NCBI RefSeq assembly: GCF_003355155.1
Contig: NZ_CP031320.1
Span: 3,215,367-3,279,366 of the forward strand
Source: Streptomyces armeniacus
GTDB taxonomy: Bacteria; Actinomycetota; Actinomycetes; Streptomycetales; Streptomycetaceae
Length of the DNA stretch: 64,000 nt
Reading direction: 5' to 3'
The notes under the pieces: model-generated
Seen by the model: only the letters and a program-made list of their open reading frames with translations
The model's database searches: none
Told to the model about the DNA's origin: nothing
Made by a program: the position numbers and the translations under genes
In this document: positions 1 to 64,000 of the stretch, piece by piece
Numbering within the stretch: position 1 is the stretch's first letter
Layout: each line of letters opens with the position of its first letter

Positions 1-1
1 G

Positions 2-235
2 GCGGGAACCACATCCCCGGCGGCGGCCGCCCCGCCCGCCCTCTTCGTCGGCATCTTCATCATCGCGAACACCTTCACCATGCTCGTCGCCCAGCGCACC
101 AAGGAGCTGGCGCTGATGCGCGCGGTGGGCGCCACCCGCCGGCAGGTGACCCGTTCGGTGCTGCCCGAGGCCTTCTCGGTGGGCGCCGTCGCCTCGGCCG
201 CCGGTCGCGCCGCGGGCATCGGCAGCGCGGCGGGG
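2..235 (+). pseudogene. Remnant of an FtsX-like ABC transporter permease (5' end outside the window)
   Basis: Read from base 2, this frame gives a clear FtsX-family C-terminal piece: a hydrophobic segment (FVGIFIIANTFTMLVAQRT) followed by the family hallmark ELALMRAVGATRRQVTRSVL. In MacB/LolC-type permeases this sits just after a transmembrane helix, ahead of the last two membrane spans. Here similarity stops at about base 235. The frame then runs into Gly/Arg-rich sequence with no further membrane helices, ending at base 319. I read this as a truncated, decayed permease fragment rather than a working transporter subunit. The start lies upstream, so I cannot tell whether an ATPase gene precedes it. 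Seen: the motif and its abrupt end. Inferred: decay. Confidence 0.6.
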
Positions 236-577
236 CACCAGGGGGGCGGGCGGGAGGGGCCGCGGCGGGGAACGTGCCGTACAGCCGGTCCGTTGACAGG
301 GGGAGGCGCCCGGCGTTGACTGACGCGTGCGGCGTAGGCCAGTGCCGTCCGAAGTTCCCGGACGACGTTCCCCTGTCCCTCTCTTCTCCTCTTCGCCCTG
401 TCCCGGCGGAGCCCGTATGACGGGTGCTCCCGCGCAGCGGCCGGGCCTCCCTCCCCCGCGACGAGGACCCGCGGACCGTGGCCGCGGTACGAGCCGCCGT
501 ACGAGCAAGCCGACCCCGGCGCGCACGTGACGGACGGCACAGCGAACCGTCGGCACCAGTGAAAGGAAGTGCACGCG

Positions 578-1027
578 ATGATGTACGACCAGCAGCGCGC
601 CCAGCAGCCCGCGACCGGAGGTCAGCGCCCCCGCCGAGACTCTTCCGCACCCCGCCCCGGTCACCAGCCTGAGCGCCTGCTGTCGCGCGCCGAGCGGGAC
701 GAGCTGGCCGCGCGCCTCAGCCGCGCCGCCGAGATGTTCGCAGACGATCCGCGCCAGGGGGTCGAGGCGGCGGACAGCGCGCTGGCCGATGCCGTCACGC
801 AGCTGACCGCCGCGCTCGCCGCGCGGCAGCAGGGCCTGCGCGCCCGCTGGCAGGGCGGGTCCGCCGACGCGCCGGGGGAGTCGGAGTCGGACTCGGAGTC
901 GGACTCGGAGTCGGGCTCGGAGCCGAAGCCTGAGCCGGAGTCGGCCGGGGCGGGCACGAGCGGCGAGGAACTCCGGCTCGCCCTGCGGGAGTACGAGCAG
1001 CTCACCGAGCGGCTGCTGCGTATCTGA
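578..1027 (+). CDS. Hypothetical protein, 149 aa, acidic Ser-Glu-Asp repeat near the C-terminus
   Basis: I chose the ATG at 578 over the GTG at 569 because GAAAGGAAG lies just upstream at ribosome-binding distance. The protein is soluble. Residues 35-80 form an amphipathic helical segment (ERLLSRAERDELAARLSRAA), then comes a low-complexity stretch with repeated SESD/SDSE units. The C-terminal LRLALREYEQLTERLL is helical. From memory, this N-terminal LLS/R-E-D-rich and C-terminal REYxxLTERLL pattern is a recurrent Streptomyces family of unknown function, often near general-stress genes. The Ser-Glu repeat looks like a local expansion between two conserved ends. No catalytic motif or membrane segment is visible, and I cannot assign a function. 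Confidence 0.7.
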   Translation: MMYDQQRAQQPATGGQRPRRDSSAPRPGHQPERLLSRAERDELAARLSRAAEMFADDPRQGVEAADSALADAVTQLTAALAARQQGLRARWQGGSADAPGESESDSESDSESGSEPKPEPESAGAGTSGEELRLALREYEQLTERLLRI

Positions 1028-1106
1028 GTCCCCGCCGGCCTGGCCCGGGTGGCCGTTCGGCGCGGGTCAGTCCGGGGATTCGTCGGACCTGGGGGCCATA
1101 CCGTTC

Positions 1107-1649
1107 TCAGCAACTCCTCCGCGGCGCCGAGCCGTTCACGGAGCTCACGCACCTCGTGTTCCCGCTCGCGACGGCCGGTCTCCGCGCCGTGCCGCCGGCT
1201 TCCTCGTCCCGCGCCCAGGTGAAGTACAGCTCCGCCCTGCGGGCGTGGAGCCCGCTCAACTGCTCCAGCAGCGCCAGCCGTTCGTCCCGTACCTCGCGCA
1301 GCTCGTCCTGCAACCGCTCGATGCGCCGGCTGTGCTCGCGCCGTTCCGCTTCCAGGTCGGCGACGCGCTGGCTCAACTCCTCGTTGCGCCCGCGCTCCCG
1401 CCCCAGCTGCTCGTGCAGGTGCGTCAGCCGGTCGGCGAGATCGGCCCGCGCCTCCAGCGTGAGCAGCAGTTCCTTATGTGTCTCGCCCTCGCGGTGACTC
1501 CTCCCCGCGGTCGTATGGCTGATGGCCTTGCCGGTACGCTGCGCGACGACCCGGAAGCTCGGCTCGCCGCTCTGCCGGTGCAGCAGCCGGAGCCGGTACC
1601 GGGGCCGCTCCAGTGCGGCCCCCGACGGGGGCGGGGGTGTCGCCGCCAT
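1107..1649 (-). CDS. Damaged HTH/coiled-coil DNA-binding-like protein, probably frameshifted
   Basis: The N-terminus (RYRLRLLHRQSGEPSFRVVAQ, then KAISHTT) matches the first half of a Streptomyces HTH protein family. The second half of the HTH and the region after it seem to be missing, because the sequence jumps straight into a long coiled coil (about residues 45-140) ending ELYFTWARDEE. After that the encoded frame becomes unrelated (GGTARRPAVASGNTRC). A neighbouring frame on the same strand, around 1110-1190, reads REREHEVRELRERLGAAEEL, which is what the coiled coil should continue with. I infer an indel near base 1195 plus an internal deletion, so the gene is probably not functional. The start ATG (1649) overlaps the divergent ATG at 1648. 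Confidence 0.5.
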   Translation of the reverse strand: MAATPPPPSGAALERPRYRLRLLHRQSGEPSFRVVAQRTGKAISHTTAGRSHREGETHKELLLTLEARADLADRLTHLHEQLGRERGRNEELSQRVADLEAERREHSRRIERLQDELREVRDERLALLEQLSGLHARRAELYFTWARDEEAGGTARRPAVASGNTRCVSSVNGSAPRRSC

Positions 1650-1854
1650 GACGCTCACGCTCCTCGTCCGGCTGTCCCTGGCCCTCACCGCAACGGTCTG
1701 CCTGCTCGTCTGCGTGCTCAGCGCCGTCTACGTCTGGTCCGGCAACACCGCCCGCCGCACACGCGCTTGGCGCGTGCTGAGGCCCTCCTCCAGGCGGTCG
1801 GCCGCGGCGAGTGAACTGAGTCATCAGTCTCGATTGTTTGTCAGGTCTCAGTAA
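1648..1854 (+). CDS. Small single-pass membrane protein, 68 aa
   Basis: Starts at ATG 1648, overlapping the start codon of the opposite-strand gene, so the two are divergent from a shared point. Residues 4-30 form one hydrophobic helix (LLVRLSLALTATVCLLVCVL) followed by VYVWSGNTARRTRAWRVLR. From memory, Streptomyces carries many such small proteins ending in a W-S-x-D/N-x-x-RRxRAWxLLR tail. Here the tail is followed by an atypical Ser-rich extension, and a one-base shift after AWRVLR would give a shorter end, so the 3' end may have drifted. Function unknown. No good Shine-Dalgarno sequence is seen, and the entry could be a neutral remnant. Confidence 0.4.
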   Translation: MTLTLLVRLSLALTATVCLLVCVLSAVYVWSGNTARRTRAWRVLRPSSRRSAAASELSHQSRLFVRSQ

Positions 1855-2032
1855 CAACGTCCGACAATGCTTGAGAGTACGACTGGTTCTCTGGTCCGAT
1901 GGGCCCAGATCGAGCAAGTGGCCTACGTATAGGCGGGTTTGGGCATCGACCGCACTGCGCCCCCTGCCTGACGAGGTGCCTGACCGGCGCGGAAGCGAAC
2001 CGCGCACTTGCTCAACCACCAAGGGGAGAAAT

Positions 2033-2278
2033 ATGCGCAAGAAGCTGACGAAAACGCTCGTTGCCGTTGCCGGCGTCGCCGCCCTCACCGGTATCTCCGG
2101 CCTCACCGCAGGAACGGCACAGGCGGCGGAGGCGACGAAGGCCACGAGGGTTCTGGCCCCGAACATGGACACCTGCATCAAGTGGGGCTACTCGCTGGAA
2201 AAGACCGATCCCTCGCTCAAGGCTTGGCACTGCTACCACAACGCGAAGCGCCAGACCATCCTCGAGATCGTCCGCTGA
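2033..2278 (+). CDS. Small secreted protein, 81 aa, with a Sec signal peptide
   Basis: ATG 2033 is preceded by AAGGGGAG at 7-9 nt, a strong ribosome-binding site that decides the start. Residues 1-32 are a classical Sec signal peptide: basic MRKKLTK, a hydrophobic core, and a cleavage site at GTAQA-A. The mature part is only about 49 residues, with two cysteines (MDTCIKWGY and AWHCYH) that could form one disulfide, and is rich in Lys, Trp, Tyr and His. It stands alone with its own upstream gap of about 180 bp and a hairpin downstream (2401-2431). I recognise no family; a small extracellular peptide or inhibitor is possible but unproven. Confidence 0.75.
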   Translation: MRKKLTKTLVAVAGVAALTGISGLTAGTAQAAEATKATRVLAPNMDTCIKWGYSLEKTDPSLKAWHCYHNAKRQTILEIVR

Positions 2279-2400
2279 GGCCCCGGGGCCCCGTCGCCCC
2301 TCCCCAGGTGACCCGCCCACCGGGGGAGACCCCGCACCGCCCTTCTCGGCGGCGCGCGGCAAGACCACGACGGCCCAGGCCCCGTACGGCACTTCACCAG

Positions 2401-2431
2401 GCTCCCCCGAGCGTCCGAAGCTCGGGGGAGC
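2401..2431. terminator. Hairpin, 12-bp perfect stem
   Basis: GCTCCCCCGAGC (2401-2412) pairs perfectly with 2420-2431 around a 7-nt loop. It lies about 120 nt after the small secreted protein gene and is the only strong hairpin in the 345-bp gap before the next gene. There is no T-run, which is usual in Streptomyces. Otherwise this gap holds only GC-rich sequence and the short repeat at 2511-2570. Confidence 0.45.
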
Positions 2432-2510
2432 TTCGGCGTACGCCCCGGAGAGCTGAGGCCAACGCGCCTCGCGCAGCCGCGTGTTGCTGCCGGAAAGCGC
2501 GCTTCTCCGC

Positions 2511-2570
2511 TTCCCCTGCTTCTCCCGCTTCTCCTGCTTCTCCTGCTTCTCCTGCTTCCCGGGCTCCGGC
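2511..2570. repeat. 9-bp tandem repeat (GCTTCTCCT-like), about six copies
   Basis: Units of the type GCTTCTCCT follow each other from about 2519 to 2563, with degenerate copies on both sides. It is a pyrimidine-rich minisatellite in the gap upstream of the lipoprotein gene at 2624. It is not inside a credible reading frame on either strand. Confidence 0.75.
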
Positions 2571-2623
2571 TCCGGAGGCGAGGGCCGGGACCCCTCCCGG
2601 CTTGCAGTGGCTACCCTCCGCCC

Positions 2624-3100
2624 ATGAATCCCCCACGCAGGTGGATCCTCGCCATGGCTGCCGCACTGACGATGGTGGGCTGTTCCAACTCGCCGGACTC
2701 CGAACCACCGTCCTCCGCCCCGGCCTCGTCCGGTTCCCCGACCGCGGAGCCGAGTCCGACCGAGACCTCCGCCTTCTGCCTTGACCTGGAGACCTACCAG
2801 GTCGGCGTCGTCGCCTTCCGCGCCGACGTGGGCCGGGCCGCCGGGGGCGAGCCGCTGGACATCAAAGCCCTGCGGCAGAGGGCGGCCATGATCTCCCTCA
2901 TGGGCAAGAACATGAAGGCCAGCGCGCCGTCAGACATCGCCGGGGAATTCCGCGCGGTCCGCAAGGCGATCGCCACCTCGTCGGGCAAGCTGAAGGCGGG
3001 CACGCAAGTCCGCGACGTCGTAAGCCCGCTGTACGGCAAGGGCATCAATCCCGCCTTCGACGCGCTGAACGACTACGAGTGCGGCTCCGCTGCCGAGTGA
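2624..3100 (+). CDS. Secreted lipoprotein of unknown function, 158 aa
   Basis: Residues 1-20 form a lipoprotein signal peptide (MNPPRRWILAMAAALTMVGC) with the lipobox ending at Cys20, followed by a Ser/Pro/Glu-rich linker to about residue 48. The globular part has an early Cys (SAFCLDLETYQ) and a late Cys (NDYECGS) that could pair. It is otherwise predicted to be helical, resembling small actinobacterial lipoproteins of unknown role anchored outside the membrane. The ATG at 2624 has no obvious Shine-Dalgarno sequence, so the transcript may be leaderless. No operon partner. Function cannot be assigned. Confidence 0.75.
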   Translation: MNPPRRWILAMAAALTMVGCSNSPDSEPPSSAPASSGSPTAEPSPTETSAFCLDLETYQVGVVAFRADVGRAAGGEPLDIKALRQRAAMISLMGKNMKASAPSDIAGEFRAVRKAIATSSGKLKAGTQVRDVVSPLYGKGINPAFDALNDYECGSAAE

Positions 3101-3237
3101 CCCCAATTCCCGGTGCACCGCGCCGGACAGACCGCCAAGTGAATCGAATGAGGCGGAAGAACGATTTGTCAGCCCTCAATGGTCGCTGGATTTCCGCACC
3201 GCCTGTATAACGTGAACTGGCAGACTACAGTTCCCGC

Positions 3238-4053
3238 ATGACGCCTGAGATGCTGGACAGACTGGACCGGTACCGTGCGGAGATGACGAGGCGGAAAATC
3301 CCCTCCGGCATCGTGGAACAGTGGACAGGTGCCGCCCTCCCCCGTGCGACCCTGACACTGGACGGAGACGGGCCCGTCGTGGGCCGCCATGGCGGCCCCC
3401 TGCTGCTTCCCCCCGACGCCCCGGACCCCGAGTTCCCGTTCGTCGCCTCCCTCAACTGCGCAGACCTGCCACAGCAGTTGACGGGGCTCGCACTGCCACC
3501 CGACGGCCGTCTGCTGCTGTTCGCATTTCCCGACCTGGACGGTGGCGGCCAAGTGATGTACGTCCCCGAGGACGCGGCCGTCGAGGAACGGGTAATTGCC
3601 TTCGAGTACTACGACGAGGATCCGGATTGCCTGGAGATATCCGAGCAGTACCCACAGGGCGAACTCCGCATGACCGCCGACATTTCCCTGCCGTTCCACA
3701 CCTCGAAGGCGAAGGCCACTGACCATGGTTGGCGGGGTGAGAACCTCCCCTGGGCCCCCTACGCAAGCATCCACTCGGATTTGCGGAACCTGGACGGCCA
3801 TGAATTCCCCCGCGGCGGGTGGGTGCAGGTGGGTGGATACGCCCTGGAGGAATCCATGGACGTGAACCCCGTGGAGTCGGCCGCGATTTCCTCGGACGAG
3901 ACCTGGGACCTCGAGGACTGGGTGCTGCTGGCGGACTGGCATCCCGGCATCGCGGGCCGGGAGGGCTTTTCACTTCACTGGGCGATCCGCAGGCAGGAAC
4001 TGGCCGCCCGGCGCTTCGAGCGAGTATCCGAGTCGATGCACTGGAACCCCTGA
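3238..4053 (+). CDS. DUF1963 (YwqG-like) family protein, 271 aa
   Basis: The order of motifs fits DUF1963. An early GRHGGPLLLPPDAPDP turn (residues about 50-65) is followed by FVASLNCADLP, then GRLLLFAFPD with acidic loops. The C-terminal half has GWVQVGGYALEES and WVLLADWHPGIAG. Such proteins are cytosolic and of unknown biochemical role, often seen in accessory regions. No signal peptide or membrane segment. The gene is monocistronic, with a ~137-bp gap upstream. The fold assignment rests on motifs I can see; the function is not known for the family. Confidence 0.75.
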   Translation: MTPEMLDRLDRYRAEMTRRKIPSGIVEQWTGAALPRATLTLDGDGPVVGRHGGPLLLPPDAPDPEFPFVASLNCADLPQQLTGLALPPDGRLLLFAFPDLDGGGQVMYVPEDAAVEERVIAFEYYDEDPDCLEISEQYPQGELRMTADISLPFHTSKAKATDHGWRGENLPWAPYASIHSDLRNLDGHEFPRGGWVQVGGYALEESMDVNPVESAAISSDETWDLEDWVLLADWHPGIAGREGFSLHWAIRRQELAARRFERVSESMHWNP

Positions 4054-4317
4054 GCCGAACGCGCGCTGCCGCCATGCCCTCAGCGGCCCCGGCCACGCCC
4101 CACGTCTCGAGCCGCTGCCTGCGAGCGCCACGCAGCCCTCTACGACGACCTGGTAGGCCGCGCTGGACGCGCGGGCTCGGCATGCGCCCGACGTCGCCGG
4201 TACGGGTGCTCAACCGGCTTCTGAGAGCACGCGCGGCTGCGACCTCGTAGCCGCCCCGGGCAGTGGCTTCTCAAGATCCACTCCCGACTGACTCCCCAGT
4301 TGCCCAGCAACACGAGT

Positions 4318-4350
4318 CAGGGCCGGTCCCCGTGAGGGAGACCGGCCCTG
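4318..4350 (-). terminator. Terminator hairpin downstream of tRNA-Pro
   Basis: CAGGGCCGGTC (4318-4328) pairs with GACCGGCCCTG (4340-4350), an 11-bp perfect stem with an 11-nt loop, placed 17 nt past the 3' end of the tRNA-Pro gene on the minus strand. The rest of the 4054-4317 gap shows no gene. Confidence 0.6.
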
Positions 4351-4366
4351 AACTCTGTTTCATCTG

Positions 4367-4440
4367 TCGGGGTGGCGGGATTTGAACCCACGACCTCTTC
4401 GTCCCGAACGAAGCGCGCTGCCAAGCTGCGCCACACCCCG
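4367..4440 (-). tRNA. tRNA-Pro (anticodon CGG)
   Basis: The minus strand folds as a complete cloverleaf: a 7-bp acceptor stem CGGGGTG/CACCCCG with discriminator A, and the anticodon arm CTTCG-TTCGGGA-CGAAG giving anticodon CGG. The T arm contains GGTTCAAATCC. It reads CCG proline codons, among the commonest in this DNA. No CCA is encoded. The length is 74 nt. Confidence 0.95.
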
Positions 4441-4534
4441 ATGCAACGAGGACCACCTTAGCCCAGGCCGGGCCGGACGCGAAATCCGGTTTTCCGTCGC
4501 CCCGCCTGCCTGGGGTCGGGGTGGCGGTCCGGGG

Positions 4535-5464
4535 TCACTCCCGTTCTGTCAGGGTCAGCAGTGTCGCCTCCGGGGGGCAGGCGAAGCGGGCCGGGGTGTA
4601 GCGGTTGGTGCCGCAGCCCGCGGAGACGTGGAGGTAGGCGCGGTGGCCGCCCGCGCGGTGCGTGGAGAGGCCCTTCACGCGCTCCGTGTCCAGGTCGCAG
4701 TTGGTGACCAGCGCCCCGTAGAAGGGGATGCAGAGCTGCCCGCCGTGGGTGTGCCCGGCGAGGATCAGGGGGTAGCGGTCGGCCGTGAAGGCGTCGAGGA
4801 CGCGCAGGTACGGGGCGTGTACGACTGCCAGGGACACGTCCGCGTCCGGCTCGGGGCCGCCCGCGACCTCGCCGTAGCGGTCGCGCTTGATGTGCGGGTC
4901 GTCGAGCCCCGTGAACGCGACCTCCTGGCCGCCGGGCAGCTTGAGCCGCCCGCGTGCATTGGACAGGCCGATCCAGCCGGCGGTGTCGAACGCGTCGCGG
5001 AGGCCCTCCCACGGGTTGTGTACGGCGCCCACGACCGGCGGGTTGCCGTTCAGGCCGTACCGGCCGCTGGCCTTCTCGAAGAGGTAGCGGGCGGGGTTGC
5101 GGAGCTTGGGGCCGTAGTAGTCGTTCGAGCCGAAGACGTACGCCCCCGGGTACTCCATCAGCGGCCCCAGCGCGTCCAGTGCCTCCGGGACGGCCTCGGG
5201 GTCGGAGAGGTTGTCGCCCGTGTTGACGACGAAGTCCGGGCGCAGCCCGGCCAGCGCCTGCAGCCAGCGCTGCTTCTTCCGCTGCCCGCGGACCATGTGC
5301 ACGTCGGAGACCTGGAGCACCCGCAGCGGGTGCATGCCCGGCGGCAGTACGGGGACGGACACGCGCCGCAACCGGAAGGAACGGGCCTCTATCCCGGTCG
5401 CGTAACCGACGCAGGCCGCTCCGAGTGCCGTAATGCCGAGGGGAATTCCGTATCGCGCGCGCAT
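4535..5464 (-). CDS. Membrane-anchored metallophosphoesterase, 309 aa
   Basis: Calcineurin-like phosphoesterase motifs appear in order: LRVLQVSDVHM, FVVNTGDNLSD, VFGSNDYYG and LILAGHTHGGQ. Together they form the bimetal site that hydrolyses phosphoester bonds. A hydrophobic N-terminal segment (residues 5-25, GIPLGITALGAACVGYATGI) probably anchors it in the membrane, as in YkuE/YaeI-type enzymes. I take the ATG at 5464 (MRARYGIPLG) because relatives start there; ATG 5473 in the same frame is an alternative. It lies next to the DD-peptidase gene, which suggests envelope or lipid turnover, but the substrate is not known. Confidence 0.85.
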   Translation of the reverse strand: MRARYGIPLGITALGAACVGYATGIEARSFRLRRVSVPVLPPGMHPLRVLQVSDVHMVRGQRKKQRWLQALAGLRPDFVVNTGDNLSDPEAVPEALDALGPLMEYPGAYVFGSNDYYGPKLRNPARYLFEKASGRYGLNGNPPVVGAVHNPWEGLRDAFDTAGWIGLSNARGRLKLPGGQEVAFTGLDDPHIKRDRYGEVAGGPEPDADVSLAVVHAPYLRVLDAFTADRYPLILAGHTHGGQLCIPFYGALVTNCDLDTERVKGLSTHRAGGHRAYLHVSAGCGTNRYTPARFACPPEATLLTLTERE

Positions 5465-5611
5465 GCTGTCCATGGTCGCAGACGCGGCGCGCCCCGCGCA
5501 GCGCACGGGCGCGGGCCGCGCGACGGGAGCACGCGGCGGGCCCGTGCGCCCCGAGCACGCGGCGGGGCGTGTACGCCGGGCGCACGGACGGTCACGAGGC
5601 GGTCACGCAGC

Positions 5612-5642
5612 GGGCCCGGACCGCCGCTCGCGGTCCGGGCCC
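5612..5642 (-). terminator. Terminator hairpin after the DD-peptidase gene
   Basis: GGGCCCGGACCGC (5612-5624) pairs with GCGGTCCGGGCCC (5630-5642): a 13-bp perfect stem with a 5-nt loop, about 55 nt past the stop of the minus-strand DD-peptidase gene. Confidence 0.65.
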
Positions 5643-5697
5643 TTTCACCCTCAGCCGTCCGGGCGACCCAGGGGCACCCCGAACTGGATCGGCTGAG

Positions 5698-6636
5698 TCA
5701 GTCGCGCTGTGCGTCCGCCGGCAGCTTGCGCAGCTTCATCTGCTGCGTCTCGGTGCCGTAGGCCCAGTCGAGCATGGCCTTGGCGTCGGTGTAACGCGCG
5801 TCGCCGCTCTCGCTGTTGAGTACGACGCCGATGATCGTCTTCCCGTCCCGCTCGACGGCGAAGACGAGGCACGGGCCCGCGGCCGTGCCGCTGCCGGTCT
5901 TGACGCCGATGGCGCCCTCGTACGAGCCGAGCAGCTGGTTGGTGTTGGTCCAGGTGTACGTGCGGCCGTTGGTGGCCTTCTCCTCCGCGGTGGTGGTCCG
6001 CACGGTCTCGGCGAAGGTCTCGTTCTGCATGGCGTGCTGCGCCATCTTGGCCAGGTCGCCGGGGGTGGTGTAGTTGTCGCCGCCCGGGGAGATGCCGTCG
6101 AAGGAGTCGAACTCGGTGTTCTTCAGGCCCAGTTCGTCGGCGGTCGTGTTCATCTTGCCGATGAACGAGTCGGTGCGCTCCTTGAGCGACTCGCCGCTGC
6201 CGAGCGCGTCCGCGATGGCGTACGCGGCATCGCAGCCGGACGGCAGCATCAGCGCGGGGAGCAGCTGCCCGACGGTGAGCTTGTCGCCGGTCTTGAGGTC
6301 GGCGGTGCTGCCGCCCTCGCGCTGGACGTAGTCGCGGTACTCCTGCTTGACGGTGACCTGCTTGTCCAGGGCCCCGTCGGTCTCCAGCGCGACGATGGCG
6401 GTCATGATCTTCGTCGTGCTGGCCATCTGCCGCGTCGTGGTGTCGTCCTTGCTCCACAGCGTCTCTCCGCTGCCGGCGTCGAGCAGGTGGGCGCCCTGGG
6501 CGCCGACGCCCTCGGGTCCCGCCGCTTTCCCCTCGGCGGCCTGTGCCGAGGCACCGGCCGCCAGCATGGACACGGTTGCGGCAACGGTGGTCAGGCCGAT
6601 GCCCCAGCGACGCGCAGACTTCGTGGCATTGCGCAT
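5698..6636 (-). CDS. dacA: D-alanyl-D-alanine carboxypeptidase/transpeptidase, K15-type (S11 family)
   Basis: Low-molecular-weight penicillin-binding protein that trims or crosslinks peptidoglycan stem peptides outside the membrane. A signal peptide (residues 1-33, ending ASAQA) is followed by the three active-site boxes: S73-T-T-K76 (nucleophile and base), S133-G134-C135 and K246-T-G248. The second box is SGC rather than the usual SxN. That is the hallmark known from the Streptomyces K15 DD-transpeptidase. I chose ATG 6636 because CAGGAG sits 6 nt upstream; the frame is open further upstream without ribosome-binding sites. No C-terminal membrane anchor is visible in the 312 residues. The gene name is by family, not by orthology. 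Confidence 0.88.
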   Translation of the reverse strand: MRNATKSARRWGIGLTTVAATVSMLAAGASAQAAEGKAAGPEGVGAQGAHLLDAGSGETLWSKDDTTTRQMASTTKIMTAIVALETDGALDKQVTVKQEYRDYVQREGGSTADLKTGDKLTVGQLLPALMLPSGCDAAYAIADALGSGESLKERTDSFIGKMNTTADELGLKNTEFDSFDGISPGGDNYTTPGDLAKMAQHAMQNETFAETVRTTTAEEKATNGRTYTWTNTNQLLGSYEGAIGVKTGSGTAAGPCLVFAVERDGKTIIGVVLNSESGDARYTDAKAMLDWAYGTETQQMKLRKLPADAQRD

Positions 6637-6820
6637 ACGTGCTCCTGAGTTCGTGTTTCCCCACACGCCCCTGTCCGGCCCGTACGGACGCACGACAGCC
6701 CACACGTCAACCGACGCGCGTCAACGGCGGCACGGAAAGGCGTAATTCCGCACACTACTCACCCGGACCGGCGGCGAAACGCGCTGGGTGCCCGTGGCGC
6801 GTGCTGGCAGACTGAGCCGC

Positions 6821-7285
6821 ATGACCACGCTCAAGTCCCAGCTTCAGGAAGACCTGACCACAGCGATCAAGGCGCGGGACGAGCTGCGTTCGGCGACTCT
6901 CCGGATGACGCTCACCGCGATCACCAAGGAGGAGGTGGCGGGCACCGAGTCCCGTGAACTCTCCGACGACGACGTGCGGAAGGTCATCGCCCGCGAGGCG
7001 AAGAAGCGCCGCGAGGCCGCCGAAGCCTTCGCGCAGGGCGGCCGGGACGCGCAGGCGGAACGGGAGCGGGCGGAGGGCGAGGTGCTCAGCGAGTACCTGC
7101 CGCAGCAGCTGTCCGACGACGAGCTGGACGCGCTCGTCGCCGAGTCCGTGGCGGAGGCGCGGGCGGCCGGGGTCGAGGGGCCGCGGGCGATGGGCGCCGT
7201 GATGAAGCTGGTGAACCCGAAGGTGGCGGGCCGCGCCGAGGGCGGCCGGGTGGCGGCCGCGGTGAAGCGGCGGCTCGCGGACTGA
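6821..7285 (+). CDS. GatB/YqeY domain protein, 154 aa
   Basis: The whole protein is one YqeY domain, the helical tail domain also found on GatB of the amidotransferase. Visible hallmarks are LRMTLTAITKEEV near the start, the central EYLPQQLSDDELDALV, and GPRAMGAVMKLVNPKVAGRAEGG at the end. It is a small cytosolic protein thought to bind tRNA-like or translation factors, but its role in bacteria is not settled. ATG 6821 gives the usual length. It diverges from the DD-peptidase gene across about 180 bp and is followed by a GTACGG array and a bidirectional terminator. Confidence 0.85.
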   Translation: MTTLKSQLQEDLTTAIKARDELRSATLRMTLTAITKEEVAGTESRELSDDDVRKVIAREAKKRREAAEAFAQGGRDAQAERERAEGEVLSEYLPQQLSDDELDALVAESVAEARAAGVEGPRAMGAVMKLVNPKVAGRAEGGRVAAAVKRRLAD

Positions 7286-7400
7286 GCGGTACGGCACCCG
7301 GGGCCCGTACGGGAGCGGGCTGAGCGGTACGGCAGCGGGCCCGCGTACGGGAGCCAGGGCCCGTACGGCACCCGGCGCGCGTACCCCGTACGTACGCCCG
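7286..7400. repeat. GTACGG array in the gap between yqeY-like and PBP genes
   Basis: Five GTACGG words start at 7289, 7307, 7327, 7345 and 7363, with spacings of 18, 20, 18 and 18 nt. Further GTACG-rich sequence follows to about 7400. The sequence lies between convergent genes and is not coding. Confidence 0.75.
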
Positions 7401-7442
7401 CGCGCCCGCCCCGCACCACCTCGTACACCTCGTACGCGCACG

Positions 7443-7481
7443 TGAGGGGCGCTCCCCGTGCCATACCGGGAGCGCCCCTCA
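7443..7481. terminator. Bidirectional terminator between convergent genes
   Basis: TGAGGGGCGCTCCC (7443-7456) pairs perfectly with 7468-7481: a 14-bp stem and an 11-nt loop, placed 32 nt past the stop of the minus-strand PBP gene and serving the plus-strand yqeY-like gene as well. Confidence 0.75.
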
Positions 7482-7513
7482 GAGCTTGAGCTCAACGCCT
7501 CAGCGGGCGCCGC

Positions 7514-9793
7514 TCACCGCGGCCAGCCGCCGTTGCCGTTGCCGCCGCCGTTGCCGCCGCCGTTCTGGCCGCCGCCGATCATGTCCGGCGGAAGGCTCGG
7601 CTCGGGCCAGTCGCCGGGGTCCGGCCAGTCGGGCCGGTCAGGCGGGTCCGGGGGCTTCGGGTCGTCTCGGTCCTCGTCGTCGTCCCGATCCTCGTCCTTC
7701 TTGTCGTCCTTGTCCTTCTTGTCCTTGTCTTCCCGTATCGGCACCGTCGGCAGCTTCGGTGCCGGCTCGCCCCTGAGCGCGCCTGCCATCGCGTCGCGCC
7801 AGATCGGGCCGGGGACGCCGCCGCCGAACACCTTCGGGTGGTACTGCCCGCCGATGGTGATGTCGACCATCCGCCGCTCGTGCTTCGGGTCGCCGACCCA
7901 GACCGCGCCGGCCGCGTTCGGGGTGTAGCCGACGAACCAGGCGGCGTACCGCTCGTCCGACGTACCCGTCTTGCCCGCGCTGTCCCGCCCGCTGAGCCCG
8001 GCCTTCTTGCCGGTGCCGTCCTCGACGACGCCCCTCAGCAGCGAGTTGACGGTCTTCGACGTCCGCTCCGACATCGCGCGCTTGCACGTGGACTTCGGCA
8101 CCCGCAGCGCGTTGCCCTGTGCGTCCGTGATCGACTCGATGGCGATCGGGGTGCAGTGCACGCCGTTGTTGGCGAACGTCGCGTACGCCTCGGCCATCGT
8201 CAGCGGCGACATCTCCTGCACGCCCAGCGTCATCGACGGGACCTGCTCGAGCTGCTTGCCGTCCGACCGCTCCAGGCCCATGCGGTTGGCCATGTCCCGT
8301 ACCGGGCAGAGGCCGATGTCGCTGATCAGCTGGACGAAGTAGGTGTTGACGGAGAGGGCCGTCGCCTCCTTCATCCGGTACGGGCCCTTCTCCGACCGGT
8401 TCTCGTTCGCGACGGTCGAGCCGCTGCCGCTCCACTTCTTTCCGTCGCACATGCTGACCGGGCTCGGGTACGGCATCTCGTACGGCGCCGAGTACTTCTG
8501 GTAGACGCTCGTGCCTCGCTCCAGCGCCGCCGCCGCGACGATCGGCTTGAACGTGGACCCCGGCTGGTAGCCGCTGCCGCCGCCCATGGAGCGGTTGACG
8601 GAGAGGTTGATCTGGGTCTCGTTCTTGCCGAAGCCGTACGGGCGCGACTGCCCCATGCCGAGGATCTTGCCGGTGCCCGGCTCGACGATGCTGACGGCCG
8701 TCGCGACCTGGTCGTCCTGGTTGACGTGGTCCTCTATCGAGTCCTGTACCGACTGCTGCGCCTTCGGGTCCAGGGTCGTCTTGATCGTCAGGCCGCCCTG
8801 GTTCCAGCGCTTGGCCCGGTCCTTCGACGACTTGCCGAACGCCTTGTTGCTGAGGAAGACCTCGCGCACGTAGTCGCAGAAGAAGCCCGCGCCGCTGACT
8901 GCCGTGATGCAGCCGTTCTTCGGCTTGCTGACCTTCAGCCCGAGCGGCTTGTCCTTGGCCGCCTCCGCTTCCTTCCGGCTGATGTCGCCGAGCTGCGCCA
9001 TCCGCTCCAGCACGATGTCGCGGCGCTTCTTGCCCTCGTCCGGGTCGTTGACCGGGTCGTAGCGGCTCGGGGACTGTACGAGCCCGGCCAGCAGGGCGGA
9101 CTGCTCGAGGGTCAGGTCCTTGGCGGAGGTCGAGAAGTACCGCTGGGCCGCGGCCTCGATGCCGTACGCCTGCTGTCCGAAGAAGGTGATGTTGAGGTAG
9201 TTCTCCAGGATCTGCTTCTTGCCGAGCGTCTCCTCGACCTTGATCGCGTACTTCAGCTCGCGGATCTTGCGGCCGATGCCCTTGGCGCCGGACTGCTGCG
9301 TGGCCTCGGCGATCTTCTCCGGGTCGTCGCCCGCCTCCTCGACGAAGACGTTCTTGACGTACTGCTGCGTCAGCGTCGACGCGCCCTGCGTGGTCTCGCC
9401 GGCCTGCCGGTTCTGGTTCAGCGCGCGGAGCACGCCCTTGAGGTCGATGGCGCCGTGGTCGTAGAAGCGCGAGTCCTCGATGGCGATGATGGCCTGCTGC
9501 ATCTCCGCCGAGACGTTCTTGAGGTCGACCACGGTGCGGTCCCGCGAGTAGACCTTGGCGATCTCGTCGCCGTTCACGTCCAGGATGGTGGTGCGCTGGC
9601 TGAGCGGCGGGCGCTTCATGTTGGCGGGGATCTCGTCGAAGCCCTCCACCGAGCCCTTGGCGGCGAGGCCCACCAGGCCCACCGCGGGCAGCGCGATCCC
9701 GGCCAGTACGGCGCCGGCGAGGACGCTCACCCCGACGAACTTCGCGGCCTGTTGGGGGGCGGTCAAGCCGCCGCCCGCGCGCTTCGTAGCCAT
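7514..9793 (-). CDS. Class A penicillin-binding protein (bifunctional transglycosylase/transpeptidase), 759 aa
   Basis: Polymerises lipid II and crosslinks peptidoglycan at the outer face of the membrane. An N-terminal membrane helix (residues about 20-46) is followed by the GT51 domain: catalytic E106 in IEDSRFYDHGA, GASTLTQQYVKN, and RKIRELKYAIKVEETLGKKQ. The transpeptidase boxes are S413-T-F-K416, S481-V-N483 and K608-T-G-T611. The C-terminus from about residue 690 is an unusual tail of Lys/Asp, then Pro/Asp, then Gly/Asn repeats. It corresponds to S. coelicolor SCO3580 and mycobacterial ponA2, which sit beside a whiB-type gene. Here it instead follows the MarP-like gene by 49 bp. A TAGGCT box 7 nt before the ATG suggests its own leaderless promoter. 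Confidence 0.92.
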   Translation of the reverse strand: MATKRAGGGLTAPQQAAKFVGVSVLAGAVLAGIALPAVGLVGLAAKGSVEGFDEIPANMKRPPLSQRTTILDVNGDEIAKVYSRDRTVVDLKNVSAEMQQAIIAIEDSRFYDHGAIDLKGVLRALNQNRQAGETTQGASTLTQQYVKNVFVEEAGDDPEKIAEATQQSGAKGIGRKIRELKYAIKVEETLGKKQILENYLNITFFGQQAYGIEAAAQRYFSTSAKDLTLEQSALLAGLVQSPSRYDPVNDPDEGKKRRDIVLERMAQLGDISRKEAEAAKDKPLGLKVSKPKNGCITAVSGAGFFCDYVREVFLSNKAFGKSSKDRAKRWNQGGLTIKTTLDPKAQQSVQDSIEDHVNQDDQVATAVSIVEPGTGKILGMGQSRPYGFGKNETQINLSVNRSMGGGSGYQPGSTFKPIVAAAALERGTSVYQKYSAPYEMPYPSPVSMCDGKKWSGSGSTVANENRSEKGPYRMKEATALSVNTYFVQLISDIGLCPVRDMANRMGLERSDGKQLEQVPSMTLGVQEMSPLTMAEAYATFANNGVHCTPIAIESITDAQGNALRVPKSTCKRAMSERTSKTVNSLLRGVVEDGTGKKAGLSGRDSAGKTGTSDERYAAWFVGYTPNAAGAVWVGDPKHERRMVDITIGGQYHPKVFGGGVPGPIWRDAMAGALRGEPAPKLPTVPIREDKDKKDKDDKKDEDRDDDEDRDDPKPPDPPDRPDWPDPGDWPEPSLPPDMIGGGQNGGGNGGGNGNGGWPR

Positions 9794-9842
9794 GGTGTGC
9801 AGCCTACGGGGTGGCGGTGCGGGGGCGGCAGGGGTGTCCGGG

Positions 9843-11042
9843 TCACATCGCGCAGCCCTCGCTGTCCACCTGCCGCTCCGCCTTGCGCCCGATCTCGACG
9901 TCCTCCCGCACCTCGTCCGCGGTCAGCGCGTACCCCGTGTCGTCGTCCTCCAGCGACTTGGCGAACACCACCCCGTACACCTCGCCTTCGGGCGTCAGCA
10001 GCGGGCCGCCGGAGTTGCCCTGGCGGATCATGGTGTAGAGAGAGTAGACGTCGCGGCGGACGGTGCCGCGGTGGTAGATGTCCGGGCCGTTGGCATTGAC
10101 ACGGCCGCGTACGCGTGCGGAGCGCACGTCGAAGCCGCCGTTCTCCGGGAAGCCCGCCACGATCGCGCCGTCGCTGCTCGACGCGTCGTCGTCGGCGAAC
10201 TTGAGCGCGGGGGCGTCCAGCCCCGGCACGTCCAGGACGGCGATGTCGCGCTCCCAGTCGTAGAGCACCACCTTCGCGTCGTGCAGCGGGCCCGTGCCGC
10301 CGATCTGCACGGTCGGCTCGTCGACGCCGCCGACGACGTGCGCGTTCGTCATCACCTTCCCGTCGTGGAAGACGAAGCCGGTGCCCTCCAGGACCTTGCC
10401 GCAGCCGGTCGCTGTGCCCACCACCTTGACGATGGACTTCTTGGCGCGGTTCACCACCGGGTCCTTGGCGAGCTTCGGGTCGGGGGCGGGGACGGAGGTG
10501 ATGGGCTCGTTGGAGAACGGCGAGAAGACCTGCGGCAGGCCGTTCTGCGCGAGGATCGAGGAGAAGTCCGCGAACCAGGTGTTGGCCTGCTCCGGCACCA
10601 CCCGCGAGACGCCGTGCAGCACCTTGGAGGCGCGTACCTCCTTGCTCAGCGTCGGCAGCGCCGTGCCCGCCAGCGCGGAGCCGATCAGCCAGGCGACGAG
10701 CAGCATGGCCAGCACGTTGACCAGCGCGCCGCCGGTGGCGTCGAGCGCGCGGGCGGGGGACCAGGTGATGTAGCGGCGCAGCTTGTTGCCGAGGTGCGTG
10801 GTGAACGCCTGCCCGACGGAGGCGCAGACGATGACGAGCGCCACCGCCAGCACGACCCCGAGGGTGCCGGGGGAGGCGTCGTCGGTCACCTCGCCCCAGA
10901 GGACGGGCAGCACGAAGATCGCGATGAGCCCGCCGCCGAGAAAGCCGATCACGGAGAGGATGCCGACGACGAAGCCCTGTCGGTATCCCACGATCGCGAA
11001 CCACACGGCGGCGAGCACGAGAAGTATGTCCAGCACGTTCAC
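9843..11042 (-). CDS. marP: MarP-like membrane serine protease (CvpA domain plus trypsin-like protease)
   Basis: Four hydrophobic helices (residues about 3-20, 28-48, 60-80 and 105-127) form a CvpA/colicin V production domain. A periplasmic-type trypsin fold follows, with catalytic H235 in MTNAHVV, D266 in ERDIAVLDV and S344 in QGNSGGPLL. These positions agree closely with those known for mycobacterial MarP, which supports acid and oxidative stress resistance by processing cell-wall hydrolases. Two Cys flank the protease domain (TGCGKV, and CAM at the very end). The gene heads a minus-strand group with the PBP gene downstream. Function in Streptomyces is inferred from the family. Confidence 0.88.
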   Translation of the reverse strand: MNVLDILLVLAAVWFAIVGYRQGFVVGILSVIGFLGGGLIAIFVLPVLWGEVTDDASPGTLGVVLAVALVIVCASVGQAFTTHLGNKLRRYITWSPARALDATGGALVNVLAMLLVAWLIGSALAGTALPTLSKEVRASKVLHGVSRVVPEQANTWFADFSSILAQNGLPQVFSPFSNEPITSVPAPDPKLAKDPVVNRAKKSIVKVVGTATGCGKVLEGTGFVFHDGKVMTNAHVVGGVDEPTVQIGGTGPLHDAKVVLYDWERDIAVLDVPGLDAPALKFADDDASSSDGAIVAGFPENGGFDVRSARVRGRVNANGPDIYHRGTVRRDVYSLYTMIRQGNSGGPLLTPEGEVYGVVFAKSLEDDDTGYALTADEVREDVEIGRKAERQVDSEGCAM

Positions 11043-11087
11043 CGCATCAGCCTCGCAGAGATCTCGCCGCGCACGGAGGTCACCGTC

Positions 11088-11795
11088 TCACGCGTGCCAG
11101 TCGAGTGAGACGAGCTTCCCCCGGTCCCACGGTCGTTCCCACCCCGCGAAGTGCAGGATGCGGTCGATCACACCCGCCGTGAAGCCCCACACCAGCGCCG
11201 AGCCGACGGTGAACGCCGGGCCGCGGTGCCCGCTCGGGTGCGCGGTCGTGGCGCGGTTGGCCGGGTCCGCCAGCTCGTCGACGGGCACGGTGAAGACCCG
11301 CGCCGTCTCGGCCGGATCGACGGGCGCCACGGGCGTACGGCTGCGCCACCAGCCCAGCACCGGTGTCACGACGAAGTCGCTCACCGGGATGTACAGCGCG
11401 GGCAGCGTCGCGAAGACCTGCACGCCCGCCGGGTCCAGGCCGGTCTCCTCCTCCGCCTCCCGCAGCGCGGCGCGCAGCGGCCCGTCACCGGCCGGATCGC
11501 CGTCCTCCGGATCGAGCGCGCCTCCCGGGAACGAGGGCTGGCCCGCGTGCGAACGGAGGCTGCTCGACCGCTCCATCAGCAGCAGCTCCGGGCCGTGCGG
11601 GCCGTCACCGAACAGGATCAGCACGGCGGACGGCCGCCCCTCGCCGCCGGGCGGCGGCAGGAAACGGCTGAGCTGCGCGGGCTCGACCGTACGCGCGGCC
11701 CGTTCGACGGGCTCCAGCCAGCCGGGCAGTCCTTCGCTGCTGACGACGACGGGGCCGTCGCTGTGCCGCTGGTGGCTCGCGTGGGTCACACGCAC
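11088..11795 (-). CDS. Nudix hydrolase, CoA pyrophosphatase-like, 235 aa
   Basis: The Nudix box is visible as FPGGALDPEDGD...PLRAALREAEEETGLDP, with the catalytic REAEEETG. Just before it, SSSLRSHAGQPSFPGGALD matches the LLTKRS-x-x-LRxHxGQ-x-x-FPGG motif of the CoA-type Nudix proteins (NudL/YeaB) that cleave coenzyme A or related dinucleotides. GTG 11795 is the first start in frame; a later start near GLPGWLEPV is possible. It lies 45 bp upstream of marP on the same strand, an arrangement also known in mycobacteria. The substrate is inferred. Confidence 0.85.
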   Translation of the reverse strand: MRVTHASHQRHSDGPVVVSSEGLPGWLEPVERAARTVEPAQLSRFLPPPGGEGRPSAVLILFGDGPHGPELLLMERSSSLRSHAGQPSFPGGALDPEDGDPAGDGPLRAALREAEEETGLDPAGVQVFATLPALYIPVSDFVVTPVLGWWRSRTPVAPVDPAETARVFTVPVDELADPANRATTAHPSGHRGPAFTVGSALVWGFTAGVIDRILHFAGWERPWDRGKLVSLDWHA

Positions 11796-11856
11796 CCCCG
11801 GCGGAGGCGTACGGACCGGGCGCCGGTCTGCGGCGTACGTACGCGGGCGGCGCCGG

Positions 11857-12810
11857 TCACCGGCCCTCCAGCCTCGGTGCGGGCCGGCCGGGATAGTCCG
11901 GCGGCGGCTTGAGCCGCTGGCCGGGCTGGCCGCCCAGCTCGTACTTCAGCAGCTTCTTCGCCTTGTCCGGATCCAGCTCGCCCTCGCCGTACGACGGGCA
12001 GAGCGGCGCCAGCGCGCACGCGCCGCACGCGGGCTTGCGCGAGTGGCAGACGCGGCGGCCGTGGAAGATGATCCGGTGCGAGAGCATCGTCCACTCGCTC
12101 TTCGGGAAGATCTCGGCGATCTCCGCCTCGACCTTGTCCGGGTCCTCCTGCTCGGTCCAGCCGAAGCGGCGCACGAGCCGCCCGAAGTGAGTGTCCACGG
12201 TCAGGCCGGGGACGCCGAAAGCGTTGCCCAGCACCACGTTCGCCGTCTTGCGGCCGACGCCCGGCAGCGACACGAGGTCGGCGAGCTTCCCCGGCACCTC
12301 GCCCCCGAACCGGTCGCGGATCGCGACGGACAGCCCCTGCACGGCCTTCGTCTTGGCGCGGAAGAACCCGGTGGGGCGGAGCAGGTCCTCCAGCACCTCC
12401 GGATCGGCCGCGGCCACGTCCTCGGGGGTGGGGTACGCGGCGAAGAGGGCGGGCGTCGTCTGGTTCACGCGCAGATCGGTGGTCTGGGCGGACAGCACGG
12501 TCGCGATGAGCAGCTGGAACGGGTTCTCGAAGTCGAGCTCCGGGTGCGCGTACGGATACAGCTCGGCGAGCTCGCGGTTCATACGGCGGGCGCGGCGCAC
12601 CATCGCCAGCCGCGACTCCGGCTTGGCCGCGGCCTTCGTCCCGGCCGCCTGCTTCACCTCGGTCTTCGCGGCGGTCTTCGCCGGGGCCTTCTTCGGGGCC
12701 GCCCGCTTCCCCGTCGCCTTCTTCGCCGCCCCCTCGCCCGTACCCTTTGCCGCTTTCGTGCTCTTCGCGGGCGTGTGTTCGCCCACAGCGGAATCTCCAG
12801 ATGTGGTCAC
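11857..12810 (-). CDS. nth: Endonuclease III, with a Lys/Ala-rich N-terminal extension
   Basis: Base-excision repair DNA glycosylase/AP lyase for oxidised pyrimidines. The HhH-GPD core carries [14 protein letters not shown] with catalytic K188 and TVDTHFGRL with D206. The iron-sulfur loop has C255-x6-C262-x2-C265-x5-C271. The first ~65 residues are an extra, histone-H1-like tail ([20 protein letters not shown]) that probably binds DNA non-specifically; such tails are frequent in Streptomyces DNA enzymes, and topA here has one at its C-terminus. It lies 61 bp upstream of the Nudix gene and diverges from crp. Start at ATG 12810. Confidence 0.92.
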
Positions 12811-13039
12811 CCGCCCGGCCCCCTTCCTCCGCGCTCTACCGGCCTATCGGACACTCGGCCAGCGTAGAGGGGACGACTGACATTCGCCCCGCACGTAGGC
12901 GATTCGCGGCCCAATCGGCCCCCTGACGTACGGCCCGCGCGGCGAGTGCGTCAAACTTGTGACTGATCGCACTGTTTTACCGTCCGGCATCATGGGGTGC
13001 CACAGGGACCCCATGGGCAGGTCGACAAGGAGAGAACTC

Positions 13040-13714
13040 GTGGACGACGTTCTGCGGCGCGCCCCGCTCTTCGCGGCGCTCGATGAGGAGCAGGCCGCTG
13101 AGCTGCGCGCCTCCATGACCGAGACAACGCTCGCCCGCAGCGACGCGCTGTTCCACGAAGGCGACCCCGGGGACCGGCTCTACGTCGTCACCGAGGGCAA
13201 GGTGAAGCTGCACCGCACCTCGCCCGACGGCCGCGAGAACATGCTGGCGGTGCTCGGGCCGGGTGAGCTCATCGGCGAGCTCTCCCTCTTCGACCCGGGA
13301 CCGCGTACGGCCACGGCCTCCGCGCTCACCGAGGTCAAGCTGCTCGGGCTGGGCCACGGCGACCTCCAGCCCTGGCTGAACGTGCGCCCCGAGGTGGCCT
13401 CCGCGCTGCTCCGGGCCATCGCCCGCCGGCTGCGCCGCACCAACGACTCGATGTCCGACCTGGTCTTCTCCGATGTGCCGGGCCGCGTCGCCAAGCAGCT
13501 CCTCGACCTGTCGCGCCGCTTCGGCGTGCAGTCGGAGGAGGGCATCCACGTGGTGCACGACCTCACCCAGGAGGAGCTGGCCCAGCTGGTCGGCGCCTCC
13601 CGCGAGACCGTCAACAAGGCGCTCGCCGACTTCGCCGGCCGCGGCTGGCTGCGGCTGGAGGCGCGCGCGGTGATCCTGCTGGACATCGAGCGGCTGGCGA
13701 AGCGCAGCCGCTGA
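13040..13714 (+). CDS. crp: Crp/Fnr-family cAMP receptor protein, 224 aa
   Basis: Global transcription regulator that controls spore germination, development and antibiotic production in Streptomyces. The N-terminal cyclic-nucleotide-binding domain shows ALFHEGDPGDRLYVV and GPGELIGELSLFDPGPRTA with the phosphate-binding cassette. The C-terminal winged helix contains LTQEELAQLVGASRETVNKAL. I chose GTG 13040 because AAGGAGAG ends 5 nt upstream and the 224-residue length equals that of S. coelicolor Crp; the frame is open to 12959. It is divergent from nth across about 230 bp. The protein is nearly identical to what I remember of the S. coelicolor sequence. Confidence 0.95.
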   Translation: MDDVLRRAPLFAALDEEQAAELRASMTETTLARSDALFHEGDPGDRLYVVTEGKVKLHRTSPDGRENMLAVLGPGELIGELSLFDPGPRTATASALTEVKLLGLGHGDLQPWLNVRPEVASALLRAIARRLRRTNDSMSDLVFSDVPGRVAKQLLDLSRRFGVQSEEGIHVVHDLTQEELAQLVGASRETVNKALADFAGRGWLRLEARAVILLDIERLAKRSR

Positions 13715-13724
13715 CCCGCGCACG

Positions 13725-13757
13725 GCGCCCGCCACGGCACGCGGCACAGGCGGGCGC
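13725..13757. terminator. Hairpin between convergent crp and MBL-fold genes
   Basis: GCGCCCGCC (13725-13733) pairs with GGCGGGCGC (13749-13757), a 9-bp stem with a 15-nt loop in the 58-bp convergent gap. A plausible bidirectional terminator. Confidence 0.4.
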
Positions 13758-13772
13758 GCCGCACGAGCCCGG

Positions 13773-14606
13773 TCAGGACAGCCCGTGCTCGTGCAGGTAG
13801 TCCAGCTGCGCCCGTACGGACTGCTCGGCCGCGGGCCACAGCGACCGGTCCACGTCCGCGTACACGTGCGCGACGACCTCGGCCGCCGTACGGTGGCCGT
13901 TCTCGACCGCCGTCTCCACCTGCGCGAGCCGGTTCGCGCGGTGCGCGAGGTAGAACTCGACGGCGCCCTGCGCGTCGGACAGCACCGGCCCGTGGCCGGG
14001 CAGCAGCGTCCCGACGCCCTCGTCCACGGTCAGCGCGCGCAGCCGGCGCAGCGCGTCCAGGTAGTCGCCCAGCCGCCCGTCCGGGTGCGCCACGACGGTC
14101 GTACCCCGCCCGATGACCGTGTCGCCGGTCAGCAGCGCCCCGTCCGCGGGCAGGTGCAGGCACACGGAGTCGGCGGTGTGTCCGGGCGTCGGTACGACGT
14201 ACAGCTCCAGGCCGCCGGCCGTGATCACGTCGCCCTCGGCCAGCCCGCCCCCGCCGTGGTGCCGGAAGGCGGGGTCCACCGCCCGTACGGGCGCGCCGGT
14301 CAGCTCCGCGAACCGGGCCAGGCCGTCCGAGTGGTCCGGGTGCCCGTGCGTGAGTACGGTCAGCGCGACGCGGCGGCCGTCCCGGGCGACGGTGTCGAGG
14401 ACGTTCCGCAGGTGCGTCTCGTCGAGCGGGCCCGGGTCGACGACGACGGCGAGGTCGGAGTCCGGCTCGGCGACGATCCAGGTGTTCGTGCCGTCCAGCG
14501 TCATCGCGGACGGGTTGGGCGCCAGCACGCACCGGGCACGTGCCGTGCCCGAACCGTCGATGGGCCCGTCGAGGGGGCGTCCGGGCAGGGCGGTTGCTTC
14601 GGTCAC
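13773..14606 (-). CDS. MBL-fold metallohydrolase, 277 aa
   Basis: Metallo-beta-lactamase fold with the zinc site LTVLTHGHPDHSDG (HxHxDH), then VPTPGHTADSVCLH and LLTGDTVIGRG, and LLPGHGPVL near the C-terminus. It resembles the glyoxalase-II-like and LACTB2-like hydrolases that follow Nudix and RidA genes in actinobacteria (Rv3677c in M. tuberculosis). I chose GTG 14606 because it gives the conserved N-terminus VTEATALPG and overlaps the upstream gene by 4 bp (GTGA), which implies translational coupling. Substrate unknown. Confidence 0.87.
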   Translation of the reverse strand: MTEATALPGRPLDGPIDGSGTARARCVLAPNPSAMTLDGTNTWIVAEPDSDLAVVVDPGPLDETHLRNVLDTVARDGRRVALTVLTHGHPDHSDGLARFAELTGAPVRAVDPAFRHHGGGGLAEGDVITAGGLELYVVPTPGHTADSVCLHLPADGALLTGDTVIGRGTTVVAHPDGRLGDYLDALRRLRALTVDEGVGTLLPGHGPVLSDAQGAVEFYLAHRANRLAQVETAVENGHRTAAEVVAHVYADVDRSLWPAAEQSVRAQLDYLHEHGLS

Positions 14607-15493
14607 GGGGCGACTCGCTTCGTGAATTCGTCGTGGCCAGGCCAGCTCAGTACGATCTCGCCCGCCTCCAGGCGGGCCCGGGCGAGGACGGGTGTCAGAT
14701 CCCGGTCCGCGGCGGCGGCCAGCGCGTCGGCAGCGTGGCCGTACGGCTGGAGCTGCCGCAGCGTGGCGATGGTCGGGGGCATCATCATCAGCTCTCCGCG
14801 GTCGTAGCCCGCGGCGGCCTCGGCCGCGCCGGTCCAGACCGTACGGTCGGCCTCGGTCGAGGCGTTGCGTGTGCGCTGCCCCTCGGGGAGCACCGCCACG
14901 AAGAACCAGGTGTCGAAGCGGCGCCGCTCGAACTCCGGCGTGATCCAGCGGGCCCATGCCCCGAGCAGGTCGCTGCGGAGCAGCAGGCCGCGGCGGGCGA
15001 GGAAGTCGGCGAACGGCAGCTCGCGGGCGACCAGCGCGGCCCGGTCCGTCTCCCAGTCCGCGCCGGTGGTGTCGGCGACGACGGTCTCCGCGTCCGGTCC
15101 GGCGAGCAGCACGCCCGCCTCCTCGAAGGTCTCGCGTACGGCGGCGCACACGATGCCCTGGGCCGCCGCCTCGCCCGTACCGAGCCGTGCCGCCCACTCG
15201 GCGCGCGACGGGCCCGCCCAGCCGAGCTCGCGCTCCGTACCGGGGGCCCCGGCCCCGTCCGTCTCGTCGCGCGGGTCGACCGAGCCGCCCGGGTACGCGT
15301 ACGCGCCCCCGGCGAACGCCATGGAGGAACGGCGGCGCAGCATGTGCACCTCGGGGGGCGCGTCCGCGCGGTCGCGGAGCAGCATCACCGTCGCGGCGCG
15401 GCGCGGGGCGACGGGGGTGAGCTCGCCGGCGGCCAGGGCGCGGATACGCGCGGGCCACTCGGCGGGATACCACTGGCCGTTCGTAGTGGACAT
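14603..15493 (-). CDS. Nudix hydrolase, 296 aa
   Basis: Cytosolic Nudix protein of the long NUDT19/NudL-like type. MLRRRSSMAFAGGAYAYPGG precedes the box, and the catalytic part AVRETFEEAGVLL lies about 45 residues later, with an acidic insertion between. The C-terminal part (LLGAWARWITPEFERRRFDT) is typical of this actinobacterial subfamily. Its stop overlaps the GTG of the MBL-fold gene, so the two are co-translated. The substrate (a nucleoside diphosphate or acyl-CoA derivative) cannot be read from the sequence. Confidence 0.85.
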   Translation of the reverse strand: MSTTNGQWYPAEWPARIRALAAGELTPVAPRRAATVMLLRDRADAPPEVHMLRRRSSMAFAGGAYAYPGGSVDPRDETDGAGAPGTERELGWAGPSRAEWAARLGTGEAAAQGIVCAAVRETFEEAGVLLAGPDAETVVADTTGADWETDRAALVARELPFADFLARRGLLLRSDLLGAWARWITPEFERRRFDTWFFVAVLPEGQRTRNASTEADRTVWTGAAEAAAGYDRGELMMMPPTIATLRQLQPYGHAADALAAAADRDLTPVLARARLEAGEIVLSWPGHDEFTKRVAP

Positions 15494-15580
15494 GAACGGA
15501 TGCTACGGGGCGCCGCGCCGATGTTCGAGAGCGCTCGGCGCCGCGCCCCACCCGCTACGGGCACTGCGCCCGTCAGTCCG

Positions 15581-16048
15581 TCAGTCCGTCAGCTCGACCA
15601 CGAGCTCGACCTCGACCGGCGCGTCCAGCGGCAGCGCCGCCACGCCCACCGCGCTGCGCGCGTGCCGGCCCTTCTCGCCCAGCAGCTCGCCGAGCAGCTC
15701 GCTGGCGCCGTTGAGTACGCCCGGCTGCCCGGTGAAGTCCGGCGCGGAGGCCACGAATCCGGTGACCTTGACCACCTGTGCGATCCGGTCCAGATCACCG
15801 GCCACCGTCTTGACGGCGGCAAGCGCGTTCAGCGCGCAGATCCGCGCCAGCTCCTTGGCACGCTCGGGCGAGACGTCGGCGCCGACCTTGCCCGCCGCGG
15901 GCAGTTCGCCGTTCACGAACGGGACCTGGCCTGCGGTGTACACGTAAACCCCGGTCCGCAGCGCCGGCACGTACGCGCCCGCCGGAGCCGGCACCTCCGG
16001 CAGGCTCAGGCCCAGCTCGGCGAGCTTCAGCTCGACCTTCCCGCTCAT
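15581..16048 (-). CDS. RidA/YjgF family protein, 155 aa
   Basis: Member of the Rid family, which deaminates reactive enamine/imine intermediates such as those from PLP enzymes. Visible are TAGQVPFVNGELPAAGKVG, a central NALAAVKTVAGDLDRIAQVVKVTGFVAS, and a C-terminal PVEVELVVEL. It is longer than the 130-residue norm, as in the YjgH-like/Rv3678c subgroup, so the classical catalytic Arg may not be conserved. ATG 16048 overlaps the stop of the DUF4177 gene upstream (ATGA), indicating a coupled pair. Confidence 0.87.
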   Translation of the reverse strand: MSGKVELKLAELGLSLPEVPAPAGAYVPALRTGVYVYTAGQVPFVNGELPAAGKVGADVSPERAKELARICALNALAAVKTVAGDLDRIAQVVKVTGFVASAPDFTGQPGVLNGASELLGELLGEKGRHARSAVGVAALPLDAPVEVELVVELTD

Positions 16049-16206
16049 GCCTGCTTCTCCCGCTTGAGGTACGCCACCAGCTGTTCCGAGTTGGTCGGGC
16101 CGGGGACGACCTGGACGAGCTCCCAGCCGTCCTCTCCCCAGGTGTCCAGGATCTGCTTGGTGGCGTGCACGAGCAGCGGCACGGTCGCGTATTCCCACTT
16201 CGTCAT
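16045..16206 (-). CDS. DUF4177 small protein, 53 aa
   Basis: Reading from ATG 16206 on the minus strand gives MTKWEYATVPLLVHATKQIL followed by DTWGEDGWELVQVVPG and ends LKREKQA. The WEY...LN/DxWGxxGWELV pattern is the DUF4177 signature. The stop overlaps the RidA start by 4 bp. The mycobacterial equivalent (Rv3678A) sits in the same place, so the small gene is real and conserved. Function unknown; it probably works with the RidA protein. Confidence 0.85.
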   Translation of the reverse strand: MTKWEYATVPLLVHATKQILDTWGEDGWELVQVVPGPTNSEQLVAYLKREKQA

Positions 16207-16269
16207 GGGACGACCCTAAGCCCTTTCCCCGGGCGGCCTTCGCCGCGCCCGACGGTTTAGGCTCCAAAC

Positions 16270-17325
16270 GTGAGCAGGCTGCACGTAGTCACGGGCAAGG
16301 GCGGCACCGGAAAGACGACGGTCGCCGCCGCACTGGCGCTGGCCCTGGCAGACGAGGGGCGCCGCACGCTCCTGGTCGAGGTCGAGGGGCGGCAGGGCAT
16401 CGCGCAGCTCTTCGAGACGGAGGCGCTGCCGTACGAGGAGCGCAAGATCGCCGTCGCGCACGGCGGCGGCGAGGTCTACGCGCTGGCGATCGACGCCGAA
16501 CGAGCCCTGCTCGACTACCTCCAGATGTTCTACAAGCTGGGCAGCGCGGGCCGCGCCCTCCGCAAGCTCGGCGCGATCGACTTCGCCACCACCATCGCCC
16601 CCGGCCTCCGCGACGTCCTGCTGACCGGCAAGGCGTGCGAGGCCGTACGGCGCAAGGACAAGCGCGGCCGCCGGGTCTACGACGCGGTCGTCATGGACGC
16701 GCCGCCCACCGGGCGCATCACGCGCTTCCTCGGTGTGAACGACGAGGTCGCCGGACTGGCCAAGGTCGGACCCGTGCACAACCAGGCGCAGGCGGTGATG
16801 CGGGTGCTCAAGTCACCGGAGACGGCCGTGCACCTGGTCACGCTGCTGGAGGAGATGCCGGTGCAGGAGACCGTCGACGGCGCCGCCGAACTGCGCGCCG
16901 CCGGGCTGCCGGTGGGCAGCGTGCTCGTCAACATGGTCCGCCCGCCGCTCCTCGACGACGACCTGGCGGACACCCGTACGGAGGCCGGCGACCGTACGGA
17001 GGCCGACGACCGTACGGAGGGGGATGCCCGTACGGAAAGTGACGCCCGTACGGAGAACGACATCCGTACGGAGCTCGCCGCGGCCCTCTCCCGCGCCGGC
17101 CTCGGCGGCGCCCAGCGCGGCGGCCGTGCCGAACGCCTCGTCGGCCCGCTGCTGCGGCAGGGGTGCGAACACGCGGAACGGGTCGCGCTGGAGCGCGCGC
17201 AGCGCGCGGAGATCGACCGGCTGGGACTGCCGGTGTACGAGCTGGAGTTGCTCACGGACGGCGGCGACCTGGCGGGCCTGTACGGGCTCTCGGCCGCGCT
17301 GCGCGAACAGGGGGTGCACAAGTGA
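16270..17325 (+). CDS. ArsA-like (GET3/ArsA family) ATPase, first of a pair, 351 aa
   Basis: SIMIBI-class ATPase with a P-loop GKGGTGKTT at residues 9-17, the switch-like VVMDAPPTGRI, and a C-terminal VYELELLTDGGDL. In mycobacteria the paired homologues Rv3679/Rv3680 form a complex that protects against reactive by-products of glycerol metabolism, so an arsenite role should not be assumed. Starts at GTG 16270, divergent from the DUF4177 gene by 63 bp. Residues about 236-271 carry a six-unit RTE repeat that relatives lack. Its stop overlaps the GTG of the second ATPase (GTGA). Confidence 0.85.
   Translation: MSRLHVVTGKGGTGKTTVAAALALALADEGRRTLLVEVEGRQGIAQLFETEALPYEERKIAVAHGGGEVYALAIDAERALLDYLQMFYKLGSAGRALRKLGAIDFATTIAPGLRDVLLTGKACEAVRRKDKRGRRVYDAVVMDAPPTGRITRFLGVNDEVAGLAKVGPVHNQAQAVMRVLKSPETAVHLVTLLEEMPVQETVDGAAELRAAGLPVGSVLVNMVRPPLLDDDLADTRTEAGDRTEADDRTEGDARTESDARTENDIRTELAAALSRAGLGGAQRGGRAERLVGPLLRQGCEHAERVALERAQRAEIDRLGLPVYELELLTDGGDLAGLYGLSAALREQGVHK
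16975..17082 (+). repeat. In-frame 18-nt tandem repeat, six units, inside the first ArsA-like gene
   Basis: CGTACGG occurs at 16975, 16993, 17011, 17029, 17047 and 17065, exactly 18 nt apart. Each unit encodes a six-residue RTE-x-x-D/A block. The repeat keeps the reading frame. Confidence 0.9.
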
Positions 17326-18641
17326 CCTCGGACCTGGAGGACGTGCCCGCCCTGGACATCGACCCGCTGCTGGACGACCCCGGCACCCGGATTGTCGTCT
17401 GCTGCGGCGCCGGCGGCGTCGGCAAGACGACCACCGCCGCGGCGCTCGGCGTACGCGCGGCGGAACGCGGCCGCAGGGCGGTCGTGCTCACCATCGACCC
17501 GGCGCGCAGGCTGGCCCAGTCGATGGGCCTGACGGAGCTGGACAACACCCCGCGCGAGGTCGCCGGAGTGGACCGCTCCGCGGGCGGCCGGCTGCACGCG
17601 ATGATGCTCGACATGAAGCGCACCTTCGACGAGATCGTCGAGGCGCACGCGGACCCGGAGCGGGCCCGCGCCATCCTGGAGAACCCGTTCTACGAGTCGC
17701 TGTCGGCCGGCTTCGCGGGCACCCAGGAGTACATGGCGATGGAGAAGCTGGGACAGCTGCAGGCCCGCGACGAGTGGGACCTGATCATCGTCGACACTCC
17801 GCCCAGCCGGTCCGCGCTGGACTTCCTGGACGCGCCGAAGCGCCTCGGCTCGTTCCTGGACGGCACGTTCATCCGGCTGCTGTCCGGGCCGGCCAAGGCG
17901 GGCGGCCGTGCGGGCATGAAGTTCGTGCACCTGGGGATGGCCGGGCTGTCGATGTTCACGGGCGCGCTCAACAAGCTGCTGGGCGCCGGGCTGCTACGGG
18001 ACGTGCAGACGTTCGTGGCGGCCATGGACACGATGTTCGGCGGCTTCCGCACGCGCGCCGACGCCACGTACCGGCTGCTCCAGGCGAAGGGCACGGCGTT
18101 TCTGGTGGTCGCCGCTCCGGAACGGGACGCGCTGCGCGAGGCGGCGTACTTCGTGGAGCGGCTCGCCGCCGACCACATGCCGCTCGCCGGGCTCGTGCTG
18201 AACCGCGTACACGGCAGCGACGCCGGACGCCTCAGCGCGGAACGGGCGCTGGCGGCGGCGGAGAGCCTCGAGGAAGGCGGCGTCGCGGACCGCGGGCGCA
18301 CCACCGCTGAACGGCCCGACCAGGCGGAACAGCCGCAGGAGCCGGAGCAGTTCGCGGGGACAGAGCAGCCGGCGCGGGACAAGGCGAACCAGGACGCCGC
18401 CCAGGACAAGGCGGACCGGCTGGCCGCTGCGCTGCTGCGACTGCACGCCGAACGCATGCGCGTGCTCGCGCGCGAACGCCGCACGCGGGACCGCTTCGCG
18501 GCGCTGCACCCGGAGGTGCCCGTTACGGAGGTGGCCGCGCTGCCCGGAGACGTGCACGACCTGACAGGGCTGCGGGCGATCGGCGAACGGCTCGCGGCAC
18601 GGTCGGATGGTTCAGATGGTCAGCCCGCCGCCACGGCGTAG
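17322..18641 (+). CDS. ArsA-like ATPase, second of a pair, 439 aa
   Basis: Partner of the preceding ATPase, with a P-loop GAGGVGKTT at residues about 29-37, LTIDPARRLAQSMGL after it (typical of ArsA/GET3 proteins), and LIIVDTPPSRSALDFLDAP as the switch II/Walker B region. A Glu/Gln/Ala-rich linker at about residues 325-370 separates a helical end. I chose GTG 17322, which overlaps the upstream stop by 4 bp, so the pair is translationally coupled and probably makes a heterocomplex. The last 22 bp overlap the end of wblA on the other strand. Confidence 0.85.
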   Translation: MTSDLEDVPALDIDPLLDDPGTRIVVCCGAGGVGKTTTAAALGVRAAERGRRAVVLTIDPARRLAQSMGLTELDNTPREVAGVDRSAGGRLHAMMLDMKRTFDEIVEAHADPERARAILENPFYESLSAGFAGTQEYMAMEKLGQLQARDEWDLIIVDTPPSRSALDFLDAPKRLGSFLDGTFIRLLSGPAKAGGRAGMKFVHLGMAGLSMFTGALNKLLGAGLLRDVQTFVAAMDTMFGGFRTRADATYRLLQAKGTAFLVVAAPERDALREAAYFVERLAADHMPLAGLVLNRVHGSDAGRLSAERALAAAESLEEGGVADRGRTTAERPDQAEQPQEPEQFAGTEQPARDKANQDAAQDKADRLAAALLRLHAERMRVLARERRTRDRFAALHPEVPVTEVAALPGDVHDLTGLRAIGERLAARSDGSDGQPAATA

Positions 18642-18970
18642 CTGTCGTACTCCTCCCTCACCGAGTCGAGGTCCATGGGCAGTCCGCCCGTGTCCCGCTC
18701 GTACTCCGTGCGCGCTGTCTCGAGCAGCCGCCGCCACGAGGTGACCGTAGGGCGGCGGCGCAGCAGCGCTCTCCGCTCCCGCTCGGTCATTCCGCCCCAC
18801 ACGCCGAACTCCACCCGGTTGTCCAGGGCGTCCGCCAGGCACTCCGTGCGCACCGGACACCCGGTGCAGACCGCCTTGGCGCGGTTCTGGGCCGCCCCTT
18901 GTACGAATAGTTCGTCCGGATCGGTAGTGCGGCAGGCTGCCTGTGCACTCCAGTCGGTTACCCAGCTCAT
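18620..18970 (-). CDS. wblA: WhiB-like iron-sulfur transcription factor WblA, 116 aa
   Basis: WhiB-family protein that binds a [4Fe-4S] cluster and acts with the principal sigma factor. In Streptomyces, WblA represses antibiotic production and supports sporulation. The four cluster cysteines are C13, C35, C38 and C44 (AACRTT and CTGCPVRTEC). The WhiB turn EFGVWGGMTERERRALLRRR follows, then the basic DNA-binding tail. The sequence up to YER matches my memory of S. coelicolor SCO3579; the C-terminal tail GGLPMDLDSVREEYDSY is acidic and longer. It is preceded by a long non-coding gap, and convergent with the ArsA-like gene, whose 3' end it overlaps. Confidence 0.92.
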   Translation of the reverse strand: MSWVTDWSAQAACRTTDPDELFVQGAAQNRAKAVCTGCPVRTECLADALDNRVEFGVWGGMTERERRALLRRRPTVTSWRRLLETARTEYERDTGGLPMDLDSVREEYDSYAVAAG

Positions 18971-19677
18971 AGCCGGTGCCGTCCTCTCCCGAATCGAGGC
19001 TCCCCCACGGCGGCAAGCGGCATATTCACCGTTGCCAGTTGAGGACGTTACGGAAGGCAGGCAGGGTGCAACACCCCCGCGGGGCCCAATCTTGAATGGC
19101 CCGAACGGACTATGGGTGCGCGCCAGATCACCCAACGGAGTGACGCGGTGATGAACAGGGCGTTTCCGGGTGTACAGGACGGTGCGAAGGTTGTGGCGGC
19201 CGCGGATCAGCTGTGGGAGCAGCGTGAAGAGGGCGTACTCCTGAGGAGTATGCGCTCAAGCCTATGCGAACAGTTGCGCCCCTGTCCGGCGAATGACGCA
19301 CTCCCGTGCGCCACCCTTTCGCGACCCCTGCGCGGGTCCGTGCGCCGGTTCACCCCCGCGTGTGCCGCAGGCGTGCCCCGAACCAGCGCGCGCGGCGATG
19401 GAGGATGTGCGGGATGCCGAGGGTGGGATTCCGCTCATGTCGGTGAAGGATCCCTTCCACGCGCTGTGCGGAGAGCCGCTCCCGTGGAGCGGTGCGCCTG
19501 CGTGCCACGTCACGATAGTCGTGCGTCCAGCCCATACCCCGGACTCTGCCCCTGCCTCAAGGTCAGTAACCGCGCGGCCTTCACTCGATTGGCCTATGCG
19601 GCGGGCACATGTTCGATACCGTACGCGGTCTCCCGTACGCGCTCCGCGGCCCCCGGCAGGTCAGCCGTCCGGCACCG
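18971..19677. promoter_or_regulatory. Long non-coding region upstream of wblA, with a palindrome at 19236-19250
   Basis: About 700 bp without a credible gene: the frames that stay open have poor third-position GC and no recognisable product. A long upstream region fits wblA, which is heavily regulated. TACTCCT-G-AGGAGTA (19236-19250) is a perfect 7-bp inverted repeat, flanked by GC/GC that extends the symmetry, and could be an operator. One end of the apparent marP-wblA inversion must also lie here. Confidence 0.4.
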
Positions 19678-20616
19678 TCAGCGGTCCGGCTCCGGGTCCC
19701 GCAGCCAGTCGATCAGCTCGCCCGAGAACGCCGCCGGGTCCTCCTCGTGCGGGAAGTGCCCGAGTCCGTCGAACAGCCGCCAGCGGTAAGGCGCTTCCAC
19801 GTACTTCCCCGATCCGGCCGCGCTACGCGTCCGCAGCACCGGATCGAGCGAACCGTGCAGATGCAGCGTCGGCACCCGTACCGGCCGCTTCATCCGGCGG
19901 TTGAACTGGATGCCGTCCGGCCGCGCCATCGACCGCACCATCCAGCGGTACGGCTCGACCGAGCAGTGCGCCGTCGACGGGATGCACATCGCCCGCCGGT
20001 ACGCCGGCAGCGCGGCGTCGTCCTGTTCCAGCTGCGCGCGCTTCGGCCCCGACCAGTCCCGGATCAGCCGCCCCACCAAGGCGCCGTCGTCCGCGACGAG
20101 TTGACGCTCCGGCAGCCACGGCCGCTGGAACCCCCAGATGTACGAGCCGGCCGCCGTCTGCCGTACGTCCCCCAGCATCGCCGCCCGCCAGCGCCGCGGG
20201 TGCGGCATCGAGGCCACCGCCAGCCGCCGGATCAGCTTCGGGCGCATCACGGCCGCCGTCCACGCCAGATAGCCGCCCAGGTCGTGCCCGACCAGCGCCG
20301 CGTCCGGCTCGCCGAGCGAGCGGATGACGCCGGTGACGTCGAGCGCGAGGTTGGCCGGGTCGTACCCGCGCGGCGTACGGTCGCTGCCCCCCACGCCGCG
20401 CAGGTCCATCGCGACGGCGCGGTAGCCCGCCCCGGCCAGCGCGGTCAGCTGGTCCCGCCAGGTCCACCAGAACTGCGGGAACCCGTGCAGCAGCAGCACC
20501 AGCGGCCCCTCGCCCGTCTCGGCGATGTGGAACCTCGCCCCGTTGGCCGCCACGTCCCGGTGGATCCAGGGCCCTTGGACTCGTACGACCTCGGCGGAGC
20601 TGTCGGGGAGCGTCAT
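19678..20616 (-). CDS. Alpha/beta hydrolase, epoxide-hydrolase-like, 312 aa
   Basis: Alpha/beta-hydrolase with the oxyanion motif LLLHGFPQFWWTWR, the nucleophile elbow VGHDLGG carrying Asp112 rather than Ser, and a late GLGHFPHEEDP for the catalytic His. An Asp nucleophile with HGFP points to the epoxide hydrolase or haloalkane dehalogenase class; mycobacterial ephE occupies the same neighbourhood. Starts at ATG 20616, only 2 bp after the stop of the holin-like gene, so both are in one minus-strand operon. The substrate is not known. Confidence 0.85.
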   Translation of the reverse strand: MTLPDSSAEVVRVQGPWIHRDVAANGARFHIAETGEGPLVLLLHGFPQFWWTWRDQLTALAGAGYRAVAMDLRGVGGSDRTPRGYDPANLALDVTGVIRSLGEPDAALVGHDLGGYLAWTAAVMRPKLIRRLAVASMPHPRRWRAAMLGDVRQTAAGSYIWGFQRPWLPERQLVADDGALVGRLIRDWSGPKRAQLEQDDAALPAYRRAMCIPSTAHCSVEPYRWMVRSMARPDGIQFNRRMKRPVRVPTLHLHGSLDPVLRTRSAAGSGKYVEAPYRWRLFDGLGHFPHEEDPAAFSGELIDWLRDPEPDR

Positions 20617-20618
20617 GG

Positions 20619-21089
20619 CTACGAGCGTGTCACAGCGGCCGGCTTGTCCATGTCCACACCGCGTCGCGCGTCCGCCCCATCGGTGACGGCGCGGGGGTGC
20701 GGCTTGACGCTCGACAGTACGGCCGCCGACTCCTTGGCCGAGGCGATGGTCTTACGCGGCGGCTCGATCCGCTTGAGCACGACCTTGGCCGCCAGCCCGA
20801 GCAGCGCCGCCAGCACGATGAACGCGCCTCCCACGATCAGGAACGACCACGCGAGCCCGAGCCCCAGGTTGTGGATGCCGTACGCCGCGGCGAAGCTCAG
20901 CACCGGCAGCGAGAAGAGGACCAGGACGGCGGCCACGATGAGGGCACCACTGCCGATCGCCCCGCGCTTCACGTCCTGCCGGATCTCGGCCTTGGCCAGC
21001 GCGATCTCGTCGTGAACGAGTGCGGACAGCTCGGTGGTGGCCGAGGCGACCAGCTGGCCGAGGCTGCGGCCGTCGTCGGCTGCGCTCAT
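20619..21089 (-). CDS. Phage-holin-family-like membrane protein (DUF1469 type), 156 aa
   Basis: An N-terminal amphipathic segment (SLGQLVASATTELSALVHDE, then IALAKAEIRQD) is followed by two hydrophobic helices (residues about 45-72 and 78-103) and a charged cytosolic tail. This is the pattern of the actinobacterial phage-holin-like family; despite the name it is chromosomal and not phage-associated. It is placed between nhaA and the hydrolase, as in relatives. Function unknown, probably a membrane accessory protein. Confidence 0.8.
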   Translation of the reverse strand: MSAADDGRSLGQLVASATTELSALVHDEIALAKAEIRQDVKRGAIGSGALIVAAVLVLFSLPVLSFAAAYGIHNLGLGLAWSFLIVGGAFIVLAALLGLAAKVVLKRIEPPRKTIASAKESAAVLSSVKPHPRAVTDGADARRGVDMDKPAAVTRS

Positions 21090-21149
21090 CGGTGTCTCCC
21101 TGTCTCTCTGTTCTGCGTCTCTCTGTCTGCCCTGGCTGTCAGTTACTTG

Positions 21150-22610
21150 TCAGTCAGATCGTGCCGGACCATCATCGTCCGTCGAGCCGCCGCCCGTTGC
21201 CACTTCGGCGAGCCGGCGGTGCTCCCGCGCCTTCGCCTCGTGTATGGCGGCCATCCGCAGGTGGTATTCGGGGTCGCCCAGCTCGTAGATGTCGGGAACG
21301 CCGTCGCCGTCCTCGTCCCGTTCCTCGTTCTCGCACAGGGTGCGGTACCTCTTCGCACGCAGCTTGAGCACGACGCCCGCGAGCACCGCCGCCAGCACCG
21401 AACCCGCCAGCACCGCCGCCTTGGACTCCTCGGTGAGCATCGCGTCGCCCTCGAAGGCCAACTCCGCGATGAGCAGCGACACCGTGAAGCCGATGCCCGA
21501 GAGCGCGGCCACGGCGAACACGTCCGGCCACGCGAGGTCCTTGTTCAGCTCCGCCTTCGTGAACCTTGCCGTCAGCCACGCGCCGCCGAAGACCCCGACC
21601 GTCTTGCCCGCCAGCAGTCCGAGCACCACGCCCAGCGTCTCCGGCTGGGTGAACACGTCCCCGAGCGCACCCCCGGAGATCGGGACGCCCGCGGCGAACA
21701 GCGCGAACAGCGGCACCGCCAGGCCCGCCGACAGCGGCCGTACGAGGTGCTCGATGTGCTCGGCGGGCGAGGGCGCGTCCGTACGGGCCTCCTCCTCCGT
21801 ACGGCTGCACCGCAGGAGCAGGCCCATCGCGACGCCGGCCACCGTCGCGTGCACCCCGCTGGCGTGCATCAGCGCCCAGACGGTGAGGGCCAGCGGCACG
21901 TAGATGTACCAGCCGCGTACGCCCGCGCGGTGCAGCAGCCAGAACAGCACGAGGCCGGCGGCGGCGCCCGCGAGCGGCAGCAGACTGATGCCCGCGCTGA
22001 AGAAGAGGGCGATGACGAGGATCGCGCCGAGGTCGTCCACGACCGCGAGCGTGAGCAGGAACGCGCGCAGCGCGGACGGCAGGCCGGTGCCCAGCACGGC
22101 CAGCACGCCGAGGGCGAAGGCGATGTCCGTGGCCATCGGGATCGCCCAGCCGTCCATCACGCCGCCACCCGCCGCGACGCAGACGACGTACACCAGCGCC
22201 GGTACGACCATCCCGGCCAGCGCGGACACGACGGGCAGCGCGGCGGCCCGCGGCTCGCGCAGCTCGCCGGAGACGAGTTCGCGCTTCAGCTCGATGCCGG
22301 CGACGAAGAAGAAGACGGTCAGCAGGCCGTCCTTGGCCCACTCGGCGACCGTCAGGTCCAGATGCAGGGCGTGCGGCCCGAACGTGAAGTTCCGGACGTC
22401 CTCGTAGGCGCCGCTGAGGCCGGAGTTCGCGAGGATCAGCGACAGTACGGCGGCCAGCAGCAGGAGTACGCCGCCGGTGGTCTCGGTGCGGAGCGCGTCG
22501 GCGACGAAGTTGCGTTCGGGGAGTGGCAGCCGGCCGAGGAACTCGGGCGTACGGCGGGACCCGCCGTCGTTTTCGGCGGTGTCGCGGGGCTCGTGATGCG
22601 GCGCAGACAA
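21150..22610 (-). CDS. nhaA: Na+/H+ antiporter NhaA, with a cytosolic tail resembling a calcium loop
   Basis: Electrogenic Na+(Li+)/H+ exchanger in the cytoplasmic membrane. Core motifs are GLLTVFFFVAGIELKRELV, WAIPMATDIAFALGVLAVLG and LTLAVVDDLGAI, the last holding the paired Asp residues of the ion site, with further helices to about residue 420. After the last helix a ~65-residue tail contains DEDGDGVPDIYE, which fits a DxDxDGxxDxxE calcium-binding loop. E. coli NhaA lacks this tail. It is first in the minus-strand run toward the holin-like and hydrolase genes. Confidence 0.9.
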   Translation of the reverse strand: MSAPHHEPRDTAENDGGSRRTPEFLGRLPLPERNFVADALRTETTGGVLLLLAAVLSLILANSGLSGAYEDVRNFTFGPHALHLDLTVAEWAKDGLLTVFFFVAGIELKRELVSGELREPRAAALPVVSALAGMVVPALVYVVCVAAGGGVMDGWAIPMATDIAFALGVLAVLGTGLPSALRAFLLTLAVVDDLGAILVIALFFSAGISLLPLAGAAAGLVLFWLLHRAGVRGWYIYVPLALTVWALMHASGVHATVAGVAMGLLLRCSRTEEEARTDAPSPAEHIEHLVRPLSAGLAVPLFALFAAGVPISGGALGDVFTQPETLGVVLGLLAGKTVGVFGGAWLTARFTKAELNKDLAWPDVFAVAALSGIGFTVSLLIAELAFEGDAMLTEESKAAVLAGSVLAAVLAGVVLKLRAKRYRTLCENEERDEDGDGVPDIYELGDPEYHLRMAAIHEAKAREHRRLAEVATGGGSTDDDGPARSD

Positions 22611-22720
22611 GGGTGACCTCCAGGCACGACGGTACGCGTAACACGTACTGCTGAGTGCCGACCAGTCTTCCCGGCGCGCCTTTGGTGCACCGCCAGCTTA
22701 ACGAGCCGCCGCGGGGCGGA

Positions 22721-22779
22721 CGGCAGCAGGGGCACCGGGGGCGTACGGCGAGTGCCGCGGCCCGGTGCCCCTGCTGCCG
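22721..22779 (-). terminator. Strong terminator hairpin after acs
   Basis: Bases 22721-22739 pair perfectly with 22761-22779, a 19-bp stem with a 21-nt loop, 12 nt past the acs stop codon on the minus strand. Confidence 0.8.
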
Positions 22780-22790
22780 TGTATTCCGGG

Positions 22791-24755
22791 TCAGTCCTCG
22801 CTGGCCGCGCCCGGCAGTTTGGCCTGGATGAGGTCCATCACCGACGAGTCGGTGAGCGTGGTGACGTCGCCCAGCTCGCGGTTCTCGGCCACGTCACGCA
22901 GCAGCCGCCGCATGATCTTCCCGGAGCGGGTCTTCGGCAGCTCCGCGACCGGCAGGATCCGCTTCGGCTTGGCGATCGGCCCGAGCTGCTTCGCCACGTG
23001 CTGGCGCAGCTCCTCGACGAGGCCCTCCGCCGCCGCGGCCTCGCCGCGCAGGATGACGAACGCACAGATCGCCTGCGTCGTCTGCGGATCGGTGGCGCCG
23101 ACGACCGCCGCCTCGGCCACCCTCGGGTGCGCGACGAGCGCCGACTCGACCTCGGTGGTGGAGATGTTGTGCCCGGACACGAGCATCACGTCGTCCACCC
23201 GGCCCAGCAGCCAGACGTCGCCGTCCTCGTCCTTCTTGGCGCCGTCGCCCGCGAAGTACCGGCCCTCGAACCGCGACCAGTACGTGTCCAGGAACCGCTG
23301 GTCGTCGCCCCAGATCGTACGGAGCATCGACGGCCACGGCTCCGTGAGCACCAGATAGCCGCCACCGCCGTCCGGCACCTCCTGCGCCTCGTCGTCCACG
23401 ACGGTGGCGGAGATCCCGGGCAGCGGCACCTGCGCCGAGCCCGGCTTGGCCGCGGTCACGCCCGGCAGCGGGCTGATCATGATGCCGCCGGTCTCCGTCT
23501 GCCACCAGGTGTCCACGACGGGCGTACGGTCGGCGCCGATGTGGTGCCTGTACCAGATCCACGCCTCCGGGTTGATCGGCTCGCCGACCGAGCCCAGGAT
23601 CCGCAGCGAGCTCAGGTCGAACTTCGCGGGGATCTCGTCGCCCCACTTCATGCACGCGCGGATCGCGGTCGGCGCGGTGTAGAGGATCGTGACGCGGTAC
23701 TTCTCGACGATCTCCCACCAGCGGCCCTTGTGCGGCGTGTCCGGGGTGCCCTCGTAGAGCACCTCGGTCGCGCCGTTCGCGAGCGGCCCGTAGACGATGT
23801 ACGAGTGGCCGGTCACCCAGCCGACGTCGGCGGTGCACCAGAAGACGTCGGTCTCCGGCTTCAGGTCGAAGACGGCGTGGTGGGTGTAGGCGACCTGGGT
23901 CAGATAGCCGCCCGTGGTATGCAGGATGCCCTTCGGCTTACCGGTCGTGCCGGAGGTGTAGAGGATGAACAGGGGGTGCTCCGCGTCGAACTGCTCCGGA
24001 GTGTGCTCCTCCGGCTGCCGGTCGACCAGGTCGTGCCACCACACGTCGCGGCCCTCGGTCCAGGCGATGTCCTGCTGCCCGGTGCGCCGTACGACCAGCA
24101 CGTTCCGTACGCCGCCGGTGCCCGGACGCGTCAGCGCCTCGTCCACGGCGGGCTTGAGCGCGCTGGCGGCGCCCTTGCGGTAGCCGCCGTCCGCGGTGAT
24201 GACGACGCGGGCGTCGGCGTCCTCGATACGGGTGGCGAGCGCGTCCGCGGAGAAGCCGCCGAAGACCACCGAGTGCGGGGCGCCGATACGCGCGCAGGCG
24301 AGCATCGCGACGACCGTCTCCGGGATCATCGGCATGTAGATCGCCACCCGGTCGCCGGCCGCGACACCGAGCTCGGTCAGCGCGTTGGCGGCCTGGGAGA
24401 CCTCGCGCTGGAGGTCGGCGTAGCTGATCGTACGGGTGTCGCCGGGCTCGCCCTCGAAGTGGAGCGCGACCCGGTCGCCGTTGCCGGCCTCGACGTGGCG
24501 GTCCACGCAGTTGTACGCGACGTTCAGCTTGCCGTCGGCGAACCATTTGGCGAAGGGCGGGTTCGACCAGTCCAGCGTCTCGGCCGGTTCCGTGCCCCAG
24601 CTGAGCCGGCGCGCCTGCTCGGCCCAGAAACCCAGCCGGTCGGTCTTCGCCTGCTCGTAGGCCGAAGCCTGCACGTTCGCGTGGGCGGCCAGTTCGGCGG
24701 GCGGCTCGAACCTCCGCTCCTCCTTGAGCAGATTGGCCAGGCTTTCGTTGCTCAC
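22791..24755 (-). CDS. acs: Acetyl-CoA synthetase, 654 aa
   Basis: Converts acetate, ATP and CoA to acetyl-CoA in the cytosol. Motifs in order: the P-loop-like LFILYTSGTTGKPKG, DVGWVTGHSYIVYGPL, DTWWQTETGG, RYFAGDGAKKDEDG and PKTRSGKIMRR, whose Lys is the known acetylation-controlled catalytic residue. I prefer GTG 24755 (VSNESLANLL) over ATG 24767 because GGGAG lies 5 nt before the GTG and overlaps the alternative start. It lies upstream of nhaA on the same strand but ends at its own strong terminator. Confidence 0.95.
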   Translation of the reverse strand: MSNESLANLLKEERRFEPPAELAAHANVQASAYEQAKTDRLGFWAEQARRLSWGTEPAETLDWSNPPFAKWFADGKLNVAYNCVDRHVEAGNGDRVALHFEGEPGDTRTISYADLQREVSQAANALTELGVAAGDRVAIYMPMIPETVVAMLACARIGAPHSVVFGGFSADALATRIEDADARVVITADGGYRKGAASALKPAVDEALTRPGTGGVRNVLVVRRTGQQDIAWTEGRDVWWHDLVDRQPEEHTPEQFDAEHPLFILYTSGTTGKPKGILHTTGGYLTQVAYTHHAVFDLKPETDVFWCTADVGWVTGHSYIVYGPLANGATEVLYEGTPDTPHKGRWWEIVEKYRVTILYTAPTAIRACMKWGDEIPAKFDLSSLRILGSVGEPINPEAWIWYRHHIGADRTPVVDTWWQTETGGIMISPLPGVTAAKPGSAQVPLPGISATVVDDEAQEVPDGGGGYLVLTEPWPSMLRTIWGDDQRFLDTYWSRFEGRYFAGDGAKKDEDGDVWLLGRVDDVMLVSGHNISTTEVESALVAHPRVAEAAVVGATDPQTTQAICAFVILRGEAAAAEGLVEELRQHVAKQLGPIAKPKRILPVAELPKTRSGKIMRRLLRDVAENRELGDVTTLTDSSVMDLIQAKLPGAASED

Positions 24756-24979
24756 GACTGCTCCCATTCCCGGGTGTCCGATGTGTCCCGGCGCCTAGCT
24801 CATCAGCCGGTGTGCCTCGTGACAAGGGTTCCTGCGGAAAATTGGTTTAGACCTGTCGAACCGGCGTCGGTCAGGATGTAACGCATCACCATCCTCCTTC
24901 CAAGTACGGGGTGAACGCAGGACCGAGGACGGGAGTGCTGCCGGGCGGCCCGGCCCGGCGGTGAGCCCGGCCTTCAGCG

Positions 24980-27442
24980 TCAGGGGCACTCCCAAGCCGT
25001 GCGATCCGGCCGTTCAGCCCGGCCGGTCCGCGGCACCCGAAGGGCCCTGAGCCCGCTCAGCGCACCCTCGGGCCGTACGGGCGTGAAGACGGCGGGCTGT
25101 ACGGTCCGCGCGCCGGCGCCGCCCGTACGGCCCGACGCGTCGGGGTGGTCCGGCACGTACGGGCGGTCGAGCACGTACGGGTGGTCCAGCACGTACGCCT
25201 GCGCCTCGCCGACGTGGAAGTACATGCCGTGCAGCTCCAGACCGCCCTCGGCGAGGCGGCGGGCCACGCACTCGTGCGCGGTCAGATGCTCGAGCTGCTG
25301 CACCACGTTGGTCAGGCAGAGAAGTTCGGTCCCTTCCGGCTCGCGGGTCGCGAGGCGCGGCGCCGAGCCGCCCTGCGCCGCCAGCCGCCGTACGCTCGGG
25401 GCGCCGTGTCGCAGCCAACGGCCCAGGGGCGTACCGGGGCCGCCCGGCACGGCCGGCGCGGCGCGGGCGCCGGCCGCCGCTCCGGCCGCGTGCAGCGCCG
25501 CCATCGCGCCGCAGCCGGAGTGCCCGCACACGGTGATCGACTCGACCTGCAGCACGTCGACCGCGTACTCGATGGCCGCGGCGACGGAGTCGTCGGCGCT
25601 GTCGTCGCCGGGCAGGGGCACGAAGTTGCCGACGTTCCGCACGGTGAACAGGTCGCCCGGACCGCTCGACGTGATCATGCTGGTGATCAGCCGCGAGTCC
25701 GCGCAGGTGAGGAACAGCTGCGAGGGCCGCTGCCCCTCACGCGCCAGCCGCGCCAGCTCGTCCCGTACGAGCGGTGCGGTGGTCCGCTGGAAGTTCCGCA
25801 CGCCGCCCAGCAGTTGCCCGCGGCGCGGCGTGTGCTCGGCGTGCTCCACCGGCGGCCGGGTGCACTGGTGGTTCCGCCAGGGCGTCCAGGGGGAGCAGCT
25901 GTGCCCGGTGGCCGGCTCGGCGATCCGCTGGCCGTAGCGGCCCGTCAGCTTGGCACTCCCGCCGCGAGACGCGTGGGCGGTACACCACTCCTGCAGCGTC
26001 TCGTACGCCGCGTGGTCCATGAACGAGCCGTCCAGCTCCACCACCGCGTCCGCCCCCTCGGGCACCTGGCCGAGCGTACGGCTCAGCCGCGGCACCGCCA
26101 GGAACGTCAACTGCCCGCGCACCCGCACCCGGTGCACCCCGTCCGTCACCTCGGAACTGATCCGCGTCCGCGCCAGCCGGTGCAGCGCCAGCGCGACCGC
26201 CACGGCCCCGCCGACCGCGATCCCCTGCAGCACGCCGAGCAGCACCACCCCCGCCGTCGTCGCCGCGTGCACCAGCGACTCGCGGTGCCGGGTGACCGTA
26301 CGGATGTGGGTGATGCTCACCATCTGCACGCCGACCACCATCACCAGCGCCGCGAGCGCGGCCAGCGGGATCAGCTCCAGCACCCCGACGAGCAGCCCGG
26401 CGGCGAGCAGCACCCACACGCCGTGCAGGATCGCGGAGTTGCGGCTCACGGCGCCCGCCGCCGCGTTGGCCGCGCTCCGTACGGCGACGCCGGCGACGGG
26501 CAGACCGCCGAGCGCGCCCGAAACCATGTTGGACACGCCCAGGCCGCGCAGCTCGCGGTCGAAGTCGGTCGGCGGCACCCGCTGGCTGCCGGTGCGCTTC
26601 GCCGCCATCTTGTCCACGGCCACCGCCGACAGCAGCGACTGCACGCTCGCCACCAGCGCGACGGTCAGCACGGCGGCGATCATGCCGAGCACCGGGCCCT
26701 CCGGCTGCTCCGGCAGCGCGTGGCTGCGCCAGGACGGCAGGTGCACGCGCGGCAGCCGCATCCCGGACAGCGAGGCGACGGCGGTGGCCAGCGTGACCGC
26801 GGCGAGCGCGGCGGGCACCCAGCGGGTGACGGCGCCCGCGGCCCCGTCGGGCCCCCACCTGCGGCGCAGCCACGGCCAGCCGAGGAGGACGGCCACGGTC
26901 ACCGCGCTCACGGTGAGGGCGGCGGGGTGGGGGTCGGCGAGCCGCCCCGGCAGCGTGAGGGCGTTGTCGATCGCCGACTCTTCCGGGTCCCCGCCGAGCA
27001 CGATGTGGACCTGGGCGAGCGCGATGGTGACGCCGATCCCCGCCAGCATCCCGTGCACGATCGCCGGGCTGACGGCCAGCGCGGAACGTGCCACGCGCAG
27101 GAAGCCCAGGGCGAGTTGGGCCAGCCCGGCGACGATGGTGAGCGCGCAGGTGGCGCGCCAGCCGTAGACGTGGATCAGGTCGGCGGTGACGATCGTCAGC
27201 CCCGCCGCGGGGCCCCCGATCTGGAGCGGCGAACCGCCGAGCCGGCCGCCGACGATGCCGCCGACGGCGGCTGCCACCAGCCCTGCCTGCAGGGGCGCGC
27301 CGGCGGTGAGCGCGATGCCGAGGGACAGCGGCAGTGCGATGAGGAAAACGGTCACGGACGCCGACAGATCTGCGGCGTTCAGGCGGCCGAGAGGGCCGAG
27401 GGGGCCACGGGTGGCGGTGCGGGCGGGGGTGTGGGCGGACAT
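24980..27442 (-). CDS. SulP anion transporter-STAS-beta-carbonic anhydrase fusion, 820 aa
   Basis: Residues about 20-450 form the SulP/SLC26 transport domain, with the early LNAADLSASVTVFLIALPLS and about 12 hydrophobic helices. A short STAS-like domain follows (about 455-530, ADAVVELDGSFMDHAAYETL). From about residue 560 there is a beta-carbonic anhydrase with zinc ligands C580 (CADSR), H641 and C644 (CGHSGC). Fusion of an anion carrier to carbonic anhydrase suggests bicarbonate uptake or pH control at the inner face. The C-terminus carries an 18-nt-period repeat (three YVxDxP units). Monocistronic. Confidence 0.88.
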   Translation of the reverse strand: MSAHTPARTATRGPLGPLGRLNAADLSASVTVFLIALPLSLGIALTAGAPLQAGLVAAAVGGIVGGRLGGSPLQIGGPAAGLTIVTADLIHVYGWRATCALTIVAGLAQLALGFLRVARSALAVSPAIVHGMLAGIGVTIALAQVHIVLGGDPEESAIDNALTLPGRLADPHPAALTVSAVTVAVLLGWPWLRRRWGPDGAAGAVTRWVPAALAAVTLATAVASLSGMRLPRVHLPSWRSHALPEQPEGPVLGMIAAVLTVALVASVQSLLSAVAVDKMAAKRTGSQRVPPTDFDRELRGLGVSNMVSGALGGLPVAGVAVRSAANAAAGAVSRNSAILHGVWVLLAAGLLVGVLELIPLAALAALVMVVGVQMVSITHIRTVTRHRESLVHAATTAGVVLLGVLQGIAVGGAVAVALALHRLARTRISSEVTDGVHRVRVRGQLTFLAVPRLSRTLGQVPEGADAVVELDGSFMDHAAYETLQEWCTAHASRGGSAKLTGRYGQRIAEPATGHSCSPWTPWRNHQCTRPPVEHAEHTPRRGQLLGGVRNFQRTTAPLVRDELARLAREGQRPSQLFLTCADSRLITSMITSSGPGDLFTVRNVGNFVPLPGDDSADDSVAAAIEYAVDVLQVESITVCGHSGCGAMAALHAAGAAAGARAAPAVPGGPGTPLGRWLRHGAPSVRRLAAQGGSAPRLATREPEGTELLCLTNVVQQLEHLTAHECVARRLAEGGLELHGMYFHVGEAQAYVLDHPYVLDRPYVPDHPDASGRTGGAGARTVQPAVFTPVRPEGALSGLRALRVPRTGRAERPDRTAWECP
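25150..25200 (-). repeat. 18-nt repeat encoding three YVxDxP units
   Basis: CGTACG starts at 25156, 25174 and 25192, exactly 18 nt apart. On the minus strand they encode three successive YVLDHP-like hexapeptides near the end of the transporter-carbonic anhydrase fusion. Confidence 0.8.
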
Positions 27443-27692
27443 GGGTCCGTCATCTCCTCCGGAGGCGGCACATCACGGTATGTAGCTGACTCATCACTTC
27501 AAGCATCGGTAAACGACTCGTAATGGATCGTAAAGAGTTGGAGAAGTCGATGGCGACGGATGCACCTGAGGTTCCGTCCGTCGGGTGAAAAAGTATGGAG
27601 AACCGCTTGTCATACCGGTCCCTCTTCTTGGACGTGCCACGTTGGACCCGCATAAATGCGCTGGTCGGATAGTCACAAGAATGAGGTGAGCC

Positions 27693-28958
27693 ATGACAGC
27701 CAGCCGCCGCTGGGCTGCGTATACGGCGGTGCTGACCGCCCTGACGACGCTTCTGGCCGGTTGTGCCAGCGGTACACACGAGGGCGAGAGCGCCGGCGGA
27801 GACCGGAAGGCGGCTCCCGACACACACGAGGGCGGCCAGAACGCGGAGCAGCAGCCCCGCCTCATCGGCGACGGCTCCACCTCGGTCACCGGGGCACAGC
27901 CGCACCAGCCGACGCCCCGCAAGCTCAAACCGGGTGAGAAACCCCCGCAGTTCGTCGTCTTCTCCTGGGACGGCGCGGGCGAGGACGGCAACGCGCTCTT
28001 CTCCCGCTTCCGCAAGGTGGCCAAGGAGAACGACGCCTCCATGACGTACTTCCTCAGCGGCATCTACCTGCTGCCCGAGAAGGAACGCGAGCGCTACGAG
28101 GCGCCGGGCCGCGGACCGGGTGCCTCCGACATCGGCTACCTCCGGGACGAGAACATCAAGGCCACCCTCCAGCAGCTGCGCGGCGCCTGGCTGGAAGGCA
28201 GCGAGATCGGCACCCACTTCAACGGGCACTTCTGCGGCCCCGAGGGCGTCGACAGCTGGTCCACGGAGGACTGGAAGAGCGAGATCAGCCAGGCCAAGTG
28301 GTTCGTCAAGAACTGGAAGACGACGACCGGCTGGAAGACCTCGGCGGCGCTCCCCTTCGACTACGAGAAGGAGCTCATCGGCGGCCGCACCCCCTGTCTC
28401 GAGGGCCGCAAGAACCTCCTCCCCGCCGCGAAGGAGATGGGCTTCCGCTACGACTCCAGCGGCAACGGCACACAGGTCTGGCCCGGCAAGGAGGAAGGGA
28501 TGTGGGATCTGCCGCTGCAACAGGTCCCCATGCCGGGGCGCGCGTTCGAGACGCTCGCGATGGACTACAACTTCCTCGTCAACCAGTCGCAGACGGTCAA
28601 CGGGCCGCCCGCGATGCACGACACGTACGAGGAGCAGATGTACGACGGCCTCATGCAGGGCTTCGAGCGCGCCTACGACGGGAACCGCGCGCCGATGATC
28701 ATCGGCAACCACTTCGAGCAGTGGAACGACGGCATCTACATGGACGCCATCGAGGACGTCGTCGAGGACGTCTGCGGCAAGAAGGACGTCCGCTGCGTCT
28801 CGTTCAGGCAGCTGGTCGACTGGCTGGACGTACAGGACCCGAAGACGCTCGCCAAGCTCCGTACGCTGCCGGTCGGCGCGGAACCGGAGGACGGCTGGCG
28901 GTCCTTCCTCACGACGAAGGCCAAGAGCTCCGGATCGGCGGCGCAGCCTGGCGCGTAG
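27693..28958 (+). CDS. Lipoprotein with a polysaccharide-deacetylase-like domain, 421 aa
   Basis: A lipoprotein signal peptide (residues 1-24, lipobox LLAGC) is followed by a Gly/Glu linker to about residue 85. Then comes a NodB-like fold: FVVFSWDGAGED at the start of the barrel, ASMTYFLSGIYLL, and GSEIGTHFNGHFCGPEG, which would supply the metal-binding His pair, with IIGNHFEQWN late. The family acts on peptidoglycan or polysaccharide acetyl groups outside the cell, although active-site Asp/His spacing here is atypical, so activity is uncertain. ATG 27693 follows GAGGTGA. Related Streptomyces proteins are annotated only as hypothetical lipoproteins. Confidence 0.75.
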   Translation: MTASRRWAAYTAVLTALTTLLAGCASGTHEGESAGGDRKAAPDTHEGGQNAEQQPRLIGDGSTSVTGAQPHQPTPRKLKPGEKPPQFVVFSWDGAGEDGNALFSRFRKVAKENDASMTYFLSGIYLLPEKERERYEAPGRGPGASDIGYLRDENIKATLQQLRGAWLEGSEIGTHFNGHFCGPEGVDSWSTEDWKSEISQAKWFVKNWKTTTGWKTSAALPFDYEKELIGGRTPCLEGRKNLLPAAKEMGFRYDSSGNGTQVWPGKEEGMWDLPLQQVPMPGRAFETLAMDYNFLVNQSQTVNGPPAMHDTYEEQMYDGLMQGFERAYDGNRAPMIIGNHFEQWNDGIYMDAIEDVVEDVCGKKDVRCVSFRQLVDWLDVQDPKTLAKLRTLPVGAEPEDGWRSFLTTKAKSSGSAAQPGA

Positions 28959-29127
28959 CGGACGAGCGGCGAGTCCGGGGCCGGGCTCCGGGGGTTCGGC
29001 GCCGGGCGCCGGGGCGTGTGCTGAGGGCGCGTGCGGCCTTCGCGCCGGCGCGGGCGGCCGTGCCCGCGCCGGGAGGAGTGCGTACCGGTGGCTCGCGCCG
29101 GAGCACGAGCCGTGGCACGAGCCGGAT

Positions 29128-29150
29128 GCGGCCGCCGGTGCGGCGGCCGC
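29128..29150. terminator. GC hairpin between convergent genes
   Basis: GCGGCCGCCG (29128-29137) pairs with CGGCGGCCGC (29141-29150) around a 3-nt loop, 5 nt past the stop of the minus-strand ATPase gene and in the convergent gap with the lipoprotein gene. Confidence 0.5.
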
Positions 29151-29155
29151 GGGCG

Positions 29156-30139
29156 TCACGCCGGCTGCGCGGCCGGATGCTCACGCAGGACGAAGCCGGG
29201 GTCGACCTGGGCGGCCAGGTCGGCTCCGGTCTTCGCGTTGCCCCAACTCTCCGCGTTGCGCAGGTGGAAGTGGACCATCTGACGCGTGTAGCGGTCCCAG
29301 TCGCGCCGTGCGTACGCCCCGTCTGCCGTCTCGTGGAGCACGCCGAGCGCGAGCTTGTTCGTGTCCTCCAGCTCGGCCAGCGGGCGGGGGCGGCCCTTCT
29401 CCATGGCGCGGACCCAATCCGAGTGCCCGACCGTGACCAGCAGGTCGTCACCCACCTCGTCCCGCAGGAAAGACAGGTCGTCGCGGCTCTGCACCTTGTT
29501 CCCGACGACCTTCAGCGCGACGTCGAAGTCGCTCGCGTACTCCTTGTACTGCCGGTAGACCGCCACGCCCTTCCGGGTCGGCTCGGCCACCAGGAACGTC
29601 ATGTCGAAGCGCGTGAACATCCCGGAGGCGAACGAGTCGCTGCCCGCCGTCATGTCGACGACCATGAACTCGTCACGCCCGTCCACCAGATGGTTGAGGC
29701 AGAGCTCCACCGCTCCGACCTTGGAGTGGTAGCAGGCCACGCCCAGATCGGCCTCCGTGAAGGGGCCCGTCGCGAGCAGTCTGACGGTGCCGCCCTCCAG
29801 CGGGACGGCGCGGGCGCAGGCGTCGTAGACCGGGTTGTCCTCCACGACGCGCAGCAGCCGGGAGCCCTCACCGGGCGGAGTGGTCTTGATCATCGTCTCG
29901 GCGGAGATGATGCGCTGGTTGCCGCCGCGCAGATAGTCCTTGATCAGGGGGAGGTGGGCCCCCAGCGCGGGCAGCGCGGCGGCGTCGGCCTCGGCCATGC
30001 CGAGGGCGGCGCCCAGGTGTTGGTTGATGTCGGCGTCCACGGCGAGCACGGGGGCACCGTGCGCGGCGAGACGGCGGATGAACAGTGCGGACAGCGTGGT
30101 CTTGCCGCTGCCCCCCTTGCCTACGAAAGCGATCTTCAT
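29156..30139 (-). CDS. CooC/ParA-type ATPase (MinD-like), 327 aa
   Basis: Deviant Walker A KGGSGKTTLS at residues 8-17, VLAVDADINQHLG (the second nucleotide motif, A-prime) and EFMVVDMTAGSDSFASG (Walker B region) identify a MinD/CooC-class P-loop ATPase. The C-terminal half is helical with conserved Trp/His residues. CooC relatives insert metal into enzymes, while ParA relatives position cargo; which applies is unclear. ATG 30139 is preceded by a TACGCT box at leaderless-promoter distance. It diverges from the Fic-like gene by about 105 bp, an association seen in other Streptomyces. Confidence 0.8.
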   Translation of the reverse strand: MKIAFVGKGGSGKTTLSALFIRRLAAHGAPVLAVDADINQHLGAALGMAEADAAALPALGAHLPLIKDYLRGGNQRIISAETMIKTTPPGEGSRLLRVVEDNPVYDACARAVPLEGGTVRLLATGPFTEADLGVACYHSKVGAVELCLNHLVDGRDEFMVVDMTAGSDSFASGMFTRFDMTFLVAEPTRKGVAVYRQYKEYASDFDVALKVVGNKVQSRDDLSFLRDEVGDDLLVTVGHSDWVRAMEKGRPRPLAELEDTNKLALGVLHETADGAYARRDWDRYTRQMVHFHLRNAESWGNAKTGADLAAQVDPGFVLREHPAAQPA

Positions 30140-30244
30140 GTTCGTCAGCGTAATCAGGCGTGCGCAATGAGTGGTGAGCGCGAGTGAAGAAGACCACTCG
30201 ATCGAGGGGCGTCCGCGCCCGGGCGGGTGCGTAGGGTCGTACGC

Positions 30245-31069
30245 ATGAGTAACACCGAGGACCCGCTGGCCCCGCTGGAAGCACTGCCCGGAGTGGCCGA
30301 GGCCGTGGAGTCCGTACGGAAGGCCACGGACCGGCTCTACGGGCACCGCGTGATGCGTCGCCGCAGCAGCGAGGTCAGCGCCGAGGCCGCGCTGCGCGGA
30401 GCCCGCGGCTCCGCCGCGCTGGACGGCGCCGACTGGGCGCTCGAAGAGGTGCGCCGGCGCAGCGACTTCGGGGTCGAGGGCGAGGCCCGTACGGTCGGCG
30501 CCGCGCTGCGCGTGACCGCGGAGGCCGGCCAACTCCTGGACGTCTGGCGGCAGTCACCGCTGCGCGTGCTCGCGCGGCTGCACCTAGTGGCGGCGAGCGG
30601 GGCCGCGCCGGACGACACGGTGGGCAGGCCCCGGCTGGCGGGCGAACCGGTCGACGACCCCGCCGGGTTGGGGCTGGTCCTGCCGGACGCCGACGAGGTG
30701 TCGGCGCGGCTGGACGGGCTGGCCGAGCTGGTGGCCGCCGGATCCGCCGCCCCCGCACTGGTGATGGCCGCCGTGGTGCACGGCGAATTGCTGTCGTTGC
30801 GGCCCTTCGGCTCGCACAACGGAGTGGTGGCACGGGCCGCGGAGCGGATCGTCCTGGTGGGGAGCGGGCTCGACCCCAAGGCGGTCTGCCCCTCGGAGGT
30901 CGGGCACGCGGAAGCCGGTGCGGAGGCGTACGCGTCCGGCCTCACCGGCTACGCCTCGGGCAGGCCGGACGGCATGTCGGACTGGATCGGGCACTGCGCC
31001 CGCGCCGTCGGGCTGGGCGTGCGGGAGAGCACCGCGGTGTGCGAGGCGATGCAGCGCGGCGCCGCTTAG
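30245..31069 (+). CDS. Degenerate Fic-domain protein, 274 aa
   Basis: All-helical protein with the layout of a Fic (AMP-transferase) domain. VHGELLSLRPFGSHNGVVAR occupies the position of the active loop HxFx(D/E)GNGRxxR. The catalytic His is Arg and the GNGR core is changed to HNGV, so AMPylation is unlikely. RGSAALDG near residue 55 recalls the (S/T)xxxE(G/N) inhibitory motif of class II Fic proteins. Orthologues are often named oxidoreductase for no clear reason. It diverges from the CooC/ParA-type ATPase gene, which suggests a shared process, and is followed by a hairpin. Confidence 0.7.
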   Translation: MSNTEDPLAPLEALPGVAEAVESVRKATDRLYGHRVMRRRSSEVSAEAALRGARGSAALDGADWALEEVRRRSDFGVEGEARTVGAALRVTAEAGQLLDVWRQSPLRVLARLHLVAASGAAPDDTVGRPRLAGEPVDDPAGLGLVLPDADEVSARLDGLAELVAAGSAAPALVMAAVVHGELLSLRPFGSHNGVVARAAERIVLVGSGLDPKAVCPSEVGHAEAGAEAYASGLTGYASGRPDGMSDWIGHCARAVGLGVRESTAVCEAMQRGAA

Positions 31070-31101
31070 CCGCCGGGGCAGAGTTGCGGCCGGACAGAGT
31101 T

Positions 31102-31134
31102 GCGGCGGCACTGCTCTCAAGGCAGCACCGCCGC
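31102..31134 (+). terminator. Terminator hairpin after the Fic-like gene
   Basis: GCGGCGG (31102-31108) pairs with CCGCCGC (31128-31134), with a further 4 bp of pairing inside after a 2-nt mismatch, 33 nt past the stop. The rest of 31070-31419 holds no gene. Confidence 0.5.
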
Positions 31135-31346
31135 TGGCATGTCCACCGGGTTACCAGTGCGTGCACGAAATATCGTCCATCAGGTCGGGACTTTGCCCGT
31201 CACCTGGTGCGACTGGCCCGAATCGCGGGTCGGCTGCGCGTGGGTGCCCGGTATTCATGCGTCCGGTCCGTGGGGCCTGATGCGTGTTGCGGGATCCTCT
31301 CGGATGCCGCGGGTCTCGCGGGCCGTTAATTCCTTTGTACTCCGGA

Positions 31347-31391
31347 CAAGGGGGCAGCGGAACCCCTTGCCCCGGAACTTTACTTTCCGGG
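31347..31391 (-). terminator. Two short hairpins downstream of the HAD gene
   Basis: CAAGGGG (31347-31353) pairs with CCCCTTG (31363-31369), and CCCGGAA (31371-31377) pairs with TTCCGGG (31385-31391). They lie 30-70 nt past the stop of the minus-strand HAD gene in a locally AT-richer stretch. Confidence 0.45.
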
Positions 31392-31419
31392 TCAAATGCC
31401 TCCAGTACCTCAATAAATG

Positions 31420-32253
31420 TTAAACAGGGCGAGTTCGGCGCTTATTCGCGTACCAGACGACCCCCGCGGTTGCGGCAGCGGCCGTCAAGGCGGCCGCGGC
31501 GACGGCGATCGTGGGACGCGACGGCATGGACAGCGACGGCATCCGCTGTTTCAAACGGACCGGACGGGAGAACGAGAGGACCGGCCACTCGCGCGCGAGG
31601 GCCTCCTTCCGCAGTGCGCGGTCGGGGTTGACGGCGTGCGGGTGGCCCACGGTCTCCAGCATCGGAAGGTCGGTGGCCGAGTCGCTGTACGCGTAGCAGC
31701 GGCTCAGGTCGTAGCCCTCCGATTTGGCCAGGTCGGCGATGGCGTCCGCCTTGGTCTGGCCGTATGCGTAGTACTCGACCTCACCGGTGAAGCAGCCGTC
31801 CTCGACCACCATGCGGGTCGCCACCACGCGGTCGGCGCCGATCAGCTGGCCGATGGGCTCGACCACTTCGGCCCCGGACGTGGACACGATCACCACGTCG
31901 CGACCCGCGAGATGGTGCTCCTCGATGAGGGAGGCGGCCTCGTCGTAGATGATCGGGTCGATGAGATCGTGAATCGTCTCGGCGACGATCTCGCGTACCT
32001 GCTGGACGTTCCACCCCCGGCACAGGGCGGAGAGGTACTCCCGCATCCGTTCCATCTGGTCGTGGTCGGCACCGCCGGCCAGATAGACGAACTGGGCGTA
32101 GGCAGTGCGCAGTACGGCTCGGCGATTGATCAGGCCACCTTGGTAGAAGGACTTGCCGAAGGTGAGCGTGCTCGACTTCGCAATGACCGTCTTGTCCAGG
32201 TCGAAGAACGCGGCAGTGCGGGGCAGCGACGGGATTTCCACAGGTGTGAGCAT
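31420..32253 (-). CDS. HAD-IB family phosphatase (SerB-like), 277 aa
   Basis: HAD hydrolase with the DxDxT nucleophile motif in AAFFDLDKTVIAKSS (D18, D20), motif II in VVIVSTSGAEVV, and motif IV in YAYSDSATDLPML. Such IB-subfamily enzymes are related to phosphoserine phosphatase. A hydrophobic helix at the C-terminus (about residues 245-268, TIAVAAAALTAAAATAGVVW) followed by KRRTRP probably anchors it to the membrane. I use ATG 32253; a TTG 9 nt upstream is also in frame. It corresponds to S. coelicolor SCO3558 and mycobacterial Rv3661, divergent from the 6C RNA and ssd. Confidence 0.88.
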   Translation of the reverse strand: MLTPVEIPSLPRTAAFFDLDKTVIAKSSTLTFGKSFYQGGLINRRAVLRTAYAQFVYLAGGADHDQMERMREYLSALCRGWNVQQVREIVAETIHDLIDPIIYDEAASLIEEHHLAGRDVVIVSTSGAEVVEPIGQLIGADRVVATRMVVEDGCFTGEVEYYAYGQTKADAIADLAKSEGYDLSRCYAYSDSATDLPMLETVGHPHAVNPDRALRKEALAREWPVLSFSRPVRLKQRMPSLSMPSRPTIAVAAAALTAAAATAGVVWYANKRRTRPV

Positions 32254-32353
32254 AGGCGCCAACCATTCGGCGTAAGGTAGGGCGCGTTGGTTTGCCTGAG
32301 AAGGCTCTCGGGTACACCATGGAAGTCACGGATCGTTCGCGACCGTGCTAACC

Positions 32354-32426
32354 CGGCCCGACTCCTCCCCCCCCCGAGTCGGCCGTGGGGACGACCCCCG
32401 CTCTCCCCCCCGGCGGGGGTCGTCGC
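32354..32426 (+). ncRNA. 6C RNA (two hairpins with poly-C loops)
   Basis: Two consecutive hairpins have C-runs in their loops: CCGACTC (32358-32364)/GAGTCGG (32376-32382) with nine C in an 11-nt loop, and 32390-32401/32413-32424 (12-bp perfect stem) with seven C in an 11-nt loop. This is the defining structure of the actinobacterial 6C small RNA. Its known genomic place is between an HAD gene and ssd (ncRv13660c in M. tuberculosis), exactly as here. It is transcribed in the ssd direction; the second hairpin probably also ends it. The 5' end is not defined by the sequence. Confidence 0.85.
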
Positions 32427-32703
32427 ATGTCCGGACGCTTTTCCCGGTTCATCATGACCTCTTTCCTCCAGTCGTTCGCTGTCGGCGGCGGCGCTTGCTC
32501 TCCAGTAAACACGTAACTCCGTGTAATCGGTGAGCTGCTCTCTGGAAGTCACCGGTATGAGCGAGCGAGTTATCCACAACCGCCGAGTTGTCCACAGTTT
32601 TCGACCATGATCAACACGTTTTTCCGGATGCCCGCACGGTGTTTCCCGACGGGGTCCGCGGGAGTTCGCGGACCCGGCTCGCGAAACGTGGAGGGCTTTG
32701 ATC

Positions 32704-33864
32704 ATGGCCGAAACCATTCTGATCGTCACGGAGGACGAGGACCTTCTCGACGACCTGCTGCGGCTGTGCGCTGCGGCGGGAGCAGAGGCGCAGGTGGCGC
32801 ACGGTGCCCCTGCGGACCGTGTGGGCTGGGCGAGTTGGCCCGCCGCGGACACGTGGCGGACGTCGCCGCTGGTTCTGGTCGGAGACGATTGCGCCGGCGC
32901 GGGAGGCGGTCTCGGGGGACGGGGCACGGGCCCGCCCGTCGGCGCCCGCCGGGCGGGCGTGCTGCTCGTCGGCCGCGATCTGGACGACTCCGGAGTATGG
33001 GAGCGCGGAGCCAGGATCGGCGCCGAGGGCGTGGTCGTCCTCCCCGACGCCGAGGGCTGGCTGGCGGGGCGGATCGCGGACGCCGCCGAAGGGGTCGGAG
33101 ACCCCGCGCTGACGGTCGGCGTGATCGGCGGCCGCGGCGGAGCCGGAGCCTCCACCCTGGCCTGCGCGCTGGCGGTCACCGCGGCACACACGCGCCGGCG
33201 CACGATGCTGATCGACGGCGACCCGCTGGGCGGCGGCCTCGACGTCCTGCTCGGCGGTGAACGGACGGAGGGGCTGCGGTGGCCGGCGTTCGCGGAGTCA
33301 CGTGGGCGCGTCGGCGGCGCCGCGCTCGAGGAATCGCTGCCGAGGCTGCACGACTTGAGCGTGCTCAGCTGGGACCGCGGCGCCTCCATGGCGGTCTCCG
33401 GGGACGCGATGAAGTCCGTCCTGGAGGCGGCGCGGCGGCACGCCGGGGTGGTCGTCGTGGACCTCCCGCGCCGGATGGACGAGGCCGTCGCCGAAGCGCT
33501 CGCCCAGCTCGACGTCGGGCTGCTGGTGGTGCCCGCCGAGCTGCGGGCCGTCGCCGCGGCGCACCGGGTCGCCTCCGCCACCAGGATGGTGCTGAAGGAC
33601 CTCCGCGCCGTGGTCCGTACGCGCGGTGGCTCCGGTGGACGGCGCGGCAGAGCGTACGGCCCAGGACTGGAAGAGGAAGAGATCGCGAAGCTGCTGGGCC
33701 TCGGTCTCGCCGGTGAACTCCCCTGGGAGCCCGGACTGCTGGAGTCCGTCGAGCACGGAAAGCCGCCCGGTTCCGCGGAGTCGGGCGCGCTCGCCCGCTT
33801 CTGCCGCGAGTTCTGGGACCGGTCGCTGGCTGGCAGCGGCAGCGCTGGAGGTGTGGCCGTATGA
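32704..33864 (+). CDS. ssd: Septum-site-determining-like protein Ssd / TadZ-CpaE homologue, 386 aa
   Basis: MinD-superfamily protein that heads a Tad pilus operon. A receiver-like N-terminal region (AETILIVTEDEDLLDDLLRL) precedes an ATPase-like domain starting LTVGVIGGRGGAGASTLACA. The P-loop is degenerate: the usual KGGxGKT is GGRGGAGAST, so ATP hydrolysis is doubtful, as in some TadZ/CpaE proteins. TMLIDGDPLGGGLDVLLG and VVVVDLPRRMDEAV follow as A-prime and B motifs. I chose ATG 32704 with GGAGGG 8 nt upstream. Its stop overlaps the tadA start (ATGA). Homologues localise Tad secretion or affect septation. Confidence 0.85.
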   Translation: MAETILIVTEDEDLLDDLLRLCAAAGAEAQVAHGAPADRVGWASWPAADTWRTSPLVLVGDDCAGAGGGLGGRGTGPPVGARRAGVLLVGRDLDDSGVWERGARIGAEGVVVLPDAEGWLAGRIADAAEGVGDPALTVGVIGGRGGAGASTLACALAVTAAHTRRRTMLIDGDPLGGGLDVLLGGERTEGLRWPAFAESRGRVGGAALEESLPRLHDLSVLSWDRGASMAVSGDAMKSVLEAARRHAGVVVVDLPRRMDEAVAEALAQLDVGLLVVPAELRAVAAAHRVASATRMVLKDLRAVVRTRGGSGGRRGRAYGPGLEEEEIAKLLGLGLAGELPWEPGLLESVEHGKPPGSAESGALARFCREFWDRSLAGSGSAGGVAV

Positions 33865-35129
33865 GCCGCGTCGAGCCGGGCCACACGGACGGAAACCGCG
33901 TGGTCGCGACCGGTATGCGGACCAGCGCGGGGACGGGGGCCGTGGAGCTGTGCGGGCCCCGGGATCCGGCCACCGGGCCCGCGCTGCTGGACGCTGTCCG
34001 GGTGCGCCTCGCGGAGACCGGGGCGGAACCGACCCCGGCGCGGGTGGCGGCCGCACTGCGGTCGCAGGGCCGGCTGCTCGGCGACAGCGCGGTGCTGCGG
34101 GTGGTGGAGGCGCTGCGCTCGGAGATGGTCGGCACCGGACCGCTGGAGCCGTTGCTGGCTGATCCGCAGGTCACCGACGTGCTGGTCACGGGCCCTGAGC
34201 AGGTGTGGGTCGACCGGGGGAGCGGGCTGGAGCGGACGGAGGTCCGGTTCCCGGACGCCGCGGCGGTGCGCCGGCTCGCGCAGCGACTGGCCACATCGAC
34301 CGGGCGGCGGCTGGACGACGCGCGGCCGTGGGTCGACGCGCGGCTGCCGGACGGCACCCGTATGCACGCGGTGCTGCCGCCCGTGGCGGTCGGCTCCACG
34401 TGCCTGTCGCTGCGGGTGGTGCGGCCCAGGGCGTTCCGCCTCGCCGAGCTCATCACTGCCGGCACGGTGCCGCCGGGCGGGGACCGGCTGCTCCGGGCGA
34501 TGCTGGACGCCCGGCTGTCGTTCCTCGTGAGCGGCGGCACCGGATCCGGCAAGACGACGTTGCTGAGCAGCCTGCTCGGCCTCGTCGGCCCGCGGGAGCG
34601 GATCGTGCTGGCCGAGGACTCGGCAGAGCTGCGGCCCGACCATCCGCACGTGGTGCGGCTGGAGTCGCGAGTCGCCAACCAGGAGGGCATCGGCCACGTC
34701 AGCCTCCGCGACCTGGTGCGCCAGGCGCTGCGGATGCGGCCAGACCGGCTGGTGGTGGGCGAGGTCCGCGGCAGCGAAGTGACCGACCTGCTCATCGCGT
34801 TGAACACGGGCCACGAAGGCGGCTGCGGCACCGTGCACGCGAATGCCGCAGCCGATGTGCCCGCCCGGCTGGAGGCGCTGGCGGCGACCGCCGGGCTCGA
34901 CCGTACCGCGCTGCACAGCCAGTTGGCGGCGGCACTGGACCTGGTCGTCCATCTCGTACGGGACCGCTCGGGGCGGCGCAGGATCGCGGAGATCCATGTG
35001 CTGGAGCGGGACCGGGACGGGCTGGTCACGACCGTACCGGCGGCGGTGTGGGGCGCGGAGGGCTTCGTGCCGGGGCGCGGCCGCCAGCGGCTGGAGGCGC
35101 TCTGCGCGCGGGGCGGAGGTGCGTGGTGA
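33861..35129 (+). CDS. tadA: Type II/IV secretion ATPase TadA (CpaF), 422 aa
   Basis: Hexameric ATPase that powers Flp/Tad pilus assembly at the inner face of the membrane. Visible: the N-terminal domain with PLLADPQVTDVLVTGPEQVW, the Walker A GGTGSGKTTLLSSL at about residue 226, the Asp box RIVLAEDSAELRPDHPH, Walker B RPDRLVVGEVRGSEVTDLL, and the His box NTGHEGGCGTVHANAA. ATG 33861 overlaps the ssd stop and the stop overlaps the GTG of tadB, so the operon is tightly coupled. Confidence 0.93.
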   Translation: MSRVEPGHTDGNRVVATGMRTSAGTGAVELCGPRDPATGPALLDAVRVRLAETGAEPTPARVAAALRSQGRLLGDSAVLRVVEALRSEMVGTGPLEPLLADPQVTDVLVTGPEQVWVDRGSGLERTEVRFPDAAAVRRLAQRLATSTGRRLDDARPWVDARLPDGTRMHAVLPPVAVGSTCLSLRVVRPRAFRLAELITAGTVPPGGDRLLRAMLDARLSFLVSGGTGSGKTTLLSSLLGLVGPRERIVLAEDSAELRPDHPHVVRLESRVANQEGIGHVSLRDLVRQALRMRPDRLVVGEVRGSEVTDLLIALNTGHEGGCGTVHANAAADVPARLEALAATAGLDRTALHSQLAAALDLVVHLVRDRSGRRRIAEIHVLERDRDGLVTTVPAAVWGAEGFVPGRGRQRLEALCARGGGAW

Positions 35130-36013
35130 CGGGCGTGGACACCCTTCCGCTGTACGTGGCGACTGTCTGCGCGGGCGCGGCCGCGTGGCTGATGGCCGCA
35201 CGGGACGACGGGCTGCGCCGGTCACGGCTGCTGCTCGCGGGCAGCGGAGAAGCGATGCGGCCGGAGGAGGAACGGCCCGACCGCGTCCGCGAGTTCGGGG
35301 CATCCCTGCGGCGACGGCTGGGCGGCCGGGTGGGGCACGAGTGGTGGTGCCTGCCGGGCGGTGTGCTGCTGGGGCTCCTGGGAGCGTCCGTGCTGCCGGT
35401 CGTCGCGGGCGCGCTGGCAGTGCCGCTGGTGCGGCGCCGGCTGAGGGCCCACCAGGAGAGGAAGGCGGCGGAGGACCGCGAAGAGGCGGTCATCGGCCTC
35501 TGCGCGGCCGTGTCGGGCGAGCTCAGAGCGGGGACGCCGCCCGACCGCGCGCTGCTGGCCGCCGGAGCGGACGGGCTTGGTGATCACGGTGCCGCGCTGC
35601 TCGCGGCGGCACGCTTCGGCGGCGACATCCCGGAGGCGTTGCGCAAGGGCGCGGCGCTGCCCGGAGCGGACGGGCTGCGGGGTGCGGCCGCGTGCTGGCA
35701 GGTGGCCGCGGGCAGCGGCGCCGGGCTTGCCGAAGGCATGGACCGGGTAGCGGCAGCGCTCCGCGCCGAGCGGGACCAACGGGACGAGGTGAGGGCGCAG
35801 TTGGCGGGGCCACGGGCCACGGCGGTGCTGCTGGCGCTGCTGCCCGTGTTCGGACTGCTGCTGGGCAGCGCAATGGGCGCCGACCCGTTACGGATGCTGC
35901 TGCACAGCGCCGCGGGGCTGAGCTGCCTGGCTGTCGGCGTGCTCCTCGAGTTCGCCGGACTGGCCTGGGTGGCGCGGATCGTCCGCGCGGCGGAAGGAGG
36001 TGGGCCGGCGTGA
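35126..36013 (+). CDS. tadB: TadB-like type II secretion F-domain membrane protein, 295 aa
   Basis: Platform protein of the Tad apparatus. Hydrophobic helices lie at about residues 8-27, 72-100, 232-252 and 262-283. The cytosolic domain between them has the F-domain feature GLCAAVSGELRAGTPPDRALLAAG. GTG 35126 overlaps the tadA stop (GTGA). Its end overlaps the GTG of the tadC gene. Assigned by order in the operon and helix layout. Confidence 0.85.
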   Translation: MTGVDTLPLYVATVCAGAAAWLMAARDDGLRRSRLLLAGSGEAMRPEEERPDRVREFGASLRRRLGGRVGHEWWCLPGGVLLGLLGASVLPVVAGALAVPLVRRRLRAHQERKAAEDREEAVIGLCAAVSGELRAGTPPDRALLAAGADGLGDHGAALLAAARFGGDIPEALRKGAALPGADGLRGAAACWQVAAGSGAGLAEGMDRVAAALRAERDQRDEVRAQLAGPRATAVLLALLPVFGLLLGSAMGADPLRMLLHSAAGLSCLAVGVLLEFAGLAWVARIVRAAEGGGPA

Positions 36014-36807
36014 GCGCGCAGATCGTCCCCAGTCTGTGGACGGCCGCGGCGCTGGCGGCCGTGGGGTGTGTGGGCACGTCCGCCGCGTGGCGGCGGGAGT
36101 GGTCAGCGCGGCGTCGGGCCCGTGCGCTGCTCGGCGCGCCGCCGTCCGGCGGGGAGCCGGCGCGGCGTTCAGCGCTGGCTGACCCACCGGAATGGCTCCG
36201 CGGGGCGCCCGTACGGGAGGTGGTCCTTGTGTTCGGGGTGGCGGCCTTCGGGGTGGTGATGGTCGGTGGCCCCGCCGGATGGCTGGCCGGAGGCGGGGGT
36301 CCCTGCGCTGCGTGGTGGTGGCTGCGGCGCAGTCGGCACGAGCGCGCCCGAGGCCCGACGGCCGAAGCGCGGGCGGCGGCCGGCCAGTTGCCGCTGGCGG
36401 CGGAGCTGATGGCCGCCTGCCTCGCGGCCGGGTCCGGCCCCGACCATGCGGCAGAGGCGGTGGGCGGCTCACTCGGCGGGCCGCTGGGCGATCGCCTTCT
36501 GCGGGCGGCGACCGAGTTGCGGCTCGGCGGCGAACCGGCAGCGGTGTGGGGGAGGTTCGGCGGACTCCCCGGCTGCGAGGCACTGGCGCGCAGCATGGAG
36601 AGAGCGGGAACGGCGGGCGTGCCCGCCGTGGAGCCGGTGGCCCGGCTGGCGAACGAGGCGCGCACCCGTACGTCGCGCGCGGCGGCGGCACGGGCCCGCA
36701 GGGCCGGGGTGCTGGTGACCGCGCCGTTGGGGCTGTGCTTCCTGCCCGCGTTCCTGGCCGTGGGAGTGGCTCCGGTGATCCTCGGGCTCGCGAGATCACT
36801 GCTGTGA
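36010..36807 (+). CDS. tadC: TadC-like type II secretion F-domain membrane protein, 265 aa
   Basis: Second platform protein, paralogous to the previous gene. It has one N-terminal helix, a helix pair at about residues 72-103, LPLAAELMAACLAAGSGPDHA as the F-domain core, and a C-terminal hydrophobic end (VLVTAPLGLCFLPAFLAVGV). GTG 36010 is embedded in the tadB stop (GTGA). The gap to the pilin gene is 66 bp, the largest in the operon and the most likely place for an internal promoter or processing site. Confidence 0.85.
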   Translation: MSAQIVPSLWTAAALAAVGCVGTSAAWRREWSARRRARALLGAPPSGGEPARRSALADPPEWLRGAPVREVVLVFGVAAFGVVMVGGPAGWLAGGGGPCAAWWWLRRSRHERARGPTAEARAAAGQLPLAAELMAACLAAGSGPDHAAEAVGGSLGGPLGDRLLRAATELRLGGEPAAVWGRFGGLPGCEALARSMERAGTAGVPAVEPVARLANEARTRTSRAAAARARRAGVLVTAPLGLCFLPAFLAVGVAPVILGLARSLL

Positions 36808-36873
36808 CCCGAGTGGCGCGGACCGTAGGCGGCGCCACAGGAAGACGTCAGATCACACATGAAGGGGACGGAG

Positions 36874-37089
36874 ATGGTGGCACGAGTGTGCCGGTCAGTC
36901 CGGAGCCGGTGGCACCGGGCACGGTGTGTCCGGCGGGGCGGCGACCGTGGGATGGCGACCGCTGAGTATGCGGTGGGGACCATCGCCGCGTGCGCGTTCG
37001 CGGCGGTGCTCTACAAGATCCTCACGAGCGCCGGGGTCGGCAGTGCCCTGCAGCAGATGATCGAGAAGGCCCTCAATGCCGCGGGGTGA
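36874..37089 (+). CDS. Flp-type pilin (DUF4244), 71 aa
   Basis: Short pilin-like protein: a basic leader up to RRGGDRG followed by MATAEYAVGTIAACAFAAVL, the Flp/DUF4244 signature with Gly before the hydrophobic stretch and Glu at position +5, as prepilin peptidases require. The rest (residues about 50-71) is a short helix. I chose ATG 36874 because AAGGGG lies 6 nt upstream; ATG 36859 is in the same frame. Probably the main pilus subunit of this Tad operon. No prepilin peptidase gene is in the window. Confidence 0.85.
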   Translation: MVARVCRSVRSRWHRARCVRRGGDRGMATAEYAVGTIAACAFAAVLYKILTSAGVGSALQQMIEKALNAAG

Positions 37090-37462
37090 GCGGCGCGGCT
37101 CATGGGGCCGGGTACGCGACGAGCGGGGTTATGTCACGGCGGAGACCGCGGTGGTGGTGCCTTCGCTGGTGTTCCTCCTGGCGGCGCTGCTGTGGGGAGT
37201 CATGGCGGGCGTCGCCCTCGTCCAGTGCGTCGACGGTGCGCGGGCGGGCGCCCGCGCGGCGGCGCGGGGCGAGTCGCGGGAGGCGGTGGTCGAGGCGGTG
37301 CGTTCGGCGGCACCGGACGGAGCGTCCGTGGAGGTCGTCCGGCACGAAGAGCTCCTCCAAGTACGGGTGAAGGCCCGCTCCATGGGCCCGGGCCCGCTGA
37401 CCCTGCCGGTGCAGGCGAGCGCGGTCGCGATGACGGAGTGGACCCTGGGGGAGGTGCGATGA
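37076..37462 (+). CDS. TadE-like pseudopilin, 128 aa
   Basis: GYVTAETAVVVPSLVFLLAA near the N-terminus is the TadE hallmark (TAETA plus a hydrophobic helix). After it there is one extracytoplasmic alpha/beta segment with ARAAARGES. The start overlaps the end of the Flp-like gene by 14 bp, and the stop overlaps the next ATG by 4 bp, so expression is coupled. TadE-type proteins act as minor pilins or assembly factors. Confidence 0.87.
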   Translation: MPRGERRGSWGRVRDERGYVTAETAVVVPSLVFLLAALLWGVMAGVALVQCVDGARAGARAAARGESREAVVEAVRSAAPDGASVEVVRHEELLQVRVKARSMGPGPLTLPVQASAVAMTEWTLGEVR

Positions 37463-37986
37463 GCCGGGCGATGGCCGCGCGGGTCATACGGGCACTGGCC
37501 TGGGCGAGGAGCGCGGCTCGGGACGACCGGGGATCGGCGACCGTGTGGGCGGCTGTTTCGGCGACGGCTCTGTGCACGGTGTTCGGCGTCGTGCTGGCAT
37601 TGGGGCAGATCGTCGCGGCCCGCCACCGGGCGGAGGCGGCTGCGGACCTGTCAGCGCTGGCGGCCGTCGGCAGGGCCCTGGAGGGAGAACGAGCGGCCTG
37701 TGCCGCGGCCCGCACCGTGGCGGAGGCGCAGGGAGCGCGGGTGGTCCGGTGCGTGTTGGACGGCGAGGTCTCCGACCTCACGGTGAGCGTGCACGCCGGA
37801 CCGTACGCGCCGCGGGCCCGCTCGCGTGCGGGGCCGCCCGAAGCGGCAGGACGGCACGTGCCCAAGGGGTCTGTCCGCGCGGGGTCGGCACGCACGGAGT
37901 CTGTCCGTGCGGGGTCTGCGCGTGCGGGGTCTGTGCGTGCGGCGCGGGCTCGCGGGGGATCGGCACGCCCCGGCGGGGGCGCGGTG
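37459..37986 (+). CDS. Rv3654c/TadE-like protein; reading frame has lost its normal stop
   Basis: Starts at ATG 37459 (overlap ATGA with the previous stop). DDRGSATVWAAVSATALCTV is a TadE-type leader and helix, followed by AARHRAEAAADLSALAAVGR and a Cys pair (ERAACAAA, VVRCVLDG), all typical of the last protein in actinobacterial Tad operons (Rv3654c). Relatives stop soon after about residue 130. Here the frame continues through a V/R-A-G-S-A-R repeat (37865-37960) and stays open antisense through the whole helicase gene to 40350. I mark the credible part only, so the 3' end given is not a stop codon. Confidence 0.65.
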
Positions 37987-40314
37987 TCAGGCCGCGCCGG
38001 CGAGGAGCTGGTTGAGCAGCCGGATGGCGCCGGCCTTGTGCAACGGGTCGTTGCCGTTGCCGCACTTGGGCGACTGGATGCAGGACGGGCAGCCCGATTC
38101 GCACTCGCACGAGGCGATGGCCTCGCGGGTGGCCGTGAGCCATTCCCGGGCCGTGCGGAAGCCCCGTTCGGCGAATCCGGCGCCGCCCGGGTGGCCGTCG
38201 TAGACGAAGACCGTCGGCAGGAGGGTGTCCGGGTGCAGCGGGATGGAGACGCCGCCGATGTCCCAGCGGTCGCACGTCGCGAACAGCGGCAGCAGACCGA
38301 TGGAGGCGTGCTCGGCCGCGTGCAGCGCACCGGCCAGGATCTCCGGGCCGATCCGGGCCGCGTCGAGCTGGTCCTCGGTGACCGTCCACCAGATCGCGCG
38401 GGTGCGCAGCGTGCGCGGCGGAAGGTCGAGCTTCGACTCCCCCAGCACCTCGCCGGTGATGAGCTTGCGGCGCAGATACGACACGACCTGGTTGGTGACC
38501 TCGACCGAGCCGAAGTGCAGCCTGCCCTCGCCCCAGGGGATCTCCGTCTCGGTCTCGATCACGGACACGGAGGTGGTGTCGCGGGCCATCGTGGACCAGG
38601 GCGGGCTGGACTCCTCGACGAGGGCGACGGAGTCGTCCAGGTCGAGGCGGTTCACCACATAGGTGCGCCCCTGGTGGAGGTGGACGGCGCCTTCGTGGAC
38701 GCTCGCGTGGGCCGCCCCGGCGTCGACCGTGCCGAGGAGACGCCCGGTGCCCTCCTCCACGACCTGGACGGGCTTCCCGCCGCCGCCCCGGATGTCGGTG
38801 AGGTCGACCGCGCGCTCGCGCTTGGTCCAGTACCAGGACGAGCCGCGGCGCCGGAGCAGCCCGCGCTCCCCGAGCTGGTCCAGGAGCCCGCGGCACTCCG
38901 GCCCGAAAAGGTCCGAGTCCGCCTCGGTGAGCGGTATTTCGGCGGCGGCGGCGCAGAGGTGAGGAGCCAGGACGTACGGGTTGTCGGGGTCGAGCACCGT
39001 CGATTCGACGGGGTGCCGGAAGAGGGACTCGGGGTGGTGGACGAGATACGTGTCCAGCGGATCGTCGCGGGCGACGAGCACGGCCAGGGCGCCCTGGCCC
39101 GTACGACCGGCGCGGCCCGCCTGCTGCCACAGCGAGGCGCGGGTGCCGGGATAGCCGGTGATGAGGACCGCGTCCAGGCCGGACACGTCGACGCCGAGTT
39201 CGAGCGCGGTGGTGGCGGCCAGCCCGAGGAGCTCGCCGGAGTGCAGGGCCCGTTCGAGGGCCCGGCGTTCCTCGGGCAGATAGCCGCCCCGGTACGCCGC
39301 GACGCGTCCGGGCAGGCTGCGGTCGATCTGCGCGAGACGGTCCTGGGCGATCAGCGAGATGAGCTCGGCGCCGCGTCTGGAGCGTACGAACGCGACGGTG
39401 CGGGTGCCCTGGACGGCCAGGTCGGTGAGGAGTTCCGCGGTCTCCGCGGTGGCCGTACGGCGTACGGGCGCGCCGCGTTCACCCGCCAGTTCGGTCAACG
39501 GCGGCTCCCAGAGCGCGAAGACCAGTTCGCCGCGGGGCGAGGTGTCCTCGGTGACGGCGGTGACCGGGACGCCCGTGAGCCGGCTGGCCGCCTCCTGCGG
39601 GTCGGCGGAGGTCGCGGACGCCAGCAGGAAGACGGGGTCGGAGCCGTAGCGGGCGCAGAGCCGCCGCAGTCGGCGCAGGACCTGGGCGACATGAGAGCCG
39701 AATATGCCGCGGTAGGTGTGGCACTCGTCGATGACGACATAGCGCAGCGCGCGCAGGAAGGAGGACCAGCGGGCGTGTCCTGGCAGCAGTCCGCGGTGCA
39801 GCATGTCCGGGTTGGTCAGCACGTAGTTGGCGAAGAGCCGCACCCACTCGCGTTCCTCGAAGGGGGTGTCGCCGTCGAAGACGGCCGGGCGCACCGAGGT
39901 GCCCAGCGGCGCGGCGAGTTCCGTGATCGCGCGGCGCTGGTCGGCGGCGAGCGCCTTGGTGGGCGCGAGATAGAGCGCGGTGGTGCCGCGGCCGTTGGGC
40001 GCCTCGGCGCCGTCCAGCAGCGTGCTCAGGGTGGGCACCAGATAGGCCAGGGACTTGCCGGAGGCGGTGCCGGTGGCGACCACGGTCGAGGTGCCCTCGA
40101 CGGCGTACGAGGCGGTGCGCGCCTGGTGCTCCCACGGCCGGTCGATCCCGGCCGCCTGAACGGCGCTGACCACTTCGGGCCGGATCTGATCAGGCCATGC
40201 CGCATGGCGGCCGATCCGAGGGGGCACATGCTCCGTATGGGTGATGCGCGTAGCTCGGTCCGGACCGGCAGCGAGACGTTCGAGCACGGTGAGCGGCTCG
40301 TGATTGTTGGCCAT
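37987..40314 (-). CDS. DEAD/DEAH-box (DECH) helicase with a C-terminal Zn module, 775 aa
   Basis: Superfamily 2 helicase with the P-loop ATGTASGKSLAY (residues about 80-91), YVVIDECHTYRG (motif II, DECH), LASATSADP (motif III), FVRSRRGAELIS (motif IV) and QQAGRAGRTGQGALAV (motif VI). The C-terminal CECESGCPSCIQSPKCG is the four-Cys zinc module of the MrfA/SftH/DUF1998 family, linked to DNA repair in Bacillus. I use ATG 40314 (MANNHEPL); GTG 40332 is also possible, and the frame is open further up. It is convergent with the Tad operon and divergent from bldG. Confidence 0.88.
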   Translation of the reverse strand: MANNHEPLTVLERLAAGPDRATRITHTEHVPPRIGRHAAWPDQIRPEVVSAVQAAGIDRPWEHQARTASYAVEGTSTVVATGTASGKSLAYLVPTLSTLLDGAEAPNGRGTTALYLAPTKALAADQRRAITELAAPLGTSVRPAVFDGDTPFEEREWVRLFANYVLTNPDMLHRGLLPGHARWSSFLRALRYVVIDECHTYRGIFGSHVAQVLRRLRRLCARYGSDPVFLLASATSADPQEAASRLTGVPVTAVTEDTSPRGELVFALWEPPLTELAGERGAPVRRTATAETAELLTDLAVQGTRTVAFVRSRRGAELISLIAQDRLAQIDRSLPGRVAAYRGGYLPEERRALERALHSGELLGLAATTALELGVDVSGLDAVLITGYPGTRASLWQQAGRAGRTGQGALAVLVARDDPLDTYLVHHPESLFRHPVESTVLDPDNPYVLAPHLCAAAAEIPLTEADSDLFGPECRGLLDQLGERGLLRRRGSSWYWTKRERAVDLTDIRGGGGKPVQVVEEGTGRLLGTVDAGAAHASVHEGAVHLHQGRTYVVNRLDLDDSVALVEESSPPWSTMARDTTSVSVIETETEIPWGEGRLHFGSVEVTNQVVSYLRRKLITGEVLGESKLDLPPRTLRTRAIWWTVTEDQLDAARIGPEILAGALHAAEHASIGLLPLFATCDRWDIGGVSIPLHPDTLLPTVFVYDGHPGGAGFAERGFRTAREWLTATREAIASCECESGCPSCIQSPKCGNGNDPLHKAGAIRLLNQLLAGAA

Positions 40315-40513
40315 CGGCACCGAGTCTGTCACCGCCGCGATGGACAATGACCGCAAGGCGTCGTGCGGCCCTGCTGGTAAGTGATTGAATGCTTCTGCGG
40401 CTGCCGATCCGTCCCCTGCCGTCGCCCGCCTCGGGCGGGAGACCACAGGAGGGGAGCCCCAGCAGGGGACGACCCAGGGGCGGACCGCTCGATAGCAAGG
40501 TGCTGGAGGATCC

Positions 40514-40855
40514 GTGGACCTGTCCCTGTCGACCCGTACTGTTGGCGATCGCACGATCGTCGAGGTCGGTGGCGAGATTGATGTATACACCGCGCCCAAG
40601 TTGCGCGAGCAGCTCGTCGAGCTCGTGAACGACGGGAGCTACCACCTCGTCGTGGACATGGAAGGCGTGGACTTCCTCGACTCGACTGGTCTCGGTGTGC
40701 TCGTCGGCGGGCTCAAGCGGGTGCGTGCCCACGAGGGCTCGCTCCGTCTCGTCTGCAACCAGGAGCGCATTCTCAAGATCTTCCGTATCACGGGCCTGAC
40801 CAAGGTGTTCCCGATCCACGGCTCCGTCGACGATGCCGTCGCGGCCACCGACTGA
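40514..40855 (+). CDS. bldG: Anti-sigma factor antagonist BldG, 113 aa
   Basis: STAS-domain protein required for aerial hyphae and antibiotic production. It controls anti-sigma factors by reversible phosphorylation. The phospho-acceptor is Ser57 in [15 protein letters not shown], as known for S. coelicolor BldG. The sequence agrees with SCO3549 nearly throughout, from [15 protein letters not shown] to [19 protein letters not shown] 40514 follows CTGGAGGATCC. It is followed after about 140 bp by its presumed partner kinase gene, and diverges from the helicase gene. Confidence 0.96.
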
Positions 40856-40996
40856 GGTCACCCGCCGTTTCGCCCTGCCGTCCGTCCGGCCGGCCGGGCG
40901 ACCGGATCAGACATCGGAAGCAGGGCTGCCGGGCCCGGCACAGGGCCCGGCAGCCGTGGATGCACACCTGTACCGCCCGTAGACGAGGGGGATGGC

Positions 40997-41446
40997 ATGG
41001 CCACCGTGGAACTCCGTTTCAGCGCGCTTCCGGAGCATGTGCGGACGGCGCGGCTGGTGGCCGCCGCCGTGGCGCGCCGTGCCGGAGTCGATGAGGCCGT
41101 GCTGGACGAGGTGCGGCTCGCCGTGGGCGAGGCATGCACCCGCGCGGTGAGCCTGCACATGAGCAACGGCGTGGACAGCCCCGTACGGGTCGCCCTGATC
41201 GAGGACGAGAAGAAGTTTTCCATCGAGGTCGGCGACGAGGCCCCGGGTTCCACCGGCGCGCTCGTGCCCGGCGCTCGCGACGAGATCCCCGAGCCCCCGT
41301 CCGAGGACGAGGAGGCGGAGGCCGACGGCGAGATGGGCCTCGCGGTGATCAGCGGACTCGTCGACGATGTTGAGATCACCGCTGATGAGAAGGGCGGGAT
41401 CATCCGTATGAGCTGGCCCACGACGCCTGCTCCGGCCCTCCCCTGA
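40997..41446 (+). CDS. Anti-sigma-factor-type ATP-binding protein (RsbW-like), 149 aa
   Basis: GHKL/HATPase protein. The N box is seen in LDEVRLAVGEACTRAVSLH and the G box in GEMGLAVISGLVDDVEI; an acidic loop (EPPSEDEEAEADGE) sits between them. Such proteins are serine kinases and anti-sigma factors; the gene next to bldG (SCO3548 in S. coelicolor) is co-transcribed with it. ATG 40997 follows GAGGGGGATGGC. Confidence 0.88.
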   Translation: MATVELRFSALPEHVRTARLVAAAVARRAGVDEAVLDEVRLAVGEACTRAVSLHMSNGVDSPVRVALIEDEKKFSIEVGDEAPGSTGALVPGARDEIPEPPSEDEEAEADGEMGLAVISGLVDDVEITADEKGGIIRMSWPTTPAPALP

Positions 41447-41673
41447 AAGATCGTTAAAAAGATCATTCTTCGGCCCCGTCAATTAGGCCGACCCCCTCGA
41501 ATGAGGGAATTCTTCACGGGCACTCCATTCGATCTTCGCTGACCGGCGGCTAATTGCTGCTGTCGCGCTCTGTTTTGATCCGGAGCCGCTCCCTAGAATC
41601 CGTCCACCATCTTTGCAGCAGGACGCCTGAGCGTGCTTGCGCGCGCCCATGTGCCAAACGTCAAGGAGGACGA

Positions 41674-44064
41674 ATGGCGGGGCATCTCAGCCCACTTCAG
41701 AAGCACCAGCACCTCGCTGATGCCGTACTGACGAGCGGCAACCGCGGTCTCGTGATCGTGATCGCGGTCGTAGCGCTCGCGGCTCTCGGCGTCGGCCTGG
41801 TGCTTGTCAAGCAAGTGCTTGCCGCCGGTGAGGGCACCGACAGCATGAAGAAGATCGCGGCGGCCATCCAGGAAGGCGCGAACGCCTATCTGGCACGGCA
41901 GCTGCGTACCCTCGGCGCATTCGCTGTGGTGGTCTTCTTCCTGCTGTTCCTACTGCCCGCCGACGACGCGGAGCAACGGATCGGCCGTTCGTTGTTCTTC
42001 CTGGTCGGCGCCGGTTTCTCGGCAGCCACCGGCTATATCGGTATGTGGCTCGCGGTGCGCAGCAATGTGCGTGTGGCTGCTGCGGCGCGTGAGGCGACAC
42101 CGGCTGACGGCGAGTCCGGGAAATCGGCGGATCTCACCGCGGTGGCGCACAAGGCGACGAAGATCGCGTTCCGTACGGGCGGTGTCGTCGGCATGTTCAC
42201 CGTCGGCCTCGGCCTGCTGGGCGCCGCCACCGTCGTGCTCGTCTACACGAACGACGCCCCCAAGGTGCTCGAGGGCTTCGGCCTCGGCGCCGCGCTGATC
42301 GCGATGTTCATGCGTGTCGGCGGCGGCATCTTCACCAAGGCCGCCGACGTCGGCGCCGACCTCGTCGGCAAGGTCGAGCAGGGCATCCCCGAGGACGACC
42401 CCCGCAACGCCGCCACCATCGCGGACAACGTGGGCGACAACGTCGGTGACTGCGCGGGCATGGCCGCCGACCTCTTCGAGTCGTACGCCGTCACGCTGGT
42501 CGCCGCGCTCATCCTGGGCACGGCCGTCTTCGGCGACGCGGGGCTCGCCTTCCCGCTGCTGGTCCCGGCGATCGGCGTGATCACCGCGATGATCGGCGTC
42601 TTCGCCGTCGCACCCCGTGCCACCGACCGCAGCGGCATGACCGCCATCAACCGCGGCTTCTTCATCTCCGCGGTGATCTCGCTGGTGCTGGTCGGCATCG
42701 CGTCGTTCATGTATCTGCCGTCCAGCTATGCGGACCTGAAGAACGTCCCCGCGGAGATCCAGGGCCACGACGGCAATCCGCAGGTGCTCGCCGTGACCGC
42801 CGTCGCGATCGGCATCGTGCTGGCCGCGGTGATCCAGCAGCTGACCGGCTACTTCACGGAGACCAGCCGCAAGCCCGTACAGGACGTCGGCAAGACGTCG
42901 CTGACCGGCCCGGCCACCGTCGTGCTCTCCGGTATCTCGCTCGGCCTGGAGTCCGCCGTCTACACCGCGCTGCTGATCGGACTCAGCGTGTACGGCGCGT
43001 TCCTGCTCGGCGGCGGCACCCTGATGCTGGCGCTGTTCGCGGTCGCACTGGCGGGCACCGGCCTGCTGACGACCGTCGGCGTCATCGTGGCCATGGACAC
43101 CTTCGGGCCGGTCTCCGACAACGCGCAGGGCATCGCGGAGATGTCCGGCGACGTCGAGGGCGCGGGCGCCCAGGTGCTGACCGACCTGGACGCGGTGGGC
43201 AACACCACCAAGGCGATCACCAAGGGCATCGCCATCGCCACGGCCGTGCTCGCCGCGGCGGCGCTGTTCGGCTCGTACCGCATCGAGCTCTCCAAGGCGC
43301 TGGCCGAGGCCGGCGAGGGCGCGGGCGAGATGCTGAAGGTCCTGGACATCGCCCAGCCCAGCACCCTGGTGGGGCTGATGCTCGGGGCCAGCGTCGTCTT
43401 CCTGTTCTCGGGGCTGGCGATCAACGCGGTGTCGCGGTCGGCCGGTTCCGTGGTCTACGAGGTGCGCCGGCAGTTCCGGGAGAAGCCCGGGATCATGGAC
43501 TACACCGAGAAGCCGGAGTACGGGCGCGTCGTCGACATCTGCACCAAGGACGCGCTCCGCGAGCTGACCACGCCGGGCCTGCTGGCGGTCTTCTCGCCGA
43601 TCTGCGTCGGCTTCGCGTTCGGTGTCGGCGCGCTGGCCGCGTTCCTCGCCGGTGCGATCGGCGCGGGCACCCTGATGGCCGTCTTCCTCGCCAACTCGGG
43701 CGGCGCCTGGGACAACGCGAAGAAGATGGTCGAGGACGGGCACCACGGCGGCAAGGGCAGCGAGGCCCACGAGGCCACCGTGATCGGTGACACGGTCGGT
43801 GACCCGTTCAAGGACACCGCCGGCCCGGCGATCAACCCGCTGCTGAAGGTGATGAACCTGGTGGCGCTGCTGATCGCGCCCGCTGTCGTGCAGTTCAGCT
43901 ACGGCGACGACAAGAGCACGGGTGTACGCGCCCTCATCGCGGTGCTGTCCGGCGCGATCATCGTCGGCGCGGTCTACGTCTCCAAGCGGCGCGGAATCGC
44001 CGTTGGTGAGGAAGGCAACACCGAACGGGTGGCCAAATCCGGCGACCCGGTCGCGGCGTCCTAG
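41674..44064 (+). CDS. hppA: Membrane-bound proton-pumping pyrophosphatase, 796 aa
   Basis: Hydrolyses pyrophosphate and pumps H+ across the membrane, with about 16 helices. The substrate site is DVGADLVGKVE, followed by IPEDDPRNAATIADNVGDNVGD, and near the end DTVGDPFKDTAGPAINPLLK. GNTTKAITKG has Lys at the key position, which by the known rule marks the K+-independent type. ATG 41674 has an ideal AAGGAGGA 4 nt upstream. The 227-bp gap before it includes an AT-richer stretch and a possible -10 TAGAAT at 41594. It ends with a strong hairpin. Confidence 0.95.
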   Translation: MAGHLSPLQKHQHLADAVLTSGNRGLVIVIAVVALAALGVGLVLVKQVLAAGEGTDSMKKIAAAIQEGANAYLARQLRTLGAFAVVVFFLLFLLPADDAEQRIGRSLFFLVGAGFSAATGYIGMWLAVRSNVRVAAAAREATPADGESGKSADLTAVAHKATKIAFRTGGVVGMFTVGLGLLGAATVVLVYTNDAPKVLEGFGLGAALIAMFMRVGGGIFTKAADVGADLVGKVEQGIPEDDPRNAATIADNVGDNVGDCAGMAADLFESYAVTLVAALILGTAVFGDAGLAFPLLVPAIGVITAMIGVFAVAPRATDRSGMTAINRGFFISAVISLVLVGIASFMYLPSSYADLKNVPAEIQGHDGNPQVLAVTAVAIGIVLAAVIQQLTGYFTETSRKPVQDVGKTSLTGPATVVLSGISLGLESAVYTALLIGLSVYGAFLLGGGTLMLALFAVALAGTGLLTTVGVIVAMDTFGPVSDNAQGIAEMSGDVEGAGAQVLTDLDAVGNTTKAITKGIAIATAVLAAAALFGSYRIELSKALAEAGEGAGEMLKVLDIAQPSTLVGLMLGASVVFLFSGLAINAVSRSAGSVVYEVRRQFREKPGIMDYTEKPEYGRVVDICTKDALRELTTPGLLAVFSPICVGFAFGVGALAAFLAGAIGAGTLMAVFLANSGGAWDNAKKMVEDGHHGGKGSEAHEATVIGDTVGDPFKDTAGPAINPLLKVMNLVALLIAPAVVQFSYGDDKSTGVRALIAVLSGAIIVGAVYVSKRRGIAVGEEGNTERVAKSGDPVAAS

Positions 44065-44092
44065 CCGCGGGCGGCTGACCTGCCCTAACACC

Positions 44093-44128
44093 GGGGCGGA
44101 CGGAGTGTGTTGACGCTCCGTCCGCCCC
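44093..44128 (+). terminator. Terminator after hppA
   Basis: GGGGCGGACGGAG (44093-44105) pairs with CTCCGTCCGCCCC (44116-44128): a 13-bp perfect stem and a 10-nt loop, followed by TTCGTGTGTG, 28 nt past the hppA stop. Confidence 0.8.
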
Positions 44129-44275
44129 TTCGTGTGTGCTTGTCGGGGTGTGTCCGGCGCGGGGACGTGTGGTGCAAACGGCTCAACCAGGGACAGAACT
44201 ATCGTCCGACTCACCGCCGATGCGTCCGTGGCGTGTAAGTTCCGGGCCGGAAGAGCCACGGAAGGGACCCATCCG

Positions 44276-44848
44276 GTGAACAAGAAGCTCACGGCTGCAC
44301 TGTCCGGCGGTGCGGCACTCGTACTGGCGCTGACCGGCTGCAGCAGCGAAGACGACGGCAGCAAGGAGACCGACGACTGGGCCAAGAAGGTCTGCGACCA
44401 GGTGAAGCCCCAGGTCAACAAGATCCAGCAGGCCAACACCTCGATCAATGAGGCGTCCCAGCAGAAGAAGTCACCCGAAGAGGTCAAGAAGACCGACTCG
44501 GCGGCGTTCCAGGACATCTCCGAGTCGTACAAGTCCCTTGCCACGGCCGTCGACGACGCGGGCGAGCCGCCGGTCGACAAGGGCTCGAAGCTTCAGACGG
44601 ACGCGGTGAAGGAGCTCAACGGGCTCTCCCGGCAGTACGGCGAGCTGAAGAAGACCGTCGACAAGATGAACACGAAGGACCAGGCGAAGTTCGCCTCCGG
44701 GCTCAAGGAACTCGCGACCAAGCTCGGCCAGCTGGGCCAGAGCGGCGACGAGTCGCTGCAGAAGCTGCAGTCCGGCGATCTGGGCAAGGCGATGGCCAAG
44801 CAGGAGGGCTGCAAGCGGCCGTCCCCGGGGTCGACGACGGACGCGTAA
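44276..44848 (+). CDS. Small secreted lipoprotein, 190 aa
   Basis: GTG 44276 gives VNKKLTAALSGGAALVLALT and the lipobox ending GC at residue 22, followed by an acidic linker (SEDDGSKETDD). The rest is strongly helical, with heptad-like stretches (VNKIQQANTSINEASQQKK, LKELATKLGQLG), and has two Cys (KKVCDQV, EGCKRP). S. coelicolor carries a similar lipoprotein between hppA and the methyltransferase gene. Extracellular, membrane-anchored; function unknown. Confidence 0.82.
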   Translation: MNKKLTAALSGGAALVLALTGCSSEDDGSKETDDWAKKVCDQVKPQVNKIQQANTSINEASQQKKSPEEVKKTDSAAFQDISESYKSLATAVDDAGEPPVDKGSKLQTDAVKELNGLSRQYGELKKTVDKMNTKDQAKFASGLKELATKLGQLGQSGDESLQKLQSGDLGKAMAKQEGCKRPSPGSTTDA

Positions 44849-44884
44849 CCGGCCGGCGGCGCGGCGGGCGTCCGGCGCGCGCAC

Positions 44885-44960
44885 GGCAGGCGTACGGGGC
44901 CGGGCGGGGCGTACGGCTCGTACGGCTCGCGGGGGCGGGGCGTACGGCTCGTACGGGCGC
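44885..44960. repeat. GTACGG array upstream of the methyltransferase gene
   Basis: GTACGG starts at 44892, 44911, 44920, 44942 and 44951 in a Gly/Arg-type GC-rich gap. Spacings are 19, 9, 22 and 9 nt. Non-coding. Confidence 0.7.
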
Positions 44961-45013
44961 GCCGCCCCCGGTGCGCCCCGGCGCGAATGTCCCACGGGCG
45001 CCACAATGGTCCC

Positions 45014-46660
45014 GTGACACACCCGCTCCCGCTCCCCGAGCCCACGCCCGAATCCGCCGCCCGGCTCCGTGCCGCGCTGCTCGCCGCCCGCTTCACCGCC
45101 GACGGACTGCTGGAGCTGCTCGGCGCCCCCGCCTACGCGGCCCTCGCCCGCAGCGAGACCGTGCCCGCCTCGCGGGCCACCCGCGGCGGCGGACCGCTCG
45201 CGACGCTCGTCCGGCTCTTCCTGCTCCAGCAGCCCGTCGGCAGGGAGCAGGCGTACGCGGCCCTGCCCGGGGACGAGGCGCTCGCCGACGGCTGGCTGGT
45301 CCGTACGGGCAGGGGCGACAGGGGCGCGGGCGGTTCGGGCACGGGCGGTACGGACGCGGGGGAGGCCCAGGACTCCGTACGCGCCACCGTCGACATCCGC
45401 CCGTACAGCGGCCCGGACGGGCAGGACTGGTGGATCGTCTCCGACCTCGGCCGCGCCGTCGGCGGCGCGGGCGGCGTGGGCGGCGCGGGTCACCCGCACC
45501 CGGGCGCCGCGAACGGGCCGGACGCCGCCGAACTGCCCGAGCCGCAGGCCGATGTCGTCCTCGGCGTCGGCGGTGCCTCCACCACCCTCGCCGGGATCAC
45601 CGTCCGTACGCCGGTCGCCCGCGCGCTCGACCTCGGTACGGGCTCCGGCATCCAGGCCCTGCACGCCGCGCAGCACGCCACCCGCGTCGTCGCCACCGAC
45701 CTGAACGCCCGCGCCCTGCGCATCACCCGTCTCACCCTCGCGCTCTCCGGCGCGCCGGAGGCGGATCTGCGGGAGGGCTCGCTCTTCGAACCCGTCGCAG
45801 ACGAGGGCCCGTTCGACCTGATCGTGTCCAACCCGCCGTTCGTCATCTCCCCGGACGACGGCCCCGACGCCCGGCTGACGTACCGCGACGGCGGGATGCG
45901 CGGCGACGACCTGTGCCGCACGATCGTCCAGCAGGCCGTCGACCACCTGTCAGAGGGCGGCTACTGCCAGCTGCTCGCCAACTGGGAGCACCGCGAGGGC
46001 GAGGACTGGCGGGACCGGGTCGCGGGCTGGGTGCCGGGCGGCTGCGACGCGTGGATCGTGCAGCGTGAGGTCCAGGACGTGGCGCAGTACGCGGAGTTGT
46101 GGCTGCGCGACTCCGGGGACCACCTGCGTGGGCAGGACGCGTACGCGGCGCGCTACGAGGCCTGGCTCGACGAGTTCGAGGCGCGCGGCACCAGGGCCGT
46201 CGGCTTTGGCTGGATCACGCTGCGCGCCACCTCCGCCGAACTCCCCTCCGTCATCGCCGAGGAGTGGCCGCACCCGGTGGAGCAGCCGCTCGGCGAGGTC
46301 GTACGCGCCCACTTCGACCGGCAGGACTTCCTGCGCGGCACCGACGACGCCGCCCTCCTCTCCTGGCACTTCCAGCTGGCCGACGAGGTCGTACAGGAGC
46401 AGGTCGGGCTGCCCGGGGCAGAGGACCCGGAGCACGTGGTGCTGCGGCAGCACCGCGGGATGCGGCGGGCCACCAAGGTGGACACCGTCGGCGCGGGCTT
46501 CGCCGGCGTGTGCGACGGGTCACTTCCGGCGGGGCGGATTCTGGACGCCATCGCGCAGCTGCTGGGCGAGGATCCCGTACGGCTGCGGGACCGTACGCCG
46601 GAGGCGATCCGGCTGCTGGTGGAGCAGGGCTTCCTGCTGCCGGTCCCGGAGACGGCGTGA
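45014..46660 (+). CDS. SAM-dependent methyltransferase (N5-glutamine/RsmC-like class), 548 aa
   Basis: The central Rossmann methyltransferase has ALDLGTGSGIQALHAA (motif I, about residue 208) and LIVSNPPFVISP (NPPY-like motif IV), typical of enzymes that methylate exocyclic amines in rRNA, protein or DNA. The N-terminal ~150 residues and the C-terminal winged-helix-like part are actinobacterial additions. GTG 45014 gives VTHPLPLPEPTPESAARL, and the promoter region just upstream looks leaderless. The gap before topA carries one small membrane protein gene. The target of methylation is unknown. Confidence 0.85.
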   Translation: MTHPLPLPEPTPESAARLRAALLAARFTADGLLELLGAPAYAALARSETVPASRATRGGGPLATLVRLFLLQQPVGREQAYAALPGDEALADGWLVRTGRGDRGAGGSGTGGTDAGEAQDSVRATVDIRPYSGPDGQDWWIVSDLGRAVGGAGGVGGAGHPHPGAANGPDAAELPEPQADVVLGVGGASTTLAGITVRTPVARALDLGTGSGIQALHAAQHATRVVATDLNARALRITRLTLALSGAPEADLREGSLFEPVADEGPFDLIVSNPPFVISPDDGPDARLTYRDGGMRGDDLCRTIVQQAVDHLSEGGYCQLLANWEHREGEDWRDRVAGWVPGGCDAWIVQREVQDVAQYAELWLRDSGDHLRGQDAYAARYEAWLDEFEARGTRAVGFGWITLRATSAELPSVIAEEWPHPVEQPLGEVVRAHFDRQDFLRGTDDAALLSWHFQLADEVVQEQVGLPGAEDPEHVVLRQHRGMRRATKVDTVGAGFAGVCDGSLPAGRILDAIAQLLGEDPVRLRDRTPEAIRLLVEQGFLLPVPETA

Positions 46661-46770
46661 CCGCCTGACAGCGTGACGGCGTGAGAGTCCCGTGCGCGAC
46701 GGCCGGTCGGCAGCCTGGCGTTCATCCGGAGTTCGGGCGTGTGTCCGGAACGCGTGTGAAGGTGCGGGTC

Positions 46771-46968
46771 ATGGAGAGTGGACCCGCGGTTTTCGCTGGA
46801 GTGGTCTTCACCGTGTTCGGCGCCGTGCTGCTGATGTGGACGGGGACACGCGCGTGGCGGGGCCGTCCGGTCGCGGAGGGTGTGCGCCAGGTCACCGCCG
46901 CGGCGCTGACCGGGGGCTTCGGGCTGGTCTCGGGGTGTGGCGGTGTCTGGATGTTGCTGTCCGGCTGA
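46771..46968 (+). CDS. Small membrane protein, 65 aa, two hydrophobic helices
   Basis: ATG 46771 with GAAGG about 8 nt upstream gives MESGPAVFAGVVFTVFGAVL...WTGTRAW, then a short loop with RGRPVAEG, and a second hydrophobic stretch LTGGFGLVSGCGGVWMLL. A small hypothetical of similar layout lies at this place in relatives, as far as I remember. The frame is open further up but that part has no coding character. Function unknown. Confidence 0.55.
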   Translation: MESGPAVFAGVVFTVFGAVLLMWTGTRAWRGRPVAEGVRQVTAAALTGGFGLVSGCGGVWMLLSG

Positions 46969-47114
46969 GCGGTGGCGATGCATCGGGCGGCAGGAATGCC
47001 GGTTGTCGGGTTACCGTTCGAGTGGCGTTGTGGACTTTTCCCGTTTGACATGGGGGCGGGAGGTACCGTCACACTCCGCAGCGATACCGAAGCCGACCGG
47101 AGAGAAGAGCGAAG

Positions 47115-49979
47115 TTGTCCCCGACCAGCGAGACCGCGAACGGCGGGCGCCGGCTCGTGATCGTAGAGTCGCCCGCCAAGGCCAAGACGATCAAGGGCTA
47201 CCTCGGCCCTGGCTACGTTGTCGAGGCCAGTGTGGGGCATATCCGCGATCTTCCGAACGGTGCCGCCGAGGTCCCCGCCAAGTACAAGGGCGAGCCCTGG
47301 GCACGGCTCGGCGTCAACGTCGACCACGACTTCGAGCCGCTGTACGTCGTCAACAGCGACAAGAAGGACCAGGTCAAGAAGCTCAAGTCGCTTCTCGCCG
47401 AGTCCGACGAACTCCTGCTCGCCACCGATGAGGACCGCGAAGGCGAGGCCATCGCCTGGCATCTGCGCGAGGTCCTGAAGCCCAAGGTGCCGGTGCGGAG
47501 GATGGTCTTCCACGAGATCACCAAGCACGCGATCCAGGAAGCCGTCAACAACCCGCGCGACCTGAACCAGAAGCTCGTCGACGCCCAGGAGACCCGCCGC
47601 ATCCTCGACCGCCTCTACGGCTACGAGGTCTCGCCGGTCTTGTGGAAGAAGGTCATGCCGCGGCTCTCGGCGGGCCGCGTCCAGTCCGTCGCCACCCGGC
47701 TCGTCGTCGAGCGGGAGCGGGAGCGGATGGCGTTCCGCTCCGCCGAGTACTGGGACCTGACCGGCACCTTCGCCACAGGCCGTACGGGCGACACCTCCGA
47801 CCCCGGCACCTTCGGCGCGCGGCTCACCGCGGTCGACGGCCGCCGCGTCGCGCAGGGCCGCGACTTCGGCTCGGACGGTCAGCTCAAGGCCGCCAGCGCG
47901 ACCGCCCAGGTGCTGCACCTGGACGAGGCCACGGCGCGCGGCCTCGCCGAGGGCCTGCGGGACAGCGCGTTCTCGGTGCGCTCGGTGGAGTCCAAGCCGT
48001 ACCGCCGCTCGCCGTACGCCCCCTTCCGTACGACCACCCTCCAGCAGGAGGCGAGCCGCAAGCTCGGCTTCGGCGCGAAGGTGACGATGCAGGTGGCGCA
48101 GAAGCTGTACGAGAACGGCTTCATCACCTATATGCGTACGGACTCCACGACCCTCTCCGACACCGCGATCTCCGCGGCCCGCGCCCAGGTCACGCAGCTC
48201 TACGGCGCGGACTACCTGCCGGACCGCCCCCGCACGTACAGCTCCAAGGTCAAGAACGCGCAGGAGGCGCATGAGGCGATCCGCCCCTCAGGCGACCGCT
48301 TCCGTACGCCCGCCGAGACCGGGCTGACGGGGGAGCGCTTCAAGCTGTACGAGCTGATCTGGAAGCGGACTGTCGCCTCGCAGATGAAGGACGCGGTCGG
48401 CCAGTCCGTCACCGTGAAGGTCGGCGGCCGGAGCGTGGACGGGCGGGACGCGGAGTTCAGCGCCACCGGCAAGATCATCACGTTCCACGGCTTTCTCAAG
48501 GCGTACGTCGAGGGCGCCGATGACCCCAACGCCGAGCTCGACGACCGCGAGCGGCGGCTGCCGCAGGTCGCCGAAGGCGACCCGCTGACCGCCGACGAGC
48601 TGACCGCCGACGGGCACTCGACGAAGCCGCCGGCCCGGTACACCGAGGCGACGCTGGTCAAGGAGCTGGAGGAGCGCGAGATCGGGCGCCCGTCCACGTA
48701 CGCCTCGATCATCGGCACCATCCTCGACCGGCGCTACGTCTTCAAGAAGGGCACGGCACTCGTGCCGTCCTTCCTGTCCTTCGCCGTGGTCGGGCTGCTG
48801 GAGAAGCACTTCGGGCGGCTGGTGGACTACGACTTCACCGCCAAGATGGAGGACGACCTCGACCAGATCGCGGCCGGCGACGCCGAGTCCGTGCCCTGGC
48901 TGCGGCGCTTCTACTTCGGTACGGGCGGCCCCGAGGGCGGCGGTGGCGCCGGCCCGGCGGCCTCCGCCGCGGACTCCGGCAACGGCGACGGCGACCACCT
49001 GGGCGGACTCAAGGAGCTGGTGTCCGACCTGGGCGCCATCGACGCCCGCGGCATCTCGTCGTTCCCCGTCGGGGACGGCATCATGCTGCGCGTCGGGCGG
49101 TACGGCCCGTACGTCGAGAAGCCGTCTGACAACCCCGACGAGCCGGGCCAGCGCGCGGACGTGCCGGACGACCTGCCTCCGGACGAGCTCAGCGTCGAGT
49201 ACGCGGAGGAGCTGCTGGCCAAGCCGAGCGGCGACTTCGAGCTGGGCACCGACCCGGAGACGGGGCGGCCGGTCGTGGCGAAGGACGGGCGGTACGGCCC
49301 GTACGTCACGGAGGTGCTGCCCGAGGGCACGCCGAAGACCGGGAAGAACGCGGTGAAGCCGCGTACGGCTTCTCTGTTCAAGTCGATGTCCCTCGATTCG
49401 GTGACGCTCGACGACGCGCTCAAGCTGCTCTCGCTGCCCCGCGTGGTGGGTGTGGACCCCGAGTCGGACACCGAGATCACCGCGCAGAACGGGCGCTACG
49501 GCCCGTATCTGAAGAAGGGGACGGACTCACGCTCGCTCGAGTCGGAGGAGCAGCTCTTCACCATCACGCTGGACGAGGCGCTGGCGATCTACGCCCAGCC
49601 GAAGCAGCGCGGGCGTGCCGCGGCGAAGCCGCCGCTGAAGGAGCTGGGCACGGACCCGGAGAGCGAGAAGCCGGTGGTCGTGAAGGACGGGCGGTTCGGC
49701 CCGTACGTCACGGACGGCGAGACGAACGCCACGCTGCGGCGGGATGACGACGTCGAGACGATCACCGCTGAGCGCGCCTTCGAGTTGCTGGCGGACAAGC
49801 GGGCCAAGGGGCCGGTGAAGAAGAAGACCGCGGCGAAGAAGACCACCGCGAAGAAGGCGCCCGCCAAGAAGGCGCCCGCCAAGAAGACCGCGGCCAAGAA
49901 GACGGCGGCGAAGAAGACCACGGCGAAGAAGGCGCCCGCCAAGAAGACCGCCGCCAAGAAGGCGCAGGCGGCGGAGTAG
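47115..49979 (+). CDS. topA: DNA topoisomerase I, 954 aa
   Basis: Relaxes negative supercoils. The Toprim domain starts RRLVIVESPAKAKTIKGYL and has ATDEDREGEAIAWHL (metal site). The catalytic tyrosine is Y339 in ENGFITYMRTDSTT. The C-terminal half has four GRYGPYV/GRFGPYV-type repeats and no zinc fingers, as in other actinobacteria. The last ~60 residues are an AKKTTAKKAPAKK tail known to increase processivity in Streptomyces. TTG 47115 is the start (MSPTSETANGG), matching relatives. It is followed by two strong hairpins. Confidence 0.95.
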   Translation: MSPTSETANGGRRLVIVESPAKAKTIKGYLGPGYVVEASVGHIRDLPNGAAEVPAKYKGEPWARLGVNVDHDFEPLYVVNSDKKDQVKKLKSLLAESDELLLATDEDREGEAIAWHLREVLKPKVPVRRMVFHEITKHAIQEAVNNPRDLNQKLVDAQETRRILDRLYGYEVSPVLWKKVMPRLSAGRVQSVATRLVVERERERMAFRSAEYWDLTGTFATGRTGDTSDPGTFGARLTAVDGRRVAQGRDFGSDGQLKAASATAQVLHLDEATARGLAEGLRDSAFSVRSVESKPYRRSPYAPFRTTTLQQEASRKLGFGAKVTMQVAQKLYENGFITYMRTDSTTLSDTAISAARAQVTQLYGADYLPDRPRTYSSKVKNAQEAHEAIRPSGDRFRTPAETGLTGERFKLYELIWKRTVASQMKDAVGQSVTVKVGGRSVDGRDAEFSATGKIITFHGFLKAYVEGADDPNAELDDRERRLPQVAEGDPLTADELTADGHSTKPPARYTEATLVKELEEREIGRPSTYASIIGTILDRRYVFKKGTALVPSFLSFAVVGLLEKHFGRLVDYDFTAKMEDDLDQIAAGDAESVPWLRRFYFGTGGPEGGGGAGPAASAADSGNGDGDHLGGLKELVSDLGAIDARGISSFPVGDGIMLRVGRYGPYVEKPSDNPDEPGQRADVPDDLPPDELSVEYAEELLAKPSGDFELGTDPETGRPVVAKDGRYGPYVTEVLPEGTPKTGKNAVKPRTASLFKSMSLDSVTLDDALKLLSLPRVVGVDPESDTEITAQNGRYGPYLKKGTDSRSLESEEQLFTITLDEALAIYAQPKQRGRAAAKPPLKELGTDPESEKPVVVKDGRFGPYVTDGETNATLRRDDDVETITAERAFELLADKRAKGPVKKKTAAKKTTAKKAPAKKAPAKKTAAKKTAAKKTTAKKAPAKKTAAKKAQAAE

Positions 49980-49987
49980 TTCCGGAG

Positions 49988-50077
49988 CCCGCGACGCGTT
50001 CCGCGCCACCCGCGCGGGGCGCGTCGCGGGCGTGTTTGCGGGCCCGCGGCGCCGCCCAATTGTTCGGGCGGCGCCGC
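49988..50077 (+). terminator. Double hairpin terminator after topA
   Basis: CCCGCGACGCG (49988-49998) pairs with CGCGTCGCGGG (50020-50030), and GCGGCGCCGCCC (50046-50057) pairs with GGGCGGCGCCGC (50066-50077) with an 8-nt loop AATTGTTC. The two stems are in tandem within 100 nt of the stop. Confidence 0.75.
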
Positions 50078-50109
50078 ACGTTGTCGGCCGCTCCCGATAC
50101 GCTGGCAGA

Positions 50110-53100
50110 ATGACGCGTGCAGAGCAGCCAACAGGCGTGGCCCCGGGAGGCCCCGCCGCAGACGACGCACTCGCCGCAGAGTCCCGCGAGCGTGCCGTGC
50201 GGGCACTCCTGCGTTACGCACCGCTGCGGCGGCTGTGGAGTGCCCAGTTCACCGGCGGAGTCGGCGACGTCCTCTCCGTCCTCGTGCTGCTGCTGCTCGC
50301 ACTCCAGGCGGCCATCGTCGTGCCCCTGTCCGGCGGCCCGGAGGTCTTGGGCGGGGGTTACCGGGGCGTTGCCTTCGCGGTCGCGGCCGTCTTCGGCGTG
50401 CGGCTGCTGGCGACCGTCCTCTTCGGCGCGGTGCTGCTCGGACCCGTCTCCGCGCTGACCGCACCAGGCGGCGCCCTTGACCGGCGCTGGACCATGATCG
50501 GCGCCGACGCCTTCCGTTCGGCCACGCTGATCGTCGCGCCGCTGTGGATCGACTGGACACCGGACAACGCCTTCGCCGCGATCCTGGTCACCGTCTTCGT
50601 CACGGGTGTCGCCGAGCGCTTCTGGACCGTCGCCAAGGACAGCGCCGCCCCGGCGCTGCTCCCCGCGCCGCCCCCGGAGGGCGCCGCCGTACGCCCGCTC
50701 CCGGACCACCAGGACGCGCTGCGCCGGCTGTGGGCCCGTACGGGCTTCCTCGCCTTCCCGATCGCCGCCGCCGCGCTCGTCCTGGTGACCCTCATCGGGA
50801 ACCTGCTGGGGTCCGGCATCGAGTGGTTCAGCGACCACCAGGCGGCCCTCGGCTCGTACGTGGCGGCCGGGCTGTTCGCGGGCTCGCTGTCCGTGCTGTA
50901 TTTCCTCGAGCTGCCCGACACCGAGACGCCGCGCCCCCGTTCGCCGCTCGAAGGGCTGCGCCGGCCCAAGCGGGGCGACGCACCCGACAAGGGCCGCACC
51001 GGCGCCGTTCCGCTGCTCGTGCTCGCCTGCGCGGCGACGTCGGGGGCGATCGCGGCGGCCGTGGCGCTGGCAGCGTTCCAGGCGGCGGACCTCGGCGGCG
51101 GCCCGGTGACGTTCGGGCTGCTGGTCCTGGGGCTCACGGGCGGTACGGCAGCCGGCATCCGGCTCGCACCCCGTACGTTCCCGGCGCTCTCCCGGCGCCG
51201 CCTGCTCGCCGTCGCGATCGCCGTCACCGGCATCGCGCTGCTCGCCACCGGGCTCACGCCCGACACGGCGACGGTGGTGGGCCTGTCGTTCGTCACCGGG
51301 CTCACCGCCGGTGTCGCCGCGCACACCGGGCACACGCTGCTCGACCAGGAGGTCGAGGAATTCCGGCGGTCGCGTACGACCGAGCACCTGCACGCCGTCG
51401 TCCGTCTGTCGCTCGCGCTGTGCGCCCTCATCGCCCCCGTCCTGGCCGGGCTCATCGGGCCGCACCGGATGGAGAGCGGCGACTTCGTCTTCGAGCACGG
51501 CGGTGCCGCGTTCGCGCTGATGCTCGTCGGCGCGCTGCTGCTGCCCGTCGCGGCGCTCGTCCTCGGGCGTACGGACGACCGGCAGGGCGTGCCGCTCCGT
51601 ACGGACCTGCGCGCGGCCCTGACCGGAACCGAAACGGAACAGGGGCCGGCGGCCAACGGCTTCTTCATCGCCGTCGAGGGCGGCGACGGGGCCGGGAAGT
51701 CCACCCAGGCGGAAGTCCTGGCGGAGTGGATCCGGAACAAGGGCCACGAGGTCGTCGTCACCCGGGAGCCGGGCGCGACGCCGATCGGCAAGCGGCTGCG
51801 TTCGATCCTGCTCGACGTCTCCTCGGCCGGCCTGTCCGACCGCGCGGAGGCCCTGCTCTACGCCGCCGACCGCGCCGAGCACATCGACTCGGTGGTGCGT
51901 CCCGCGCTGGAGCGCGGCGCCGTCGTCATCTCCGACCGGTACATCGACTCCTCCGTCGCGTACCAGGGCGCCGGGCGCGAGCTGTCGCCGACCGAGATCG
52001 CCCGGATCTCCCGCTGGGCCACGGACGGGCTCGTTCCGCATCTGACGGTGCTGCTCGACATCTCGCCGGAGACGGCCCGCGAGCGGTTCACCGAGGCGCC
52101 GGACCGGCTGGAGTCCGAGTCCGCGGCGTTCCACCAGCGGGTCCGCGCCGGGTTCCTCACGCTGGCCGCCGCCGACCCGGCGCGCTATCTGATCGTGGAC
52201 GCCGGGCAGGAGACCGAATCGGTCACCACCGTCGTACGGCACCGGCTCGACCAGATGCTGCCGCTGTCCGAGGCCGAGATCAAGGCGCGCGAGGACGCCC
52301 GTAAGGCGGCCGAGGAGGAGGCACGCCGGCGGGCCGAGGAAGAGGCGGCGCGCAAGGCGGAAGAGGAGCGCCTCGAACGCGAACGGCAGGCGCAGATCGA
52401 GCGGTTGCGCGCCGAGGAGGAAGAACGCAAGCGTCGCGAGCAGGAGTTGGAGCGGCAGCGCGAAGAGGCACGCCGGGCCGAGGAGGCGCGTCAGCGCGCG
52501 GAGGAGGCGCGGCGCATCGCCGAGGAGGAGCGGAAGCGCCGCGAGGCCGAGGAGCAGCAGCGCCAGGAGGAGCAGGACCGGCTGCGGCGGCTGGCCGAGG
52601 AGCAGCAGCGGCTGCGCGCGGAGGCGGAGGAGCGCCGCCTGGAGAAGCAGCGCAAGGCGGAGGAGGCGCTGCTGCGGGCGGAGCAGGCGCGGACCTCGGG
52701 CGGCGCCGGTACGGCGGGCGGTGCGGCTACGGCGGGCGGTGCGGCCCGTAAGGAAGGCCCGCGGCCCGCGGACAACGAGTCGACGGAGCAGCTGCCGGTC
52801 GTCGGTGACGGCATACAGTACGGCGGTACGGGCCCCGCTTCCGGTGGCCCTCGGGGCGGCAAGGGCCCCGACCTGCCGGACGACGCCTCGCAGACCGTTC
52901 AGATCCCGCGCGTCGAGCCCACGGAGCAGGGGCAGGCGCAGGCACCGGCCCAGGCCGGGCCCGGTGACCCGGACGGCGAGGACACCACGCAGCTGCCGCG
53001 CATCAGCGTGCCGGGCACCGATGAGGGCGCGGGCGTCGCCCCGGAGGAAGAGACGACGGTCATGCCGCCCGTACGTCCCGACACCCCGGACGCCCGCGAC

Positions 53101-53319
53101 GAGGTGACGCGCACCCGCGAGCTGCCCCAGGTCACGCCGGAGGGCCCGCCCCGCCCCCGTCCCGACTGGGCCGAGGAGACCCCGCTCGACGACATGCCGA
53201 CCCTCGCGGACGAACTGCTCGGCCCGCACGACGAGTTCGCGGACGAGGCGCGGCAGGACGGCGCGCAGCAGAACGGCGCCGGCGGGGACCGCAAGGAGGG
53301 CCGCCGCCGCAGGCGCTGA
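50110..53319 (+). CDS. tmk: MFS-like membrane protein-thymidylate kinase-coiled-coil fusion, 1069 aa
   Basis: Residues about 30-510 form an MFS-like array of about 12 hydrophobic helices with charged loops. Residues about 515-715 are a full dTMP kinase: FFIAVEGGDGAGKST (P-loop), VVTREPGATPIGKRLR (the DR/E-P-G motif), SDRYIDSSVAYQGAGR, and LESESAAFHQRVRAGF. Residues about 725-860 are a continuous Glu/Arg/Ala coiled coil (RRAEEEAARKAEEERLERER). The tail has T-x-x-I/M-P motifs (TVQIPR, TTVMPPV, TELPQ-like), a type often modified by Ser/Thr kinases. The fused layout is shared with S. coelicolor SCO3542. Makes dTDP for DNA synthesis. Confidence 0.92.
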   Translation: MTRAEQPTGVAPGGPAADDALAAESRERAVRALLRYAPLRRLWSAQFTGGVGDVLSVLVLLLLALQAAIVVPLSGGPEVLGGGYRGVAFAVAAVFGVRLLATVLFGAVLLGPVSALTAPGGALDRRWTMIGADAFRSATLIVAPLWIDWTPDNAFAAILVTVFVTGVAERFWTVAKDSAAPALLPAPPPEGAAVRPLPDHQDALRRLWARTGFLAFPIAAAALVLVTLIGNLLGSGIEWFSDHQAALGSYVAAGLFAGSLSVLYFLELPDTETPRPRSPLEGLRRPKRGDAPDKGRTGAVPLLVLACAATSGAIAAAVALAAFQAADLGGGPVTFGLLVLGLTGGTAAGIRLAPRTFPALSRRRLLAVAIAVTGIALLATGLTPDTATVVGLSFVTGLTAGVAAHTGHTLLDQEVEEFRRSRTTEHLHAVVRLSLALCALIAPVLAGLIGPHRMESGDFVFEHGGAAFALMLVGALLLPVAALVLGRTDDRQGVPLRTDLRAALTGTETEQGPAANGFFIAVEGGDGAGKSTQAEVLAEWIRNKGHEVVVTREPGATPIGKRLRSILLDVSSAGLSDRAEALLYAADRAEHIDSVVRPALERGAVVISDRYIDSSVAYQGAGRELSPTEIARISRWATDGLVPHLTVLLDISPETARERFTEAPDRLESESAAFHQRVRAGFLTLAAADPARYLIVDAGQETESVTTVVRHRLDQMLPLSEAEIKAREDARKAAEEEARRRAEEEAARKAEEERLERERQAQIERLRAEEEERKRREQELERQREEARRAEEARQRAEEARRIAEEERKRREAEEQQRQEEQDRLRRLAEEQQRLRAEAEERRLEKQRKAEEALLRAEQARTSGGAGTAGGAATAGGAARKEGPRPADNESTEQLPVVGDGIQYGGTGPASGGPRGGKGPDLPDDASQTVQIPRVEPTEQGQAQAPAQAGPGDPDGEDTTQLPRISVPGTDEGAGVAPEEETTVMPPVRPDTPDARDEVTRTRELPQVTPEGPPRPRPDWAEETPLDDMPTLADELLGPHDEFADEARQDGAQQNGAGGDRKEGRRRRR

Positions 53320-53368
53320 CGGCCGGCGGCCCTGACCGCCCGTGGCGGCGACCGTCAGGGCACGTGAC

Positions 53369-53428
53369 GGTGCCGACCGCCAGGGCACCGATTGTCAGGG
53401 CACCGACCGTCGGGGCACCGATTGTCAG
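53369..53428. repeat. 15-bp tandem repeat, four units, between tmk and holB
   Basis: Units of the form GGCACCGATTGTCAG occupy 53384-53398, 53399-53413 and 53414-53428, preceded by a degenerate copy at 53369. The middle copy differs at three positions. They sit 65 bp upstream of the holB start, in the promoter or leader. Confidence 0.75.
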
Positions 53429-53493
53429 AGGCATCGCGGACAATGTGAGCGTTGCCCGCACCGTCGCGGCAGCCGTGTGACGTCAGGAGAGCC

Positions 53494-54702
53494 ATGGCCG
53501 TATGGGACGACGTGGTCGGTCAGGACCGGGTGACCGCCCAGCTGACCGCCGCCGCGCGTGACGCCGACGCGTACGTCACCGCCGCGGCCGCGGGGGAGCC
53601 GCCCGCCCTGAGCGGCTCCTCGATGACGCACGCCTGGCTGTTCATCGGCCCGCCCGGATCCGGCCGTTCCACCGCCGCCCGCGCCTTCGCCGCGGCGCTG
53701 CAGTGCGTCAGCCCGGACCGCGCGCTCGGCGGCCGGCCGGGCTGCGGCTTCTGCGACGGCTGCCACACGGCGCTGGTCGGCACGCACGCGGACGTCGAGG
53801 TCGTGCGTACGGACCTGCTCTCCATCGGCGTCAAGGAGACCCGCGACCTGGTGCGCCGCGCGCAGCTGTCCCCGGCGGGCGGCCGCTGGCAGATCATCGT
53901 CCTCGAGGACTCCGACCGGCTGACGGAGGGCGCGGCGAACGTCCTGCTGAAGGCCATCGAGGAGCCCGCGCCCCGTACCGTGTGGCTGCTCTGCGCCCCC
54001 TCCACGGAGGACGTGCTGCCCACGATCCGGTCCCGCTGCCGCACGCTCGGGCTCCGTACGCCCCCGGTCGAGGCGGTGGCGGACGTGCTGGTCCGCCGCG
54101 ACGGCATCGAGCCCGAAGCCGCGGCCGTCGCCGCCCGCGCCACCCAGGGCCACATCGGCCGGGCCCGCCGGCTGGCCACGGACGAACGGGCGCGGGCGCG
54201 CCGTTCCGCCGTGCTGCGGCTGCCGCAGCGCGTGGCGGACGTCGGGGACGCGCTGAAGGCGGCGCAGGAGCTGATCGACGCCGCGACGGAGGACGCCAAG
54301 CAGGTCGGCGAGGACCGCGACGCGAAGGAGACCGACGAGCTGCGCACCGCCCTCGGCGCCGCCGAGGGCAAGCGGCTGCCGCGCGGCACGGCGGGCGCGA
54401 TGAAGGAGCTGGAGGACCGGCAGAAGAGACGTGCCACGCGTACCCAGCGGGACTCCCTCGACCTCGCCCTCACCGACCTGACGGCGTTCTACCGCGATGT
54501 GCTGGCCCGCCAGTTGGGCTCGTCCGTCGCGGTGGCCAACGAGGACGTACGGGACGCGGTCGAGCAGATCGCGGCGCGCTCCCGCCCGGAGCACAGCCTG
54601 CGCCGGATAGAGGCAGTCCTGGCCTGCCGCGACGCGCTCGACCGGAACGTCGCGCCGCTGCTCGCGGTGGAGGCGATGGCGATGTCGCTGCGGGAAGGTT
54701 GA
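53494..54702 (+). CDS. holB: DNA polymerase III subunit delta', 402 aa
   Basis: Clamp-loader subunit of the AAA+ superfamily. Starts MAVWDDVVGQDRVTAQL. A P-loop-like GPPGSGRST (about residue 52) has Arg for the usual Lys, as expected for delta', which does not hydrolyse ATP. CGFCDGCHTAL is part of the four-Cys zinc module. Then VLEDSDRLTEGAANVLLKAIEEP and TIRSRCRTL (sensor 1/SRC motif) follow. The C-terminal collar domain is helical. ATG 53494 has AGGAGAG 3 nt upstream. Confidence 0.93.
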   Translation: MAVWDDVVGQDRVTAQLTAAARDADAYVTAAAAGEPPALSGSSMTHAWLFIGPPGSGRSTAARAFAAALQCVSPDRALGGRPGCGFCDGCHTALVGTHADVEVVRTDLLSIGVKETRDLVRRAQLSPAGGRWQIIVLEDSDRLTEGAANVLLKAIEEPAPRTVWLLCAPSTEDVLPTIRSRCRTLGLRTPPVEAVADVLVRRDGIEPEAAAVAARATQGHIGRARRLATDERARARRSAVLRLPQRVADVGDALKAAQELIDAATEDAKQVGEDRDAKETDELRTALGAAEGKRLPRGTAGAMKELEDRQKRRATRTQRDSLDLALTDLTAFYRDVLARQLGSSVAVANEDVRDAVEQIAARSRPEHSLRRIEAVLACRDALDRNVAPLLAVEAMAMSLREG

Positions 54703-54754
54703 GCCCGGCTGCGGATACGCTCCTGGGACCGTCGTACTGCCAGGGAAGGGCTCT

Positions 54755-56350
54755 ATGAACACCAGGCGTCTGCTCCGCACCTCGTCGGCCGCGTGCCTGG
54801 CCGCCGCGCTGCTGATGTCGGGCTGCTCCTCCGGGGACTCGGACGAGGACCGGAACGAGAAGGACAACGCCGACGCCAGCCCCAGCCGTACGCCGGGCGG
54901 CAACGCACCACCGCTCAAGGCGCTGCCCGCGGATACGCCGGAGGAGCTGAAGCCGTACTACGAGCAGAAGCTCAAGTGGCGCGAGTGCGGCACCATCGGC
55001 TTCGAGTGCACGACCCTGAAGGTGCCGCTGGACTACGCGAAGCCGGACCCCGAGGCCGAGTTGAAGCTCGCGGTGTCCCGTAAGAAGGCGGGCGGCGACG
55101 GCAAGCGGATCGGTTCGCTGATGGTCAATCCGGGCGGCCCGGGCGGCTCCGCCATCCAGTACCTGCAGCAGGCAGCGGCGGTCGGCTTCCCGTCGGAGGT
55201 GCGCGAGCGGTACGACATCGTGGGCATGGACCCGCGCGGAGTGGCCCGCAGCGAGCCCGTCGAGTGCCTCTCCGACCGGGAGATGGACCAGTTCGTCACC
55301 ACCGACCAGACGCCGGACGAGGAGAAGGAGACCGACAAGCTCGTCTCCGCGTACGAGGACTTCGCCGAGGGCTGCGAGCAGCGGTCCAGCGGGCTGCTCG
55401 GGCATGTCTCGACGGTCGAGGCGGCGCGGGACATGGACGTGCTGCGGTCGGCGCTCGGCGACGACAAGGTGTCGTACTACGGCGCGTCGTACGGCACGTT
55501 CCTCGGCGCCACGTACGCCGGCCTCTACCCCCAGCGCACCGGCCGCCTCGTCCTGGACGGCGCGCTGGACCCGTCGCTCTCCGCGCGCGAGGTCAACCGG
55601 CAGCAGACGGGCGGCTTCGAAACGGCGTTCCGCGCCTTCGCCGAGGACTGCGTCAAGCAGTCCGACTGCCCGCTGGGCAAGAAGAACGCGAAGGACGCGG
55701 GCGAGCGGCTCAGCGCCTTCTTCAAGAAGGTCGACGCCGAGCCCGTCCCGACCGGCGAGTCCCGCAAGCTCACGGAGTCGCTGGCCACGACGGGCGTCGT
55801 GCAGGCGATGTACAGCGAGGTGCTCTGGCCGGATCTGCGCAAGGCGCTGACGTCGGCGATGAAGGGCCAGGGCGGCGACCTGCTGGCGCTCTCCGACTCG
55901 TACTACGAGCGGGACTCGGACGGCACGTACGCCAACATCATGTTCGCCAACCCGGCAGTCAACTGCCTCGACCTGCCCCCGGCGTTCTCCGGCCCGGAGG
56001 ACGTGAAGAAGGGCGTCGAGTCCTTCGAGAAGGTCTCCCCGGTCTTCGGACGCGGCTTCGCCTGGGCGGCGCTGAACTGCGCGTACTGGCCGGAGAAGCC
56101 CACCGGCAAGCAGCACAGCATCCAGGCGAAGGGCGCGCCGCCGATCGTCGTGATCGGCACCACCCGCGACCCGGCCACCCCGTACGCCTGGGCGCAGGGG
56201 CTCGCCGGCCAGCTGTCCTCGGGCCGGCTGCTGACCCGCGAGGGGGACGGGCACACGGCGTTCATGCAGGGCAGCGAGTGCGTGGACAGCACGGTCGGGG
56301 ACTACCTGGTGAGCGGCAAGGCGCCGGAGGACGGCAAGCGCTGCACGTAG
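54755..56350 (+). CDS. Secreted tripeptidyl-aminopeptidase-like lipoprotein (SlpD/SlpE type), 531 aa
   Basis: Lipoprotein signal peptide with lipobox LLMSGC at residues 19-24. The alpha/beta-hydrolase has NPGGPGGSAIQYL (oxyanion), VGMDPRGVARSE, the nucleophile elbow YYGASYGTFLG, GTTRDPATPYAWA carrying the catalytic Asp, and GDGHTAF with the catalytic His. These are the marks of the Streptomyces mycelium-associated tripeptidyl aminopeptidases. A Cys-rich C-terminal cap (ECVDST, RCT) probably forms disulfides. It acts outside the membrane on short peptides. It is monocistronic and lies 52 bp after holB. Confidence 0.88.
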   Translation: MNTRRLLRTSSAACLAAALLMSGCSSGDSDEDRNEKDNADASPSRTPGGNAPPLKALPADTPEELKPYYEQKLKWRECGTIGFECTTLKVPLDYAKPDPEAELKLAVSRKKAGGDGKRIGSLMVNPGGPGGSAIQYLQQAAAVGFPSEVRERYDIVGMDPRGVARSEPVECLSDREMDQFVTTDQTPDEEKETDKLVSAYEDFAEGCEQRSSGLLGHVSTVEAARDMDVLRSALGDDKVSYYGASYGTFLGATYAGLYPQRTGRLVLDGALDPSLSAREVNRQQTGGFETAFRAFAEDCVKQSDCPLGKKNAKDAGERLSAFFKKVDAEPVPTGESRKLTESLATTGVVQAMYSEVLWPDLRKALTSAMKGQGGDLLALSDSYYERDSDGTYANIMFANPAVNCLDLPPAFSGPEDVKKGVESFEKVSPVFGRGFAWAALNCAYWPEKPTGKQHSIQAKGAPPIVVIGTTRDPATPYAWAQGLAGQLSSGRLLTREGDGHTAFMQGSECVDSTVGDYLVSGKAPEDGKRCT

Positions 56351-56450
56351 GCGGCGGGGGTGCCCTGGCCGTCCCCACCCGGGTCGGGGCACCCCCGGAA
56401 ACCCTGTAGACTTGTCGCCGCTGGTCCGGCCACCATGGCTGACGCAGCGT

Positions 56451-56524
56451 GCCGCCTTAGCTCAGTTGGCCAGAGCGACGCACTCGTAATGCGTAGGTCG
56501 GGGGTTCGACTCCCCCAGGCGGCT
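56451..56524 (+). tRNA. tRNA-Thr (anticodon CGT)
   Basis: Acceptor stem GCCGCCT (56451-56457)/AGGCGGC (56517-56523) with discriminator T. The anticodon arm ACGCA-CTCGTAA-TGCGT gives anticodon CGT, and the T arm contains GGTTCGACTCC. CCA is encoded at 56525-56527. Reads ACG threonine codons, abundant here. A -10-like TAGACT is about 40 bp upstream. Confidence 0.95.
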
Positions 56525-56530
56525 CCACAC

Positions 56531-56569
56531 CGACCAGGCCCCTTCCGGATGACGGAAGGGGCCTGGTCG
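56531..56569 (+). terminator. Terminator after tRNA-Thr
   Basis: Bases 56531-56547 pair perfectly with 56553-56569, a 17-bp stem with a 5-nt loop, 6 nt beyond the tRNA discriminator base. Confidence 0.85.
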
Positions 56570-56724
56570 CGTTCGGGCGCCCAGTCGCGTGTCCCTCTAA
56601 CGATGCAGTGCCGGATCCTGCGGAGGACGGACGAGTTCTTGCCCTCACCGTTCCTACGATGATCCCGGTTTCCAGACCGACTGCGCGTGCGTGCGTCATG
56701 CCTTCCGCAAAAGGAGTCCCAGCG

Positions 56725-56934
56725 GTGAATCGCCCTTCCAGGAACCTGACCGAAGGATCCGTAACCCTGCTCGTCGGCCTCGCGCTGAGGCTGTTCACCG
56801 AGGGCGTCGAGACTCCGGTCTTCACCCTCACCAAGGTGGGCGCCGTTCTCATGGTCGTCGGCGGTGTCCTGCTGCTCACGGGGCTCGTCCAGGCGGTACG
56901 GGCGTCCGGGCCCGTGGTGGGTCGCCGCGGGTAG
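56725..56934 (+). CDS. DUF5708 small membrane protein, 69 aa
   Basis: GTG 56725 (VNRPSRNLTEGSVTLLVGLA) has AAAGGAG 8 nt upstream. Two hydrophobic helices (about residues 8-22 and 34-60) are separated by RLFTEGVETPVFTLTKVG, the signature of DUF5708. Relatives are found across Streptomyces with no known function. It is the last gene of the conserved chromosomal stretch in this window; a strong hairpin follows. Confidence 0.8.
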   Translation: MNRPSRNLTEGSVTLLVGLALRLFTEGVETPVFTLTKVGAVLMVVGGVLLLTGLVQAVRASGPVVGRRG

Positions 56935-56940
56935 GCACGG

Positions 56941-56977
56941 CCGTGCCCCGTACGCCGCGGAGGCGTACGGGGCACGG
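56941..56977. terminator. Bidirectional terminator between the DUF5708 and SbnB-like genes
   Basis: CCGTGCCCCGTACGCC (56941-56956) pairs perfectly with 56962-56977: a 16-bp stem and a 5-nt loop, between convergent genes. Confidence 0.8.
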
Positions 56978-57023
56978 GTGGGCCGTTCGGCCCGGTGTGG
57001 GCGGGGTCAGCGCCGGGGTCGGG

Positions 57024-58031
57024 CTACCAGCGGGTCGTCTCGCCGAAGAAGTCCTGGATCTCCACCGTGTCGCCCGCCGCGCGCGCCGCGCTGTAGATGT
57101 GGGCGCCGACCGCGAGGTCCAGTACGCCCAGTCCGAACGGCGAGAAGATCACCGGCTTGTCCGAGTCCGTACGCACCTCCCCGCGGATGTGCTGCGCGAG
57201 CGTGCCGGTCATGAAGTCCCGGTTGCCGTACTTCTGTTCCGCCAGGTGCGGCGAGGTGTTGGCCTTCAGGCAGTGCTCGACGTCGTCCACGATGTTGTAC
57301 GCGCCGTGCACGATCTCCGCGCCGATGTCCCGCAGCGAGACGTTGAGCACGACCTGGCCCGGGGCGAACGCGTCGGGCTCCACGACGTACGGCTCGCCCG
57401 CGGTGGTGGCGAAGAGCACCAGGTCCGCGCCGGTGATGGCCTTGTCCCGGTCCATCTCCACCGACGCGGACTCGCCCAGCGCCGTACGGGCGTGGCCGGC
57501 CAGCGCCTCGGCGTACTCGGACGACTGGTCGTGCACGACGAGTTCGCCGATGGACCACTCCTGTGAGTGGAAGAACTCCAGGATGTTGCGCGCGATGATG
57601 CCGGCCCCGATGACGGTCAGCCGGGCCGCCGTACGGCCACCGGTCAGCTGCTCGGCGGCCAGCACCGCGGAGGCGGCCGTACGCGCCGCGCTGATCTGGG
57701 ATGCCTCGAGGAGCGCGAACGGGTAGCCGGTGGCGTAGTCGTTGAGGAGCAGTGCCGCGGACGCCCGCGGGATGCCGTTCTGGATGTTCCCGGGGAAGCT
57801 GCTGATCCACTTGATTCCCGCCACGTCGTGCTCGCCTCCCAGGTAGGCGGGCAAGGCGATGATCCGGGAGTCCGGCTTGTCGGGGAAGCGGAGGAAGTAG
57901 CTGTCCGGGTTGACGGAGTCGCCCGCGTCATGGGTCAGGTAGGTCTCCCGGACCGTACGGACGATTTCGGGGCGGCTGCCCTCGATGATCTCGCGGGCGG
58001 TCTTGCCGCCTACGACGCTGAACTCGAACAC
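57024..58031 (-). CDS. sbnB: SbnB-like 2,3-diaminopropionate biosynthesis dehydrogenase, 335 aa
   Basis: Member of the ornithine cyclodeaminase/mu-crystallin family. SbnB enzymes oxidatively split N-(2-amino-2-carboxyethyl)-glutamate, giving 2,3-diaminopropionate and 2-oxoglutarate, in the pathway started by SbnA. Visible: FSVVGGKTAREIIEGSRPEI, the active-site-side GGEHDVAGIKWISSFPGNI, the NAD-binding VIGAGIIARNILEFF, and PVIFSPFGLGVLDLAVG near the C-terminus. These agree with SbnB rather than with ornithine cyclodeaminase or alanine dehydrogenase. GTG 58031 lies 54 bp after the MMPL gene on the same strand. No SbnA gene is in the window. Confidence 0.8.
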   Translation of the reverse strand: MFEFSVVGGKTAREIIEGSRPEIVRTVRETYLTHDAGDSVNPDSYFLRFPDKPDSRIIALPAYLGGEHDVAGIKWISSFPGNIQNGIPRASAALLLNDYATGYPFALLEASQISAARTAASAVLAAEQLTGGRTAARLTVIGAGIIARNILEFFHSQEWSIGELVVHDQSSEYAEALAGHARTALGESASVEMDRDKAITGADLVLFATTAGEPYVVEPDAFAPGQVVLNVSLRDIGAEIVHGAYNIVDDVEHCLKANTSPHLAEQKYGNRDFMTGTLAQHIRGEVRTDSDKPVIFSPFGLGVLDLAVGAHIYSAARAAGDTVEIQDFFGETTRW

Positions 58032-58085
58032 GGTGGTCCCTGTCTCTTTCTTGTCTGCGTGCCGCTCTGGATCTGCCGGAGTACG

Positions 58086-60530
58086 TCAGCGCCTGAACAG
58101 ATCGTCGTTCCGGCTGGGGTCGACAATGATCATGGTGTTGTCGTTGTCCACACGGGCGGGTGGCTGCTGGCCGGTGGGCTGAGGCTGGCCGGCGCCCTGA
58201 GGCTGGCCGACGGGCTGCGGCTGCTGGCCGGGCTGGCCCTGCCCCGGCAGCTGCGCTCCGCGCAGCCGCACCGTGGCTTCCGGCTGCTGCGAGGCCTGCG
58301 GTGCGACGCCCGGAGCGGGCTGGAACGCCTGGGTCTGGAGCGAGGGCGCCGGCTCCCCGTACGCCCCTTGCGGCGGCTCGACGGGGGCCTGGAAGCGCCG
58401 GGGCTTCCAGTTCGCCTCGCCGAGCAGCGCCATGACGGAGGGCAGCAGCATGGCCCGTACGACCGTGCAGTCCAGCAGCACCGCGACGGCGAGGCCGACG
58501 CCCAGCTGCTTGAAGTCCTGCATGGCCAGGGTGCCGAACACCGCGAACACCGCGACCATGATCAGGCCCGCGCTGGTGACGACACCGGCGGTGGAACGGA
58601 TGCCGTGCTCGATCGCGTCCCGGGTGGAGACGCCCTGGTCGTGGGCCTCCCGGATCCTGGACACGACGAACACGTGGTAGTCCATCGACAGCCCGAAGAG
58701 CACCACGAACACGAACAGCGGCATCCAGGACTCGACCGCTCCCGGCGCCTCCGTGCCCACCAGCGCGTCGCCCCAGCCGTGCTGGAACACGGCGGCCATC
58801 ACGCCGTACGCCGCGCCCACGGACATCAGGTTCAGCACGATCGCGGTCAGCGCGATCACGGGGGAGCGGAACGTGAACAGCATCAGCAGGAAGGTGACGC
58901 CCATGACGAAGGCGAAGACCGGCACGATGCTGCCGCTGAGCGCGTCGCTGTAGTCCTCGGAGAAGGCCAGTTCGCCGCGTACGAGCACGGTGTCGCCGGT
59001 GGGGTCGAAGGCCTTCGGGATGATCTCGCCCCGCAATGCCTCCAGCGCGTCCTTGGACTTGGCGTCACTGCCGTTGCCGGCCAGCGGCACGCTGATCTCG
59101 GCGACGTTCTCCGAGTCGTGCACCTTGGTCTGGATCGGCTTCTGGGCGTGTCCGGAGGCGAGTGCCTCCTTCTTGAAGGCCGCGATGGCCTGGGTGACCT
59201 CGGGGGACTTGATGTCGTCCGACTCGATGACGACGCCTGCCGGGGAGGGCGTACCGGGGAACTCGTCGCCGATCTGCTGGGCCACCGAGACCATCGGGTC
59301 GTCGGGCGGCAGCAGTTCGTCGGTGCCGAGCTTCTCCGTCTTCATGCCCAGGGCCGGCGCGGCCAGGGCGAGCAGCATCGCCGAGCCGACCACGGCGAAG
59401 AGGGCGGGGCGGGCGAGGACGCCGCGGAGCAGCTTGTTGCTCTGCTGCGGCGTGCCCGCGGCGACGGCGGCGTCACGGCGCTTGCTGACGAACGGGATAC
59501 GGCCCTTCTGCACCCTGTCGCCGAGCGCGGCCATGGCGGCGGGCAGCACGGTCATGGAGCCGAGCACCGCGATCAGCACGACCTCGATGGTGGCCATGGC
59601 GAAGCCCTCGAAGACCGTCAGGCCGGAGAGGAACATGCCGGCCATCGCGACGACGACGGTGATACCGGAGACGAGCACGGAGTGGCCGGAAGTGGCCGCG
59701 GCGATGTGCAGCGCGGTCTTCTTGTCGCGGCCGGCCGTACGCTCCTCGCGCTCGCGGCGCAGGTAGAAGAGGCAGTAGTCGACGCCGACGGCGAGGCCCA
59801 TCAGGAACATCACGGAGGTGGTCATGCCGTCCACCGGGACGAACTGGCTGCTGACCGCGAGGAGTCCCATCGCGGCGACACAGGCGGTGACCGCCAGGAG
59901 CAGCGGGAGCAGCGCGGCCACCAGGGCGCCGAAGACCACGAGCAGGATGCCGAGGGACACCGGCAGCGCCGTCATCTCGGCGCGCAGCAGGTCTTCGCCG
60001 AGGCTGTCGTTGATGGCCTTGAGGCCGGTCGCCGCGCCGTACTGGCCGAGGGTCACGCCGTCCGCGGACTCCTCGGTGTCCTTGACGGCGTCGATCACCG
60101 GCTGGATGCGCTCGGACGCGGTCTCCGGGTCCCCCTTGACCTCGTACTGGATCAGCGCGGAGTGCTTGTCCTTGGACACCACCTTGGTGGTGTTCGGGTT
60201 CTGCACCGCCGTGACCAAGTCGGTCTTCTTGATCGCGGCTACGGCGCTGTCCACCGTCGAGCGGAACTCAGGGTCCGTGGCCGTGAGTTCGTCGCTGTGT
60301 ACGAGGATCAGTTCCTCGGCGGGCGGCGCGAGGTCGTGCTCCTGGAGGATCCGTTCGGCCTTGCCGGAGTCGCCCGTCCCGTAGTCCGCCTCGGTCATGG
60401 TCTGTTGTCCGGCCGCCCCACCCAGCACGGTGACCAGTACGACCATGATCAGCCAGCCGAAGATGGCCGTCTTGCGATGGTTGGCACTCCAGTCACCCAG
60501 CGCGGCGGCGAAGTTGCGTTTGCTTGCCAT
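58086..60530 (-). CDS. MMPL-family RND transporter, 814 aa, Pro/Gln-rich tail
   Basis: Two MMPL/RND repeats, each with one helix, a large outer loop and five helices: the first loop about residues 40-180, the second about 390-540. Motifs such as VDYCLFYLRREREER in the first half and FVVLFGLSMDYHVFVVSRI in the second carry the Asp/Tyr proton-relay residues. The C-terminal ~100 residues are Pro/Gln/Gly-rich and end RNDDLFRR. ATG 60530 has CAGGAGAG 3-4 nt upstream. Such pumps export lipids or lipopeptides and are common in natural-product clusters; here it is followed by the sbnB-like gene. Confidence 0.88.
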   Translation of the reverse strand: MASKRNFAAALGDWSANHRKTAIFGWLIMVVLVTVLGGAAGQQTMTEADYGTGDSGKAERILQEHDLAPPAEELILVHSDELTATDPEFRSTVDSAVAAIKKTDLVTAVQNPNTTKVVSKDKHSALIQYEVKGDPETASERIQPVIDAVKDTEESADGVTLGQYGAATGLKAINDSLGEDLLRAEMTALPVSLGILLVVFGALVAALLPLLLAVTACVAAMGLLAVSSQFVPVDGMTTSVMFLMGLAVGVDYCLFYLRREREERTAGRDKKTALHIAAATSGHSVLVSGITVVVAMAGMFLSGLTVFEGFAMATIEVVLIAVLGSMTVLPAAMAALGDRVQKGRIPFVSKRRDAAVAAGTPQQSNKLLRGVLARPALFAVVGSAMLLALAAPALGMKTEKLGTDELLPPDDPMVSVAQQIGDEFPGTPSPAGVVIESDDIKSPEVTQAIAAFKKEALASGHAQKPIQTKVHDSENVAEISVPLAGNGSDAKSKDALEALRGEIIPKAFDPTGDTVLVRGELAFSEDYSDALSGSIVPVFAFVMGVTFLLMLFTFRSPVIALTAIVLNLMSVGAAYGVMAAVFQHGWGDALVGTEAPGAVESWMPLFVFVVLFGLSMDYHVFVVSRIREAHDQGVSTRDAIEHGIRSTAGVVTSAGLIMVAVFAVFGTLAMQDFKQLGVGLAVAVLLDCTVVRAMLLPSVMALLGEANWKPRRFQAPVEPPQGAYGEPAPSLQTQAFQPAPGVAPQASQQPEATVRLRGAQLPGQGQPGQQPQPVGQPQGAGQPQPTGQQPPARVDNDNTMIIVDPSRNDDLFRR

Positions 60531-60888
60531 TAGCTCTCCTGCGGTCAACAGTCATGCCCCGTGACGGGTCCCGCGTCCTGGAGTCGGACTTGGACCTTCG
60601 GGGCCGAAGTCCGCGGTGGCCAGTGGGGGCCCTTGCCGACGGTAGAGGCCGCCCTTGTGCGCTCAGAGGCACAACGGGTGCAGCAACATGCCCTCGCATA
60701 CTGTTGCCATCACATATCGCCCATAGTGGGCATCGTCCGCGACGCTCCGCTGTTAGATTCCGCAACAACCTCATCCTCATCCGAATTCCGGCTCTGTGTG
60801 CGGGGATCCGGCGCCGCGCACGGGGATCGGCGTACGGGGATACGGGGATTTTTCTCAGGCTGAGAGAACTAATAGGGAGGGGGGAACC
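60531..60888. promoter_or_regulatory. Divergent promoter region between the MMPL and ABC-exporter operons
   Basis: 358 bp with no gene. GCAACA at 60683 faces TGTTGC at 60702 as an inverted repeat, and another GCAACA lies at 60762. GCCCA-TAG-TGGGC (60719-60731) is a palindrome. A -10-like TTAGAT is at 60753. GGGAGGGGGG just before GTG 60889 is the ribosome-binding site of the ABC gene. Probably where the LuxR-type regulator acts. Confidence 0.45.
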
Positions 60889-61854
60889 GTGGAGATCGCC
60901 ATCCAGGCGGAGGGGCTGGGAAAGCGGTACGGAGACACCCAGGCGCTGGCGGGGGTGAACCTCGAGGTCCAGAGCGGTACGGTGCTGGGCCTTCTCGGGC
61001 ACAACGGCGCGGGCAAGACCACCACGGTGCGGATTCTTGCCACGCTGCTCGAGCACGACGAGGGGCACGCCAGAGTGGCCGGGTTCGACGTGGCGCGTGA
61101 CCCGCTTGAAGTACGCCGTCGTATCGGCCTCGCGGGCCAGTACGCCGCCGTGGATGAGCTGTTGACCGGCCGCGAGAACCTCGTGATGCTCGGCAAGCTG
61201 CTGAAACTCGGCAAGCGCGGTGCCGTGGCACGCACCGAGGAACTGCTGTCCAGCTTCGACCTGGAGGGCGCCGCCGACCGTCCGGTCGGCACGTACTCCG
61301 GCGGTATGCGGCGCCGGCTGGACCTGGCCGCCTCCCTGATATCCGCCCCCACCGTGCTGTTCCTGGACGAGCCCACCACGGGCCTCGACCCGAGCAGCCG
61401 GATGATGCTGTGGCAGATGGTGCGTCAGCAGGTGGCGCAGGGCGTGACGGTGCTGCTCACCACGCAGTATCTGGAGGAGGCCGACTTCCTGGCCAACCGG
61501 ATCGTGGTGTTCGGCTCCGGGCGGTCGCTCGCCGAGGGCACGCCCGACGAGTTGAAGCAGAAGGTCGGTGGCGAGTGGCTGGAGATCCTGCTCGCCAATC
61601 CGCAAGCCGTCCCGCTCGCGCTCTCCGCCCTGTCGCGGGTGGCCATGGCGACTCCGATGGTGGACGACACGAGCCGGCGCATCCAAGTGCAGCTGGACAA
61701 CCGCATGAACGCCATCGCGGCGTCGGCCGCGGCCCTGGAGGCGATCGGCGTCGAGGTCGTCGAGTTCGCCATGCGCCGGCCGACTCTTGACGACGTATTC
61801 TTCCAGTTGACCGGCGCGAAGAGGGGCGGCTCCACCGCCGAGGAGGCGCAATGA
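60889..61854 (+). CDS. DrrA-type ABC exporter ATP-binding protein, 321 aa
   Basis: Walker A GHNGAGKTTT (about residue 37), signature YSGGMRRRLDLAASL, and Walker B VLFLDEPTTGLDPSS. The C-terminal ~80 residues with RRPTLDDVFFQLTG are characteristic of the DrrA/daunorubicin-resistance subfamily, which exports natural products. I chose GTG 60889 (VEIAIQAEGLGKRYG) because of the strong GGGAGG upstream; the frame is open to 60796. The stop overlaps the permease start by 4 bp. Confidence 0.9.
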   Translation: MEIAIQAEGLGKRYGDTQALAGVNLEVQSGTVLGLLGHNGAGKTTTVRILATLLEHDEGHARVAGFDVARDPLEVRRRIGLAGQYAAVDELLTGRENLVMLGKLLKLGKRGAVARTEELLSSFDLEGAADRPVGTYSGGMRRRLDLAASLISAPTVLFLDEPTTGLDPSSRMMLWQMVRQQVAQGVTVLLTTQYLEEADFLANRIVVFGSGRSLAEGTPDELKQKVGGEWLEILLANPQAVPLALSALSRVAMATPMVDDTSRRIQVQLDNRMNAIAASAAALEAIGVEVVEFAMRRPTLDDVFFQLTGAKRGGSTAEEAQ

Positions 61855-62657
61855 GCAGCACTACTCCCAACGCGGGTTCACCCGGGCTGACGGACATCCT
61901 GACGCTGACCGGACGGCACTTGCGCCATCTGAAGCGCACCCCGGAGAAGATCATCTCCACCGCGCTGACGCCGGTCGCCATGGTGGTCATCCTCGGCTAC
62001 CTGTTCGCCAGTGTGCTGAGCATCCCGGGCGGTGTGGCGTACAAGAGTTACGTGATGGCCGGGGTGTACACCCAGGTCGGTCTCACCTGTGTGGGCATCA
62101 CGGCGCTCGGCGTGGCCACGGACATGAACAAGGGCCTGATCGACCGGTTCCGCTCGCTCCCCATGGGCCGTCCGGCGGTGCTGGTGAGCCACACCGCGGC
62201 GGACATGGTGCCCGCCATGATCAGCATGGTCACGGTGACCGCCGTCGGGCTGCTGGTGGGCTGGCGTACGGACAGCGACCCGCTGTCGATCATGCTCGGC
62301 TTCGTGCTGCTGCTGTCCTTCTGCTACGCGATGCTGTGGCTCGGCGCGCTGCTGGGCCTGGTCATACGCAACGTGGAGGCCATCAACGGCATTTCGGCGC
62401 TCGTCATCGTGCTGTTCTCCTTCCTCTCCAGCGCCTTCATGCCGTTGCACAAGCTGCCGGACGGTCTGCGCATCGTCGTGGAGTGGAACCCGGCCAGCTC
62501 GCTGTCCGCCGCCGTACGGGAACTGTGGGGCAACCAGCCCAACCTGGGTGAGCCGAGCTTCGCCGTGGCCAACGCCCTGCCCATCGCGACCGGTTCCATC
62601 GCCCTGATGATCCTTGTACTGGTGCCGATGAGCCTGCGCCTGTTCCGGCTCCGCTGA
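61851..62657 (+). CDS. DrrB-type ABC-2 permease, 268 aa
   Basis: Six hydrophobic helices (about residues 35-57, 69-90, 120-142, 151-176, 182-202 and 240-262) and the loop IDRFRSLPMGRPAVLVSHTAAD typical of DrrB/ABC-2 permeases. NPASSLSAAVRELWG near the end is also family-typical. ATG 61851 is embedded in the ATPase stop (ATGA). Together the two proteins form an exporter, probably for the product of the cluster beginning here. Convergent with the LuxR gene. Confidence 0.9.
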   Translation: MSSTTPNAGSPGLTDILTLTGRHLRHLKRTPEKIISTALTPVAMVVILGYLFASVLSIPGGVAYKSYVMAGVYTQVGLTCVGITALGVATDMNKGLIDRFRSLPMGRPAVLVSHTAADMVPAMISMVTVTAVGLLVGWRTDSDPLSIMLGFVLLLSFCYAMLWLGALLGLVIRNVEAINGISALVIVLFSFLSSAFMPLHKLPDGLRIVVEWNPASSLSAAVRELWGNQPNLGEPSFAVANALPIATGSIALMILVLVPMSLRLFRLR

Positions 62658-62722
62658 GTGCCGTGCCCGTAAGTACCGAGAGGCGGACCATGCGCAGGCG
62701 ACACGCGAACCCCGCGCGCGGC

Positions 62723-63718
62723 TTAGGTGAGGCGCAGCCAGCCGCGCTCAGCGGCGATGGCTCCGGCCTGGAAGCGGCTGCGTGCGCCCAGCTCGCTCAT
62801 GAGCTCGGCGGTGATCCGGCGCGAGGTGCGCACGGAGATGCCCAGCTTCCGGGCCACCACCTCGTCCGTGTGCCCGCGTGCCAACAGGCCCAGCACGGTC
62901 TGCATTTGCGGCGTGAGGCCGGTGGTGCTGTGCCGCGACGGCGGGCTGCCGAAGGGCGAGGCCTCCTGCCAGGTCTGCTCGAACAGCGAGCACAGCGCGG
63001 TGATGAACGCTGTGCCGTGCAGCAGCAGGGCTCCGCTGGCGGTGTTCTCCGGATCGCTCGGAATGACCGCCGACTGACGATCGAAAACGATCATGCGCAG
63101 CGGCAACGCGGGCGCCAGCCGTATGCGCGCGCCCAGTTCGTTCAGCCACTCCAGGTACGACACCGTCCTGGAGTGGTTGACGACGCTTTCCAGGTAGACG
63201 GAACGCATGCTCACACCACGCCGGAGGAGCATCTCGTCCAGTGGCCGGCTGGCTTCCCGGTTCGATTCGGACTGCCCGCCTCCGGTGATGAATTCCAGCA
63301 CTTCAGACGTACAGTTGTGAGCCAGTTCTTCGAGCTTGACCCGTACGGCGTCGACACCGTCGAGCCGTTCTACGTCCAGTTTGCGTCCGTCCTGGACCGA
63401 GGCGCTGTATTCCGCGACTAGCTGCCGGATCGCGACCCGGCTGGAGGTGATCTCGTGCTGCCGCTGCGCCAGTTCCGACTGCCGCTGTGCCAGCAGATGC
63501 TCCAGGCCCACCTCGGGGTCGACGAGGAGCAGCCCACTGGGCTGTTGATCAGACCTGCGCGTGAGAGACAGTCGCGCTAATTCGTCCAGCGCGTCCCGGA
63601 CTCTTTCCGGCGGCCAGTGAAGCTCGTCGGCGAGTTCCGCCACGCCGAGCTCCGGAGCACTCAACATGGCCCGATAGACGCTCTCGCCATCCGCACTGAG
63701 CCCGAGAATCCCCAGCAT
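62723..63718 (-). CDS. LuxR-family regulator with a TrmB-like N-terminal winged helix, 331 aa
   Basis: The N-terminal ~80 residues (LGILGLSADGESVYRAMLSA...LADELHWPPERVRDALDELA) look like a TrmB-type winged helix; a mostly helical middle follows, then a C-terminal LuxR HTH: GLTPQMQTVLGLLARGHTDE, VVARKLGISVRTSRRITAEL. This two-ended architecture is common for regulators of Streptomyces nonribosomal peptide clusters. I chose ATG 63718 (MLGILGL) with GGGGGGAG 9 nt upstream; the frame is open further up. It diverges from the gene at 63864. Confidence 0.85.
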   Translation of the reverse strand: MLGILGLSADGESVYRAMLSAPELGVAELADELHWPPERVRDALDELARLSLTRRSDQQPSGLLLVDPEVGLEHLLAQRQSELAQRQHEITSSRVAIRQLVAEYSASVQDGRKLDVERLDGVDAVRVKLEELAHNCTSEVLEFITGGGQSESNREASRPLDEMLLRRGVSMRSVYLESVVNHSRTVSYLEWLNELGARIRLAPALPLRMIVFDRQSAVIPSDPENTASGALLLHGTAFITALCSLFEQTWQEASPFGSPPSRHSTTGLTPQMQTVLGLLARGHTDEVVARKLGISVRTSRRITAELMSELGARSRFQAGAIAAERGWLRLT

Positions 63719-63863
63719 TCGCCCTGCTCCCCCCAATGAACTGGTCGCTGCCAACCCCCGCTGACCGGCGCTTTGCATGCTACGACACCCCCGATCCAAG
63801 CCCTAAGGCTTGCGGAGAGTGTGGCAGCACTGTTGCACAGCGGGTACGTCATGAGAGGTGACG

Positions 63864-64000
63864 ATGTACCTAGTGTCCGGCCGCCTGCTGCGCGGCCAGA
63901 CCGTCGTGGACGCCACCCAGGTGCGCGAGCTCATGCACGCCTCGGCCGACCCGGAGGACGGGCTCGAACACGTCTACGCCGAGACGGACACGGACAGCGC
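63864..64000 (+). CDS. Start of an unrecognised gene, cut by the window end
   Basis: ATG 63864 with GAGAGGTG just upstream opens MYLVSGRLLRGQTVVDATQV and runs to the end of the window with strong third-position GC (45 codons visible, including ADPEDGLEHVYAETDTDS). Soluble, acidic. It is divergent from the LuxR gene and presumably belongs to the same cluster. I do not recognise the family from this fragment. Confidence 0.6.
   Translation, partial: MYLVSGRLLRGQTVVDATQVRELMHASADPEDGLEHVYAETDTDS

Follow-up and report, generated by a model that had tools for sequence, protein, structure and literature searches.

A block of nine kilobases has very probably been flipped once in a small group of Streptomyces, one of the two cuts having seemingly fallen within the promoter-like region of a class A PBP gene, whose product builds the cell wall; wblA, a developmental switch gene, would have retained its control region. 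The inversion is an ordinary type of event at an unusually conserved place. It lies in a stretch of 64,000 nucleotides from Streptomyces armeniacus (hereafter the window), which sits in a single 8.08-Mb contig.

Along the plus strand, the window carries the genes PBP(-), marP(-), Nudix(-), nth(-), crp(+), MBL(-) and ridA(-), followed by two ArsA-type ATPases(+), wblA(-), a small ORF(-), an ephE-like hydrolase(-), a holin-like gene(-), a Na+/H+ antiporter(-) and acs(-) (Table 1). The gene content given for the marP-wblA block in a preliminary description, made from the sequence alone, matches the Pfam and NCBIfam assignments, and the 49 bp that it reported between marP and the PBP gene correspond exactly to the measured gap (9794-9842). 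A second MarP-like gene, with no copy in the genome of the window, is found in many Streptomyces genomes (44-49% identity among the matches listed).

Table 1. Features of the inverted segment and its surroundings, with positions in the window
Feature	Position	Strand	Remarks
Class A PBP	7514-9793	-	Pfam Transgly and Transpeptidase; ponA2/SCO3580 position; now immediately 3' of marP
-10-like TAGGCT	9801-9806	-	Putative; 7 nt before PBP ATG; half of the promoter-like region left with PBP
Left breakpoint interval	9807-9842	.	Between PBP -10 and marP stop codon
Inverted segment	9809-19296		marP to wblA and its upstream region; ~9.5 kb, outer limits approximate
marP	9843-11042	-	NCBIfam MarP equivalog, 496.9 bits (cut-off 250)
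nth		-	TIGR01083, 242 (cut-off 211.7)
Crp	12959-13714	+
ArsA-type ATPase 1	16270-17325	+
ArsA-type ATPase 2	17163-18641	+	NCBIfam BagB, 636.6 (cut-off 521)
wblA	18620-18970	-	WhiB family, 116 aa; Pfam Whib 6.1e-26 (shorter reading of frame)
wblA leader	18971-19151	-	Kept with wblA; local alignment 147 (shuffle maximum 14.3)
CGGACA-N18-TAGGCT	19259-19288	-	Putative promoter-like element, toward wblA
TGTCCGGCGAATGA	19283-19296	+	Orphan upstream half of ancestral PBP promoter-like region
Right breakpoint interval	19297-19349	.	Limited by PBP-wblA gap homology on one side, small ORF on the other
Small ORF	19350-19535	-	61 aa, remained with ephE; MGWTHDYRD... GIPRILRRRARW..ARLRH
ephE-like alpha/beta hydrolase	19678-20616	-	Flanks right junction
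Holin-like	20619-21089	-
acs	22791-24767	-

The arrangement had been ascribed to a single inversion, and this reading holds, as the block from marP to wblA retains its inner order in an orientation opposite to that of both flanks. Both junctions were found in all four carriers of the inverted order, i.e. the window, locus L002, S. gossypii (L003) and S. oceani (L004), and in all four the flanks of the block are undamaged. The carriers form one clade (three trees, 86 taxa), whereas the outgroups have the other order and the sister lineage, S. abyssalis, is not inverted. The window being one assembly, an error at its junctions might be suspected, as it was in the preliminary description; this is scarcely credible, because in L002, S. 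gossypii and S. oceani, too, the PBP gene follows marP and wblA has the small ORF and ephE as neighbours, and because the four carriers group as a clade. The same junctions in three other assemblies thus rule out a misassembly.

The gene orders were compared in a sample made of 80 MarP relatives, the best of 244 found in GTDB species genomes (79 of the records bear the title Streptomyces and one [Kitasatospora] papulosa), further loci of the same genus and 40 stretches from the genus, family, order and class; it is biased toward close kin, since the relatives chosen were those that best match MarP of the window. After removal of the window's own loci and of 10 duplicates, 145 distinct marP loci remained. 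The small ORF or ephE is convergent behind marP in 135 of them and PBP is co-directional behind marP in three; seven are undecided (four with less than 2 kb behind marP, and three that are longer and have no recognised neighbour). Likewise, PBP and wblA are divergent, with starts less than 1.5 kb apart, in 77 of the 79 loci having both genes, the remaining two being L002 and L004, both inverted. The separation of these usual neighbours in the window, already pointed out in the preliminary description, is therefore real. No inverted order was found in the 40 stretches, five of which are undecided on the marP side (L135, L138, L139, L141 and L146). The order in M. tuberculosis is acs, holin-like, ephE, marP, Nudix, nth, crp, MBL, RidA, DUF4177, two ArsA-like ATPases, whiB4 and ponA2, and that of S. 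coelicolor is presumably the same up to SCO3579-SCO3580. That the order of the window could be ancestral, most other lineages having been altered, can practically be dismissed, as the other order is found in S. abyssalis, in the 135 loci mentioned above and, wherever both sides are readable, in genomes of the family, order and class. The comparison with close relatives thus indicates that the order of the window is derived.

The small ORF was matched in 126 of the 141 loci having marP and ephE (duplicates included). In S. abyssalis and S. pathocidini it stands between marP and ephE, in the four carriers between ephE and wblA. Its variation is greatest at third codon positions, and its 61-aa product matches no Pfam or NCBIfam family.

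The breakpoints, previously placed within 9794-9842 and 18971-19677, could be refined inside these limits (Table 1). The left interval shows no similarity above shuffles to either of the ancestral gaps. The right one contains, after the small ORF, a stem-loop (-21.1 kcal/mol, a value without shuffle control) that may shield wblA against read-through from ephE. Inverted repeats, whose presence at both breakpoints had been envisaged, were looked for in the window, in S. gossypii and S. oceani and in the uninverted S. abyssalis; in none of these do they link the two gaps more strongly than in shuffled sequences, and none of the 25 longest of 213 repeat pairs listed joins the ends. A reversible switch of the segment driven by repeats or a recombinase is therefore very improbable, the more so as the four carriers vary in gap sequence and share one orientation. 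The marP-PBP gap of S. oceani (869 bp) includes an N and an apparent duplicate of the marP 3' part, and is likely a scaffold join. S. gossypii has about 2.8 kb of extra sequence between crp and nth.

A TANNNT motif is found 6-8 nt ahead of the PBP ATG in all 70 non-inverted and all four inverted genomes, and a Shine-Dalgarno-like core in none of the 70 nor of the four. At the level of sequence, the PBP gene thus has the features of a leaderless promoter: a -10-like motif lies some 7 nt ahead of the ATG, and a Shine-Dalgarno is absent; this -10 and its spacing are retained in every carrier. The motif CGGACA-N17-19-TANNNT is present upstream of PBP in 40 of the 70 non-inverted genomes (0.04 expected by shuffling), and this upstream block is also found in S. 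abyssalis. In the window, the homologous sequence TGTCCGGCGAATGA (29.2 versus a shuffle maximum of 17.2), which has a unique match in the window and in the genome, lies on the wblA side. The corresponding element of S. oceani is barely above shuffles (17.0 versus 16.4), which counts against a split of the promoter. In S. gossypii, agreement with the old block is seen at 9 of the 19 positions that precede the PBP -10, the 99th percentile by chance being 9; its upstream half may have been duplicated or regained there. The split is likewise weakened by a simple consensus scan of 18900-19700, which reported no promoter or terminator, the CGGACA-N18-TAGGCT element included. The block is missing in 30 of the 70 non-inverted genomes and is thus not indispensable. 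These genomes (e.g. L056, L042 and L029) have other sequences, many with ACGGATTAGGCT, in front of the same -10 of PBP, a pattern suggestive of independent promoter turnover.

In the four carriers, the wblA leader is 85-88% identical to a consensus drawn from 81 leaders, the value being 86% in S. abyssalis and 96% at the median; 131 of the 252 alignment columns are at least 95% identical. It looks like a long regulatory leader conserved genus-wide. In PMC4021200, an AdpA site of S. lividans wblA is listed at -135. The string of this site is located at 19097-19106 in the window and is present in 57 of the 81 leaders, that of S. gossypii being among those without it.

The following model of the consequences can be drawn. 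One cut would have fallen inside the PBP promoter-like region, between its -10 half and its upstream half. PBP would have retained the -10 at its ATG, the upstream block would have been carried off with wblA, and wblA would have kept its conserved leader and a promoter-like element upstream. As the cut separates the two halves, a regulatory effect on PBP is probable, and the effect of the inversion likely bears mainly on PBP rather than on wblA. The altered regulation of both genes proposed in the preliminary description would thus stand for PBP, whose promoter-like halves seem to be split, and not for wblA. The PBP is presumably the counterpart of SCO3580, which by gene order would occupy the equivalent position next to wblA. 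According to PMC4282423, PMC10771440 and PMC3123327, SCO3580 of S. coelicolor is a PBP of the spore-wall complex, and PMC10771440 lists it with genes for which joint control by sigma-E and BldC is likely.

There is a little less than an even chance that the inversion, while real, is neutral for regulation, the -10 being enough for PBP and the lost block dispensable. This would fit the non-inverted genomes that retain the -10 without the block, the unchanged -10 and spacing in the carriers, and wblA leaders about as close to the consensus as that of S. abyssalis. However, the block is kept in most non-inverted genomes, including the sister lineage, and the listing of SCO3580 as a likely target of sigma-E and BldC implies that there is control to lose. 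Beyond a probable effect on PBP, it is possible, if rather doubtful, that a natural cut in a conserved back-to-back promoter has freed a spore-wall and envelope-stress PBP, which now closes the marP run, from envelope-stress and developmental inputs. The intergenic control region would then have passed entirely to wblA, and the link between wall synthesis and development would be rewired in the clade.

The neighbourhood being conserved from Streptomyces to other orders of the class, one flipped lineage constitutes a natural experiment. The clade can be used to test whether wblA and PBP depend on the divergent region common to them, and whether a -10 alone is enough for a PBP start of the leaderless type. 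The interest of this old inversion lies in its readable breakpoint, with cut sites still placeable within tens of bases, and in the putative natural promoter cut.

Compared with the conserved actinobacterial acs-ephE-marP-nth-crp-MBL-bagAB-whiB4/wblA-ponA2 neighbourhood, the window shares the genes, their inner order and the flanks, but its marP-to-wblA block is flipped, so that PBP follows marP and wblA comes after ephE and the small ORF. Its PBP, likened to SCO3580 by presumed position beside wblA, differs in lacking the upstream half of the promoter-like region. Small non-repeat chromosomal inversions are a class of event known in bacteria; as in these, two intergenic cuts have turned a whole segment whose ends carry no inverted repeats. 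Unlike them, the window has one cut seemingly inside a conserved back-to-back promoter-like region, where it can still be placed to within tens of bases.
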